Shown here in pieces: positions 1-40,831 of a stretch of DNA of 40,831 nucleotides. Each line of letters begins with the position of its first letter. Within the stretch, counting starts at the first letter, position 1. The DNA is from Halorubrum ezzemoulense DSM 17463 (GTDB taxonomy: Archaea; Halobacteriota; Halobacteria; Halobacteriales; Haloferacaceae). Made by a program: the position numbers and the translations under genes. The stretch spans positions 1-40,831 of the forward strand of contig NZ_NEDJ01000026.1 in assembly GCF_002114285.1 (NCBI RefSeq), written 5' to 3'. The notes under the pieces were generated by a model. The model did not search any database. It was not told the DNA's origin and was given only the letters and a program-made list of their open reading frames with translations.

Positions 1-2
1 GC

Positions 3-95
3 TTCGCCGTGCGAGCGCGGTCATGGTTCCGTGAGTTCCGCGAAATCGCGCTGATGTGTGTCGTCTATAACATCAAACGCTTCGTCAAACAGTGA
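3..95 (+). mobile_element. IS transposase, C-terminal fragment
   Basis: An open frame enters from the window edge and stops at 93-95. Its translation (FAVRARSWFREFREIALM, then CVVYNIKRFVKQ) resembles the C-terminal tail of IS5-type haloarchaeal transposases, where an R-x-W-F-x-x-F-R-E segment followed by a basic NI-x-R helix is usual. Only 30 residues are visible, so the family is a judgement from this motif. The IS end should lie shortly downstream, between about 96 and 145, which would place the insertion in the 5' end of the following nucleotidyltransferase gene. Confidence 0.5.
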
Positions 96-468
96 ATCTC
101 TCCGCCTTACAGCGATTCAACACGGCCGATCACAGCTTTCGGGAACAGCTACACATTCATCAGATTTTGATATCGCTGTCAAGTTCACAACAGACTGTTC
201 TGAACGGGACCGGTTCAAAAAGCGGTGTGTACTCTCTGGTGAGCTCCAACACGAGGAGTTCCCATTCATCGACGTTTCCGATATTGACTCGCTCCCGCTA
301 GATGTCGCACACGACGCGGTAAATGGCGACCTGCTCTGTGGCGATAAACGGGCATTCGAGCAGTTCAAGACAGATATGGAGGCGGAATTTGACGAGCAAC
401 GTGAGACGCTTCGCCGGCACCAGCGGACAGTCATCGATCGGATAGCGGAGGATGGATTGCGTGGTTGA
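58..468 (+). pseudogene. MntA-like minimal nucleotidyltransferase (antitoxin), 5' end lost
   Basis: From about 142 the frame reads GTATHSSDFDIAVKF, the G-T-x-x-x-S-D-x-D-I/L core of minimal nucleotidyltransferases of the MNT/HEPN system. A typical MntA C-terminal half follows and ends at 468. In that family MntA adenylylates the HEPN toxin HepT and silences it. The residues before 142 do not form the expected F-G-S-x-x-x-G-T entry to the motif, and the transposase tail ends only about 45 bases upstream. The gene has therefore probably lost its N-terminus to an IS insertion. The 3' end overlaps the next gene by 17 bases, the usual layout of the pair. Confidence 0.55.
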
Positions 469-888
469 CGAACGCGTCGTTGCGGTCAAGCTCGAACAGA
501 TCGAGCAGTACTACAGTGAGCTCAAAACAAAACAAGAGACACTGCCTCGCCAAGAATTCCTCTCAAGTACAACAGAGCAACGTGCCGTCGAACGAATGTT
601 CGAAAACGCGATTCAGGCGTGTGCTGACCTCGCTCAACACGTCGCCTCACGCGAGTTCGAATTTGACGGGACGACATCAAAAGGCGCAATTCGAGTACTT
701 AACCGTGAGGGTGTGATCGACGAAGAGGCGGCTGGGACGCTCGTCGCCGCGATCGGCTTTCGAAATGTGCTTGTACACGAGTACGGGCACGTTGAGTACG
801 ACGAGGTATACGAAACCTCCAGACCGGCCTCTCTGTATACGAGACGTATAGCCAACAGATAGCACAATGGATACAGGAGAATAGTTGA
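452..888 (+). pseudogene. HepT-like HEPN RNase toxin (DUF86), C-terminus frameshifted
   Basis: This is a HEPN toxin partner of the upstream nucleotidyltransferase. The catalytic R-x4-H-x-Y motif is intact as RNVLVHEY. In the original frame the protein ends at 862 with an unconvincing tail. In the frame beginning at 817 the sequence reads LQTGLSVYETYSQQIAQWI and ends at 886-888, which is a typical HepT C-terminus. A single missing base near 815-817 explains both readings. The catalytic core remains and a toxin lacking its last helix might still be made, but with a damaged antitoxin next to it the module looks decayed. Confidence 0.6.
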
Positions 889-1129
889 ACCAACACAGGA
901 TACCGTCGTTCGGCCGAGGTGGATCGACGCACTAGGCATACTGACAACGGAGTCGATGCCGATCACGTACTGGAAGAAGGGCTTGTTGAGTGATATTTCA
1001 GGGAAACGTTTTGATCAGTCGCGAAGCTCGGCGACCAACTGGCCGCCCTCACGGACGTGTTCACTCCGCTCAAGATCAAGTTCTTCAGCGAAGTAAGTCC
1101 ACTATTCAGGCGGTTCTGTAAACACCGGT
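889..1129. other. Non-coding or decayed stretch
   Basis: No complete gene is visible. On the minus strand, from about 1098 down to a stop at 1015-1017, the frame WTYFAEELDLERSEHVREGG and so on ends in AELRD. This looks like the C-terminal scrap of a haloarchaeal protein and is preceded by an in-frame stop. I cannot assign it to a family. Confidence 0.3.
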
Positions 1130-1393
1130 CTACTCTGAATCACCGTCGGGCTTGTCGCTTGCTTCGCGGATTTCGGCCGCTACATCCTTCACGTGTTGCT
1201 GATGTGTCGCCGAGGTCTGTACGCTTTGGGCCGCATCGAGTTGGTCGTTGACGACCGCGTTCTGCTGTGGTCCCCACGTCTCTGGTGGCTCTGATTTGAT
1301 GTACTCGACCCAGCGCTTGATGCCCTCGATGCGGTGCTCACGGTTTCGCTCGTGCTTCGCGTCGAGGTGCTCAGGCGCGTTTGAGTCGCTCAT
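1130..1393 (-). CDS. Small acidic hypothetical protein
   Basis: The product is 87 residues from the Met at 1391-1393; an in-frame Met at 1406-1408 would add five. Histidine-, glutamate- and lysine-rich helical stretches dominate (for example EHRIEGIKRWVEYIKS). There is no signal peptide, membrane segment or family motif that I recognise. Its start lies inside the 3' end of the nucleotidyltransferase gene, so the two are probably translationally coupled, which suggests a functional pair. A role as partner or modulator of the nucleotidyltransferase is inferred only from this arrangement. Confidence 0.55.
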   Translation of the reverse strand: MSDSNAPEHLDAKHERNREHRIEGIKRWVEYIKSEPPETWGPQQNAVVNDQLDAAQSVQTSATHQQHVKDVAAEIREASDKPDGDSE

Positions 1394-1973
1394 ATTCGTC
1401 TTCGACATCGAGTCGCGTTACCCACTTTTCGAGACGGGGCACACTAAGACTTTTCTCGAAGAGCGTGTAGAGGTGAACCGCGTCCTCAATATCTTTCTGT
1501 GCGCTGAGGTGGAGCTTGTATGCGATCTGGAGTTCTAACGGTCCAATCGAAATCGCCTCATCACCGATCCTGGCTGTGATCGCGTTTTGGAGGGATGCGC
1601 GGTCGAACTCGTCACGCGCGAACTTCACTTCGAGATGCGGCGTAATCTGGTCTTCCGGGGCAACCCAGATGTTGTCGCCGTTATCGAGCATCTCACACAT
1701 CGAAGTGAGCGGCATTGCCGGGCCCCAGAACCCCTTCTCGTCAAGCGTCTCTGCGAGTTCGTCTGCAGTCTCCTCGTCGATTCGTTCGATGAGGACGTCA
1801 ACGTCTTCGGTAGAGCGCGCTCGCCCAGCGAGGATAGAGACATAGCCCGCGATGTAGACGTGCTTGATGTCGAACTGATCGAGAATTTCGGAGAATCTGA
1901 TCGCCAACTCGTCTAGCCGGTTCGGCTCGCGTTCGACGACGAGTGTTCCATTCCGGAGCTCGATACCGCCCAT
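1371..1973 (-). CDS. Nucleotidyltransferase of the DUF6036/AbiEii type
   Basis: This 200-residue protein has the nucleotidyltransferase-fold core near residues 38-65: an HVYIAGYVSILAGR strand-loop, then RSTEDVDVLIE, where the D-V-D pair would bind metal. Proteins of this group (COG-level AbiEii/DUF1814 and DUF6036) are usually one half of toxin-antitoxin or phage-defence pairs, the toxins acting by transferring nucleotides to tRNA. Here the only tightly linked partner is the small acidic protein overlapping its 3' end. The start at 1971-1973 has no leader to speak of and sits just downstream of an AT-richer stretch (1974-2010). The tRNA-directed activity is known for some relatives and is not shown here. 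Confidence 0.6.
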   Translation of the reverse strand: MGGIELRNGTLVVEREPNRLDELAIRFSEILDQFDIKHVYIAGYVSILAGRARSTEDVDVLIERIDEETADELAETLDEKGFWGPAMPLTSMCEMLDNGDNIWVAPEDQITPHLEVKFARDEFDRASLQNAITARIGDEAISIGPLELQIAYKLHLSAQKDIEDAVHLYTLFEKSLSVPRLEKWVTRLDVEDEYERLKRA

Positions 1974-2021
1974 AGATGTTCGTCAGCAGGTGACCTCATA
2001 AATAGCGGTGTCTAGATCAGT

Positions 2022-2315
2022 TCATCCGATACGCTTGATCGATTCAAGACCGGGGACCTCGGCGAGCCGCCTCCTCACCTGCGCATCGGTCATTGTCGTG
2101 GTCCAACGAATGGTGATGCCGACGGTGATGGTCGTTGCCGAAAGCTTCGGAGCGATACCGTGTAGATCGTCAATCGTGACGGTATCGATATCCTCGGCTC
2201 GCGAGAGGCGCTCTTCAGCGTTGGTGACGAGATCGCTGTCTGTGTCACATGGGATGCGGATCGTGACGACAGCAGTCGTCGTCGGCTCGGGATCGTTGTC
2301 ACTAGTGATTGCCAT
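2022..2315 (-). CDS. Hypothetical protein, 97 residues
   Basis: I chose the Met at 2313-2315 because the upstream part of the open frame runs into the interrupted tRNA-Gly and reads as non-coding. The protein has alternating beta-strand and helix segments (AVVTIRIPC, TTITVGITIRW) and a C-terminal DAQVRRRLAEVPGLESIKRI helix, suggesting a small two-layer sandwich. I do not recognise the family. It lies 60 bases downstream of the last tRNA of the array on the same strand, so it may be the distal gene of that transcript. Confidence 0.5.
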   Translation of the reverse strand: MAITSDNDPEPTTTAVVTIRIPCDTDSDLVTNAEERLSRAEDIDTVTIDDLHGIAPKLSATTITVGITIRWTTTMTDAQVRRRLAEVPGLESIKRIG

Positions 2316-2375
2316 AGTGTCACCTCTATTGAAGAGCGTCACTCGGGCTATCTGACTCACGAGCGGCGCTCCGAG

Positions 2376-2499
2376 TGCGCGAGGGGCGATTCGAACGCCG
2401 GAGGAGGAAACCTCCTCCAAGCTCACGGCTCTATAGGAGCCGTGAACGCCCGTCTCGGTCGTGGCACGACCACGTGATACCGAATTACACTACTCGCGC
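2376..2499 (-). tRNA. tRNA-Gly(GCC), interrupted in the T loop
   Basis: The 5' part (from 2499 down) gives acceptor GCGCGAG, a D arm with the TTCGGT loop, and an anticodon loop GTGCCAC (anticodon GCC, Gly). The 3' end gives CTCGCGC plus discriminator A, fully complementary to the acceptor. The expected T arm, GGGCG-TTCGAAT-CGCCC, is split. After GGGCGTTC come 51 extra bases, and then GAATCGCCC completes the arm. Removing the 51 bases leaves a normal 73-nt tRNA with no mismatch in the T stem. It sits 28 bases beyond the Ro60 stop codon and is the last tRNA of the array. Whether it is spliced, processed or simply dead cannot be told from sequence. Confidence 0.8.
2393..2443 (-). repeat. 51-bp two-hairpin insert in tRNA-Gly
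   Basis: The insert is bounded by perfect 7-bp direct repeats of GGCGTTC (plus-strand 2393-2399 and 2444-2450). It holds two perfect stem-loops: 9 bp at 2423-2431/2437-2445 with a 5-nt loop, and 8 bp at 2400-2407/2411-2418 with a 3-nt loop. Possible origins are a palindromic miniature element of the IS200/IS605 kind or an unusual tRNA intron. I see no clear bulge-helix-bulge splice motif. Confidence 0.65.
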
Positions 2500-2526
2500 T
2501 TGACGGAAAAAGATGAGAGGACAACG

Positions 2527-4056
2527 CTATGTAGACTCGAAGGCCTCGATTTCATCGATAACCTGCTTCGGATTCTCGGCGTGTTTGATGAACGAGAGGA
2601 CGGTCTCTGACCACCCGGAGACGTTGTAGACGTTCTCGTAGCCTTCCGGGGTCACGAGGTCGCCGTAGGATGCAAGATCGACGAGATACAGCGCGGTGTC
2701 CGTGGAGACCTCGTTCTGATATGCATCGAACGCTGCCTTGACCGTCTGGGTATCGCGTGCCGTGAATGGCGTGCTGTCCCAGATCTGCATGTCAGTGAAG
2801 ACGACGACGCGCTCAACGGGTTCTTCACGGTCGCGGAGATACTCCAGTGCCTTCCAGCCGTTCGTCGAGTTCCCGACATCCTCGTCGATGGCCAGCACCG
2901 CATCTTGGCGCTGTAGTACTGGCGTGTCGACGTACATCGGAACGGTCTGGAAATCGTCGCCGAACCCGCCGACCTCGGCACCTTGATCGGCCAGGATCGC
3001 CCCGAATAACGCGCCGATCTCTTTCAGGCGGAGCGTGCTGTTCGTGGATAGCGCCATGTCCATCGACCCTGAGAGGTCCACGGCGACGAATGTATCTCCG
3101 AGTCCATCGGGTACCGTCTCGACAGCGACGTCGATCGCCTTTTCCAGCCACCGCTCGACCGCTGGTGCTTGGACGTCAGCATTCTGGAGCGCGGTGTACG
3201 CCTGGTAGTACCGGAACGGGTACAGCGGCGCGTACCGGACTGCGTCCAAGTCAAGGTGGTCCACGATGGTGTCCTCGTCAACGCCGGCTTCAAGCATGTT
3301 CCGGAGGTTCCGGATCGACGCGAAGATCGGCAGTGAGTACGTGTCGTCCTCGATGAGCGTCTCCCACGCGGCTTGGGTGTTGCCGCGCTCGGAGATAACC
3401 GTCTCCCAGGTGTTCGGCGACGGCAACGGGTCGACGTCGGGATAGTCGTCGAGATCGCCGCGCATGAATCGCTCGAACAGCACCTCTTGGTCGGTGTCGA
3501 CGGGCGTGGGGTGGACGCGGTTGAATACGTCATACAGCGTCACCTCACGCCGCGACAGTTCGTACTTGCCCAGGGTGTAGGCGTCGGCCATCTCCACCAG
3601 TGCGTCTTCGATCCCGCGTCGAAGCGGCCACGGGGCAGTCCCGCCGAAGAGTTGGTCGTGGATAGCGAGGCTGGTCGCCGTCTCGTCCATCCGCTGGATG
3701 ATCGCCGGGGCCCACTCTCGGGTGAGTGATTCGGGGGAGTCGTCCTTGAATCGGTCGTCGTTGGCTGCCAGCACGAGCAAGACCTGTGGGATGTCCCGCA
3801 GGGAGAGTTCTTGGCGCGCGTACGCGGCGAGCTTCAGGACGAACTCCGGATCCTCGTCTGCCGCGGCGTCAAATCGCCGGACGACAGCAGCGAGCTGCTC
3901 GTCATCGGTTTCGTAGAACGAGTCCTCCAGCAGTTGGTTGATCGTGCGCTTGTACAGTGCGAGTCGTGGGTCGGCAGGCTCGAACGCTTCCCCACCCTCG
4001 TAGTTGGTGGTTCGCGTCGCCTCCGCGACCGTTTGTTTTGGCGTGTTGAATTCCAT
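2527..4056 (-). CDS. Ro60/Rsr-type TROVE and vWA protein
   Basis: This 509-residue protein is the archaeal counterpart of Ro60 (bacterial Rsr), a ring-shaped RNA-binding protein that holds Y RNAs on its outer face and the single-stranded 3' ends of misfolded RNAs in its central hole. Residues about 10-310 are helical-repeat TROVE sequence (for example LLVLAANDDR, IRNLRNMLEAGVD). Residues about 322-500 form a von Willebrand A domain with an intact MIDAS metal site: DLSGS at 327-331, T398, and D422 in FTDMQ. Length fits the family. It lies 68 bases downstream of tRNA-Arg, in the same direction as the tRNA array and the three Y-like RNAs, so the protein and its likely RNA partners appear co-transcribed. 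A 7-bp hairpin (GCTGCTC/GAGCAGC) sits in the leader. The family assignment is strong; the partnership is inferred from context and RNA structure. Confidence 0.9.
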   Translation of the reverse strand: MEFNTPKQTVAEATRTTNYEGGEAFEPADPRLALYKRTINQLLEDSFYETDDEQLAAVVRRFDAAADEDPEFVLKLAAYARQELSLRDIPQVLLVLAANDDRFKDDSPESLTREWAPAIIQRMDETATSLAIHDQLFGGTAPWPLRRGIEDALVEMADAYTLGKYELSRREVTLYDVFNRVHPTPVDTDQEVLFERFMRGDLDDYPDVDPLPSPNTWETVISERGNTQAAWETLIEDDTYSLPIFASIRNLRNMLEAGVDEDTIVDHLDLDAVRYAPLYPFRYYQAYTALQNADVQAPAVERWLEKAIDVAVETVPDGLGDTFVAVDLSGSMDMALSTNSTLRLKEIGALFGAILADQGAEVGGFGDDFQTVPMYVDTPVLQRQDAVLAIDEDVGNSTNGWKALEYLRDREEPVERVVVFTDMQIWDSTPFTARDTQTVKAAFDAYQNEVSTDTALYLVDLASYGDLVTPEGYENVYNVSGWSETVLSFIKHAENPKQVIDEIEAFEST

Positions 4057-4124
4057 GCTATCACGCGGAGCCGCAACAGGCGACTCCGATACCGGTGCTG
4101 CTCACACGTGCTGCGAGCAGCGAA

Positions 4125-4199
4125 CGTCTCCGGCACGATTCGAACGTGCGACACTCGGCTTCGAAGGCCGGTGCTCTGTCCGGACTGAGCTACGGAGAC
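4125..4199 (-). tRNA. tRNA-Arg(UCG)
   Basis: Acceptor GTCTCCG pairs with CGGAGAC, discriminator G. D stem GCTC/GAGC, anticodon loop CTTCGAA (anticodon TCG, reads CGA), T arm GCACG-TTCGAAT-CGTGC. One mismatch (C-A) sits at the base of the anticodon stem. It lies 5 bases after the third Y-like RNA and 68 bases before the Ro60 start. Confidence 0.88.
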
Positions 4200-4204
4200 A
4201 AAGA

Positions 4205-4340
4205 CGTGGCCGGGAAACCGCTGGAGCCGGAACAGCGTGCTACCTTTACACCACGGTGGAACAGTGAGATTCCACCGCCGGGATTCGAACCCGGACTTCC
4301 GGCTCCTGAGGCGAAGGATGACTCCAACTCGACGGCCACG
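4205..4340 (-). ncRNA. Y RNA candidate 1: permuted tRNA mimic
   Basis: The two ends pair as CGTGGCCG/CGGCCACG (8 bp). An asymmetric internal loop follows (TCGA opposite GGTTTCC), then a second helix GTTGGAG/CTCCAGC. Together they give GTCGAG on one strand and a GTT-pyrimidine-rich loop on the other, resembling the conserved Ro-binding stem of Y RNAs as I recall it. Inside, in order, come strand GCCGGAA, a perfect T arm (CCGGG-TTCGAAT-CCCGG), a closed 8-bp acceptor-like hairpin (CGGTGGAA/TTCCACCG, loop TCTCACTG), a D arm with AAAGGTAG loop (GTGT/GCAC), and strand TTCCGGC closing an anticodon-like stem. This is a circularly permuted tRNA hung on a Y-RNA stem, the same idea as bacterial YrlA RNAs. 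It is followed after 5 bases by tRNA-Arg and then the Ro60 gene. Confidence 0.8.
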
Positions 4341-4349
4341 AGATGAGTG

Positions 4350-4499
4350 ATGGCGACCGGAACACTGTCGGGGCGGGACCGGTGTCGAGAGCACCCTCGT
4401 GCTCTCTTTGTCCGGGATGTTATCGATGGACGGTGCCACCGACAGGATTTGAACCTGCGAGTTCCTGGCGAAGCAACGCCCCGACTCGACGGTCGCCAC
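4350..4499 (-). ncRNA. Y RNA candidate 2 with T arm
   Basis: The ends pair as GTGGCGACCG/CGGTCGCCAT (10 bp, one G-T). After the internal loop TCGA opposite AGTGTTC comes a perfect 9-bp helix GTCGGGGCG/CGCCCCGAC. The 5' strand therefore carries the same GTCGAG as its neighbours, and it runs on into the shared CTTCGCC. Inside are a T arm (GCAGG-TTCAAAT-CCTGT) followed by CGGTGGCA, which mimics the 3' end of a tRNA, then a GTCC/GGAC hairpin and a 7-bp hairpin AGAGCAC/GTGCTCT. No partner 5' acceptor exists for an ordinary tRNA. Nine bases separate it from the next Y-like RNA. Confidence 0.7.
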
Positions 4500-4589
4500 G
4501 TGCAGTCGGGCAACCGGTGGTGCGACGGGCTATGACTCCCGTTGGTGTGCTTTGCGGGCGAAGAAACGCACCACCTCGACGACCACACG
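4499..4589 (-). ncRNA. Y RNA candidate 3, minimal form
   Basis: The ends pair as CGTGTGGTCG/CGACTGCACG (10 bp with two G-T pairs). The internal loop TCGA opposite GGTTGCC gives GTCGAG on one strand and TTGCC on the other, the closest of the three to the Y-RNA consensus. The second helix is a perfect 9 bp, GGTGGTGCG/CGCACCACC. The interior begins with TTTCTTCGCC and contains a small ACGGG/CCCGT hairpin but no T arm. Its 3' end coincides with the 5' end of candidate 2, so the RNAs would need processing from a common precursor. Confidence 0.68.
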
Positions 4590-4592
4590 CTT

Positions 4593-4675
4593 GGGGAAAG
4601 CCGGCCGTGACAGCGTCACGGATCCGTGGATGCCCGCTATGTCAGACACGGAAAACGCTGTCAGGGCCAGCCCCC
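4593..4675 (-). ncRNA. Long-hairpin RNA after tRNA-Glu(UUC)
   Basis: Starting 3 bases after the 3' end of tRNA-Glu, the strand folds into an extended hairpin. The elements are GGGG/CCCC, GCTGGCC/GGCCGGC (one G-T), a C-C mismatch, and perfect TGACAGCG/CGCTGTCA, with an inner CCGTG/CACGG. It lacks the GTCGAG signature of the Y-like RNAs. It could be a separate small RNA or a processing signal between tRNA and Y RNA. Confidence 0.5.
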
Positions 4676-4678
4676 GAG

Positions 4679-4754
4679 TGCTCCCGAGGGGAATCGAACC
4701 CCTGGCCTCCAGTTTGAAAAACTGGCGTCTCTCGCCAACGGAGACTCCGGGAGC
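4679..4754 (-). tRNA. tRNA-Glu(UUC)
   Basis: Acceptor GCTCCCG/CGGGAGC with discriminator A. D stem GTCT/AGAC, anticodon stem CCAGT/ACTGG with loop TTTTCAA (anticodon TTC), T arm AGGGG-TTCGATT-CCCCT. All stems pair. The 5' half closely resembles the tRNA-Gln at the other end of the array (shared GAGTCTCCG and TGGCGAG), suggesting duplication within the array. Confidence 0.9.
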
Positions 4755-4801
4755 GCGGTAGGGACGATATCAAGCGCTGAGGTGCGGCGGACACGCACGG
4801 A

Positions 4802-5206
4802 TTATTGCAGGCGTTCGAAGCCCTCGAGTTGCCCGTGCGTGAACGTCACTTGATACGTGACAAGTGTATCGAGATCCTCGACGGAGTGTGTGAGCTCGAA
4901 ACGGCCGTGGTAGTCGTCTCGTTCGATCCAGCCGTCGTGGACTCGATTTAGACTGCCGGCCATGTAGCGAAAATCGTCCTCGTCGACGTCGTCACGGCTC
5001 GCGTATGGTCTGTCTTCCGGCGGGACCGCTTCGGTGTGCCACTCCTCTTCTAAGAGATGACCATCTGCCGTAATCCGAAATGTGGTCATAGTCGGTCGGT
5101 CGATACATTTCGTCTGCCAGTCGACGTCCTCGGCAGGAGTCATCCCTTCGGGGTACTCCGGTAGGTGGACGTCGTCGTAGAGTTCGACTGTATCGAATAG
5201 TCCCAT
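4802..5206 (-). CDS. Conserved hypothetical protein of the MGLFD/QTK type
   Basis: A 134-residue acidic protein between two tRNAs, on the array strand. It starts MGLFDTVELYDDVHLPEYP and has a WQTKCID segment followed by MTTFRITADGHLL. I associate this pattern (MGLFD, a QTK motif, a T-I-T-A-D-G-x-L strand) with small hypothetical proteins of phages and tRNA-rich mobile elements; that link is from memory and no function is known to me. There is no signal peptide or membrane segment. Its stop is 47 bases before tRNA-Glu(UUC) and its start lies 12 bases below the CAU tRNA, so it must be read from the same transcript as the tRNAs. Confidence 0.7.
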   Translation of the reverse strand: MGLFDTVELYDDVHLPEYPEGMTPAEDVDWQTKCIDRPTMTTFRITADGHLLEEEWHTEAVPPEDRPYASRDDVDEDDFRYMAGSLNRVHDGWIERDDYHGRFELTHSVEDLDTLVTYQVTFTHGQLEGFERLQ

Positions 5207-5218
5207 TATTGTCCTCTA

Positions 5219-5289
5219 TTGCGGGACCAGGAGTCGAACCTGGACCTCGGGAATATGAGCCCCGTGGACTGCCATTATCCTATCCTGCA
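5219..5289 (-). tRNA. tRNA with CAU anticodon (Met or Ile2)
   Basis: Acceptor TGCAGGA/TCCCGCA (one A-C mismatch), discriminator A. D stem GGA/TCC with AATGGC loop, anticodon stem CGGGG/TCCCG with loop CTCATAT, T arm CCAGG-TTCGACT-CCTGG. The anticodon CAT fits elongator Met, or Ile2 if the C is modified. It lacks initiator features such as the three G-C pairs flanking CTCATAA. Confidence 0.8.
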
Positions 5290-5327
5290 GCACCACAATT
5301 CGGAACTCACCCATGGGCATCTCTCAG

Positions 5328-5393
5328 TTCTCCACAGCTGTCCGTCCCTCAGTCTCGCCGGCTGGAAGTGAGAGGTCTCGGACTGTTGGAGAA
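5328..5393 (-). ncRNA. Hairpin RNA after tRNA-Glu(CUC)
   Basis: This begins at the base next to the 3' end of tRNA-Glu(CUC). Strand ends pair as TTCTCC-A-ACA with TGT-GGAGAA, then GTCCG with CGGAC, enclosing a CCTC/GAGG stem. It mirrors the hairpin that follows the other tRNA-Glu. The sequence GTCCGAG on its 5' strand recalls the metazoan Y-RNA form, but the opposite strand does not match well. Confidence 0.4.
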
Positions 5394-5466
5394 TGCTCCA
5401 GCCCGGATTCGAACCGGGGGCTCGGCCGTGAGAGGGCCGTGAGTTTGGCCGCTACTCCACTGGAGC
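5394..5466 (-). tRNA. tRNA-Glu(CUC)
   Basis: Acceptor GCTCCAG/CTGGAGC, discriminator A. D stem GAGT/ACTC, anticodon stem CGGCC/GGCCG with loop CTCTCAC (anticodon CTC, reads GAG), T arm CCCGG-TTCGAAT-CCGGG. No mismatches. Confidence 0.9.
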
Positions 5467-5500
5467 GGGTGGGCCTCTCCTGGAACGGGTCATCGGTCAG

Positions 5501-5627
5501 TGGGACGGGCAGGATTCGAACCTGCGTGTTCTCGTTACAAGTGAGATGAAGGAACTCTCACCGTCGCACCGGATCTCCGGTGAAAATTCGGCGAGAGTGT
5601 GTGAATGCCAGGCTCTTCCACCGTCCC
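5501..5627 (-). tRNA. tRNA-Thr(UGU), interrupted near the anticodon loop
   Basis: The 5' acceptor GGGACGG at 5621-5627 is a perfect match for the 3' acceptor CCGTCCC (discriminator A) at 5501-5508. A D arm with GCCTGGCA loop and a perfect T arm GCAGG-TTCGAAT-CCTGC are present. The anticodon loop CTTGTAA gives TGT (Thr). The 5' anticodon strand TCTCG (ending near 5592) would pair with CGAGA, but about 50 bases lie between it and the loop. The insert contains two 6-bp hairpins, CACCGG/CCGGTG and GTGAGA/TCTCAC, and is flanked by near-identical TCTCGC and TCTCAC. The gene begins 4 bases after tRNA-Tyr, the tight spacing of this array. An intron at this position would be non-canonical for haloarchaea. 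Confidence 0.75.
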
Positions 5628-5631
5628 GTAG

Positions 5632-5703
5632 TCTCCCCGGCACGACTCGAACGTGCGTCTCCTCCTCTACAGGGAGGCATCGTAGCCGTTAGACCACAGG
5701 GAG
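5632..5703 (-). tRNA. tRNA-Tyr(GUA)
   Basis: Acceptor CTCCCTG/CGGGGAG with the C1-G72 pair expected of archaeal tRNA-Tyr, discriminator A. Anticodon stem CCTCC/GGAGG, loop CTGTAGA (anticodon GTA), T arm GCACG-TTCGAGT-CGTGC. Confidence 0.88.
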
Positions 5704-5707
5704 AAAA

Positions 5708-5790
5708 TGTCGCCGCGAGGATTCGAACCTCGGAAGGACCTACGCCAGCGGGTCTGAGCCGCTTCTCGTTGACCACTTGAGTACGGCGAC
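5708..5790 (-). tRNA. tRNA-Leu(CAG)
   Basis: Class II tRNA. Acceptor GTCGCCG/CGGCGAC, discriminator A, anticodon stem AGCGG/CCGCT, loop CTCAGAC (anticodon CAG), a variable arm containing GGCGTAGGTCCTTC, T arm CGAGG-TTCGAAT-CCTCG. It abuts tRNA-Tyr with 4 bases between. Confidence 0.88.
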
Positions 5791-5832
5791 GTAACGGTGA
5801 AGCGAGAATTGTCTCCAGGCACGATGGCCGGA

Positions 5833-5914
5833 TGCCGCCACCAGGATTCGAACCTGGGAAGGACTAACCACACGGGTCTCGACCGTGTCCGTTTGACCAC
5901 TCTGGCATGGCGGC
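5833..5914 (-). tRNA. tRNA-Leu(GAG) with C at position 33
   Basis: Class II tRNA. Acceptor GCCGCCA/TGGCGGC, discriminator A, anticodon stem CACGG/CCGTG, loop TCGAGAC. The anticodon reads GAG, but position 33, almost always U, is C. Variable arm and T arm (CCAGG-TTCGAAT-CCTGG) are normal. The rest closely matches the neighbouring tRNA-Leu(CAG), including the GTGGTCAA D loop. Confidence 0.82.
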
Positions 5915-5961
5915 GCAATTCGAGAATCGCCGGCGACTCTGCGAATCACTTTGGCACGCAG

Positions 5962-6047
5962 CGGCGGGAGAGCGATTTGAACACTCGTGTACTTGCGGAC
6001 GCTGCGGTTCCAACGCAGTCCCTTGACCAAGCTAGGGAAACCCCGCC
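5962..6047 (-). tRNA. tRNA-Ser(GGA)
   Basis: Class II tRNA. Acceptor GGCGGGG/TCCCGCC (one G-T), discriminator G as usual for Ser. D stem TCCC/GGGA, anticodon stem CTGCG/CGCAG with loop TTGGAAC (anticodon GGA), long variable arm, T arm GAGTG-TTCAAAT-CGCTC. Confidence 0.87.
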
Positions 6048-6049
6048 AA

Positions 6050-6131
6050 CGGTGAGACGGAGAGTCGAACTCCGAAGCCTCCTGGCTCTCGGTTTCAAAC
6101 CGAGCGCGGTCGCCTATCCGCATGTCTCACC
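6050..6131 (-). tRNA. tRNA-Ser(UGA)
   Basis: Class II tRNA. Acceptor GGTGAGA/TCTCACC, discriminator G, D stem GCGG/CCGC, anticodon stem CTCGG/CCGAG with loop TTTGAAA (anticodon TGA), variable arm AGCCAGGAGGCTT, T arm CGGAG-TTCGACT-CTCCG. Two bases separate it from tRNA-Ser(GGA). Confidence 0.88.
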
Positions 6132-6147
6132 ATCTCCGTCAGAACTT

Positions 6148-6245
6148 GCTCCGATGAGCCCGCCTCGCGTTTCTCACCAGGACACCGGAAGACGCGCATT
6201 ACTCAGCTTCTGAGCTTTACTACCGAGGCGAATGTGTTCATCAGC
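6148..6245 (-). ncRNA. Structured RNA candidate upstream of the Ser tRNAs
   Basis: Strand ends pair as GCTGATGA with TCATC-GG-AGC. An asymmetric internal loop (ACACATT opposite GGC) follows, then a perfect 7-bp helix CGCCTCG/CGAGGCG and inner hairpins CTCAG/CTGAG and CGCGT/ACGCG. The plan of two helices around an uneven loop echoes the Y-like RNAs, but GTCGAG is absent. It could be a diverged member or an unrelated fold. Confidence 0.35.
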
Positions 6246-6273
6246 ACCCAGTCACAGCAGGGATGGATGACGG

Positions 6274-6414
6274 TTACCTCGTTCCGTGGAAGTACGCGCC
6301 GTCCTCGGTGACGCAGATTCTCACACTTCCAATCGTGTCGATGGACGTTGTCTCACCGAGTGGAACGTGGCGGAACGCTTCTTCTTCGCAGTCAGGGCAG
6401 ACATTCGTTGGCAT
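6274..6414 (-). CDS. 46-residue zinc-knuckle-like protein
   Basis: A very small gene between tRNA-Ser(GCU) and the structured RNA at 6148-6245, reading MPTNVCPDCEEEAFRHVPLG at its start and ending in AYFHGTR. A CPDC pair, an inner His and a later Cys (RICVTEDG) could bind one zinc ion. The ATG at 6412-6414 is only 2 bases from the 3' end of the tRNA. Codon use is normal for the region. Function unknown; its place inside the array suggests it travels with it. Confidence 0.55.
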   Translation of the reverse strand: MPTNVCPDCEEEAFRHVPLGETTSIDTIGSVRICVTEDGAYFHGTR

Positions 6415-6416
6415 CA

Positions 6417-6499
6417 CGCCGTGTCCCGGATTCGAACCGGGAACCCGTCGCCGGGGCTGGCGTAGCAGGCCAGTGGGGTCACCATTCCCCAGTCACGGC
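6417..6499 (-). tRNA. tRNA-Ser(GCU)
   Basis: Class II tRNA. Acceptor GCCGTGA/ACACGGC (last pair A-A), discriminator G, D stem GGGG/CCCC, anticodon stem CTGGC/GCCAG with loop CTGCTAC (anticodon GCT, reads AGC/AGU), GC-rich variable arm, T arm CCCGG-TTCGAAT-CCGGG. All three Ser tRNAs needed for UCU/UCC, UCA and AGC/AGU are thus in the array. Confidence 0.86.
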
Positions 6500-6503
6500 A
6501 CAC

Positions 6504-6576
6504 TGAGCCGACGAGGATTCGAACCTCGGTCCTGTGCGCCCAAGGCACAGTTCGTCGTCCGCTGGACCATCGGCTC
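6504..6576 (-). tRNA. tRNA-Pro(UGG)
   Basis: Acceptor GAGCCGA/TCGGCTC, discriminator A, anticodon stem TGTGC/GCACA, loop CTTGGGC (anticodon TGG), T arm CGAGG-TTCGAAT-CCTCG. Four bases separate it from tRNA-Ser(GCU). Confidence 0.88.
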
Positions 6577-6600
6577 ACGGGACTGCCGAGCGTTCGGCAG

Positions 6601-6786
6601 TTAGTTATCTATCTGTACGACTGTTTCCAACTGCGCAACCGCGACCGAGTAGTCGTGGTTGCGCGTCTCATCGCGGGGGCGTACTTCGGGAGGTTCCCGG
6701 GAATACCACACCGGCTCATGTAGGTTGCAGACCCTGCTGGGCCCAGCATCGTCGGAACGATCCAGCTGATCGCACCAACGGGCTGC
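6601..6786 (-). pseudogene. Start-less open frame between tRNA-Pro and tRNA-Asp
   Basis: The frame from about 6786 down to the TAA at 6601-6603 reads protein-like (RWCDQLDRSDDAG, VCNLHEPVWYSREPPE, then SVAVAQLETVVQIDN) but has no ATG, GTG or TTG before the upstream stop at 6787-6789. It may be a small gene whose 5' end was lost or frameshifted. A second frame over the same bases (6609-6821) starts with ATG but ends in a low-complexity arginine and threonine run and looks like a shadow. No family recognised. Confidence 0.3.
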
Positions 6787-6828
6787 CTACCTCGATGGGT
6801 ATCCCCACGTGGTTTGTCCACGCGTCCA

Positions 6829-6902
6829 CGCCGACGCCGGGATTTGAACCCGGATCACGGCCGTGACAGGACCGTATGATCGCCGGATTACACCACGTCG
6901 GC
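6829..6902 (-). tRNA. tRNA-Asp(GUC)
   Basis: Acceptor GCCGACG/CGTCGGC with discriminator G as usual for Asp. D arm with AATCCGGCG loop, anticodon stem CGGTC/GGCCG (one T-G), loop CTGTCAC (anticodon GTC), T arm CCGGG-TTCAAAT-CCCGG. Confidence 0.9.
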
Positions 6903-6905
6903 ATG

Positions 6906-6981
6906 TCGCCCCGGCCGGAATCGAACCGGCGACTTCCGGATTCAAAGTCCGGCGTCCCTCGCCAGCGGAGACTCCGGGGCT
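6906..6981 (-). tRNA. tRNA-Gln(UUG), first tRNA of the array
   Basis: Acceptor AGCCCCG/CGGGGCG with an A1-G72 mismatch (archaeal tRNA-Gln normally has A1-U72), discriminator A. Anticodon stem CCGGA/TCCGG, loop CTTTGAA (anticodon TTG), T arm GCCGG-TTCGATT-CCGGC. The mismatch at the terminal pair, next to where tRNA ends are trimmed, is unusual. Confidence 0.82.
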
Positions 6982-6989
6982 TGACGTAG

Positions 6990-7083
6990 CCGCAGCTAAC
7001 GCTGCGGGGGGTGTGTGCTAGGGACTCCTCGTACGCTCAGCGCGTACGGAATCGCTCGTTCGTTCCATTGTCAGGAACGAACG
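6990..7083 (-). other. Three consecutive perfect hairpins before the first tRNA
   Basis: Stem-loops at 6990-7007 (7 bp, CCGCAGC/GCTGCGG), 7030-7048 (7 bp, CGTACGC/GCGTACG) and 7057-7083 (10 bp, CGTTCGTTCC/GGAACGAACG) stand in a row in the presumed leader of the tRNA transcript, between a small gene and tRNA-Gln. They could be processing sites, folded spacers or small RNAs. No coding potential is visible. Confidence 0.5.
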
Positions 7084-7093
7084 CAGACCAAAC

Positions 7094-7165
7094 TGCCACG
7101 AGCTTCAGTCGCCGTACTCGCGTGACGCTGTGAGCTAAGAGAGTACTAGGCGAAAGCAGGCGGCA
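7094..7165 (-). ncRNA. Structured leader RNA candidate
   Basis: Nested pairing on the minus strand: TGCCGC/GTGGCA, then CGCC/GGCG, a TA bulge and GTACTC/GAGTAC around a 21-nt loop. It contains CTTTCGCC, close to the CTTCGCC shared by the three Y-like RNAs. It may be a further array-associated RNA or part of the leader structure. Confidence 0.33.
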
Positions 7166-7212
7166 CTCCCGTGTTCCCCAGCCCCTGACGGGTAGTCCGC
7201 GTGGGAGCCAGG

Positions 7213-7395
7213 TTATGCGGGTGAGAGTGTCCGGAGATCGCCGGAGTGCGTCGCGCTCTCGTGTTCGATGGTGACGCAGGCTCGACGATTCTCGTCCGGT
7301 CTCTCCGCACGCTGGTCTTGTAGGTACTCGCTGAACACGCGACCCGCGGCTAAACAAGAGCAAGCACGCCGCGGTTTGAAGCGAGTATCGACCAT
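7213..7395 (-). CDS. Small basic protein at the head of the tRNA-array transcript
   Basis: A 60-residue product, MVDTRFKPRRACSCLAAGRV at the N-terminus, rich in Arg, Glu and Asp. The ATG at 7393-7395 lies about 28 bases downstream of a TATA-like box, the signature of a leaderless haloarchaeal gene, which is the main reason to believe it. No family recognised. As first gene of the unit it could couple expression of the array to translation. Confidence 0.45.
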   Translation of the reverse strand: MVDTRFKPRRACSCLAAGRVFSEYLQDQRAERPDENRRACVTIEHESATHSGDLRTLSPA

Positions 7396-7420
7396 GTTGC
7401 GGGATTCTCCGTTTACGAGG

Positions 7421-7428
7421 TTTATTTT
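7421..7428 (-). promoter_or_regulatory. TATA-like promoter of the tRNA/Ro60 unit
   Basis: AAAATAAA on the minus strand, centred about 29 bases before the ATG at 7395. It is in the most AT-rich stretch for several kilobases and is the only clear promoter seen upstream of the minus-strand array. Internal tRNA promoters cannot be excluded. Confidence 0.5.
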
Positions 7429-7585
7429 GGACGTCTGTTACAGATTATTGTGGGAACTGTATTAAAATTAGTCAGGGTGTGGTAACTATAGGCACTATTT
7501 TGACGAATCTAGTTCGCGGTCCGATCAGTCAACTACCCCACCCTACTTCGCTCACTCTGACGGGTTCGCTCGTGGAGGGTGTCGT

Positions 7586-7633
7586 CAGAACTCTTCGAGT
7601 TCTGGCTGCTAACCAGAAGTCTGTGACTTCTGG
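7586..7633 (-). other. Twin hairpins at the TnpB 3' end (omega-RNA-like right end)
   Basis: Two perfect stem-loops with 3-nt loops: CCAGAAGTC/GACTTCTGG (9 bp, 7613-7633, overlapping the end of the tnpB frame) and CAGAACTC/GAGTTCTG (8 bp, 7586-7604). Tandem hairpins across the tnpB stop are typical of the IS1341-type right end, where the omega RNA that guides TnpB is made. The element end probably lies near 7525-7535. Confidence 0.5.
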
Positions 7634-8154
7634 TGATGGGGCTTGTCCGTGAACTCGGCCTCGAACCCGTCCGGGTGGGCGGTGAATCCGTCACTCGGCG
7701 TCACTGTTCCAGACTTGAGGGCAAGCTGACTGTTTCCCGTCCGTCGAGACGACTGTTGGCCTCGACGGACGTACCGCATCCCGATGTTCTTCGCCGCATT
7801 GTAGTCCGCGTTGGCTTCCGACTCACACTTCACGCACCGGAAGCCGATCCGAGTCGTGCGATTCTCCTCAGCTGTGAATCCACACTCGGCACACCGCTGT
7901 GACGTGTACGCCGACCCGACTTGCTTCACCGAGATGCCGACCGCTTCGGCTTTGTATTCTACCTGCTCGTACAGGGTTCGGAACGCCCACTTGTGACCCC
8001 ACGACGCACCCGTTCGGTTGCGGATGTCTGTCAAGTCCTCAAACGCAGTCACGAACCCGCTATCGACGGTGGGGCTGTTGTGGCTCAGCCCGAAACACAG
8101 GTCGTACTCGAAGAAATCAACCGTGGAGATACTCTTGGCGCAATTGCGCCACAT
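7609..8154 (-). pseudogene. tnpB: TnpB (IS1341-type), C-terminal part only
   Basis: TnpB is the RNA-guided nuclease of IS200/IS605 elements. Recognisable from FEDLTDIRNRTG onward: the RuvC-II region (FEDL), the WAFRTLYEQVEYKAE helix, the zinc ribbon (CAECGFTAEENRT, then CVKCESEANADYNAAKNIG) with the RuvC-III aspartate in NADYNAA, and a long C-terminal tail. The N-terminal two thirds are missing, and the 5' end merges with the 3' end of the PIN gene (overlap 8117-8154), so the protein cannot be active. The 3' hairpins remain. Confidence 0.75.
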
Positions 8155-8677
8155 ATTGTGTATCCCAGCCTTTGGTTTCGACGTAGTAGCTGAGCACAGC
8201 GTCGACGTATTCTATGGGCAGGATCTTGTGAGTTGCGAGGATACAGAGCATGTGTGGTGTCGTGAAGAGTGTGTTCCGGTCGTCAAGTGCGAGATTAATG
8301 AAAAGGTAGTTGGTAGTGTTGAATTCGTCCGTGATGAAGAGTTCTACCTCCAACTCGTTGGCCAGCCAGACACCTTCGGCCTCTCCCTGATCAAGCCCAT
8401 AGTCGATCGGCTCGTCGGCCCGGTTGTCGACATCGTGTGTTGTTATATGATGGGCAGCTTGGAGGATGAGATCCGCGGCAGCAGCTAGGAGGTCATCATC
8501 TCCCGTGGCATGGGTGACCTCGCCGAGAACACTCGCTGGTACGTGGACGTCGTACCCGGTGAGGAGTGTTTTGAGTGGGTCCCCGCCAGAGGGAGCCTTC
8601 GGCCGCCCGTCAACGACCGGCGTGGCGAGATTCAACAGTACATTCGTATCGACGACGGCAACGGCGTGCTCCGACAT
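8117..8677 (-). CDS. PIN-domain RNase, VapC-type toxin
   Basis: A 186-residue PIN protein with the family's acidic residues: AVVDTNVLLNL at residues 7-17 (first Asp), DQGEAEGVWLA around residue 96 (Glu/Asp pair) and ELFITDEFNT around residue 114. PIN toxins cut RNA, often tRNA or rRNA, in a metal-dependent way and are held inactive by the cognate antitoxin. It begins 2 bases after the stop of the upstream RHH gene, so the two form an operon. The 3' end runs into the truncated TnpB element. Its target is unknown; sitting next to a tRNA array makes tRNA worth considering. Confidence 0.82.
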   Translation of the reverse strand: MSEHAVAVVDTNVLLNLATPVVDGRPKAPSGGDPLKTLLTGYDVHVPASVLGEVTHATGDDDLLAAAADLILQAAHHITTHDVDNRADEPIDYGLDQGEAEGVWLANELEVELFITDEFNTTNYLFINLALDDRNTLFTTPHMLCILATHKILPIEYVDAVLSYYVETKGWDTQYVAQLRQEYLHG

Positions 8678-8679
8678 TA

Positions 8680-9072
8680 TCAGGCACGCGACTCGTCATC
8701 AGAATCAGCCGAATTTGAATCCGTCCATTCGGAAATCTCGCCGTCGTAGAAGGCATCGTCACTCGGGAGCCCATCCTCGAGTGTGGGTATAGCGGGCGTC
8801 CGATCGATCGACTCTCCGAGGAGTTTCAATCGCAGTGCCTCCTCACGGCCCAGAATTGCTTCGACGGTGTCGTAATCGACCCGGCCGTCGTAGTAGGCGT
8901 CGCTCAGCCGTCGCTGGAACTCCTCGTCGTTTACAAGCTCTTCGAGTTCGTCTTCAAGTGCGTCGATGATGAGACGGGTACGAGAGATGTCGAGGATTTC
9001 AATCGCGCTATCGGCGCGCTCAACGAGGGACTTCGGGGCGTTAAAATCGACGCGTGTTTTTTCCTCAGCCAT
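8680..9072 (-). CDS. Ribbon-helix-helix antitoxin of the PIN toxin
   Basis: I chose the ATG at 9070-9072 (130 residues), because the frame upstream is low-complexity and overlaps the next gene. Residues 5-45 read as a ribbon-helix-helix: TRVDFNAPKSLVERADSAIE then LDISRTRLIIDALEDELEEL. The rest is an acidic tail likely to wrap the toxin. The gene stands first in the operon and a palindrome suitable as its operator lies just before its start, so autorepression of both genes is likely. Confidence 0.75.
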   Translation of the reverse strand: MAEEKTRVDFNAPKSLVERADSAIEILDISRTRLIIDALEDELEELVNDEEFQRRLSDAYYDGRVDYDTVEAILGREEALRLKLLGESIDRTPAIPTLEDGLPSDDAFYDGEISEWTDSNSADSDDESRA

Positions 9073-9079
9073 CACACTA

Positions 9080-9096
9080 TGTGTAGAATCTACACA
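9080..9096. promoter_or_regulatory. Operator palindrome of the RHH/PIN operon
   Basis: TGTGTAG-AAT-CTACACA is a perfect 7-bp inverted repeat 7 bases upstream of the antitoxin ATG. It sits inside a larger imperfect palindrome, CTATGTGTAG to CACATAG, reaching about 9102. Its position over the leaderless start region suits a repressor site. Confidence 0.6.
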
Positions 9097-9115
9097 CACA
9101 TAGTTTCTTTGCCGT

Positions 9116-9388
9116 TCAATCGAGTGGATCATTCGTTGACCACTCAACGCCCTCCCACGTTCGAACGGTGTCGCCAACGACCGTCCGAAACTCATCGACC
9201 GGCGTGGTACGGACACTGGAGGGCATCGGACCATAATCGTCCCACTCCGCAGTGTAGCGGACGACTCTCGATCGAAGACGGCCGTCCGCCGAGTCCGGAT
9301 CGTACGTTTCGAAGATGTGGTGGACACCGAGCACGAGTACTTCTCCGAGTTCGTCGTGGCGGTAGATTGTATTTTCAGTGAGATTCAT
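9116..9388 (-). CDS. Hypothetical protein, 90 residues
   Basis: A small acidic protein with a beta-rich start (IYRHDELGEVLVLGVHHIFE) and YTAEWDDYGPMPSS and VVGDTVRTWEGVEW segments. It resembles the small haloarchaeal hypothetical proteins found in toxin-antitoxin and plasmid regions, but I recognise no family. It lies 15 bases downstream of the next gene, probably co-transcribed with it. Confidence 0.6.
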   Translation of the reverse strand: MNLTENTIYRHDELGEVLVLGVHHIFETYDPDSADGRLRSRVVRYTAEWDDYGPMPSSVRTTPVDEFRTVVGDTVRTWEGVEWSTNDPLD

Positions 9389-9403
9389 ACGCGTTCGACG
9401 TGC

Positions 9404-9655
9404 TTATTCAATCTCTGCGTCCGGGCGATCGATACCGGCTTCCAAGTCGGCGAGATCGCGTTCGAGCCGATCGATGTGCGTTTCGAGGTCTTCGACGCTC
9501 ATCAGAGCGAGACGGAGGAACGCGTCGTCCCGCTCCGGCATCAACGGAAGCTGACTCGTCGATGCCGGCAGGTCGTCCGACTGTCGTGCGCGTTTGCGGA
9601 CAAGTTCTTCACGAGCGCTGCGCAGTTCTCGACGGATGAGTTCATCGTCGTCCAT
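9404..9655 (-). CDS. Hypothetical coiled-coil protein, 83 residues
   Basis: I use the Met at 9653-9655, because the frame above it lacks coding character. The protein has two charged helices, MDDDELIRRELRSAREELVR at the N-terminus and a C-terminal VEDLETHIDRLERDLADLEA with a leucine heptad pattern, so a small coiled coil is likely. No family recognised. Confidence 0.55.
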   Translation of the reverse strand: MDDDELIRRELRSAREELVRKRARQSDDLPASTSQLPLMPERDDAFLRLALMSVEDLETHIDRLERDLADLEAGIDRPDAEIE

Positions 9656-9928
9656 GGGTTGGCACACACCGGAGTACAGCCCGCTACGGCCCCGGAAGGG
9701 CGGTCGCACGGACCGTCTCACCGAGTGTGTGGCTTTCCGACCAACGTTCGGAGATTCATGATAGCGTGTGCCGAGACCTATGACAAATACTTTTTGTAGA
9801 GTACATAAGTTCCAGTACAGCATCAACTCCATCGGCGCCAGTCACACACTACAAGTCGTGTGGACAGTGCGACCAGCCGACTCGGAAAGGCAGAATCCTT
9901 ATGATTGCCTGACCAGAATCCTCGAATC

Positions 9929-10699
9929 ATGCAAGCAGTCGTACTCGCGGCCGGCAAGGGCACGCGCCTCCGCCCGCTCACGGACGACAAACCGAAGGGG
10001 ATGGTCGAGGTCGACGGCAAACCCCTCATCACCCACTGCTTCGATCAGCTGATCGAGCTCGGCGCCGACGAGCTCATCGTCGTCGTCGGCTACATGAAGG
10101 AGGTAATCATCGACCACTACGGCGACGCCTACGAGGGCGTCCCGATCACCTACACGCACCAGCGCGAGCAGAAGGGACTCGCCCACGCGCTCCTCACGGT
10201 CGAGGAACACGTCGACGACGACTTCATGCTCATCCTCGGCGACAACATCTTCCAGGCGAACCTCAAGGACGTCGTCCGTCGCCAGCGCGAGGAGCGCGCG
10301 GACGCCGCCTTCCTCGTCGAGGAGGTCCCCTGGAAGGAGGCCTCCCGCTACGGCGTCTGCGACACCAACCAGTACGGCGAGATCACGGACGTCGTCGAGA
10401 AGCCCGAGGACCCGCCGAGCAACCTCGTGATGACCGGCTTCTACACGTTCACGCCCGCGATCTTCCACGCCTGCCACCTCGTCCAGCCCTCGAACCGCGA
10501 CGAGTACGAGATCAGCGACGCCGTGGATCTGCTCATCCAGTCGGGCCGCACCATCGACGCCATCGGCCTCGACGGCTGGCGCATCGACGTGGGCTACCCC
10601 GAGGACCGCGACGAGGCCGAGCGCCGGCTCCAGGGCGACGACGCCGACGCGGACGGTGACGAGGCGGACGCGGACGCAGTCGTCGAGTCCGACGCGTAG
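9929..10699 (+). CDS. aglF: Sugar-1-phosphate nucleotidyltransferase, AglF-like
   Basis: Makes a UDP-sugar from a sugar-1-phosphate and NTP. In Haloferax AglF is glucose-1-phosphate uridylyltransferase and feeds AglM for the glucuronate of the S-layer N-glycan. The start MQAVVLAAGKGTRLRPLTDD carries the nucleotide-binding signature, with LILGDNIF and DVVEKPEDPP also present. The ATG at 9929 is chosen because the signature begins there and a TATA-like TTATGAT lies about 27 bases upstream (leaderless). After residue 240 the C-terminus is a low-complexity Asp/Ala run. The 3' end has been copied twice downstream, and toxin-antitoxin genes now separate it from aglM. Confidence 0.85.
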   Translation: MQAVVLAAGKGTRLRPLTDDKPKGMVEVDGKPLITHCFDQLIELGADELIVVVGYMKEVIIDHYGDAYEGVPITYTHQREQKGLAHALLTVEEHVDDDFMLILGDNIFQANLKDVVRRQREERADAAFLVEEVPWKEASRYGVCDTNQYGEITDVVEKPEDPPSNLVMTGFYTFTPAIFHACHLVQPSNRDEYEISDAVDLLIQSGRTIDAIGLDGWRIDVGYPEDRDEAERRLQGDDADADGDEADADAVVESDA

Positions 10700-10803
10700 G
10701 GCGACGAGAACGAGAGCTATCGCGACGCCATTAACGCGGTCTTTGTTGCCATCCGCTGGAGAATCTCACGGAGCATAGCCGTAGGATCGGGACAGTTCCC
10801 GTA

Positions 10804-11244
10804 CTACAGTTCTCCCGTGTAGTCGGGAATGACGTTGTTGAAGAGGTCCTCACAGCACTCCCAGAGGAGTTTCGGAGGAGACGCCGCTTCGAACACGACC
10901 GCTTCATACGCCGGAGTTTCCATCGAAGCTGTCTGGTACTGGAAATGCGCTGCGCCGAGGTCGTCGTGGTCGTCGTCTTGATGCCAGCCGCAGTGGAACT
11001 CCGCGTTCGGATCGGCGTAGTCGATCCTGAACTCGTCATGGGGCGGCGTGAGCTTCCAGTGGACCTCGAGCTGCGGTGACTCGGAGCCGGTCGGCGGGAC
11101 GACCCGCTGTGAGTCGATCGCAGCGGCGAGGTACCGCTTCTGGATCGCGTCCGGTTCGAAGCGGACGGAGGTGACCTCCGCTTGTCGCTCCAAGACGTCC
11201 TTGAGCGTCCGGTAGAGGGCCGGATTTTCCGCACCGCGGTTCAT
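10804..11244 (-). CDS. Hypothetical protein paired with DUF7342-like HTH protein
   Basis: A 146-residue protein whose ATG overlaps the stop of the upstream HTH gene by 4 bases. It contains ESPQLEVHWKLTPPHDEFRI, a FHCGWHQDDDHDDLG stretch rich in His and Asp, and a C-terminal helix LLWECCEDLFNNVIPDYTG. I believe this is the second half of a haloarchaeal pair usually called a toxin-antitoxin candidate, resembling the TumE partner further downstream in its size and acidic beta-rich build. No catalytic motif is certain. Confidence 0.6.
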   Translation of the reverse strand: MNRGAENPALYRTLKDVLERQAEVTSVRFEPDAIQKRYLAAAIDSQRVVPPTGSESPQLEVHWKLTPPHDEFRIDYADPNAEFHCGWHQDDDHDDLGAAHFQYQTASMETPAYEAVVFEAASPPKLLWECCEDLFNNVIPDYTGEL

Positions 11245-11759
11245 GCGGACGCGGAGCGGCGTTCACCGGGGAAGCGGTCGTAGAGGCGGAGTGCGTCTTC
11301 GACGAGACGCCGGCGCGTCTCGAGGTGATCCCACTCGCGGGCCGCTTGTCGACGATTGCGTTCGTCTGTGACGTCGTCTGTCCGGCCGAGGCTCGCACGG
11401 AGCTGATTGGCCGTTTCGACGTCGTATTTCGTCTTCCACGTGCGGATCTGCTCGTTTATGTCTTCGAGGCTCGCAGCGAGTTCGTCGGGCGAGTGTTCCT
11501 CGTAGAGTTCGCGCATCTCGGCGAGATACTGACCCACCGGATCCGGCTCGTACGTCGTCTGCTGACCGCGCGTGTCCGATCGCAGTGTACCGTCGTCGAC
11601 CAGTCGTGTGAGGTACTTCGTCGCCGTCTCGTGGGCGACCTCGGCTTCTTCGGCTATCCAATTGGCTGTTCGGGGTTTCCCGACCGTGAGGGCGACCGCT
11701 CCGACGCGATCGGCCGCCGACAGACCGTTAGTCCAGCTCCGGTCCGGTTCGTCGCTCAT
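11241..11759 (-). CDS. Winged-helix regulator of the DUF7342 type
   Basis: 172 residues. The N-terminal half is a winged helix: SAADRVGAVALTVGKPRTA then NWIAEEAEVAHETATKYLTR and LVDDGTLRSD. The C-terminal half is a long charged helical region (ELYEEHSPDELAASLEDINE) ending RLYDRFPGERRSASA. This matches what I recall of DUF7342 haloarchaeal proteins, likely antitoxins or repressors. First gene of a two-gene operon. A diverged copy of its 3' end lies at 12965-13148. Confidence 0.72.
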   Translation of the reverse strand: MSDEPDRSWTNGLSAADRVGAVALTVGKPRTANWIAEEAEVAHETATKYLTRLVDDGTLRSDTRGQQTTYEPDPVGQYLAEMRELYEEHSPDELAASLEDINEQIRTWKTKYDVETANQLRASLGRTDDVTDERNRRQAAREWDHLETRRRLVEDALRLYDRFPGERRSASA

Positions 11760-11846
11760 GACCGCTGATATAGTCCCTACGTAGAAATAATTTGAGGTAG
11801 TTCAAATTAAATGTGATACACGGCGGCTCTCGGTCCACCGCGTCTG

Positions 11847-12059
11847 TCCTCGAACCGCGACGAGTACGAGGTCGGCGACGCCGTGAATCTGCTCATCCAG
11901 TCGGGTCACATCATCGACGCCGTCGGCCTCAACGGCTGGCGCGTCGACGTCGGCTACCCCGAGGACCGCGACGAGGCCGAGCGCCGGCTCCGGGGCGACG
12001 ACGCCGACGCGGACGGTGACGACGCTGACGCCGACGCGGTCGTCGAGTCCGACGCGTAG
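11847..12059 (+). pseudogene. Duplicated 3' end of aglF (first copy)
   Basis: Matches 10487-10699 without gaps at a constant offset of 1360 bases. The translation SNRDEYEVGDAVNLLIQSGH is continuous to the same Asp/Ala tail and the same ESDA-stop. The homology goes slightly past the stop (TAGGGCG). There is no start codon or 5' part. It lies just beyond the inserted HTH gene pair, as if that pair arrived together with a second aglF end. Confidence 0.85.
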
Positions 12060-12107
12060 GGCGCCGAGGACGAGCGGTATCGTGAAAGCGCTACGAAAGT
12101 CTCTCGT

Positions 12108-12512
12108 TCACGGTGCTGCTGTGCCGACGTTCCCGTTCGAACTCGCGAAGGGGATATCTATCTCGAGACCGTCGTAAGCCAGCAGCGGCTTCTTCGCTTG
12201 TCCTGTGCCGCCGCCTTCGAACTCGATGACGCCGATATCTTCGAGTTCGGAGAGATTGTGGTGTACTTGCTTGTAGTCTCGATCCACCAGGCCCGCAGTT
12301 TCACGAATGCTTTCGGGTTCGTGTTCGAAGATTGCCTCCAGTAGCTCCAAGTTCTTCGGACTAAGGAGGCGGTTGAGTTCAGCGTACGAGCCGAAGTTGA
12401 GTACTGGCTGAGCGTCGTCGAGGTCTTCATCCTCTTGGGCGGCCTTGATACGGCTGCGCGTACGCTGGTCGAGGCGATCGCGTTTGCCGACGGTGATTTT
12501 GAGCGTGGGCAT
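12108..12512 (-). CDS. HVO_A0114-type winged-helix antitoxin
   Basis: I chose the ATG at 12510-12512, which gives MPTLKITVGKRDRLDQRTRS, the usual start of the family. 134 residues with a winged helix in the middle (LLSPKNLELLEAIFEHEPES, IRETAGLVDRDYKQVHHNLS, ELEDIGVIEFE) and a KPLLAYDGLEIDIPF tail. It follows the TumE-like gene on the same strand with a gap of 23 bases. In this pair the DNA-binding protein is the probable antitoxin and autoregulator. Confidence 0.75.
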   Translation of the reverse strand: MPTLKITVGKRDRLDQRTRSRIKAAQEDEDLDDAQPVLNFGSYAELNRLLSPKNLELLEAIFEHEPESIRETAGLVDRDYKQVHHNLSELEDIGVIEFEGGGTGQAKKPLLAYDGLEIDIPFASSNGNVGTAAP

Positions 12513-12535
12513 GGTGTGTCTCTCTTGGAAGCGTC

Positions 12536-12841
12536 CTACTCCGGCCAGTCCCACGAAACGGGGGTCAGCTCTTCGACGTCCCGCTTGAAGCGGTCATACA
12601 GGGCCAGCATTCCCGGAAACGGAATGGTTTCGTCATCATCTCTTGTGTGGCGTTCGTGACCCTTCGTCCGTTCGTGGGCGTTATCGTAGCGAAGGATGGT
12701 GTCGCCGCCAACCTCTCCGAGGTGTAGGCCGTAGTCCCATCCACTCGGGTATTTTGCCGCCTCCGTCTGCCGGATGGTCACATCAACGACGTAGCCATCT
12801 TCGACATCCTTCCAATCTTCGATGGTGGTGTAGGACGCCAT
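12536..12841 (-). CDS. TumE-type toxin candidate (DUF6516)
   Basis: 101 residues. The central YPSGWDYGLHLGEVGGDTIL then RYDNAHERTKGHERHT segment matches the R-Y-D-N-x-H-x-x-x-G-x-H core I associate with the TumE family of toxin-antitoxin systems; the histidines would be the catalytic candidates. It precedes the HVO_A0114-type gene in one operon. The mode of action of the family is not settled as far as I know. Confidence 0.72.
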   Translation of the reverse strand: MASYTTIEDWKDVEDGYVVDVTIRQTEAAKYPSGWDYGLHLGEVGGDTILRYDNAHERTKGHERHTRDDDETIPFPGMLALYDRFKRDVEELTPVSWDWPE

Positions 12842-12964
12842 CCGTCACCCTATGTTGTCATCTCCATAGAAATAAAGGTGTGGACGAAAGAACATAGGTT
12901 TGGAGATAGAAGCCGAACATATCCGAGAGAGGTTCAAGAGAGGGCTGGGTTTCCGCTCCGATAC

Positions 12965-13148
12965 TCAGGCGGACGCGGAGCGTCGTTCGCCGGGGAAGCG
13001 GTCGTGGAGGCGGAGTACGTCTTCGACGAGGCGCCGGCGCGTCTCGAGGTGGTCCCACTCACGGGCCGCTTGTCGACGGTCGCGTTCATCTGTGAGGTCT
13101 TCTGTCCGGCTGAGGCTCGCACGGAGTTGGTTGGCTGTTTCGACGTCG
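12965..13148 (-). pseudogene. Remnant of a DUF7342-like HTH gene
   Basis: A diverged copy of 11241-11424 (offset 1724): same stop region, the RRLVED and GERRSASA tail, and LRASL, with scattered substitutions but no gap. Only the last third of the gene is present. It breaks off inside an octamer CGACGTCG where aglF-derived sequence takes over, pointing to recombination at microhomology. Confidence 0.75.
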
Positions 13149-13255
13149 ACTACCCCGAGGACCGCGACAAAGCCAAGTGGAGCCTCGCCGGCGACGAGAT
13201 CGCAGAATCCGACACCAGCATCGAGGATGTCGACGAGCCCGACGCGGTGCCAAAC
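13141..13255 (+). pseudogene. Second remnant of the aglF 3' end
   Basis: Reads VDYPEDRDKAKWSLAGDEIA in the aglF frame, matching VGYPEDRDEAERRLQGDDAD of the parent, then an acidic tail ending near 13255. More diverged than the first copy, so older or from another strain. It may be the original neighbour of aglM. Confidence 0.65.
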
Positions 13256-13286
13256 CCTAAAACGCCCGTCCCCGAACCCCCATCTA

Positions 13287-15998
13287 ATGCGCGTGAGCAT
13301 CGTCGGCAGCGGCTACGTGGGGACGACCGTCGCGGCCTGCTTCGCCGACATGGGCCACGAGGTGGTGAACGTCGACATCGACGAGGAGATCGTCGCGGCG
13401 ATCAACGACGGCCGCGCGCCGATCCACGAACCGGGTCTCGACGACCTCCTCGCGGAACACGGCGGCGGCACGCTCACGGCGACGACCGACTACGCCGCCG
13501 TCCGCGACACCGACCTCACGTTCCTCGCGCTGCCGACCCCCGCGAACGACGACGGGAGCATCGACACGTCGATCATCGAGGCGGGCGCCGAGGCGCTCGG
13601 CGACGCCCTCCGGACGAAGGACGGCGACCACGTCGTCGTGACGAAAAGCACCGTCGTCCCGACGACCACCGGGGAGACACTCGCCCCGATCCTCGTCGAA
13701 GCCTCGGGGAAGGAGTTCGGCGACGACCTCCATGTGGCGATGAACCCAGAGTTCCTCCGCGAGGGGACGGCCGTCGCGGACTTCCAGTCGCCCGACAAGG
13801 TCGTGTTCGGCACGCGGCCCGACGACGCGGTCGCGCTCGACGCCCTTCGTGGGGTGTTCGAACCGCTCCTCGACGCCACCGACGCCGCGGTCGTCGAGAC
13901 GGGGATCGCCGAGGCCGAGATGATCAAGTACGCCAACAACGCGTTCCTCGCGAGCAAGGTCAGCCTCATCAACGACATCGGGAACGTCTGCAAGCAGTTC
14001 GGCGTCGACGCCTACGAGGTGGCCGACGCGGTCGGCCTCGACGACCGCATCGGCGAGCGCTTCCTCCGCTCCGGCTTAGGGTGGGGGGGAAGTTGTCTGA
14101 CGGGCGATCAGCGTGTTCTAGCGAAAGACGAGACAGGTACGAGACATCTCACGCTCGGCGAGTTCTTCGACGAGTACGTTTCCGACGGGACCGTCGACGA
14201 CGTTTCGGTACTCAGTCGGTCGGAACAGGGCGAGTTCGCGTTCAAGCCCGTCAAGGTGGCGACGCGCCGCCGATACGACGGTCCGCTACACACGATCCGG
14301 ACGAAAATGAACAAACGGGTGACCGTCACGCACGACCATCCGATGATTACGCTAAAGGGGAACGATACCGCGGTCAAGCCGGCTGCGGAGCTCGAAGCGG
14401 GAGATTCCGTGCCGGTGTTGGCCGATCTCCCGAGCGATCCCGTTTCGGAGTTTGACCTCATCGAGATCGTTGCCGAGTCGCCCGACTTCGAGAACGATCG
14501 GGTGTATCTGAAACCGTCGACGCCGTTGGAGGCGAACAAAGACGAGGTGTACGAGGTGCTTCGCGCGTACAACCGTCAGTTCGACTATCACAAGCTCTCC
14601 GATCTCGTTCGAGATAACTACCTGCCGCTCGACGTGTTCCTCACCTACGAGGAGGAGTTACCGGTCGACAGGGAAGACCTGTCTCTCTACACGACGCGGG
14701 ACGGTGGGCAGACGTACGTGCCAGCCATACTCCGCGCAGACGAGCAGTTCTGGCGGTTCATCGGGTACTATCTCAGTGAGGGCCACATCAACGACGACAC
14801 CTCTGGACACGGGTCGACCACCAGAAGACGGATTCAGTTGAGTTTCCATCCAAGCGATGAACCGGAGTACGTCAGCGATGTTGAGTCGTACTACGAGGAT
14901 CTGGGGATTCGGTATCAAACAAGGCAACAGGAGACTACGACGGCGATCAGCGTCTCCAGCCGGGTTTTCGCCGCGTTCCTCGAGTGGCTCGGCTGTGGTA
15001 CCGGCTCCTACTCCGCGGCGATCCCCGACGACGCGTTCCAAGCGACGGCCGACGAACGCGTGGCGTTGCTTTCGGGACTGTTCCGCGGTGACGGGCATAT
15101 CGAGTACACCAATCACTCGAACGCCGTTGTCTACGACTATGGCTCCGTTAGCGAGGAGTTGATCGACGGGATGACTCTGCTACTCCACAGTCTCGGCATC
15201 GTCCCGAGCTACAAGACCTCGCAGTCGGCGAAGTCGACGCGGCCGGCCCACTTCCTGCGTGTGAGTTCGAAACGCCAGATCGCGGCGCTGAAGGAGCTGT
15301 TCCTGCCCGAAGAGCAAGACCGGATCGACGATCGGCTCGACGCGTATGATCGGGACATCGCACCGACGGGGCACACGGCGGACGGCGGATTTACCTCAGT
15401 TCCGGTTCGCGATGTCACCGTCGAGGAGACGACGACGGACGTTTACTCGCTGGAAGTCGCCGAGGACCATACGTTCGTGACGACCGACGGACTAGTCGTT
15501 CACAACTGCTTCCCGAAGGACACGAATGCTATAATTGCGGCCGCGAAGGATACCGGCTACGACCCCGAGTTGCTCGAGGCGGCCGTGCGCGTGAACGACG
15601 GGCAGCCGGATCGGCTGCTCGCGCTGCTCGACGACCACGTCGACGTGCGCGGCGAGCGCGTCGCCGTCCTCGGGCTCTCGTTTAAGTCGGGCACCGACGA
15701 CGTCCGGAACTCCCGAGCGATCCCCGTCATCAAGGGGCTACAAGCGCGCGGTGCGACCGTGGTCGCGTACGATCCGGTGGCGACGGAGAACATGCGCGCG
15801 CACTTCCCGGACGTGGAGTACGCCGACTCGGCGGCGGCCGCGCTCGACGGCGCGAGCGCGTGCGTCGTCTGTACCGACTGGGACGAGTTCGCCGCGCTCG
15901 ACGCGGAGTTCGACGCGATGGACGCCCCGATCGTCGTCGACGGCCGGCGGATCATCGAACGGCGCGACGGACTCACCTACGAGGGACTCACCTGGTAG
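13287..15998 (+). CDS. aglM: UDP-glucose 6-dehydrogenase AglM with intein
   Basis: Oxidises UDP-glucose to UDP-glucuronate with NAD, the step after AglF in N-glycan precursor synthesis. The start MRVSIVGSGYVGTTVAACFA gives the Rossmann GxGYVG loop; frame upstream of 13287 is remnant sequence. MIKYANNAFLASKVSLIND carries the conserved Lys/Asn of the active site. The catalytic cysteine region GGSCFPKD is interrupted: residues 1-269 are N-extein, 270-740 an intein, and 741-903 C-extein beginning CFPKD. The exteins together are 432 residues, normal for the enzyme. Activity therefore depends on protein splicing, because the nucleophile Cys is also the +1 residue of the splice. Confidence 0.92.
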   Translation: MRVSIVGSGYVGTTVAACFADMGHEVVNVDIDEEIVAAINDGRAPIHEPGLDDLLAEHGGGTLTATTDYAAVRDTDLTFLALPTPANDDGSIDTSIIEAGAEALGDALRTKDGDHVVVTKSTVVPTTTGETLAPILVEASGKEFGDDLHVAMNPEFLREGTAVADFQSPDKVVFGTRPDDAVALDALRGVFEPLLDATDAAVVETGIAEAEMIKYANNAFLASKVSLINDIGNVCKQFGVDAYEVADAVGLDDRIGERFLRSGLGWGGSCLTGDQRVLAKDETGTRHLTLGEFFDEYVSDGTVDDVSVLSRSEQGEFAFKPVKVATRRRYDGPLHTIRTKMNKRVTVTHDHPMITLKGNDTAVKPAAELEAGDSVPVLADLPSDPVSEFDLIEIVAESPDFENDRVYLKPSTPLEANKDEVYEVLRAYNRQFDYHKLSDLVRDNYLPLDVFLTYEEELPVDREDLSLYTTRDGGQTYVPAILRADEQFWRFIGYYLSEGHINDDTSGHGSTTRRRIQLSFHPSDEPEYVSDVESYYEDLGIRYQTRQQETTTAISVSSRVFAAFLEWLGCGTGSYSAAIPDDAFQATADERVALLSGLFRGDGHIEYTNHSNAVVYDYGSVSEELIDGMTLLLHSLGIVPSYKTSQSAKSTRPAHFLRVSSKRQIAALKELFLPEEQDRIDDRLDAYDRDIAPTGHTADGGFTSVPVRDVTVEETTTDVYSLEVAEDHTFVTTDGLVVHNCFPKDTNAIIAAAKDTGYDPELLEAAVRVNDGQPDRLLALLDDHVDVRGERVAVLGLSFKSGTDDVRNSRAIPVIKGLQARGATVVAYDPVATENMRAHFPDVEYADSAAAALDGASACVVCTDWDEFAALDAEFDAMDAPIVVDGRRIIERRDGLTYEGLTW
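14094..15506 (+). mobile_element. Intein with LAGLIDADG endonuclease domain in AglM
   Basis: 471 residues starting CLTGDQRVL (Cys1 nucleophile, block A), block B-like region with TVTHDHPMITL, and ending VYSLEVAEDHTFVTTDGLVV then HN before the +1 Cys. The middle has two dodecapeptide motifs, FIGYYLSEGHIN and LLSGLFRGDGHIE, so the homing endonuclease looks intact. Base composition is less GC-rich than the exteins, as expected for a recent arrival. Confidence 0.9.
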
Positions 15999-16001
15999 CG
16001 A

Positions 16002-16469
16002 TCACTCGGACCGACGACGCCATAGGCCGCTCGCGACGAGGAGCGCCCCGACGCCGCCAGCGGCGAGCGACCCGGCCAAGAGGGGATAGCCGATATCGAT
16101 GACGACGCGGACGAGGTAGATCGACCCCTCGTACCCGACGAAGTAGTGGTTCGTCACGTCGTTGCGGTACGCGAACCGAGTACCCTCATCCGACGGCCCG
16201 CGGTCCGAGTAGATGCGGTCTGCCGAGTTGACCGCCCCCCTGACTGCGGCCTGTTCTTCCGGAGACAGGGCCGCGAACTCGATCGGCTCGATCTCGCTCG
16301 GCGAGTACGCGTCGAGCGACGCCGCCATCGCCTCCTCGGTGGGTGCCTGCGCATCGATCGACGTCTCGTAGGCGGGTAGCCCGAGGTACGCGCCGCCAAG
16401 ACACGCGAGTAGGCAGCAACAGCCGAGCGCGACGCGGAGGGAGACTCGCGTTCGGTTGAACTGGACCAT
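16002..16469 (-). CDS. Small membrane protein, DUF7979-like
   Basis: 155 residues. An N-terminal membrane segment (VALGCCCLLACLGGAYLGLP), an extracellular region with EPIEFAALSPEEQAAVRGAV and a YFVGYEGSIYLVRVVID strand, then a C-terminal membrane segment (LLAGSLAAGGVGALLVASGL). This is the pattern of haloarchaeal DUF7979 proteins as I remember them; function unknown. It starts 2 bases after the stop of the VanZ gene, so the two form an operon. It ends 3 bases past the end of aglM, convergently. Confidence 0.75.
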   Translation of the reverse strand: MVQFNRTRVSLRVALGCCCLLACLGGAYLGLPAYETSIDAQAPTEEAMAASLDAYSPSEIEPIEFAALSPEEQAAVRGAVNSADRIYSDRGPSDEGTRFAYRNDVTNHYFVGYEGSIYLVRVVIDIGYPLLAGSLAAGGVGALLVASGLWRRRSE

Positions 16470-16471
16470 GC

Positions 16472-16918
16472 TCACTGGACCGGCGCCTCGATCTCGCCAA
16501 CCCGCCGCATCCGATAGAACCGAACCCTGCGCGTCAGTACGCGCCAGCACACGGCCGCGACGGCGGCCCCGACCGCGTTGGTGAGCAGGTCGCCGAAGTC
16601 GGCCGTGCGCGCGTCGAGCGTCGACTGGAGCAGCTCGATACTCCCGCCGTAGCCGACGGCGAGCAGGAACACGACACCCAACACGGTTCGGTCGCGCCAC
16701 GGCGAGTCCTGAAACGCGTACGCGAGCGTCACCGCGAGTCCGGCGTACGCCAGCCCGTGGAGCCACGTGCCGTACGGGAACACGCCGAGGGGACCGGTCC
16801 GTATCACGCCGCTTCCTGGCGGCGTGAACACCGAGTAGTAGAGGATCGTCGACGCGACCGCGACGACGCCGGCGAGGCGGAGCCACCGCGGCACGAGCGG
16901 GAGTCGGAGCCGACTCAT
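16472..16918 (-). CDS. VanZ-family membrane protein
   Basis: I chose MSRLRLPLVPRW at 16916-16918; an upstream in-frame Met at 16976 is less likely. 148 residues, four membrane segments, with the VanZ pattern of a Y-G-x-x-x-E-L-x-Q motif (GYGGSIELLQSTLDARTADF) followed by D-L-x-x-N-x-x-G-A (DLLTNAVGAAVAAV). VanZ proteins are small membrane proteins linked to lipoglycan and antibiotic phenotypes in bacteria; the archaeal role is not known. Confidence 0.8.
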   Translation of the reverse strand: MSRLRLPLVPRWLRLAGVVAVASTILYYSVFTPPGSGVIRTGPLGVFPYGTWLHGLAYAGLAVTLAYAFQDSPWRDRTVLGVVFLLAVGYGGSIELLQSTLDARTADFGDLLTNAVGAAVAAVCWRVLTRRVRFYRMRRVGEIEAPVQ

Positions 16919-17046
16919 CGTACCACGCTCCTCTGTGGGCGCCGGCAAAAGGGTACGGATCCGCGCAGTTGAGCGCACGCCGAACGAATACGCTTTTTAC
17001 GCGCGCGCCGGTCGTCGTTGGTAATGCCGCGCTCGGAGGGACCTCC

Positions 17047-18147
17047 ATGGAGTTGATCGACGACGAGGGACGGCTGTTCGGCCGCGTTAACGTCATCGAC
17101 GCGCTCGTCGTGCTGCTGATCGCCGCCGTCGTCGTCGCAGGCGCCGCGTTCGTGCTCACCGACGACCCAGCGCCGCCACCGGAGACGGACACCACGTACG
17201 CGACGCTCGACGTTGGCACCGTCTCGCCGTACGTTGTCGACGCTATCGAGGAGGGTGATGCCTACGACTCCGATAGCACATCAACACTCCGGATAACAGA
17301 CGTTCATCTCACGCCACAGGACGGTCAGACTCGCGTCGTCCTCCGCGTAGCGCTTGAAGGCGAACGCAACGAGCAAGGAAGTCTCACGTACGCAGGGGCC
17401 CCACCACGACTCGGACGGACGCTCGATATCACGACCGACCGCTATCAGGTCAACGGCCAGATTCGTGACGTCGGCGACAGCGACGCATTGGCTACCGAAC
17501 AACAGCGCGTGTTGCTCTCGAGTCAAGTCGATGCGGGCACCGCGCAGGCGGTGACCCCGGGTGACGAGATTCGCCTCAGCGACCGCACCGTGGCCCGCAT
17601 CAACAACGTCACCACCTACACGACCAACCGATCGACCCAACGACAGCTGTTCGTTGAAGCGACGCTCGCCGGGCACCGCCAGCAGGACCGGCTCCGGTTC
17701 GGCGGCAGTCCAGTCAGGCGAGGACAGAGCGTAACACTTCCCACAAATGAGTACACACTCGACGCGCGAATCGAACAGGTCAGCCACGATATCGACATGG
17801 ACGCGACAACGACCCGGACCGTGACGCTCCGGATGGAGGAGGTTCGCGAGGACTTCGCGGACGCCATCGAACCGGGGATGGTCGAGCGGACCGGCGACAC
17901 CACCGTCGCTCGCGTCACCGGCGTGGAGACGGAGCCGTCGCTCATCATCACCACCGGCGAGAACGGCAGCGTCAACGTCGTGGACCACCCGGTGAACCGC
18001 GAGGTGACGATCACCGCGGACCTCCAGCTCCGAGAGATGCCGAGCGGCCTCGCGTTCAAGGGCGACCAGATCCGGCAGGGGTCGACCGTGGCGCTCGATC
18101 TCGGCACGGTTACTGTGGAGGCGACGGTCGTCACCGTGGGGCGGTAA
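17047..18147 (+). CDS. DUF4330-type membrane-anchored protein
   Basis: The start MELIDDEGRLFGRVNVIDAL is preceded by GGAGG about 8 bases upstream. One N-terminal membrane helix (VVLLIAAVVVAGAAFVL) follows, then a long beta-rich external region with repeated modules of about 110 residues (RLGRTLDITTDRYQVNGQI, RRGQSVTLPTNEYTLDARI and RQGSTVALDLGTVTVEATV are alike). 366 residues. Matches haloarchaeal DUF4330 proteins; function unknown. Between about 17260 and 17800 codon use is less GC-biased than on either side, which may mark an exchanged segment. Confidence 0.75.
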   Translation: MELIDDEGRLFGRVNVIDALVVLLIAAVVVAGAAFVLTDDPAPPPETDTTYATLDVGTVSPYVVDAIEEGDAYDSDSTSTLRITDVHLTPQDGQTRVVLRVALEGERNEQGSLTYAGAPPRLGRTLDITTDRYQVNGQIRDVGDSDALATEQQRVLLSSQVDAGTAQAVTPGDEIRLSDRTVARINNVTTYTTNRSTQRQLFVEATLAGHRQQDRLRFGGSPVRRGQSVTLPTNEYTLDARIEQVSHDIDMDATTTRTVTLRMEEVREDFADAIEPGMVERTGDTTVARVTGVETEPSLIITTGENGSVNVVDHPVNREVTITADLQLREMPSGLAFKGDQIRQGSTVALDLGTVTVEATVVTVGR

Positions 18148-18207
18148 CCACGTCCAAGTCCGCCACAGTCGCAACACACATGAGCGCCCACCCGAAGATC
18201 GATTCAG

Positions 18208-18870
18208 ATGAGTGACGAGACGGAGGCGGGTACGCTGGCCGGAGGCGTACGGCGGGCGGCCCGCGAGTCGCGTCTCGGTCGCCTATCGCGGCGCACCGCC
18301 GACGCCGTGCGCGACTCGTACCTGTACCGCTGGCTCACCGCGGAGCCGGACCCGGATGTGATCGTGATCGATCTCCGGGAGACGTGGACGGTCGGCCCGT
18401 TCATTCGCCTCCTCGATGCGGTCCTCGACCGGCTCCTCCCCGCGCTCGACGACTCTCGCCTGGCGGCCGCGGTCCGGGCCGGCGTGCGGCAGACGTTGGC
18501 GGCGCCGGCGGTCGCCGTCGGGCTGGCGCTCCTCGCGGCGGGCCTCGCCCTCGGACTGGCGAGCGTCGCGGCCGGAACGCTCGGGACGACTCGCCTCGTC
18601 GTTGCGGGCGGCCTCGTCGCCGCCGGCGTGCTCGCCACCCGCGAGCGCCGGAGCTGGGCGGCGCTGCGCGAGACGCGTCCGGTCGAGCTCCTCGTCGCCG
18701 CGCTCGAACCCCCGGAGCCGCCGGAGGGAGCGACCGCCGACGCGAACGCGACTGAGACCGGACGGGAGCACCGCTCGATGGACGAGGACGCGAACGCGGG
18801 CGACCCCGACGGGACGGAACCGTCCGAGCCGGACTCGTCGGTCGACGGGCGGACCCGCTCCGGCCGCTAG
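18208..18870 (+). CDS. Hypothetical membrane protein
   Basis: 220 residues: a basic, helical N-terminal domain (RRAARESRLGRLSRRTADAV, then VIVIDLRETWTVGPFIRLLD), two adjacent membrane segments (VAVGLALLAAGLALGLASVA and TTRLVVAGGLVAAGVLATRE) and a long acidic, disordered tail. Common type of haloarchaeal protein; I do not know its family. Same direction as the DUF4330 and UppP genes, with gaps of 60 and 45 bases. Confidence 0.7.
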   Translation: MSDETEAGTLAGGVRRAARESRLGRLSRRTADAVRDSYLYRWLTAEPDPDVIVIDLRETWTVGPFIRLLDAVLDRLLPALDDSRLAAAVRAGVRQTLAAPAVAVGLALLAAGLALGLASVAAGTLGTTRLVVAGGLVAAGVLATRERRSWAALRETRPVELLVAALEPPEPPEGATADANATETGREHRSMDEDANAGDPDGTEPSEPDSSVDGRTRSGR

Positions 18871-18915
18871 GCCAAACGGGGTCGCTTAAGTGACTGCCCG
18901 CGCCCGATTCGGGTA

Positions 18916-19743
18916 GTGACCACCACGGAGCTGCTCGTTGCGATACTCGCCGGGATCGTTCAGGGGGTCGTCGAGTGGCTCCCCGTCTCGAGTCAGGGGA
19001 ACCTCTCGCTCGTGCTCACGCTCGTCGGCACCGACCCCGCGGTGGCCGTCCAGCTCGCCTTATTCCTCCAGCTGGGGACGACGCTGTCGGCCGCGCCGTA
19101 CTACCGCGCGGAGATCGCGACCATCCTCAGGGCGATCCCCGGGTGGCGCCCCGCGACGGCGTACGACGCGGACCACGCGATCGCGACGTACGTCGTCGTG
19201 GCGTCACTTTTCACCGGGCTCGTCGGGATTCCGTTATACGTCCTCGCCGTCGACCTCGTCAGCGAACTCACGGGCGGCGTCTTCGTCGCCGCGATCGGCG
19301 TCCTCCTCGTGGTCACCGGCCTGCTCCAGCGGGCCTCGGACACGGTGAGCATGGGCGGCCGCGAGACGCCCTCGCTCGTCGACTCGGTCCTCGTCGGCGC
19401 CGCGCAGGGGTTCGCCATCCTTCCCGGCATCTCCCGGTCGGGCGTGACCGCGAGCACGCTGCTGTTCCGCAGCTACGACCCCCCGACCGCGTTTCGGCTC
19501 TCCTTTCTGCTGTCGATTCCCGCAAGCGTCGGCGCGGCCGCGCTCACCGTCACGAGCGCGGGCGGCCTGCCGGGGATCGCGCCGGTGCCCGCGGCGGTCG
19601 CGCTCGGCGTGAGCGGCGTCGTCGGCTACCTGACGATCGACGCGCTCATGCGCGTCGTCGAGCGCGTCCCCTTCGCGACGGTGTGTTTCGCCCTCGGCGC
19701 GCTCGCGATCGTCGGCGGGGGCGGGATCGCGCTGCTCGTGTGA
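18916..19743 (+). CDS. uppP: Undecaprenyl-diphosphatase-like lipid-carrier phosphatase (UppP/BacA)
   Basis: Removes a phosphate from polyprenyl diphosphate to recycle the lipid carrier for glycan assembly; in archaea the substrate is presumably dolichyl-type. Both signature motifs are present: GIVQGVVEWLPVSSQGN near the N-terminus and ILPGISRSGVT around residue 170. 275 residues with about eight membrane segments, standard length. The start is GTG at 18916; no ATG is near. Close to aglF/aglM, so a role in N-glycosylation is plausible. Confidence 0.88.
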   Translation: MTTTELLVAILAGIVQGVVEWLPVSSQGNLSLVLTLVGTDPAVAVQLALFLQLGTTLSAAPYYRAEIATILRAIPGWRPATAYDADHAIATYVVVASLFTGLVGIPLYVLAVDLVSELTGGVFVAAIGVLLVVTGLLQRASDTVSMGGRETPSLVDSVLVGAAQGFAILPGISRSGVTASTLLFRSYDPPTAFRLSFLLSIPASVGAAALTVTSAGGLPGIAPVPAAVALGVSGVVGYLTIDALMRVVERVPFATVCFALGALAIVGGGGIALLV

Positions 19744-19810
19744 ACTGAATCACGCGACGGCAACCCGTCTACGGGTTTCCCGGCTGCGTAAAAAGTCCGA
19801 TTACGCCGAC

Positions 19811-20551
19811 TCAGTCCGCGCTCGACACCGACACCGTCGCGGTCGTGCCCCGACCCGCATCACCGTCCTCCTCGCCGATCTCGGAGTCGGCCTCGGCCGC
19901 CAGCGTCTCCACGTTCGCGAACACGAAGCCCGCGAACCCGACCCGGAGCAGGAGGTCGAGGTACTCCAAGGTCACCGCCGCGGAGAACTGATCGAACAGC
20001 CCGGCGATCTGTAACATCGCCCACGCGATCAGGACGCCGAACGCGAACAGCGCGAGGTTCCGCGTCTTCTTGTAAAACAGCTCCCGGGCGGGCGGCTGTC
20101 GGGCGGCCGCGCCCGCGATCGGGCCGAAGAACAACCCGAGCAGCGTCGCGTACCCGACGAGGATCCCGAGGGTGCCCGCCGTCGCGAGCGCGCCTTCGAA
20201 CACCTCCGCGAAGTCGTAGCCGAGCCGCATCGCGACGGTGAGCGCGACGATCCCCCAGACGTACCGCCGGCCCGCCCCCGAGACGAACGCCGCGAACCCG
20301 CACAGGAAGGGGTACGCGACGTAGTCGGAGAGCAGCTGCCCCGCCTCCAGCGTGCCGCTCCCGACCGAGAACGCCCCGATCCCGGCGCCCCACGTCCCGA
20401 TCCCGACGCCCGCGAGCGCCACGACCGCGACGAACGGGTAGCAGTACCGCCGCAGCTCGGGGGGTTTACGCCGCGCCAGCGCGAGGAGGACGACGGCGGA
20501 GACCGCGTAGACCCCCGCCGAGGCGAACCGCACCGTCGACGGCTCAATCAT
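19811..20551 (-). CDS. Microbial-opsin-like protein lacking the retinal lysine
   Basis: 246 residues, seven membrane segments with the order and spacing of haloarchaeal rhodopsins. Helix G reads [16 protein letters not shown], which aligns with L-D-x-x-x-K-V-G-F-G of bacteriorhodopsin and sensory rhodopsins, but the Schiff-base lysine is Arg (R203, codon CGG). In helix C the counterion Asp of R-Y-x-D-W is replaced ([10 protein letters not shown]79). Retinal cannot attach in the usual way. The gene overlaps the upstream transducer by 8 bases, the arrangement of htrII-sopII. It is therefore probably a signalling opsin homolog of the retinal-less kind. What it senses is unknown. Confidence 0.82.
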
Positions 20552-22151
20552 CGGCGCTCACCTCCGCGTCGCCGGCGGCGCCCGCCGGGGGCTCCGTCCC
20601 AGCGTCCGTCCCCGTCGCGGTCGTCGCGGCCGCGACGTCGGCCGCGTCTCCGCGCGTCTCGAACTGGGCGAGCCGCTCGGTGAGCGACGCGGTCCGCTCG
20701 GCGAGCGCCGTCGCCGTCTCCGCGAGGTCGCCAACCGTCTCGGCGGTGTCGTCGGCGGTCTCGGCCAGCGTCCGCGCGCGGTCGGCCGCGTCGGTCGCCG
20801 AGTTGTGGACCTCCTCGACGCGGGCCGCGACCGACTCGATCCCCTCGGCGCCCTCGTCGGTCGCGCGGGCGATGTCCCCCATCGCGACGTCGACGTCCTC
20901 GACGGTGCCGGTGAGTTCCTCGATCGCCTCGCCCGCCGCCCGGACCGCGGCGGTCGTGTCGTCCAGTTCCGTCATCGTCCGGTCCATCTCTCCGGCGACC
21001 GCCGACACGTCGTCGGTCACCTCGCCGATCGTCGACTCGATTGCCGTCGTCGACTCGCGCGTCTCCTCGGCGAGCCCCTTCACCTCGTCGGCGACGACCG
21101 CGAAGCCGTCGCCGTCACCACCCGCTCGCGACGCCTCGATGGAGGCGTTCAGCGCGAGGATGTTGGTCTGCTCAGCGATGTCGGCGATCACGTCGGTCGT
21201 CTCCGCGACGCCGTCCATCCGGTCGTCGAGCCCGGCGACGAGGTCGTCGAGCTCTGCCAGCAGGTCGCCGATCTCGACGATCGCCTCGACCGCCTCAGTC
21301 GCGCGCTGCTCGCCCTCCTCGCCGAGCTCGGCCGCGGCGCTCGCGTCGCCGGCCACCTCGTCGGTGGTGGAGGCGATCTCCTCGACGGTCGCCGAGAAGT
21401 CGTCGGTGTCGGCGGCCGTCTCGCGCAGCCGGTCGGTCTGCTCGTCCAACTCGTCGGCGAGCGTTCGCATCTCGTCGGCCACCTCCTCGTTCATCGCGGC
21501 CACGTCGTCGGCCTCGGCGGCCATCTCCTCGCTCGTCGCCTCCACGTCGCCCGCGAACGTCTGGATGTCCTCGATCGTCGTCGAGAGCCCGCCGGTCATC
21601 TCGTTGTACGCGGCCGTGATGCGCTCGATCGCGTCGACCTCGCTCTCCTCAGAGAGCTGTCGGGAGAGGTCGCCGTCGGCCGCCCGCTCCATCGCGCCGC
21701 CGATCTCGTCGGCGCGTTCGAGCAGCGTGTCGGAGAGCTCCTCGGCCTCCTCACGGGCCGTCTCCGCCTCCGACTTCGCGCGTTCGGACTCGGCGACCGC
21801 GTCCCGCAGCGACCGCCGGGTCTCGTCGAAGGCGTCGAAGAGTCGCCCGATCTCGTCGCCGCGGTCGGAGCTGGCGCTCGCGTCGAACTCGCCGCGGCCG
21901 ACGGCCTCGGCCGTCTGCGTCAGCCGCCGGAGCTCGACGGCGACGTTGCCGACCATGACGATCCCCAGCAGGCCCAGGTTCAGGGTGAGGACGACGCCGA
22001 TCCCCATGAGCGACGCGGTCGCGGCCTCCGGCGTCCCGACCGTCGCGACGTGGCCCGCGAAGAGGCCGACGAACCCGAGCGTGACGACGAGGGTCGAGAG
22101 CACCGCCGCCCCGACGCGTCGACCGTACCGCCCGGTGATTACGTTCAGCAT
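20544..22151 (-). CDS. HtrII-like transducer for the opsin homolog
   Basis: I chose [14 protein letters not shown] at 22149-22151. 535 residues: two membrane segments (about residues 15-37 and 47-70) joined by only about a dozen residues, HAMP repeats, then a chemoreceptor cytoplasmic domain whose hairpin tip [20 protein letters not shown] is intact for CheA/CheW binding. Glutamate/alanine-rich methylation helices flank it. With no extracellular sensor domain, it must take its signal through the membrane from a partner, as HtrII of Natronomonas does from sensory rhodopsin II. The next gene, the lysine-less opsin, overlaps it by 8 bases. Confidence 0.88.
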
Positions 22152-22331
22152 GTATGATCGGAGAGTAATAACCACCTTACTTAGGAGTACAGGCGAAATT
22201 ACCGGGATCGATAATCAGAGCGGCGAGCGTGCGAGCCGCGGGCAGAGCGGTCGGCGATCGGAAATCGAGCGACTGCGAGCCGGCGACGCGCTGGGGCGCG
22301 GGCTTTTCCCTCGGCCGTGCCACCCGTATCC

Positions 22332-22781
22332 ATGCCCAGCGTCAGCGAGACCTACATCGAGAACCGCCAGCGCGTCCAGCCCACCCACACGAACAACTAC
22401 GCGTCGGCCCACGGGGGGAACGTCGTCAAGTGGATGGACGAGATCGGCGCGATGTCGGCGATGCGCGCCGCGGGCGAGACCTGCGTCACGGCCAAGATCA
22501 ACGAGCTCGACTTCAAGCGGCCGGTCCCGCAGGGGGACACCTGCGTCATCGAGTCGTACGTGTACGCGGTCGGGCGGACGAGCCTCCGGACGCGGATCCG
22601 CGCGTACCGCGAGTCGCCGCGGACCGGGGAGCGCGAGCTCACCACGGAGTCGTACTTCGTGTTCGTCGCCGTCGACGCCGACGGGGAGCCGACGCCCGTC
22701 CCGGACCTGGAGGTCGCGGGCGAGCGCTGCCGCGAACTCCGCGACGAGGCGCTCGCTGCGGAGCCAGACGAGGACCGCTGA
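22332..22781 (+). CDS. Acyl-CoA thioesterase, hotdog fold
   Basis: 149 residues starting MPSVSETYIENRQRVQPTHT. The NNYASAHGGNVVKWMDEIGA segment has the Asn/His-Gly-Gly and central-helix Asp arrangement of YciA/BFIT-type thioesterases, followed by INELDFKRPVPQGD and VGRTSLRTRIRAYRE strands. Hydrolyses acyl-CoA in the cytoplasm. The chain-length preference cannot be told. It stands alone. Confidence 0.85.
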   Translation: MPSVSETYIENRQRVQPTHTNNYASAHGGNVVKWMDEIGAMSAMRAAGETCVTAKINELDFKRPVPQGDTCVIESYVYAVGRTSLRTRIRAYRESPRTGERELTTESYFVFVAVDADGEPTPVPDLEVAGERCRELRDEALAAEPDEDR

Positions 22782-22856
22782 GCGGCCGAGACGACCGATC
22801 CGGACGAGGACCACCGAACGTGCGGGCCGACCGCCGCGCGCGCGACGCTCGACGCG

Positions 22857-23813
22857 TCAGCGGCTGATCCGGTCGGCGCCGTCGATGACGGACGCGACCT
22901 CCGCGCGGGTCGTGACCGCGAGGTCGCCGTCGGTCGTCCGCTTCACGGCCGCCGTCGCCGACCCCCACTCCAGGGCCGCGGAGACATCGCCGCCCCGCAG
23001 TCGCTCGGCGACGAACCCGGCGACGAACGCGTCGCCGGTGCCGATCGCGTCGAACGTCTCCGCCTCGAACACCGTCTGCTCGTACACGTCGCCGCCCGTG
23101 AGCGCCGTCGCCCCCTCGTCGCCGCGGGTGACCACCACGGTGTCGAGGGCGTGGTCGGTCGCGAGGCCGTGGGCGACCTCGACGGCGTCGCCGTCGCGGT
23201 CCAGCACCGCCCGCGCGTCCCGGTGCGGGACGAACAGGGTGTCGGCGTGCTCGAACAGCGTCTCGTACGCGTCGCGCGCCTCGTCGGGCCCCCACAGCTT
23301 CGACCGGTAGTTCAGGTCGAACGAGCGGGTGGCGCCCGCCTCGCCCGCGCGGCGCAGCAGCGCGGTCGTCGTCTCCGCGGCGGCCGGCGACAGCGCCGGC
23401 GTGATCCCCGTCGTGTGGAACCACTCCGCGCCGTCGAGCGGCGCCGCGGGGAGCTCGTCGGGCTCGACGGTCGTGATCGCGGCGTCGGCGCGGTCGTAGA
23501 TCACGTTCGTCCCGCGCGGGGCGCCGCCGTGTTCGAGGTAGTACGTCCCGACCCGACTCTCGTCCGGGTCCGCCCACGCGACTTCCGGGCTGACCCCGTG
23601 ACTTCGGAGCTCGCTCGTCACCCGCCGGCCGAGCGGCGAGTCCGGGAGCTTCGACAGCCACGCGGCGTCGGCGCCGAGCCGCGCCGCGCCGACCGCGACG
23701 TTGCTCTCCGCGCCGCCGGCCTGGACGGCCAGCTCGCGCGTCGTCCCGAGCCGGTCGCCGCGCGGCGGCGACAGCCGGAGCATCGTCTCGCCGAAGGTCA
23801 CGAGGTCGGTCAT
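22857..23813 (-). CDS. kdgK: PfkB-family 2-keto-3-deoxy sugar acid kinase
   Basis: 318 residues from [20 protein letters not shown] at 23811-23813; the frame above has no homology. PfkB signatures are [16 protein letters not shown] near the start and [13 protein letters not shown] near residue 245, with the catalytic Asp. The resemblance is to 2-keto-3-deoxygluconate kinases, which form KDPG or KDPGal from the product of the dehydratase at 29693-30841. It lies downstream of the alpha-galactosidase gene on the same strand, 89 bases apart, and fits the semi- or non-phosphorylated branch choice of haloarchaeal De Ley-Doudoroff metabolism. Confidence 0.85.
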
Positions 23814-23902
23814 CGGCGCCACCCCACACAGCAGGTCTCGAACGTGTTCATACCCGGTGCTACGCTCGACCAATTATAAGAACGGGTGATCGGCGGCGGT
23901 CG

Positions 23903-25924
23903 TCACTCGCGGTCGAGCGCGAACGTCACGCGCTCCCCGTCGACCGCCGCCGTGAGGGCCCCGTCTCGAACGGTCGCCCCCGACGCGCGGTCCGACCCCC
24001 CCGTGAGCGTCGCGGCGTCGCCGAGCAGGTCGCCGTCCTCGGCCGAGACGACGGCGAACACGGCCGCGCCGTGCGGCGGCAGCTCGCGCTCGACGACCGG
24101 ACCGGCAACAACCGAGCCGGAGAGCCCGTCCCAGACGACCCGGTCCGATTCTGGTCCCCCCCTCCACCCGTGCTCGCGCGCGTCGAACCTGACGGTCGAC
24201 GGCTCGTCCGCCCAATTAAACAGGGCGACGGTCGTGGCCCCGTCGCCCGGCCGGTCGCAGACGACTCGCGACGGGAACCGCTCCTCGTCGAGTCGCCCGA
24301 CCTCGCCGCCGGTCGCGGGCGGGATCGTCCGTTCGAGAAGCCGGCGGCCGGCCGCACCGATCTCCGCGAGCCGGTCAGAGAACACGTTCACGCCGCCGGT
24401 CGCGGCGACGAGCGCCGCGAACGACTCACGCTCGGCCGCGGTGAGGTCGCTCGTGTCTCGGACGAGCTGGCAGTCGGGGTCGTTGAGCCACCACCGCCGG
24501 TGGAGAAAGTTTCGGGTGAGTGTGTTGCGGACGGCGTTTTTCAGCCCCGGCTGACTCCCCGACTCCCCCGGCGTCTCCCATGTCGGGTCAGTGTCCGGGC
24601 CGACCCGCATGGCGTCGAAGAGCCCGACGCTCGGGGCCATCGGCGCGCCGCAGCCGAGGAGGAACGCGTCGTCGCCGGCCGCCTCGGCGATCGCTTCCAC
24701 GCCCCGCCGATACGCCTCGATCCGGGTGGCCTCGGGGTCGTGCCGCTCGCCGGGGAGTGCCGCCGCGAAGAGGAAGTCGAGCTTCAGGTAGGTGAATCCC
24801 CACTCGTCGACAACCGTCGAGACGGTCTCGCGGAGCCAGTCGAGGACCTCTGGGTGCGTCGTGTCGAGCCCGTACAGCTCGGACCCGGCGCGGAAGCCGC
24901 CGTCGACCGGCGTTCCCGGACCGTCGCCAGCGCCGTCCGTCGGCTCCGTGACGAACCAGTCCGGGTGGTCGGCATACAGGTCAGCGCCGGCCTCCACGTA
25001 GAACGGCGCGAGCCACAATCCCGGGCGGTACCCCGCGGTCGCGATGTCACCCGCAACGGTGCTCATATCCTCGAACCCGTCGGCGATCGACCGCCAGTCA
25101 CCGAACGCCTCCATGTAGCCGTCGTCGACTTGGACCACGTCGACCGGGATCTCCCACCTTCTGAGTTCCGCGAGGTTCTCCCGCACGTCCGCCTCGGTGA
25201 CATCGGTGAAGTAGTGGTACCACGAACACCACCCGGTCGGCGCGCGCTCGGGTACGCGAGCGTCCATCCGCTCGCCGACGCGGTCGGCCAGCGCGGCCAG
25301 TCCCTCCCGCAGGTCGCGGTCGGCGTCAACCCACAACGGCGGTAGCTCGGTCCGCTCGCCGGGCGCCAAGCGCGTCCCCTCCAGCGGACACACCGCGCGC
25401 AGCGTCGCGACCCCGTCGGCGTCGTCGGCCACCTCGAACCGCGTACAGAACCGGTCGTGTTCGAGGAACCCCGCCGTGACGCCGCGATCCCCCTCGACGA
25501 GCCCGGTCAGGTAGCTGCTGACCCGGTCGTCTGTCGACGCCGCGAGGTCGTTCATCATCGGGGCGTTGTCGGGGTCCTCGATCGGGAACCGCTCTCCGAC
25601 GGAGAGCGTCCCCGTCGGCGTCCACGACTGGTACCCGTGCCGGTACACACGCGCGTCAGCGCCGAACGCGGTGTCGAACGCGCACGTCACGTCGCCGACT
25701 CGGACCGGTTCCTCGCCGGCGTTCTCGACGGTCACGGTCGCGGTCACGCCGCCGCCCTCCGTCGACAGCGACACCGCTGCGACCCGCACCCGCCCGTCTT
25801 CCCCGTCGGTCGCCGCCGCGTGGAGGCTCCCGACGAGGAGGTCGCCGGCGTCGTCCGCGACCGTGACCTCGCGGTCGGTCGGGTCGTACGTGACTGCGGT
25901 GGTGTGCGCCCTGCCCTCGTTCAT
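23903..25924 (-). CDS. Alpha-galactosidase, GH36 family
   Basis: 673 residues from MNEGRAHTTAVTYDPTDREV at 25922-25924. An N-terminal beta-sandwich is followed by the barrel with GWCSWYHYFTDVTEADV, VDVVQVDDGYMEAFGDW, the nucleophile segment TYLKLDFLFAA (Asp) and the acid/base segment MRVGPDTDPTW (Asp). Releases alpha-linked galactose from raffinose-type sugars or galactosides. No signal peptide, so it acts in the cytoplasm after import. Divergent from the GH42 gene across 121 bases. Confidence 0.88.
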   Translation of the reverse strand: MNEGRAHTTAVTYDPTDREVTVADDAGDLLVGSLHAAATDGEDGRVRVAAVSLSTEGGGVTATVTVENAGEEPVRVGDVTCAFDTAFGADARVYRHGYQSWTPTGTLSVGERFPIEDPDNAPMMNDLAASTDDRVSSYLTGLVEGDRGVTAGFLEHDRFCTRFEVADDADGVATLRAVCPLEGTRLAPGERTELPPLWVDADRDLREGLAALADRVGERMDARVPERAPTGWCSWYHYFTDVTEADVRENLAELRRWEIPVDVVQVDDGYMEAFGDWRSIADGFEDMSTVAGDIATAGYRPGLWLAPFYVEAGADLYADHPDWFVTEPTDGAGDGPGTPVDGGFRAGSELYGLDTTHPEVLDWLRETVSTVVDEWGFTYLKLDFLFAAALPGERHDPEATRIEAYRRGVEAIAEAAGDDAFLLGCGAPMAPSVGLFDAMRVGPDTDPTWETPGESGSQPGLKNAVRNTLTRNFLHRRWWLNDPDCQLVRDTSDLTAAERESFAALVAATGGVNVFSDRLAEIGAAGRRLLERTIPPATGGEVGRLDEERFPSRVVCDRPGDGATTVALFNWADEPSTVRFDAREHGWRGGPESDRVVWDGLSGSVVAGPVVERELPPHGAAVFAVVSAEDGDLLGDAATLTGGSDRASGATVRDGALTAAVDGERVTFALDRE

Positions 25925-26045
25925 ATCACACCCTCTCCGTGCCCCCACAAATACCCTGCCACGCGAGCGCCCCGTCGGGCGGAGGCCGACCGCCGTCGAC
26001 TCCGCCTATCCGAACGCTTAGGTGACACGGTCGACACGGTGAGCC

Positions 26046-28157
26046 ATGCGAACCGGAGTCTGTTACTTCCCGGAACACTGGCCGAGCGAAGAGTGGGAAC
26101 GCGACATCGCCGCGATGGCCGACGCCGGCCTCGAATACGTGCGGATGGCGGAGTTCTCGTGGGGAGTTCTTGAGCCCGAGCGCGGGGAGTTCGACTTCGG
26201 GTGGCTCGACGAGGCGATCGAGCTCGTTGGCGACCACGGGATGGAGGCGGTGTTATGTACGCCGACGGCGACGCCGCCGAAGTGGCTAGTCGACGAGCGG
26301 CCGTCGATCCGGCAGGAAGAGCCCGACGGCACCGTCCGTCAACACGGCAGCCGCCGCCACTACTGTTTCAACTCCACCGCCTACCGCGAGGAGACGGCAC
26401 GGATCGTCGAGCGGGTCACCGAACGGTACGCCGACTCGCCGCACGTCGCCGGCTGGCAGACGGACAACGAGTTCGGCTGTCATCGGACCGTCCGCTGTTA
26501 CTGCGACGACTGCGCCGAGGCGTTCCGGACGTGGCTCGCGGACCGCTACGGCGACATCGACCGGCTCAACGAGGCGTGGGGGAACGCGTTCTGGAGCCAG
26601 CAGTACGGCTCGTTCGAGGAGGTCGACCCGCCGGGGCCGACCCCCGCGGAGCACCACCCCTCACGGCTGCTGGCGTACGCGCGCTTCGCCAGCGACTCGG
26701 TCGTCGAGTACAACCGCCTCCAGGCCGACCTGATACGCGAGGCCGACCCAAACTGGTTCGTTACTCACAACTTCATGGGACGGTTCCCAACGCTGAACGC
26801 CTACGACGTGAGCGCGGACCTCGACCGCGTCGCCTGGGACTCCTACCCGACGGGATTCGTTCAGGACCGCTACGACGGGGAGGCGTCGCCGGACCAGCTG
26901 CGGGCCGGCGACCCCGACCAGGTGGGGATGGACCACGACCTCTACCGGAGCGCGCTCGACAGGCCGTTCTGGGTGATGGAACAGCAGCCGGGCGACGTCA
27001 ACTGGCCGCCGCACTGCCCCCAGCCGGGCGAGGGCGCGATGCGGCTGTGGGCCCACCACGCCGCCGCTCACGGGGCCGACGCGGTGCTCTACTTCAGGTG
27101 GCGGCGCTGTCTCGAGGGGCAAGAGCAGTACCACGCCGGCCTCCGGAAGGCGGACGGCTCGCCCGACCGCGGGTACGCTGACGCCGCGCGCGCTAGCGAA
27201 GAGTTCGCGGCGCTCGACAGCGCCGACCACGTGGACGCGCCGGTGGCGGTCGTCTTCGACTACGACTCCCTGTGGGCACTCGACGCGCAGCCCCACGCCC
27301 CGGAGTTCGACTACTGGGCGCTCCAAGAGGCGTTCTACGGCGCCGTCCGCGGTCGCGGCGTCCAGGTGGACGTGGTCCCGCCGAGCGCCGACCTCTCCGG
27401 ATACGCCGCCGTCGTCGCGCCCGCGCTCCACCTCGTCACCGAGGACCTCGCCGACCGGCTGACCGACTACGTCGCCGGTGGCGGGGAGGTCCTCTTCGGA
27501 CCCCGAACCGGCGTGAAGGACGCGGAGAACAAGCTCCGACCGACGTCGCAGCCCGGCCCGCTGACCGACCTCGTCGGCGCGGCCGTCGACCAGCACGAGT
27601 CGCTGCCGCGGCGCCTCGAAACGGCGGTCCGGCGGGCGGACGGTCCCACGGACGACGGGAGCGATGCCGACGACGGCGCGGCGCCGTCCGCCTCGTTCCG
27701 GACTTGGGCCGAGTGGCTCGACCCGGACGCCGCTGAGGTCCGGTACACGTACGAGGTCGACGGGCCGGCGGACGGTCGACCGGCGGTCGTCGCCAACGCG
27801 GTCGGCGACGGACGCGTCACCTACTGCGGGGTCTGGCCCGACCCGGACCTGGCGGACGCGCTCGCGTCGGCCCTGCTCGACCGCGCGGGTATTCGTTACG
27901 CCGATCGGCTTCCGGACGGCGTCCGCGTCGGCTACCGCGGCGGCCACACGTGGGTGACCAACTTCACGGGCGACCGGCTCCGACTGCCCGGGATCGACCC
28001 CGACTCGCTCGCGGTCGACGACGCCGACCGGGACGCCGTCGACGCGGCGGGTGACGGCGGCGAGGACTCGCGCGCTGACACCGCCGTTGTGGGGTCGTAC
28101 GGAGTCGTCGTCATCGAGGGCGACCGCGTGGACGGTCTGCGGGTCGCTCAGCCGTAG
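26046..28157 (+). CDS. bgaH: Beta-galactosidase, GH42 family
   Basis: 703 residues from MRTGVCYFPEHWPSEEWERD. The barrel has the acid/base Glu in GWQTDNEFGCHRT and the nucleophile Glu in FWVMEQQPGDVNW, a Cys cluster (CYCDDCAEAF) that may bind zinc, then a Rossmann-like trimerisation domain (VVFDYDSLWALDAQPHAPEF) and a beta C-terminal domain with an acidic tail. Size and order agree with the characterised halophilic enzymes of Haloferax and Halorubrum lacusprofundi. No signal peptide. Cleaves lactose and other beta-galactosides after uptake. Confidence 0.92.
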   Translation: MRTGVCYFPEHWPSEEWERDIAAMADAGLEYVRMAEFSWGVLEPERGEFDFGWLDEAIELVGDHGMEAVLCTPTATPPKWLVDERPSIRQEEPDGTVRQHGSRRHYCFNSTAYREETARIVERVTERYADSPHVAGWQTDNEFGCHRTVRCYCDDCAEAFRTWLADRYGDIDRLNEAWGNAFWSQQYGSFEEVDPPGPTPAEHHPSRLLAYARFASDSVVEYNRLQADLIREADPNWFVTHNFMGRFPTLNAYDVSADLDRVAWDSYPTGFVQDRYDGEASPDQLRAGDPDQVGMDHDLYRSALDRPFWVMEQQPGDVNWPPHCPQPGEGAMRLWAHHAAAHGADAVLYFRWRRCLEGQEQYHAGLRKADGSPDRGYADAARASEEFAALDSADHVDAPVAVVFDYDSLWALDAQPHAPEFDYWALQEAFYGAVRGRGVQVDVVPPSADLSGYAAVVAPALHLVTEDLADRLTDYVAGGGEVLFGPRTGVKDAENKLRPTSQPGPLTDLVGAAVDQHESLPRRLETAVRRADGPTDDGSDADDGAAPSASFRTWAEWLDPDAAEVRYTYEVDGPADGRPAVVANAVGDGRVTYCGVWPDPDLADALASALLDRAGIRYADRLPDGVRVGYRGGHTWVTNFTGDRLRLPGIDPDSLAVDDADRDAVDAAGDGGEDSRADTAVVGSYGVVVIEGDRVDGLRVAQP

Positions 28158-28320
28158 TCGGACACGTCAGTCGAAACATACGGCTCCGCTGAATCCCATT
28201 GTTAAACCTTTTCGCCTGAAACAGCCGGTCGTTGAAGAGTGCTACCTGATCGATAGCGGGAGTGAGTGTTGTAGATCGGTGGTGCGAATAAGATATTTAA
28301 ATAGGCGTGCGCCACGGCGT

Positions 28321-28670
28321 CGATCGGTTATAAATGGACGAAGCGGTCGGCGCGGGCCCGGGAGCGGGCCGGAGGCCCGCGAGCGGCGCCGCGCGAGGAA
28401 GTCGGTGGCGGGCGGAGCGAAGCGACGGCCGCCAGCGACGAGGATGGGGAGGTTGAGGCTGCGGTGCTGTTCCGGGGCGGGAATCGAAGGGGCAGCCGCG
28501 AAACCGCCACAGGCGACGCAAGCACCGCAGGGAGGGAGTGGCAACGACCGACTGAGGACCGCAGCGAGCGCATCGAGTCCTCGCGACTGGGGCTTTAGAG
28601 GTGTTCACCGCGTCGTCGAGCGCCTATAAACAGCTACCAGCAACACCACTCGATCAGTTATAAACGACCG
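28321..28670. repeat. Structured GC-rich intergenic element bounded by direct repeats
   Basis: The 640 bases between the GH42 and SDR genes hold no credible gene. Nearly identical 20-mers (CGATCRGTTATAAAYGRMCG) stand at 28321-28340 and 28651-28670. Each contains TATAAA, and a third TATAAA lies at 28625-28630. Between them are long-range stems, TGCGGTGCT (28460-28468) with AGCACCGCA (28521-28529) and GAGGAC (28554-28559) with GTCCTC (28577-28582), plus palindromic GGCCCG/CGGGCC runs. I recall similar GAGGCTGCGGTGCTGTTC blocks repeated in Halorubrum genomes, often mis-annotated as short proteins. Could be a repeat-borne RNA or a miniature element. Confidence 0.5.
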
Positions 28671-28797
28671 CACTCGCGACCTGCGATACGCACTCCCGCC
28701 CTCACCCGTTGCCGTCCCCGTATTGATCACGACGATTCACAGTGTGTGATCGTCGGAGCAGTTCAACAGCCACCAATTCGGAATCTTCCTCGACCGG

Positions 28798-29652
28798 CTA
28801 CTCCGAGCGCTCTCGCGCCCGGTAGTCCGGGAGGGTGTCGTCCTGCATCACCGCGCCGCGGCCGCCGTCGACGAGGAGGGCGGCGCCCGTGACGAAGGCG
28901 GCGTCCTCGCTCGCGAGGAAGGAAACGGCCCCGGCGACGTCGGCCGGCGTGCCGATCCGGCCGGTCGGGTGGATCGACTCGACCTCCTCGAACCGCCCCT
29001 CGGGGAGCTCGTCGCGCGTCCGCTCGATCTCGACCCAGCCCGGCACGACCGTGTTCACCCGGACCCGGGGGCCGAAGTCGACGGCGAGCGACCGCGTCAT
29101 GCCGTTGATCCCCGCCTTCACCGCGTTGTATGGGAAGTGCGCGGGCATCGTCGCGTACGCGTGGTTTGACGAGACGTTCACGATCGCCCCCCGGTCCATG
29201 TGGTCGAGCGCCTCCCGCGCCGCGAGCCAGTACGCACGGAAGTCCGTCCCGACGACGAACGCCCAGTCGTCGAGCGTCGCCTCGTCAGCCGCGGTCTCGG
29301 TCTGGACGCCGGCGTTGTTTACGAGCACGTCGGGCGAGCCGTACTCTTCGACGGCCGCCTCGGCGAGCGCCGCCACGTCGTCCGGGTCGCGCATGTCGGC
29401 GCGGACGAACGTCACGTCGCCGGCGGGCGCGCAGTCGGCCGACTCATCTGGGGACAGGTCCGCGATCCGGTCGACGACGGCCTCACCGGCCTCGACGGTG
29501 CGGCCGCTGACGACGACGTTCGCGCCCTCGGCGGCCAGCCGCTCCGCGATTCCGGCACCGATGCCGCGCGTCGACCCCGTGACGATAGCGGTCTTCCCGG
29601 CGAAGCGTCGGGGCACCGCGTGGTCGGTCGGTGATTCGTGTCGGCGGGTCAT
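28798..29652 (-). CDS. SDR-family dehydrogenase, probable sugar dehydrogenase
   Basis: 284 residues from MTRRHESPTDHAVPRRFAGK at 29650-29652. Cofactor loop TGSTRGIGAGIA, NNAG motif (VLVNNAGVQ), catalytic Ser in NVSSNHAY and Tyr-Lys in YNAVK. The length and the C-terminal FVTGAALLVDGGRG are classical for SDRs. As last gene of the transporter-dehydratase operon it most likely oxidises galactose or a related aldose to the lactone, the first step of the De Ley-Doudoroff route; the substrate is inferred from context. Confidence 0.85.
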   Translation of the reverse strand: MTRRHESPTDHAVPRRFAGKTAIVTGSTRGIGAGIAERLAAEGANVVVSGRTVEAGEAVVDRIADLSPDESADCAPAGDVTFVRADMRDPDDVAALAEAAVEEYGSPDVLVNNAGVQTETAADEATLDDWAFVVGTDFRAYWLAAREALDHMDRGAIVNVSSNHAYATMPAHFPYNAVKAGINGMTRSLAVDFGPRVRVNTVVPGWVEIERTRDELPEGRFEEVESIHPTGRIGTPADVAGAVSFLASEDAAFVTGAALLVDGGRGAVMQDDTLPDYRARERSE

Positions 29653-29692
29653 CGCTCTCTCCCGCGTCGCCGCGTTTGTGTCAGCATCCGGA

Positions 29693-30841
29693 TCACCACT
29701 CCGCCACGGAGCCGTCGTCGTGCCGCCAGACGGGGTTGTGCCAGTCAACGTTGCCGTGCTGTTCCCGGACGTGCTCCTCGTCGATCTCGATCCCGAGCCC
29801 GTCGCCGCCGGGGATGTCGACGAAGCCGTCGCGGTACTCGAACACCGCCGGGTCGGCGAGGTAGTCCAGCACGTCGCTCGTCTCGTTGTAGTGGATGTCG
29901 AGCGACTGCTCCTGGATCAGCGCATTCGGCGTGCAGGCGTCGACCTGAATACAGGACGCGAGCGCGATGGGCCCGAGGGGGCAGTGCGGCGCAATCGACA
30001 CGTCGTACGCCTCGGCCATGGACGCGATCTTCTTCATCTCGGTGATCCCCCCCGCGTGCGAGACGTCGGGTTGGATCAGGTCCACGGCGTCCGCCTCGAG
30101 CACCTCCTTGAAGTCCCACCGCGAGTACATCCGCTCGCCGGTCGCGATCGGGATCGTCGTCGACTGCCGGATCCCCGAGAGCGAGTCGTTGTGCTCGGGC
30201 AACACCGGCTCCTCGATGAACATCGGGTCGTAGGGCTCCAACGCGGCCGCAAGCCGCCGAACCATCGGCTTCGACACGCGCCCGTGGAAGTCGACCCCAA
30301 TGTCGACATCGTCGCCGACGGACTCCCGGACGGCCGCGATCCGGTCGACCGCGTCGTTCACGGTGGCCGGGGTGTCGATCGGCCGCAGCTCCGCGGTCGC
30401 GTTCATCTTCAGCGCCGAGAACCCCGCGTCGACCTTCTCGCTGGCGGCCTCGCCGACGTCTGCCGGCCGGTCCCCGCCGATCCACTGGTAGACGCGGATA
30501 CGGTTGCGCGCGCGGCCGCCGAGCAGCTCGTGGACTGGCGCGCCGAACTGCTTCCCCTTGAGGTCCCACAGCGCCTGGTCGACGCCGGCGATGGCGCTCA
30601 TCAGCACGGGGCCCCCGCGGTAGAACCCCCCGCGATACATCGCCTGCCAGTGGTCCTCGATCCGCGTCGGGTCCTCGCCGAGCAGGTAGTTGTCGAGCAG
30701 CTCCTCAACGGCCGCGACGACCGTGTGCGAGCGCCCTTCCACGATCGGCTCTCCCCAGCCGACGGTACCGTCGCTCGTTGTGAGCTTCAAGAATAGCCAG
30801 CGAGGCGGTACTTCGAACAGCTCGTAGTCGGTGATGTACAT
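29693..30841 (-). CDS. dgoD: Galactonate dehydratase (enolase superfamily)
   Basis: 382 residues. The start MYITDYELFEVPPRWLFLKL and HWQAMYRGGFYRGGPVLMSA are near-diagnostic for DgoD. Active-site elements in order: SALKMN (Lys), DIGVDFHGRV (metal Asp), FIEEPV (metal Glu), IATGERMYSRWDF (metal Glu), SIAPHCPLGP (His). Converts D-galactonate to 2-keto-3-deoxygalactonate. It begins 6 bases after the ABC ATPase stop, so is co-transcribed with the transporter. Confidence 0.92.
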   Translation of the reverse strand: MYITDYELFEVPPRWLFLKLTTSDGTVGWGEPIVEGRSHTVVAAVEELLDNYLLGEDPTRIEDHWQAMYRGGFYRGGPVLMSAIAGVDQALWDLKGKQFGAPVHELLGGRARNRIRVYQWIGGDRPADVGEAASEKVDAGFSALKMNATAELRPIDTPATVNDAVDRIAAVRESVGDDVDIGVDFHGRVSKPMVRRLAAALEPYDPMFIEEPVLPEHNDSLSGIRQSTTIPIATGERMYSRWDFKEVLEADAVDLIQPDVSHAGGITEMKKIASMAEAYDVSIAPHCPLGPIALASCIQVDACTPNALIQEQSLDIHYNETSDVLDYLADPAVFEYRDGFVDIPGGDGLGIEIDEEHVREQHGNVDWHNPVWRHDDGSVAEW

Positions 30842-30847
30842 GATCGC

Positions 30848-31969
<1,122 letters not shown>

Positions 31970-31972
31970 TGG

Positions 31973-32809
31973 TTACTCTTTGAGCGACCCCGCGAGGATG
32001 CCACTGACGAACTGTTTCTGTAGCACTAAGAACAACACGACCATCGGAACGATGGCAAGCGTCGCCGCCACCATGATCTGGTCGTAGTAAATCCGCTGGA
32101 ACCCGGTCAGCTGCGCCAGTCCGATGGGGATGGTGTACATGTCTGCCGACTCGAGGATCACGAGCGGGTACAAGAACAGGTCCCACTGGAACAGGAACAG
32201 GATGATCGCCAGCGCGGCCAGCGACGACCGCATTGTCGGTAAGGCGATCCGATAGAATATCTGGAACTCCGTCGCGCCGTCCATCCGGGCGGATTCGAGC
32301 AGCGCGTCCGGGATCGATTTCATGTTCTGCCGCATGAGGAAGATTCCGATGGGGTTGGCCGCCCACGGGAGGATGATCGCCCGGAAGGTGTTTGTCCAGT
32401 CCAGCTGTGCCATCAGCAGGAACAGCGGGATGACGAGCAGCTGGATCGGCAACACGAGCGTCGCCAAGATCGTATAGAAGATCGGTTCCTTGTACTTGAA
32501 CTCGTACTTGGCGAACGCGAAACCACCCATCGAACACAACACGAGCGAGAGCAGCGTGTAGACGACGGCGATGAAGACGCTGTTCCGGATCGTACGGACG
32601 AAGTCGAGCCGCTCCTGTAGTGCCGCGAAGTTGTCGAGGAATGCGGTGCCGGGAATCAACCGCGGCGGGAACTGGAGGAACTGCTCCTGTGGGAGCGTCG
32701 CCGCCACCAGCATCCAGTACAGCGGTACCATCATCACCACAACCATCGTGATGACGAAGGCGTAGGTGAGGAACCGCCAGACCGCGTCCTTCCGGCGTTG
32801 ATCGCGCAT
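31973..32809 (-). CDS. Sugar ABC permease, MalG type
   Basis: 278 residues, six membrane segments, with the EAA-type loop LLESARMDGATEFQIFYRIA and LPTMRSSLAAL that docks on the ATPase. Its start overlaps the stop of the MalF-type gene by one base. Inner-membrane half-channel of the CUT1 importer. Confidence 0.92.
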   Translation of the reverse strand: MRDQRRKDAVWRFLTYAFVITMVVVMMVPLYWMLVAATLPQEQFLQFPPRLIPGTAFLDNFAALQERLDFVRTIRNSVFIAVVYTLLSLVLCSMGGFAFAKYEFKYKEPIFYTILATLVLPIQLLVIPLFLLMAQLDWTNTFRAIILPWAANPIGIFLMRQNMKSIPDALLESARMDGATEFQIFYRIALPTMRSSLAALAIILFLFQWDLFLYPLVILESADMYTIPIGLAQLTGFQRIYYDQIMVAATLAIVPMVVLFLVLQKQFVSGILAGSLKE

Positions 32810-33879
32810 CAGTCCTCACCCCCGAGCTTGATCTGGATGATTGAGAAGATGCTAACGACCACCACGAACACGACCGTAAGCGCACTCGCATAGCCGAGGT
32901 TGAAGTTGACGAACGCCTGCCGGTAGATGTACTGGACGATCGTGATTGTCGCGTTCGTCGGGCCGCCGCCAGTGATGACGTACGGCTCGGCGAACAGCTT
33001 GAACGTCCCAATCGTCGACAACACGACGACGAATAGCAGCACCGGTTTAAGCTGCGGGAGCGTGACGTAGCGGAACTTCTCCCACCGGTTCGCTCCGTCG
33101 ATCTCAGCCGCCTCGTACAGCTGCTGTGGGATCGTCTGGAGACCAGCGAGGAGGATAATCATATTGTACCCCGTCCACCGCCACGTCACCGCGGCGATGA
33201 TCGTGTTCCGAGCCCAAAACTCACTGGTCAACCACGGTATCGGACCGAGCCCGACACCGGAGAGGACGTAGTTCAGGAATCCCAGCTGCTCGTTGAAAAG
33301 CAGCAGGAACACCGTCGAGTACGCGACGAGGTTCGCCGAGACCGGCAGCGCGATCGCGGTGCGGAACACTCCCTTGAGACGCATGAACGAGGCGTTCAGC
33401 GCGAGTGCGAGCGCAAGTGCAAGCCCAATCATAAGCGGGACCTGAACCGCGAGGATGTACGAGGTGTTGAACATCGACTGCCAGAACAGATCGTTGCCGA
33501 GCAGGCGGGCGTAGTTCCCGAGCCCGACAAAATTCAGCTGCGCGATCTGTGGAATCTCGACGTACAGCGGGCCGAGGTCGATCCAGAACAGCGATCCTTC
33601 GCCGACGCCCTGATACTCGAAGAACGACAGATACAGCGTGTAAAACACCGGGAAGGCGAGAAACAGCCCGAACAGTACGAAGAACGGTGCGATGAACAGG
33701 TACGCGACGCGCGGCAGCGCCGGCATCGCCGCCGTCAGATCCTGCCTGGCGAACCGCACTCTGTCCCATCCCGGTCGCGCCGCTCGTCTGAGCCGTCTCC
33801 CGACGCTCTGTATCCTCGCCCGGGCGCGTCGGCGGTACGTCTGCTCGACGCGGTCGTTTGTCTCGTCAGAAGTGGCCAT
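32809..33879 (-). CDS. Sugar ABC permease, MalF type
   Basis: 356 residues with an Arg-rich cytoplasmic N-terminus of about 55 residues, six membrane segments and the EAA loop LYEAAEIDGANRWEKFRYVT. The second segment group (VFYTLYLSFFEYQGVGEGSL) is followed by an extended external loop. Partner of the MalG-type permease; 18 bases after the binding-protein gene. Confidence 0.92.
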   Translation of the reverse strand: MATSDETNDRVEQTYRRRARARIQSVGRRLRRAARPGWDRVRFARQDLTAAMPALPRVAYLFIAPFFVLFGLFLAFPVFYTLYLSFFEYQGVGEGSLFWIDLGPLYVEIPQIAQLNFVGLGNYARLLGNDLFWQSMFNTSYILAVQVPLMIGLALALALALNASFMRLKGVFRTAIALPVSANLVAYSTVFLLLFNEQLGFLNYVLSGVGLGPIPWLTSEFWARNTIIAAVTWRWTGYNMIILLAGLQTIPQQLYEAAEIDGANRWEKFRYVTLPQLKPVLLFVVVLSTIGTFKLFAEPYVITGGGPTNATITIVQYIYRQAFVNFNLGYASALTVVFVVVVSIFSIIQIKLGGED

Positions 33880-33897
33880 TCGATCGGTCCCTCCGAG

Positions 33898-35277
33898 TTA
33901 CGCGAGGTCCCGATCGGTGTTCTCGGCGACAGTCTCCGCGGCCGCCTGGACGGCTTCTTCGGGCGACTGCTCGCCGTTGATCATCCGCTGCAACTCGGTC
34001 TCGATGGCCTGTGACACCTCTGGCGTGTCCGCGGTAAACCGGTATCCGGGCGCGTCCTGTGCGACCTCAGCGAAGAGCGCTCGTGCGGGCTGACCGTCGT
34101 AGAAGTCCAGTTCCTTGTCGAAAACCGGGTCGTCGTAGGTGGTCTCCAGCGCCGGGAAGAGACCGTACTCGTCATACATCGCCAGCTGCATCTCCTTGGT
34201 CGCCAGCGAGAACTCCATGTAGTCCCACCCACGCGCATGGGCCTCGTCGGACACCTGGTCGGCGATCATAAGGTTGGAGCCGCCCCAGTTCGACGCGCGC
34301 GGCCCGCCCGACTCCAGCGCGGGGATCTTGAATACTCCCCAGTCGCCCGCGGTGTCGGGAAGCTCGGCCCGCAGAGTCCCTTCCATCCACGCCGCCGAGG
34401 GGAGCGAGGCGATCGTCGCGTCGCCGTAGGCGCTGAACCAGGCGGACGTCCATCCTTCAATGTTGGCCGCGATATCGGCGTCATAGATCTCCTTTATATT
34501 GCGGGCCACACGGAGCGACTTCTCGTTGTGGATGTTCACCTCGCCGCTCTCGAGGAAGGGCTCGCCGGACAGCTGGCGGAACTGATACCGCCAGACGCCG
34601 GAGAGGTCCCCCTCAGGGAGGTTGAGCATGTACTGGTCATCTGGGAGCTTCTGGCCCTCCTCGATGAACTCCTCCCACGTCTCGATGCTGTCCGGGTCGA
34701 TATCGTGTTCGTCGTACACCGACCGGCGGTAATACACCGCCGTGGGACCGGTGTCCCACGGGAGCGCGTAGATGTCGCCGTCGACGGTGAGGGCCTCCCA
34801 CTTCCCGGAGACGAAGTCGTCCTGAACGCCCGCTTCCTCGATCTCGTCGGTGAGCGGCGCGACGGAGCCCGTGTCGATGAACGACGGGCCGTCGACGGAC
34901 TCCAACATGGAGACCGCCGGCGCGCCGGAGCCCGAGAGCAGGTTCGTCTGGAGTCGGTCCTTCATCGCGGACCGACCGAACTCCTCGACGGCAACCGTCG
35001 CGTCGTTCTCGGACTCGTACTCCTCAGAGGTTATCATCAGCGCTCGCGCGGCAACATCCCACCCCCACACGTTGATCTCCGACGCCATGCCGTTGCCGCC
35101 GTCGCTCTCGTCGCTGCCGTCGCTCCCGTCACTGCCGTCGCTCCCGTCGCCGCCGTCTCCCCCACTTCCTGGGTCGCCGGTTCCGATACACCCTGCGAGT
35201 CCCGCGAGCCCCGCGAGTCCCGCGCCTTTCATGAGTCTACGTCGCCCGTATTGGGCGTAGTTTGGTTTGTTAGTCAT
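33898..35277 (-). CDS. Sugar-binding lipoprotein of the ABC transporter (Tat signal)
   Basis: 459 residues. The N-terminus has a twin-arginine signal (YGRRRLMKGAGLAGLAGLAG) ending in a lipobox LAGC, then a Gly/Asp/Ser linker, as usual for haloarchaeal extracellular lipoproteins. The mature part is an ExtC/MalE-like solute-binding protein (INVWGWDVAARALMI, YALPWDTGPTAVYYRR, SLPSAAWMEGTLRAEL). First gene of the six-gene operon. A TATA-like TTTATATA lies about 35-45 bases upstream on the minus strand. Confidence 0.92.
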   Translation of the reverse strand: MTNKPNYAQYGRRRLMKGAGLAGLAGLAGCIGTGDPGSGGDGGDGSDGSDGSDGSDESDGGNGMASEINVWGWDVAARALMITSEEYESENDATVAVEEFGRSAMKDRLQTNLLSGSGAPAVSMLESVDGPSFIDTGSVAPLTDEIEEAGVQDDFVSGKWEALTVDGDIYALPWDTGPTAVYYRRSVYDEHDIDPDSIETWEEFIEEGQKLPDDQYMLNLPEGDLSGVWRYQFRQLSGEPFLESGEVNIHNEKSLRVARNIKEIYDADIAANIEGWTSAWFSAYGDATIASLPSAAWMEGTLRAELPDTAGDWGVFKIPALESGGPRASNWGGSNLMIADQVSDEAHARGWDYMEFSLATKEMQLAMYDEYGLFPALETTYDDPVFDKELDFYDGQPARALFAEVAQDAPGYRFTADTPEVSQAIETELQRMINGEQSPEEAVQAAAETVAENTDRDLA

Positions 35278-35556
35278 GATCGAACCTGACTATCAGTCTC
35301 TTGCGTTACAGCTATATAAAATTACTGGGCATTTGTCCTAAAAACGGCTCAGAACCGCTTCATTTGTGTTTTCACGAGGTGAACAGAGGCGATATATATG
35401 CGTTTTTTCGAATTTATTCCGTCCGAACCCAATAGTGTGAGCATAATGTAATTAATTTATAGACTACAACCATAATATAATACTCTTATCGGTGACTGTG
35501 TTCTCCTATACTAAACAAGTGTTATACCGCTGTCTCTCATACCACTCTCAGAAACG
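35278..35556. promoter_or_regulatory. Divergent AT-rich control region of the galactoside operon and regulator
   Basis: 279 bases with no gene, much richer in A+T than anything around. TATA-like boxes serve the binding-protein operon (minus strand, around 35311-35321) and probably the IclR gene (plus strand, ATATAATA around 35474 and TTATAC near 35522). The likely place for regulator binding; I see no single clear palindrome. Confidence 0.6.
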
Positions 35557-36303
35557 ATGGGAGATACGGACACCATCACTGTTCAGGCGACGGAGACGTC
35601 CATGCAGATCGTCGAGGAACTATACGACCGTGACGGCGCCGGAGTCACCGAGTTAGCCGACGCGATGGACGTCTCGAAAAGCGCGGTTCACAACCACCTC
35701 TCGACGCTCCGTACGCTCGGTTACGTGAAGAACACCAACGGGACCTACGAGCTCACCCATCGATTCCTGCGGATCGGGTTCGGGACGAGAGAACGCAATC
35801 CCGTCTATCAGGCGGCGCAAAGCGAGATACGAAAACTGGCGCGGAACACAAACGCGGTCGCGAACCTCGTGGTTCCGGAGAACGCGGACGCCGTCTATCT
35901 ACATCGAATCGGCGCCCGAGACCACCCGATCTCGATCGGTGGGAGCGTCAAGCTCCATGCCGCCGCGGCCGGCAAGGCGATCCTCGCGTTCCGGTCGGCG
36001 GACGCGGTCGACGAGTACGTCGGCCGTCACGGCCTCGACCCGAAAACCGACCGGACAGTGACCGACCGGGCGACGCTCCGCTCCGAACTTCGGTCTATCA
36101 GGGACCGGAACATCGCGTTCGACCGCGGCGAACTCGACCCGGACTGGCAGTGCGCCGCCTCCCCCGTCGTCGTCGACGGCGACCCTGTGGGCGCGGTCAG
36201 CGTCTCCGGCCCGTCAGACGAGATGCAGGGGAAGCGGTTGGAGGAAGACACAGCCGGACTCGTCTCCAGCGCCGCGAAGACTATTGAACTCGAACTGTTG
36301 TGA
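35557..36303 (+). CDS. IclR-family transcription regulator
   Basis: 248 residues. N-terminal winged helix (GAGVTELADAMDVSKSAVHN, HLSTLRTLGYVKN), then the IclR effector domain with ISIGGSVKLHAAAAGKAIL and a late WQCAASPVVVDGDPVGAVSV. Divergent from the transporter operon and upstream of the aldolase gene, so it probably controls both in response to a pathway intermediate. Comparable IclR activators govern galactose catabolism in Haloferax. Confidence 0.9.
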   Translation: MGDTDTITVQATETSMQIVEELYDRDGAGVTELADAMDVSKSAVHNHLSTLRTLGYVKNTNGTYELTHRFLRIGFGTRERNPVYQAAQSEIRKLARNTNAVANLVVPENADAVYLHRIGARDHPISIGGSVKLHAAAAGKAILAFRSADAVDEYVGRHGLDPKTDRTVTDRATLRSELRSIRDRNIAFDRGELDPDWQCAASPVVVDGDPVGAVSVSGPSDEMQGKRLEEDTAGLVSSAAKTIELELL

Positions 36304-36363
36304 CGCGGCGCGACCGCGCTCAACACGGTTTAATTTAATACCCCTCCCCGAAAGATACTCGCC

Positions 36364-37002
36364 ATGCGAACCGACCGACTCGACCGGATCACGGACAGCG
36401 GCGTGATCGCCATCCTCCGCGGCGTCGGCGTCGAAGAGGCCCCGGCGGTCGCCGACGCCGTCACCGACGGCGGCGTGACGGCCCTGGAGGTGACGGCGGA
36501 CACGCCGGACGTGACGGCCGCGATCGAGGCGGTCGCCGAGCGCGTCGACGACGCCGCGGTCGGGGTCGGCACCGTCCTCGACGCGGAGACCGCCCGCGCG
36601 GCGCAGCTCGCCGGCGCCGAGTTCGTCGTGACGCCGACGGTGAACCGAGAGGTGATCCGGACCGCGAACCGGTACGGGACGCCGATCGCGGCCGGCGCGT
36701 ACACGCCGACAGAGGCGATCGAGGCGTTCGAGGCCGGCGCGGACTTCGTGAAGGTGTTCCCGGCGAAGACCGGCGGTCCCGCCCACGTCGCGGCGCTCGG
36801 CGGGCCCCTCTCGCAGGTCCCGCTCGTCCCGACCGGCGGCGTGACGGCGGACGACGCCGGCGCGTACGTCGAGGCTGGCGCGGCGGCGGTCGGGGTCGGC
36901 GGCGCCATCGTCGATCACGACGCGATCGAGGCGGGGGCGTACGACCGGATCGCCGCGGACGCGCGGGCGGTGGTCGAGGCCGTGTCGGCCGCGCGGGAGT
37001 GA
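36364..37002 (+). CDS. KDPG/KDPGal aldolase
   Basis: 212 residues of the Eda class I aldolase family: GVIAILRGVGVEEAP, VTALEVTADTP with the general-base Glu, VGVGTVLDAE, FVVTPTVNREV, and DFVKVFPAK with the Schiff-base lysine. Splits 2-keto-3-deoxy-6-phosphogalactonate (or gluconate) into pyruvate and glyceraldehyde-3-phosphate, the last step of the route. TTTAATTTAAT about 25-35 bases before the ATG indicates its own leaderless promoter. Confidence 0.9.
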   Translation: MRTDRLDRITDSGVIAILRGVGVEEAPAVADAVTDGGVTALEVTADTPDVTAAIEAVAERVDDAAVGVGTVLDAETARAAQLAGAEFVVTPTVNREVIRTANRYGTPIAAGAYTPTEAIEAFEAGADFVKVFPAKTGGPAHVAALGGPLSQVPLVPTGGVTADDAGAYVEAGAAAVGVGGAIVDHDAIEAGAYDRIAADARAVVEAVSAARE

Positions 37003-37077
37003 ACCGGGTGGCTCCGACTCGACGAGGGGAGGTCCCGACCCGACACGCACATATGCCGCCGCGAACGTCGTTCGGGT

Positions 37078-37254
37078 ATGCGTAAGTCCGGACGGGTGTT
37101 CCTCGCCGGCGTCGCGGCGGCGGGCGTCGCGGTCGGACTGTTGCTGTTGGTCGGGGCGCCGACCTCGCTGGTCCCGACCGGCGCGCTCGGCGCGGCGATT
37201 CCCGTGGCGCTGACGTACGCCGTGATGACGGCGGCCGACGACGACGCTCAGTAG
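37078..37254 (+). CDS. Small two-helix membrane protein
   Basis: 58 residues: MRKSGRVFLAGVAAAGVAVG then LLLLVGAPTSLVP and GALGAAIPVALTYAVMTAAD, ending DDDAQ. Two hydrophobic segments with a short loop. An ATATG stretch lies about 28 bases before the ATG. The 3' end overlaps the convergent ABC permease stop by 7 bases. Haloarchaeal hypothetical; function unknown. Confidence 0.6.
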   Translation: MRKSGRVFLAGVAAAGVAVGLLLLVGAPTSLVPTGALGAAIPVALTYAVMTAADDDAQ

Positions 37255-38111
37255 TCGCCGAGCACGCCGAGCCGCCGCGCTCGGCGCGTCGCCAGCTGGA
37301 AGACGAGGTATCCTCCGGCGAGGTAGCCCCCGGCGACCGCGACGAGCAGCGCCAGGTCGGCGGGCGGGAACTCCCACAGTCGGGTCCCGTCGACCATCGC
37401 GCGCTGGAGCATCGCGCTGCCGTGCGCCAAGGGGAGGACGCGCGTCCACGGGAGATCGAAGACGGGCGCCGAGATCAGCCCGACGAACCCGAACTGGAGG
37501 AGGTTGAGCCAGTTGCCGATCCGCTTGTACAGCACCGTCACGCCGCCCGCGGCGAAGCCGAGCCCGAGGACCGAGACGATCGACAGCCCGGCGACGGCGA
37601 CCACCGTCACCGGCGCGAGGCTGAGCCGCGTCCCGGTCGCGAGGAGCATCACGGCGAGGATCACCGCGCTCGTGAGGAAGGTGCGCACCACCTTCGCGAC
37701 CCCCTTCAGCAGGGCGACGGGCGCGAAGCCGAACGGCGTGGTGATGTGGCGTTCGAGGGTCCCCCACTGCACTTCGCTGCCGATGTCGTTCGACACCGAG
37801 GAGTACGCGCCCACCGACAGCGTCCACAGGAAGTAGCCGACAACGATCCCCTCGATCGAGTCCGCCAGCGCCTGTCCGGCGAGCAGCTGCCCGCCGAGGA
37901 ACAGCGCGGCGAAGAAGAACAGCGACACCACGATCCCGCCGATCGCGTTGGCCGGGTACCGCACGAAGATCAGGAACTCCCGATAGAGGACCGCCCGCGC
38001 CAAGTGGTAGTAGGTGGCCGGCCGGGGCTCGTCGTCCGGCCGCACTCCGTCGCCGGGTTCGGCCGCGGCCGCGCCGCCCGGATCCTCCGGCGGGCTCGTG
38101 TCCGCGCTCAT
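37248..38111 (-). CDS. ABC-2 type transporter permease
   Basis: 287 residues: an acidic N-terminus, then six membrane segments with the ABC-2 pattern (YREFLIFVRYPANAIGGIVV at the start, LFFFAALFLGGQLL, GLGFAAGGVTVLYKRIGNWL). The start codon overlaps the ATPase stop by 4 bases. Exporter of unknown substrate. Confidence 0.85.
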   Translation of the reverse strand: MSADTSPPEDPGGAAAAEPGDGVRPDDEPRPATYYHLARAVLYREFLIFVRYPANAIGGIVVSLFFFAALFLGGQLLAGQALADSIEGIVVGYFLWTLSVGAYSSVSNDIGSEVQWGTLERHITTPFGFAPVALLKGVAKVVRTFLTSAVILAVMLLATGTRLSLAPVTVVAVAGLSIVSVLGLGFAAGGVTVLYKRIGNWLNLLQFGFVGLISAPVFDLPWTRVLPLAHGSAMLQRAMVDGTRLWEFPPADLALLVAVAGGYLAGGYLVFQLATRRARRLGVLGDY

Positions 38112-39175
38112 CGCCGGTCACCCCCGGACGGGGCACCGAGGTCGCTCCCCGTGCGTTCGAGGAACACCTCTTCGAGGTCGGGCTGGACCGTGCGGATGTC
38201 CGAGACGGTGACGCCGGCCGCCCGCAGCGCGTCGGTCAGGTCGTACAGCCGGTCGCCGCCGGCCGCGACCGTCACCGCGGGCGGGCGCGCCTCGCGGTCA
38301 ACGTCGAGGACCTCGAACGCCTCGCGGAGGCCCGCGACCGCCTCGGCGTCGAGGTCCGGGCTGGCCACGCGTACCGCGTCGCTCGCGGCCGCGCCGAGCA
38401 GCGCCTCCACGCTGTCGTCCGCCACGATCCGCCCGTTCGACAGCATGACGACGCGGTCGCACACCGCCTCGATCGTCGTCATGTCGTGGCTGCTGACGAC
38501 GATGGTGAGCCCCTCCTCGACCGCCAGCCGGCGTAACTCGGCCCGGAGCGTCCGCGCGCTCTCCACGTCGAGCCCGAGCGTCGGCTCGTCGAGGAAGACC
38601 AGCTCCGCGCCGCCCGCCAGCACGCTCGCCAGCGACACCTTCTGTTTCATGCCGCGCGCGAGGTCCCGAACGGGCGTGTCCGCCTTGTCGGCCAGGTCGA
38701 GCCGGTCGAGCAGGCGGTCGTGACGCGCCGCCACGGAGTCGGGGTCGACTCCGCTGATCGTCGCGAAGTACCGGAGGTTCTCCCGGACCGTGAGCCGCCA
38801 GTAGTCGTTGCGCGCGCCCTCCAACATCGCGTCCACGTCGGCGTAGGCCGCGCGGCGGCCGTCGCCCACGTCGTTGCCGAACACCCGGATCGACCCCGCG
38901 TCGGGGACGACGATGCCCAGCGCGCACTTGATCAGTGTCGTCTTACCCGCGCCGTTCGGTCCGAGCAGCCCGACGACGGAGCCGCGCTCGACCGCGAGAC
39001 TCACGTCGTCGACCGCCGTCACCGCGTCGTCGCCGTCGCCGAACCGCTTCGTGAGCCGCTCGACCGAGAGGGCGGGCGGGCCGGTCAGCCCGTCCGTCGA
39101 CGCGTCGTCGTCCGCGCTCCGGGTCTCGTCGCGCTTGCGGGGACCATCGCTCGCGCTCGCCGCGCTCCGTGCCAT
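38108..39175 (-). CDS. ABC-2 type transporter ATPase
   Basis: 355 residues with a charged N-terminal extension of about 30. Walker A GPNGAGKTTLIK, signature region DLARGMKQKVSLASVLAGGA (the usual LSGGQ replaced by LARGM, as is common in CcmA/DrrA-like ATPases), Walker B LVFLDEPTLGLD, H-loop SSHDMTT. The C-terminal domain is typical of drug or polysaccharide exporters. Forms an operon with the permease. Confidence 0.88.
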   Translation of the reverse strand: MARSAASASDGPRKRDETRSADDDASTDGLTGPPALSVERLTKRFGDGDDAVTAVDDVSLAVERGSVVGLLGPNGAGKTTLIKCALGIVVPDAGSIRVFGNDVGDGRRAAYADVDAMLEGARNDYWRLTVRENLRYFATISGVDPDSVAARHDRLLDRLDLADKADTPVRDLARGMKQKVSLASVLAGGAELVFLDEPTLGLDVESARTLRAELRRLAVEEGLTIVVSSHDMTTIEAVCDRVVMLSNGRIVADDSVEALLGAAASDAVRVASPDLDAEAVAGLREAFEVLDVDREARPPAVTVAAGGDRLYDLTDALRAAGVTVSDIRTVQPDLEEVFLERTGSDLGAPSGGDRR

Positions 39176-39231
39176 TGATCCGGGGTACGAGCCGAGCGGG
39201 GATATATCCGCGCTCGCGCCCCAACGCGGAC

Positions 39232-39690
39232 ATGGACCTCGACCAGTTCGCGGCGGACGCCCCCGACGACGACGCGCCCGGCGACGCCCGCGTCTGCGTC
39301 GTCGCGACCCAGCCGGACACCTTCGAGCGCTGTCGCGCCGGCTTCTACCCCGCGCCGCGCTCGTACGACCGCACCCGCGCCGACTTCGCGTACATGGCCT
39401 TCTACCGGACCGAACCGGTGTCGGCGGTCACGCACTACGCCCGCGTCACGGCCCGCACCGAGCAGACCCGCGGTGAGCCCGGCCCGATGGACGAGGCCGA
39501 CTGGAAGGCGCTCATCGACCCGTTTTCGGAGGAGCGCGTGGTCGTCGTCTTCGAGTTCGACGACCTCGTGCCGCTGGAGCGCCCGGTCGAGAACGACCTG
39601 AACGGCGTGCGCGGCGCGTGGTACTGCGCGGTCGACGACCTCCGCGAGGCCGGGACGCTGTCGGCGCTGCGCGAGCGGGCGGAGACCTGA
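39232..39690 (+). CDS. Hypothetical haloarchaeal protein
   Basis: 152 residues from MDLDQFAADAPDDDAPGDAR. A GATATATCC box centred 27 bases before the ATG at 39232 marks a leaderless start. Contains VCVVATQPDTFERCRAGFYP, FAYMAFYRTEPVSAVTHYAR and a C-terminal VVVVFEFDDLVPLERPVEND. Looks like a conserved small enzyme-like domain (perhaps nuclease- or EVE-like), but I recognise no motif with certainty. Confidence 0.7.
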   Translation: MDLDQFAADAPDDDAPGDARVCVVATQPDTFERCRAGFYPAPRSYDRTRADFAYMAFYRTEPVSAVTHYARVTARTEQTRGEPGPMDEADWKALIDPFSEERVVVVFEFDDLVPLERPVENDLNGVRGAWYCAVDDLREAGTLSALRERAET

Positions 39691-39805
39691 CCGGCCGGTC
39701 GTGATCACCGGCTCTACTGAGATACGCCGCGACGGCCGGGCGGACCCGCGAGACGGCACCTGAGCAGACCGAATTTTATTATCGACGAGACTCAGGGCGT
39801 TCACG

Positions 39806-40831
39806 ATGCGGTACGGTGCCCTCCTCGCCCTCTGCGTGGTACTCGCGGGATGCGGCGGGTCCTTGGGACCTGCTGGGTCGGCGCCGGCAGACGACGTCTG
39901 CCGTGGGGCCACGGGGGCCGAGACTCCCGAGTCGGTAGCCAGCACTGCGCCTCCCGACGCCTCCCGGGTCGAGGTCCGAGGTGACGGAGACAGGCTCCCG
40001 GTGAACACCACCGTGGTCTGGCTGCGCGTGCTCGACCTCCACGGACTGTCGCCCGCGGAGGTTCCCGCCCCTGTTGTCAGGGTCGCTCCGGCCAGCGAGC
40101 AGACCTTCTCGCAGACCGATCTGGACGGGAACATGGACCGCTTCGGCAACCTAATCGGGTTAAACGAGAACCAGAGTCGAGACGTGACGCTGACCAGCCC
40201 CGACGGCTACGTCGCTCCCCCGGATTTCACCGACGGTAATTACTCGAGAGTGAACGTGGGGATCGGCGGGGACGACCCCGTCGCTGACGTCGAGGCCACG
40301 CTCGCCCACGAGTACGTACACGTCGTCCAGATCGAGACCGATTTCTGTTTGACCGACGAGGAACTGACACAGGTTCAGGCGAACGTCTCACCGGGGATGT
40401 TCGCCGCCGTCCGCGAGGGGGCCGCAGAGTACGTCGCCGATGTCTACGCCGAGCGCTACCTGGAGGGGATCGATCTCAGGGCCGAGCGCCGGGCGGCCTA
40501 CGAGCGGGCCAGACCGAACGCCTGGAAGCTGTCCAGGGCCGGCTACTATTACGGCTATCGCCACGTCGCGGCCCGCGCCGAGTCGCCGCGACAGCTGCCG
40601 GCCGTGTACGAGACGCCCCCGGAGACGACGGAGCAGCTCGTTCACGGGCTGCGACCCGACGAAGCGCCGCCGGTTCCCCTGTCAGTCCGAGCCGGAGGGA
40701 AGTGGCAATCCCGCGGGACCGTCGGCGAGCTCCGCCTCCAGGTCGCGCTGACGGAGGGGGTGGCAGAATCGCGCGCTGCCGAGGCCGCGGCGGGGTGGGG
40801 CAACGACACGCTCCTGCGACGCGGTGACGAC
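39806..40831 (+). CDS. Lipoprotein with HEYVH zinc-protease-like motif (runs off the window)
   Basis: 342 residues visible; the frame is open to the last base. The start MRYGALLALCVVLAGCGG is a lipoprotein signal with lipobox LAGC. TTTTATTA centred 28 bases before the ATG is its promoter. Around residue 172 ATLAHEYVHVVQIETD has the HExxH zinc motif, and about 40 residues later REGAAEYVADVYAERY offers the third ligand Glu and helix of gluzincin-type metalloproteases. This resembles Hvo_1808-type haloarchaeal surface proteins. An extracellular peptidase or a protein-like descendant of one. Confidence 0.7.
   Translation, partial: MRYGALLALCVVLAGCGGSLGPAGSAPADDVCRGATGAETPESVASTAPPDASRVEVRGDGDRLPVNTTVVWLRVLDLHGLSPAEVPAPVVRVAPASEQTFSQTDLDGNMDRFGNLIGLNENQSRDVTLTSPDGYVAPPDFTDGNYSRVNVGIGGDDPVADVEATLAHEYVHVVQIETDFCLTDEELTQVQANVSPGMFAAVREGAAEYVADVYAERYLEGIDLRAERRAAYERARPNAWKLSRAGYYYGYRHVAARAESPRQLPAVYETPPETTEQLVHGLRPDEAPPVPLSVRAGGKWQSRGTVGELRLQVALTEGVAESRAAEAAAGWGNDTLLRRGDD

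What the first reader, a model, noticed from the sequence alone, without database searches (positions are those of the whole stretch)
4205..4340. A Y RNA built as a circularly permuted tRNA
The order T arm, closed acceptor hairpin (8 bp with an 8-nt loop), D arm, and an anticodon-like stem joined to the outer Ro-type stem is exactly a tRNA cut in the anticodon arm with its natural ends joined. Every helix is perfectly or nearly perfectly paired. Bacterial YrlA RNAs mimic tRNA in the same permuted way. Seeing it in an archaeon next to Ro60 and real tRNAs argues either for common descent or for repeated invention from array tRNAs.
Basis: seen in the sequence. Interest (0 to 1): 0.92.

Follow-up and report, generated by a model that had tools for sequence, protein, structure and literature searches.

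The report
Archaeal Y RNA with tRNA-like fold
Next to its Ro60 gene this salt-loving archaeon encodes a small RNA that is a whole transfer RNA rearranged in a circle with a Ro60-binding stem added, a design known from bacterial "YrlA" Y RNAs and found here in archaea, where related genomes also carry the same parts in ordinary tRNA order.

Summary
The RNA lies on the minus strand (5' end 4340, 3' end 4205). Outer stem, T arm, acceptor hairpin and D arm keep pairing across 24 haloarchaeal homologs far better than a tree-based null. Undoing the permutation and removing the Ro stem gives an ARAGORN-callable tRNA in 25/25 homologs (0/500 random rotations). A model built only from haloarchaeal copies finds phage and Deinococcus YrlA-like RNAs beside their Ro60 genes. 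So this is an archaeal Y RNA of bacterial YrlA design, one of three in an array ahead of Ro60. The same parts also occur unpermuted: a tRNA with a closed Ro stem inserted at the same point, in this window (5627-5501), in halovirus HGTV-1, and directly upstream of Ro60 in four other archaea. The genome lacks PNPase and exosome domains, so the bacterial PNPase-tether model cannot simply carry over. Ro60 binding and expression are untested.

The parts
4205..4340 (-). Y RNA type A: permuted four-armed tRNA with Ro stem (5' end 4340, 3' end 4205)
   Evidence: fold z -4.19; model R1 148 bits, one of 22 copies over 100 bits in the order; undone form is tRNA-Leu(cag)-like by ARAGORN
4333..4340 (-). 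outer Ro stem, 5' strand, pairs with 4205-4212
   Evidence: 98% paired, 2 compensatory events
4205..4212 (-). outer Ro stem, 3' strand
4320..4328 (-). inner Ro helix 5' strand (after the GTCGA internal-loop motif), pairs with 4220-4228
   Evidence: 97% paired, 4 compensatory events
4220..4228 (-). inner Ro helix 3' strand, followed by the conserved NNUUUUC-type loop strand 4219-4213
4299..4315 (-). anticodon stem-loop (TTCGC, loop CTCAGGA, GCCGG; C-C mismatch in this clade)
   Evidence: 5-7-5 hairpin with varied pairs in other Y RNAs
4278..4294 (-). T arm CCGGG-TTCGAAT-CCCGG
4254..4277 (-). closed acceptor hairpin CGGTGGAA-TCTCACTG-TTCCACCG
   Evidence: compensatory columns 64-87, 65-86, 67-84
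4237..4253 (-). U8, position 9 and D arm GTGTAAAGGTAGCAC
   Evidence: D stem 100% paired; 13-22 pair varies U-G, U-A, C-G, G-C
4352..4497 (-). Y RNA type B: Ro stem, T arm, acceptor hairpin, D arm replaced by an ACAAAG/CGACA arm
   Evidence: R1 58 bits; 17 compensatory events against 1.4 expected in 44 homologs
4501..4587 (-). Y RNA type C: Ro stem with short hairpin, no tRNA arms
   Evidence: R1 42 bits; shared CGTCGAG..TTCG motif
4124..4200 (-). tRNA-Arg(tcg), 4 nt after the Y RNA
   Evidence: ARAGORN; same neighbour in most TROVE loci
2527..4056 (-). Ro60-type protein: TROVE and vWA domains
   Evidence: Pfam TROVE 71 bits, E 1.3e-19; D-SGSM motif invariant in the alignment
5501..5627 (-). 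Unpermuted counterpart (type N): tRNA order, closed Ro stem (5598-5554) between D arm and anticodon arm
   Evidence: Rfam tRNA 35 bits for part; Ro stem found in over 20 loci; ARAGORN calls tRNA-Thr(tgt) once the Ro stem is removed

Best explanation
The RNA is an archaeal Y RNA of the bacterial YrlA design. Ro60, encoded just downstream, most likely binds its end-to-end stem at the conserved internal loop (UCGA opposite NNUUUUC). The other end folds into the L shape of a tRNA, made from a complete four-armed tRNA whose natural ends are joined by a short loop and which is opened between D arm and anticodon arm, where the Ro stem is attached. The tRNA-shaped end most likely serves as a handle that docks an enzyme able to bind tRNA, tethering it to the Ro60 ring or blocking the ring until structured or damaged RNA is to be handled. 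Shown here: structure in homologs, linkage to Ro60, likeness to YrlA, absence of PNPase. Inferred: transcription, Ro60 binding, L-shaped fold, tether or gate role. Because PNPase and exosome are missing, an RNB-family (RNase R-like) enzyme is my first candidate for the partner.
For: Structure kept in homologs. Undone RNA is a tRNA in 25/25, random rotations 0/500. U8, A14, G18G19 and TTCRA kept; position 15-48 is A-U in 24 of 25 haloarchaeal copies and G-C in 10 of 14 phage and other copies, as in the tRNA Levitt pair. R1, trained on haloarchaea only, finds RNAs upstream of Ro60 in a Xanthomonas phage (51.6 bits, E 1e-12), a Caulobacter phage (40.1), a Streptomyces phage (34.0) and Deinococcus (30.8), and beside Ro60 in a viral contig (56.1 bits); two of the Xanthomonas ones also match Rfam YrlA (55.9, 46.7 bits). 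Of 27 TROVE genomes, 25 have R1 hits; of the rest 3 do, one of these with the start of a TROVE gene next to the RNA and two at the level of tandem tRNAs. No RNase_PH domain, one RNB protein and one RtcB in the genome. In Allomeiothermus silvanus TROVE is followed by an RNB ribonuclease gene.
Against: The window copy itself reaches only 18.8 bits in Rfam YrlA (cut-off 69) and was not listed in a narrower run. No pair is individually significant by the tree-based test. No expression or binding data. The conserved link to Ro60 does not show binding.
Confidence: 0.78

Rival explanations
1. A circularly permuted tRNA gene: the RNA is a precursor that is cut and ligated into a working tRNA, as in red algae and Thermofilum.
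For: Four tRNA arms in permuted order; undone form is called a tRNA.
Against: Anticodon differs between orthologs (CAG, GTG, GTT, CAA, CTC). The acceptor loop can be as short as about 3 nt, with no room for tRNA 3' processing (L139). No bulge-helix-bulge at the junction by inspection. Sister RNAs B, T-only and C in the same arrays lack arms.
Confidence: 0.05
2. A chance or degenerate product of a tRNA array: the tail of one tRNA followed by the head of the next imitates the permuted order.
For: Tandem tRNAs do score up to about 32 bits with R1, for example two Thr tRNAs in HGTV-1.
Against: Type A scores 100-162 bits, has well matched acceptor strands that co-vary, and is framed by a co-varying Ro stem absent from tandem tRNAs.
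Confidence: 0.03
3. A tRNA decoy: the RNA, held by Ro60, mainly soaks up an anticodon nuclease or a tRNA-modifying enzyme and so protects tRNAs, perhaps for a plasmid or virus with its own tRNA set.
For: Complete tRNA shape with anticodon loop retained; it sits in tRNA arrays, on plasmids and in viruses; suggested for YrlA in PMC7790460.
Against: PMC7790460 found YrlA not to be a substrate of the tested nuclease (though a decoy need not be cut); T-only and C RNAs lack the shape.
Confidence: 0.14

Closest known systems
YrlA bacterial Y RNA (Rfam RF02553; PDB 6CU1)
   Same: Beside Ro60; end-to-end stem; T arm, acceptor hairpin, U8, D arm in that order; known circular permutation relative to tRNA (PMC11472068). 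The same undo-operation turns 12 of 14 phage, Deinococcus and other relatives into tRNAs.
   Different: Archaeal; below Rfam's cut-off; arrays of several RNAs including forms with an altered third arm; host without PNPase.
Deinococcus radiodurans Y RNA / RYPER complex
   Same: Ro60 partner RNA with tether or gate logic (described in PMC8394870, PMC7790460).
   Different: RYPER needs PNPase, whose RNase_PH domain is absent from this genome.
Permuted tRNA genes of algae and Thermofilum (from general knowledge)
   Same: 3' half before 5' half.
   Different: Those are cut in the anticodon loop and matured into tRNAs; here the opening is at position 26/27 and carries a Ro stem.
Archaeal intron-containing tRNAs
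   Same: Type N looks like a tRNA with a long insert and was annotated so in HGTV-1 (tRNA-Asp + intron).
   Different: The insert is a closed Ro stem plus UUNCUUC between D arm and anticodon arm, without a bulge-helix-bulge seen.

Membership tests
YrlA-type Y RNA | Encoded beside a Ro60 (TROVE) gene | tested here: met
   RNA ends at 4205, gene starts at 4056 on the same strand; 25/27 TROVE genomes carry R1 hits
YrlA-type Y RNA | 5' and 3' ends pair in a long stem | tested here: met
   outer 8 bp and inner 9 bp, co-varying
YrlA-type Y RNA | tRNA-like module in permuted order T, acceptor, D | tested here: met
YrlA-type Y RNA | Homology by covariance model | tested here: met
   R1 finds phage Y RNAs with E 1e-12; the same RNAs match RF02553
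Rfam RF02553 as curated | Score at or above 69 bits | tested here: not met
   18.8 bits; the phage relatives tested also fall below
YrlA-type Y RNA | Binds Ro60; carries D and pseudouridine | not testable with these tools
   needs biochemistry
RYPER (Ro60-Y RNA-PNPase) | PNPase present | tested here: not met
   no RNase_PH domain in a 99.9% complete genome; control search positive in 12 of 14 genomes
Permuted tRNA gene | Conserved decoding anticodon | tested here: not met
   anticodon differs among orthologs
Permuted tRNA gene or tRNA intron | Bulge-helix-bulge splice motif | tested here: inconclusive
   none seen by inspection of sequence and folds; no dedicated search run

The most novel reading that the evidence does not exclude
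Ro60-associated Y RNAs share one circular ground plan, a complete four-armed tRNA with a Ro-binding stem between D arm and anticodon arm, and nature uses it opened at either of two places: at the Ro stem (permuted, YrlA and type A) or at the acceptor end (unpermuted, type N). Both forms stand in one array here, and related archaea have one or the other directly ahead of Ro60, so the two have interconverted, perhaps through tandem duplication.
Probability: 0.6. Interest if true: 0.87.

Novelty: new variant of a known kind. Interest (0 to 1): 0.74.

Why it matters
It carries tRNA-mimicking Y RNAs into the archaea, in hosts that lack PNPase, so it separates what Ro60 and Y RNA do from the PNPase tether. 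The unpermuted forms make an open question testable: whether Y RNAs arose from tRNAs, by which step, and why ends in the Ro stem were preferred. It also corrects annotation, since such RNAs are now recorded as tRNAs or tRNAs with introns, or not at all.

Tried and rejected
Plus-strand reading of 4205-4340: also folds but the tRNA consensus lies on the minus strand. R-scape-like single-pair test: no significant pair, too little divergence. HGTV-1 hits of R1 at 48-50 kb: tandem tRNAs, not Y RNAs. Origin of the tRNA body from a particular haloarchaeal tRNA: best identity 0.73-0.78 (His, Gly, Asp), no better than between unrelated tRNAs (mean 0.77), so inconclusive. A model for type N was not built because its alignment was poor. 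Key papers on YrlA (PMC4201824, PMC6047535, PMC6281776) are not held, so absence of archaeal Y RNAs from the literature rests on searches of the open library only.

Full report
WHAT IS THERE. The RNA is read from the minus strand, 4340 to 4205. In 5' to 3' order it has: an outer stem (4340-4333 with 4212-4205); a small internal loop with GTCGAG on one side and GGTTTCC on the other; an inner stem (4328-4320 with 4228-4220); TTCGC-CTCAGGA-GCCGG; the T arm; the acceptor 3' strand, loop and 5' strand; U8; the D arm; and back into the Ro stem. It folds with z -4.19, none of 200 shuffles as stable. Four nt further comes tRNA-Arg(tcg), then a TROVE/vWA (Ro60) protein gene on the same strand. The contig is probably Halorubrum ezzemoulense DSM 17463: the published tRNA cluster of that strain ends at 6981, as here, and TROVE genes accompany 20 of 29 archaeal tRNA clusters (PMC6333295). 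That paper, as far as the passages read show, does not mention Y RNAs.

AN ARRAY, NOT ONE RNA. Two more RNAs with the same stem motif (CGTCGAG..TTCG and ..UUUUCC) lie upstream on the minus strand: B (4497-4352) and C (4587-4501), with gaps of 3 and 11 nt. Named haloarchaea (Halobellus, Haloarcula, Natribaculum, Halorientalis, Halosimplex and others) carry one to four such RNAs ahead of Ro60, most of them followed by tRNA-Arg(tcg); these counts come from a pattern scan that misses some copies. Types are A (full permuted tRNA), B (third arm replaced by an ACAAAG/CGACA arm), T-arm only, and C.

CONSERVATION OF STRUCTURE. In 24 A homologs the tRNA-like helices are 97.4% paired, against 72.8% when the same substitutions are re-scattered along the tree, and carry 3 double compensatory changes against 0.22 expected. 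For the whole structure the slid-partner control gives a covariation score of 0.03-0.08 against 0.27. Single pairs are not significant because the copies split into two main clades. B gives independent support: 17 events against 1.4 in 44 sequences.

A COMPLETE tRNA, OPENED BETWEEN D ARM AND ANTICODON ARM. Many full relatives have a hairpin with a 7-nt loop 5' of the T arm, usually with U at loop position 2 and A at position 7: UUCGC-CUGUGGA-GCGAG in a haloarchaeon, UUCGA-CUUGUAA-UCGAG in a Xanthomonas phage, UUCAC-CUCUGGA-GUGAG in a Streptomyces phage (the blocks compared were chosen by hand). The window clade has a C-C mismatch in it. Put back in natural order with the Ro stem cut out, all 25 haloarchaeal sequences are called tRNAs by ARAGORN (71-73 nt in those printed); the printed examples are not called as written, and none of 500 random rotations is. 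The same operation turns 12 of 14 phage, Deinococcus and other copies into tRNAs; one of those 12, and one of the two failures, is also called as written. So the opening is at position 26/27, not in the anticodon arm.

RELATION TO YrlA. The Rfam YrlA consensus reads T arm, acceptor hairpin, UA, D arm, the same permutation, and the circular permutation of the crystal structure 6CU1 relative to tRNA is published (PMC11472068). A model built only from haloarchaeal copies finds RNAs ahead of Ro60 in Xanthomonas, Caulobacter, Brevundimonas and Streptomyces phages and in Deinococcus, and just behind Ro60 in a viral contig, with up to 56 bits and E 5e-14. Two of the Xanthomonas copies also match the YrlA model. 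Tandem tRNAs reach about 32 bits, so hits below that (Deinococcus 30.8, L111 27.4) lean on position and stem pairing. I file it as a Y RNA of YrlA design, not as an Rfam RF02553 member.

THE UNPERMUTED FORM. At 5627-5501 (minus) the window holds acceptor 5' strand, D arm, a closed Ro stem (CTCTCGCCG AATTTTC ACCGG AGAT CCGGT GCGA CGGTGAGAG), TTCCTTC, anticodon-like hairpin, T arm, acceptor 3' strand. Over 20 loci have it, as does halovirus HGTV-1, where it is annotated as tRNA-Asp with intron, and a second viral contig with a related Ro60 (L179). In four genomes of another archaeal family of the same phylum it stands directly ahead of Ro60 (L112-L115), while a fifth genome of that family (L111) has the permuted form there. 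Cutting out the Ro stem gives ARAGORN tRNA calls in all six N copies tried, one of them without a clear anticodon. A and N therefore contain the same parts in the same circular order and differ in which end is closed.

HOW IT MIGHT WORK. In bacteria Ro60 and Y RNA tether PNPase (PMC8394870, PMC7790460). This genome has no RNase_PH domain, so neither PNPase nor exosome, but has one RNB ribonuclease and RtcB. Most likely the tRNA-shaped end docks another enzyme; an RNB ribonuclease gene follows TROVE in Allomeiothermus silvanus. This step is inference. A decoy role for tRNA nucleases or modifying enzymes is the main rival.

DESCENT. The Ro stem, the UUNCUUC link, the insertion point and the linkage to Ro60 are shared, which favours one origin or transfer of the unit. 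The tRNA bodies differ in identity even within one phage array (Thr-, Glu- and Asp-like calls in L163), which suggests repeated swapping of the tRNA body. Tandem tRNAs show how permuted order can arise. The tools could not decide between these.

Noticed in passing
window 5627-5501 (-): Unpermuted tRNA with a closed Ro stem between D arm and anticodon arm; ARAGORN misses it.
   Followed up: yes
L112, L113, L114, L115, directly upstream of TROVE: Unpermuted Y RNAs in another archaeal family of the phylum; the related genome L111 has the permuted form in the same place.
   Followed up: partly
L061 6022-6153 (HGTV-1 gene 136): Annotated tRNA-Asp + intron is an unpermuted Y RNA 2.8 kb from the viral TROVE gene; a Xanthomonas phage tRNA-Thr annotation (L163 3795-3862) overlaps a Y RNA.
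   Followed up: yes
window 4352-4497 (-) and homologs: Type B Y RNAs replace the D arm by an arm with conserved ACAAAG and CGACA strands; its fold and role are unknown.
   Followed up: partly
window 4325-4320 and 4306-4301 (-): GGAG-containing sequence repeated, so two helices compete for the same 3' strand; could be a switch or mere leftover.
   Followed up: partly
window 4677-4592 (-): Hairpin with perfect TGACAGCG/CGCTGTCA arms and a TTTTCC strand after tRNA-Glu; possible further Ro-stem-like element.
   Followed up: no
L169 4046-5854: RNB-domain ribonuclease gene directly after TROVE in Allomeiothermus silvanus; a possible Ro60 partner in organisms without PNPase.
   Followed up: no
window 12900-15998 (+): Sugar-nucleotide dehydrogenase-like reading frame with what looks like an intein inserted (from reading the translation only).
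   Followed up: no
window 58-862 (+): HepT-like HEPN protein (452-862) behind a small reading frame that may be its nucleotidyltransferase partner.
   Followed up: no
L045 3020-3211 and L082: Type A copies with a 50-60 nt insertion next to the acceptor hairpin that still keeps acceptor pairing.
   Followed up: no
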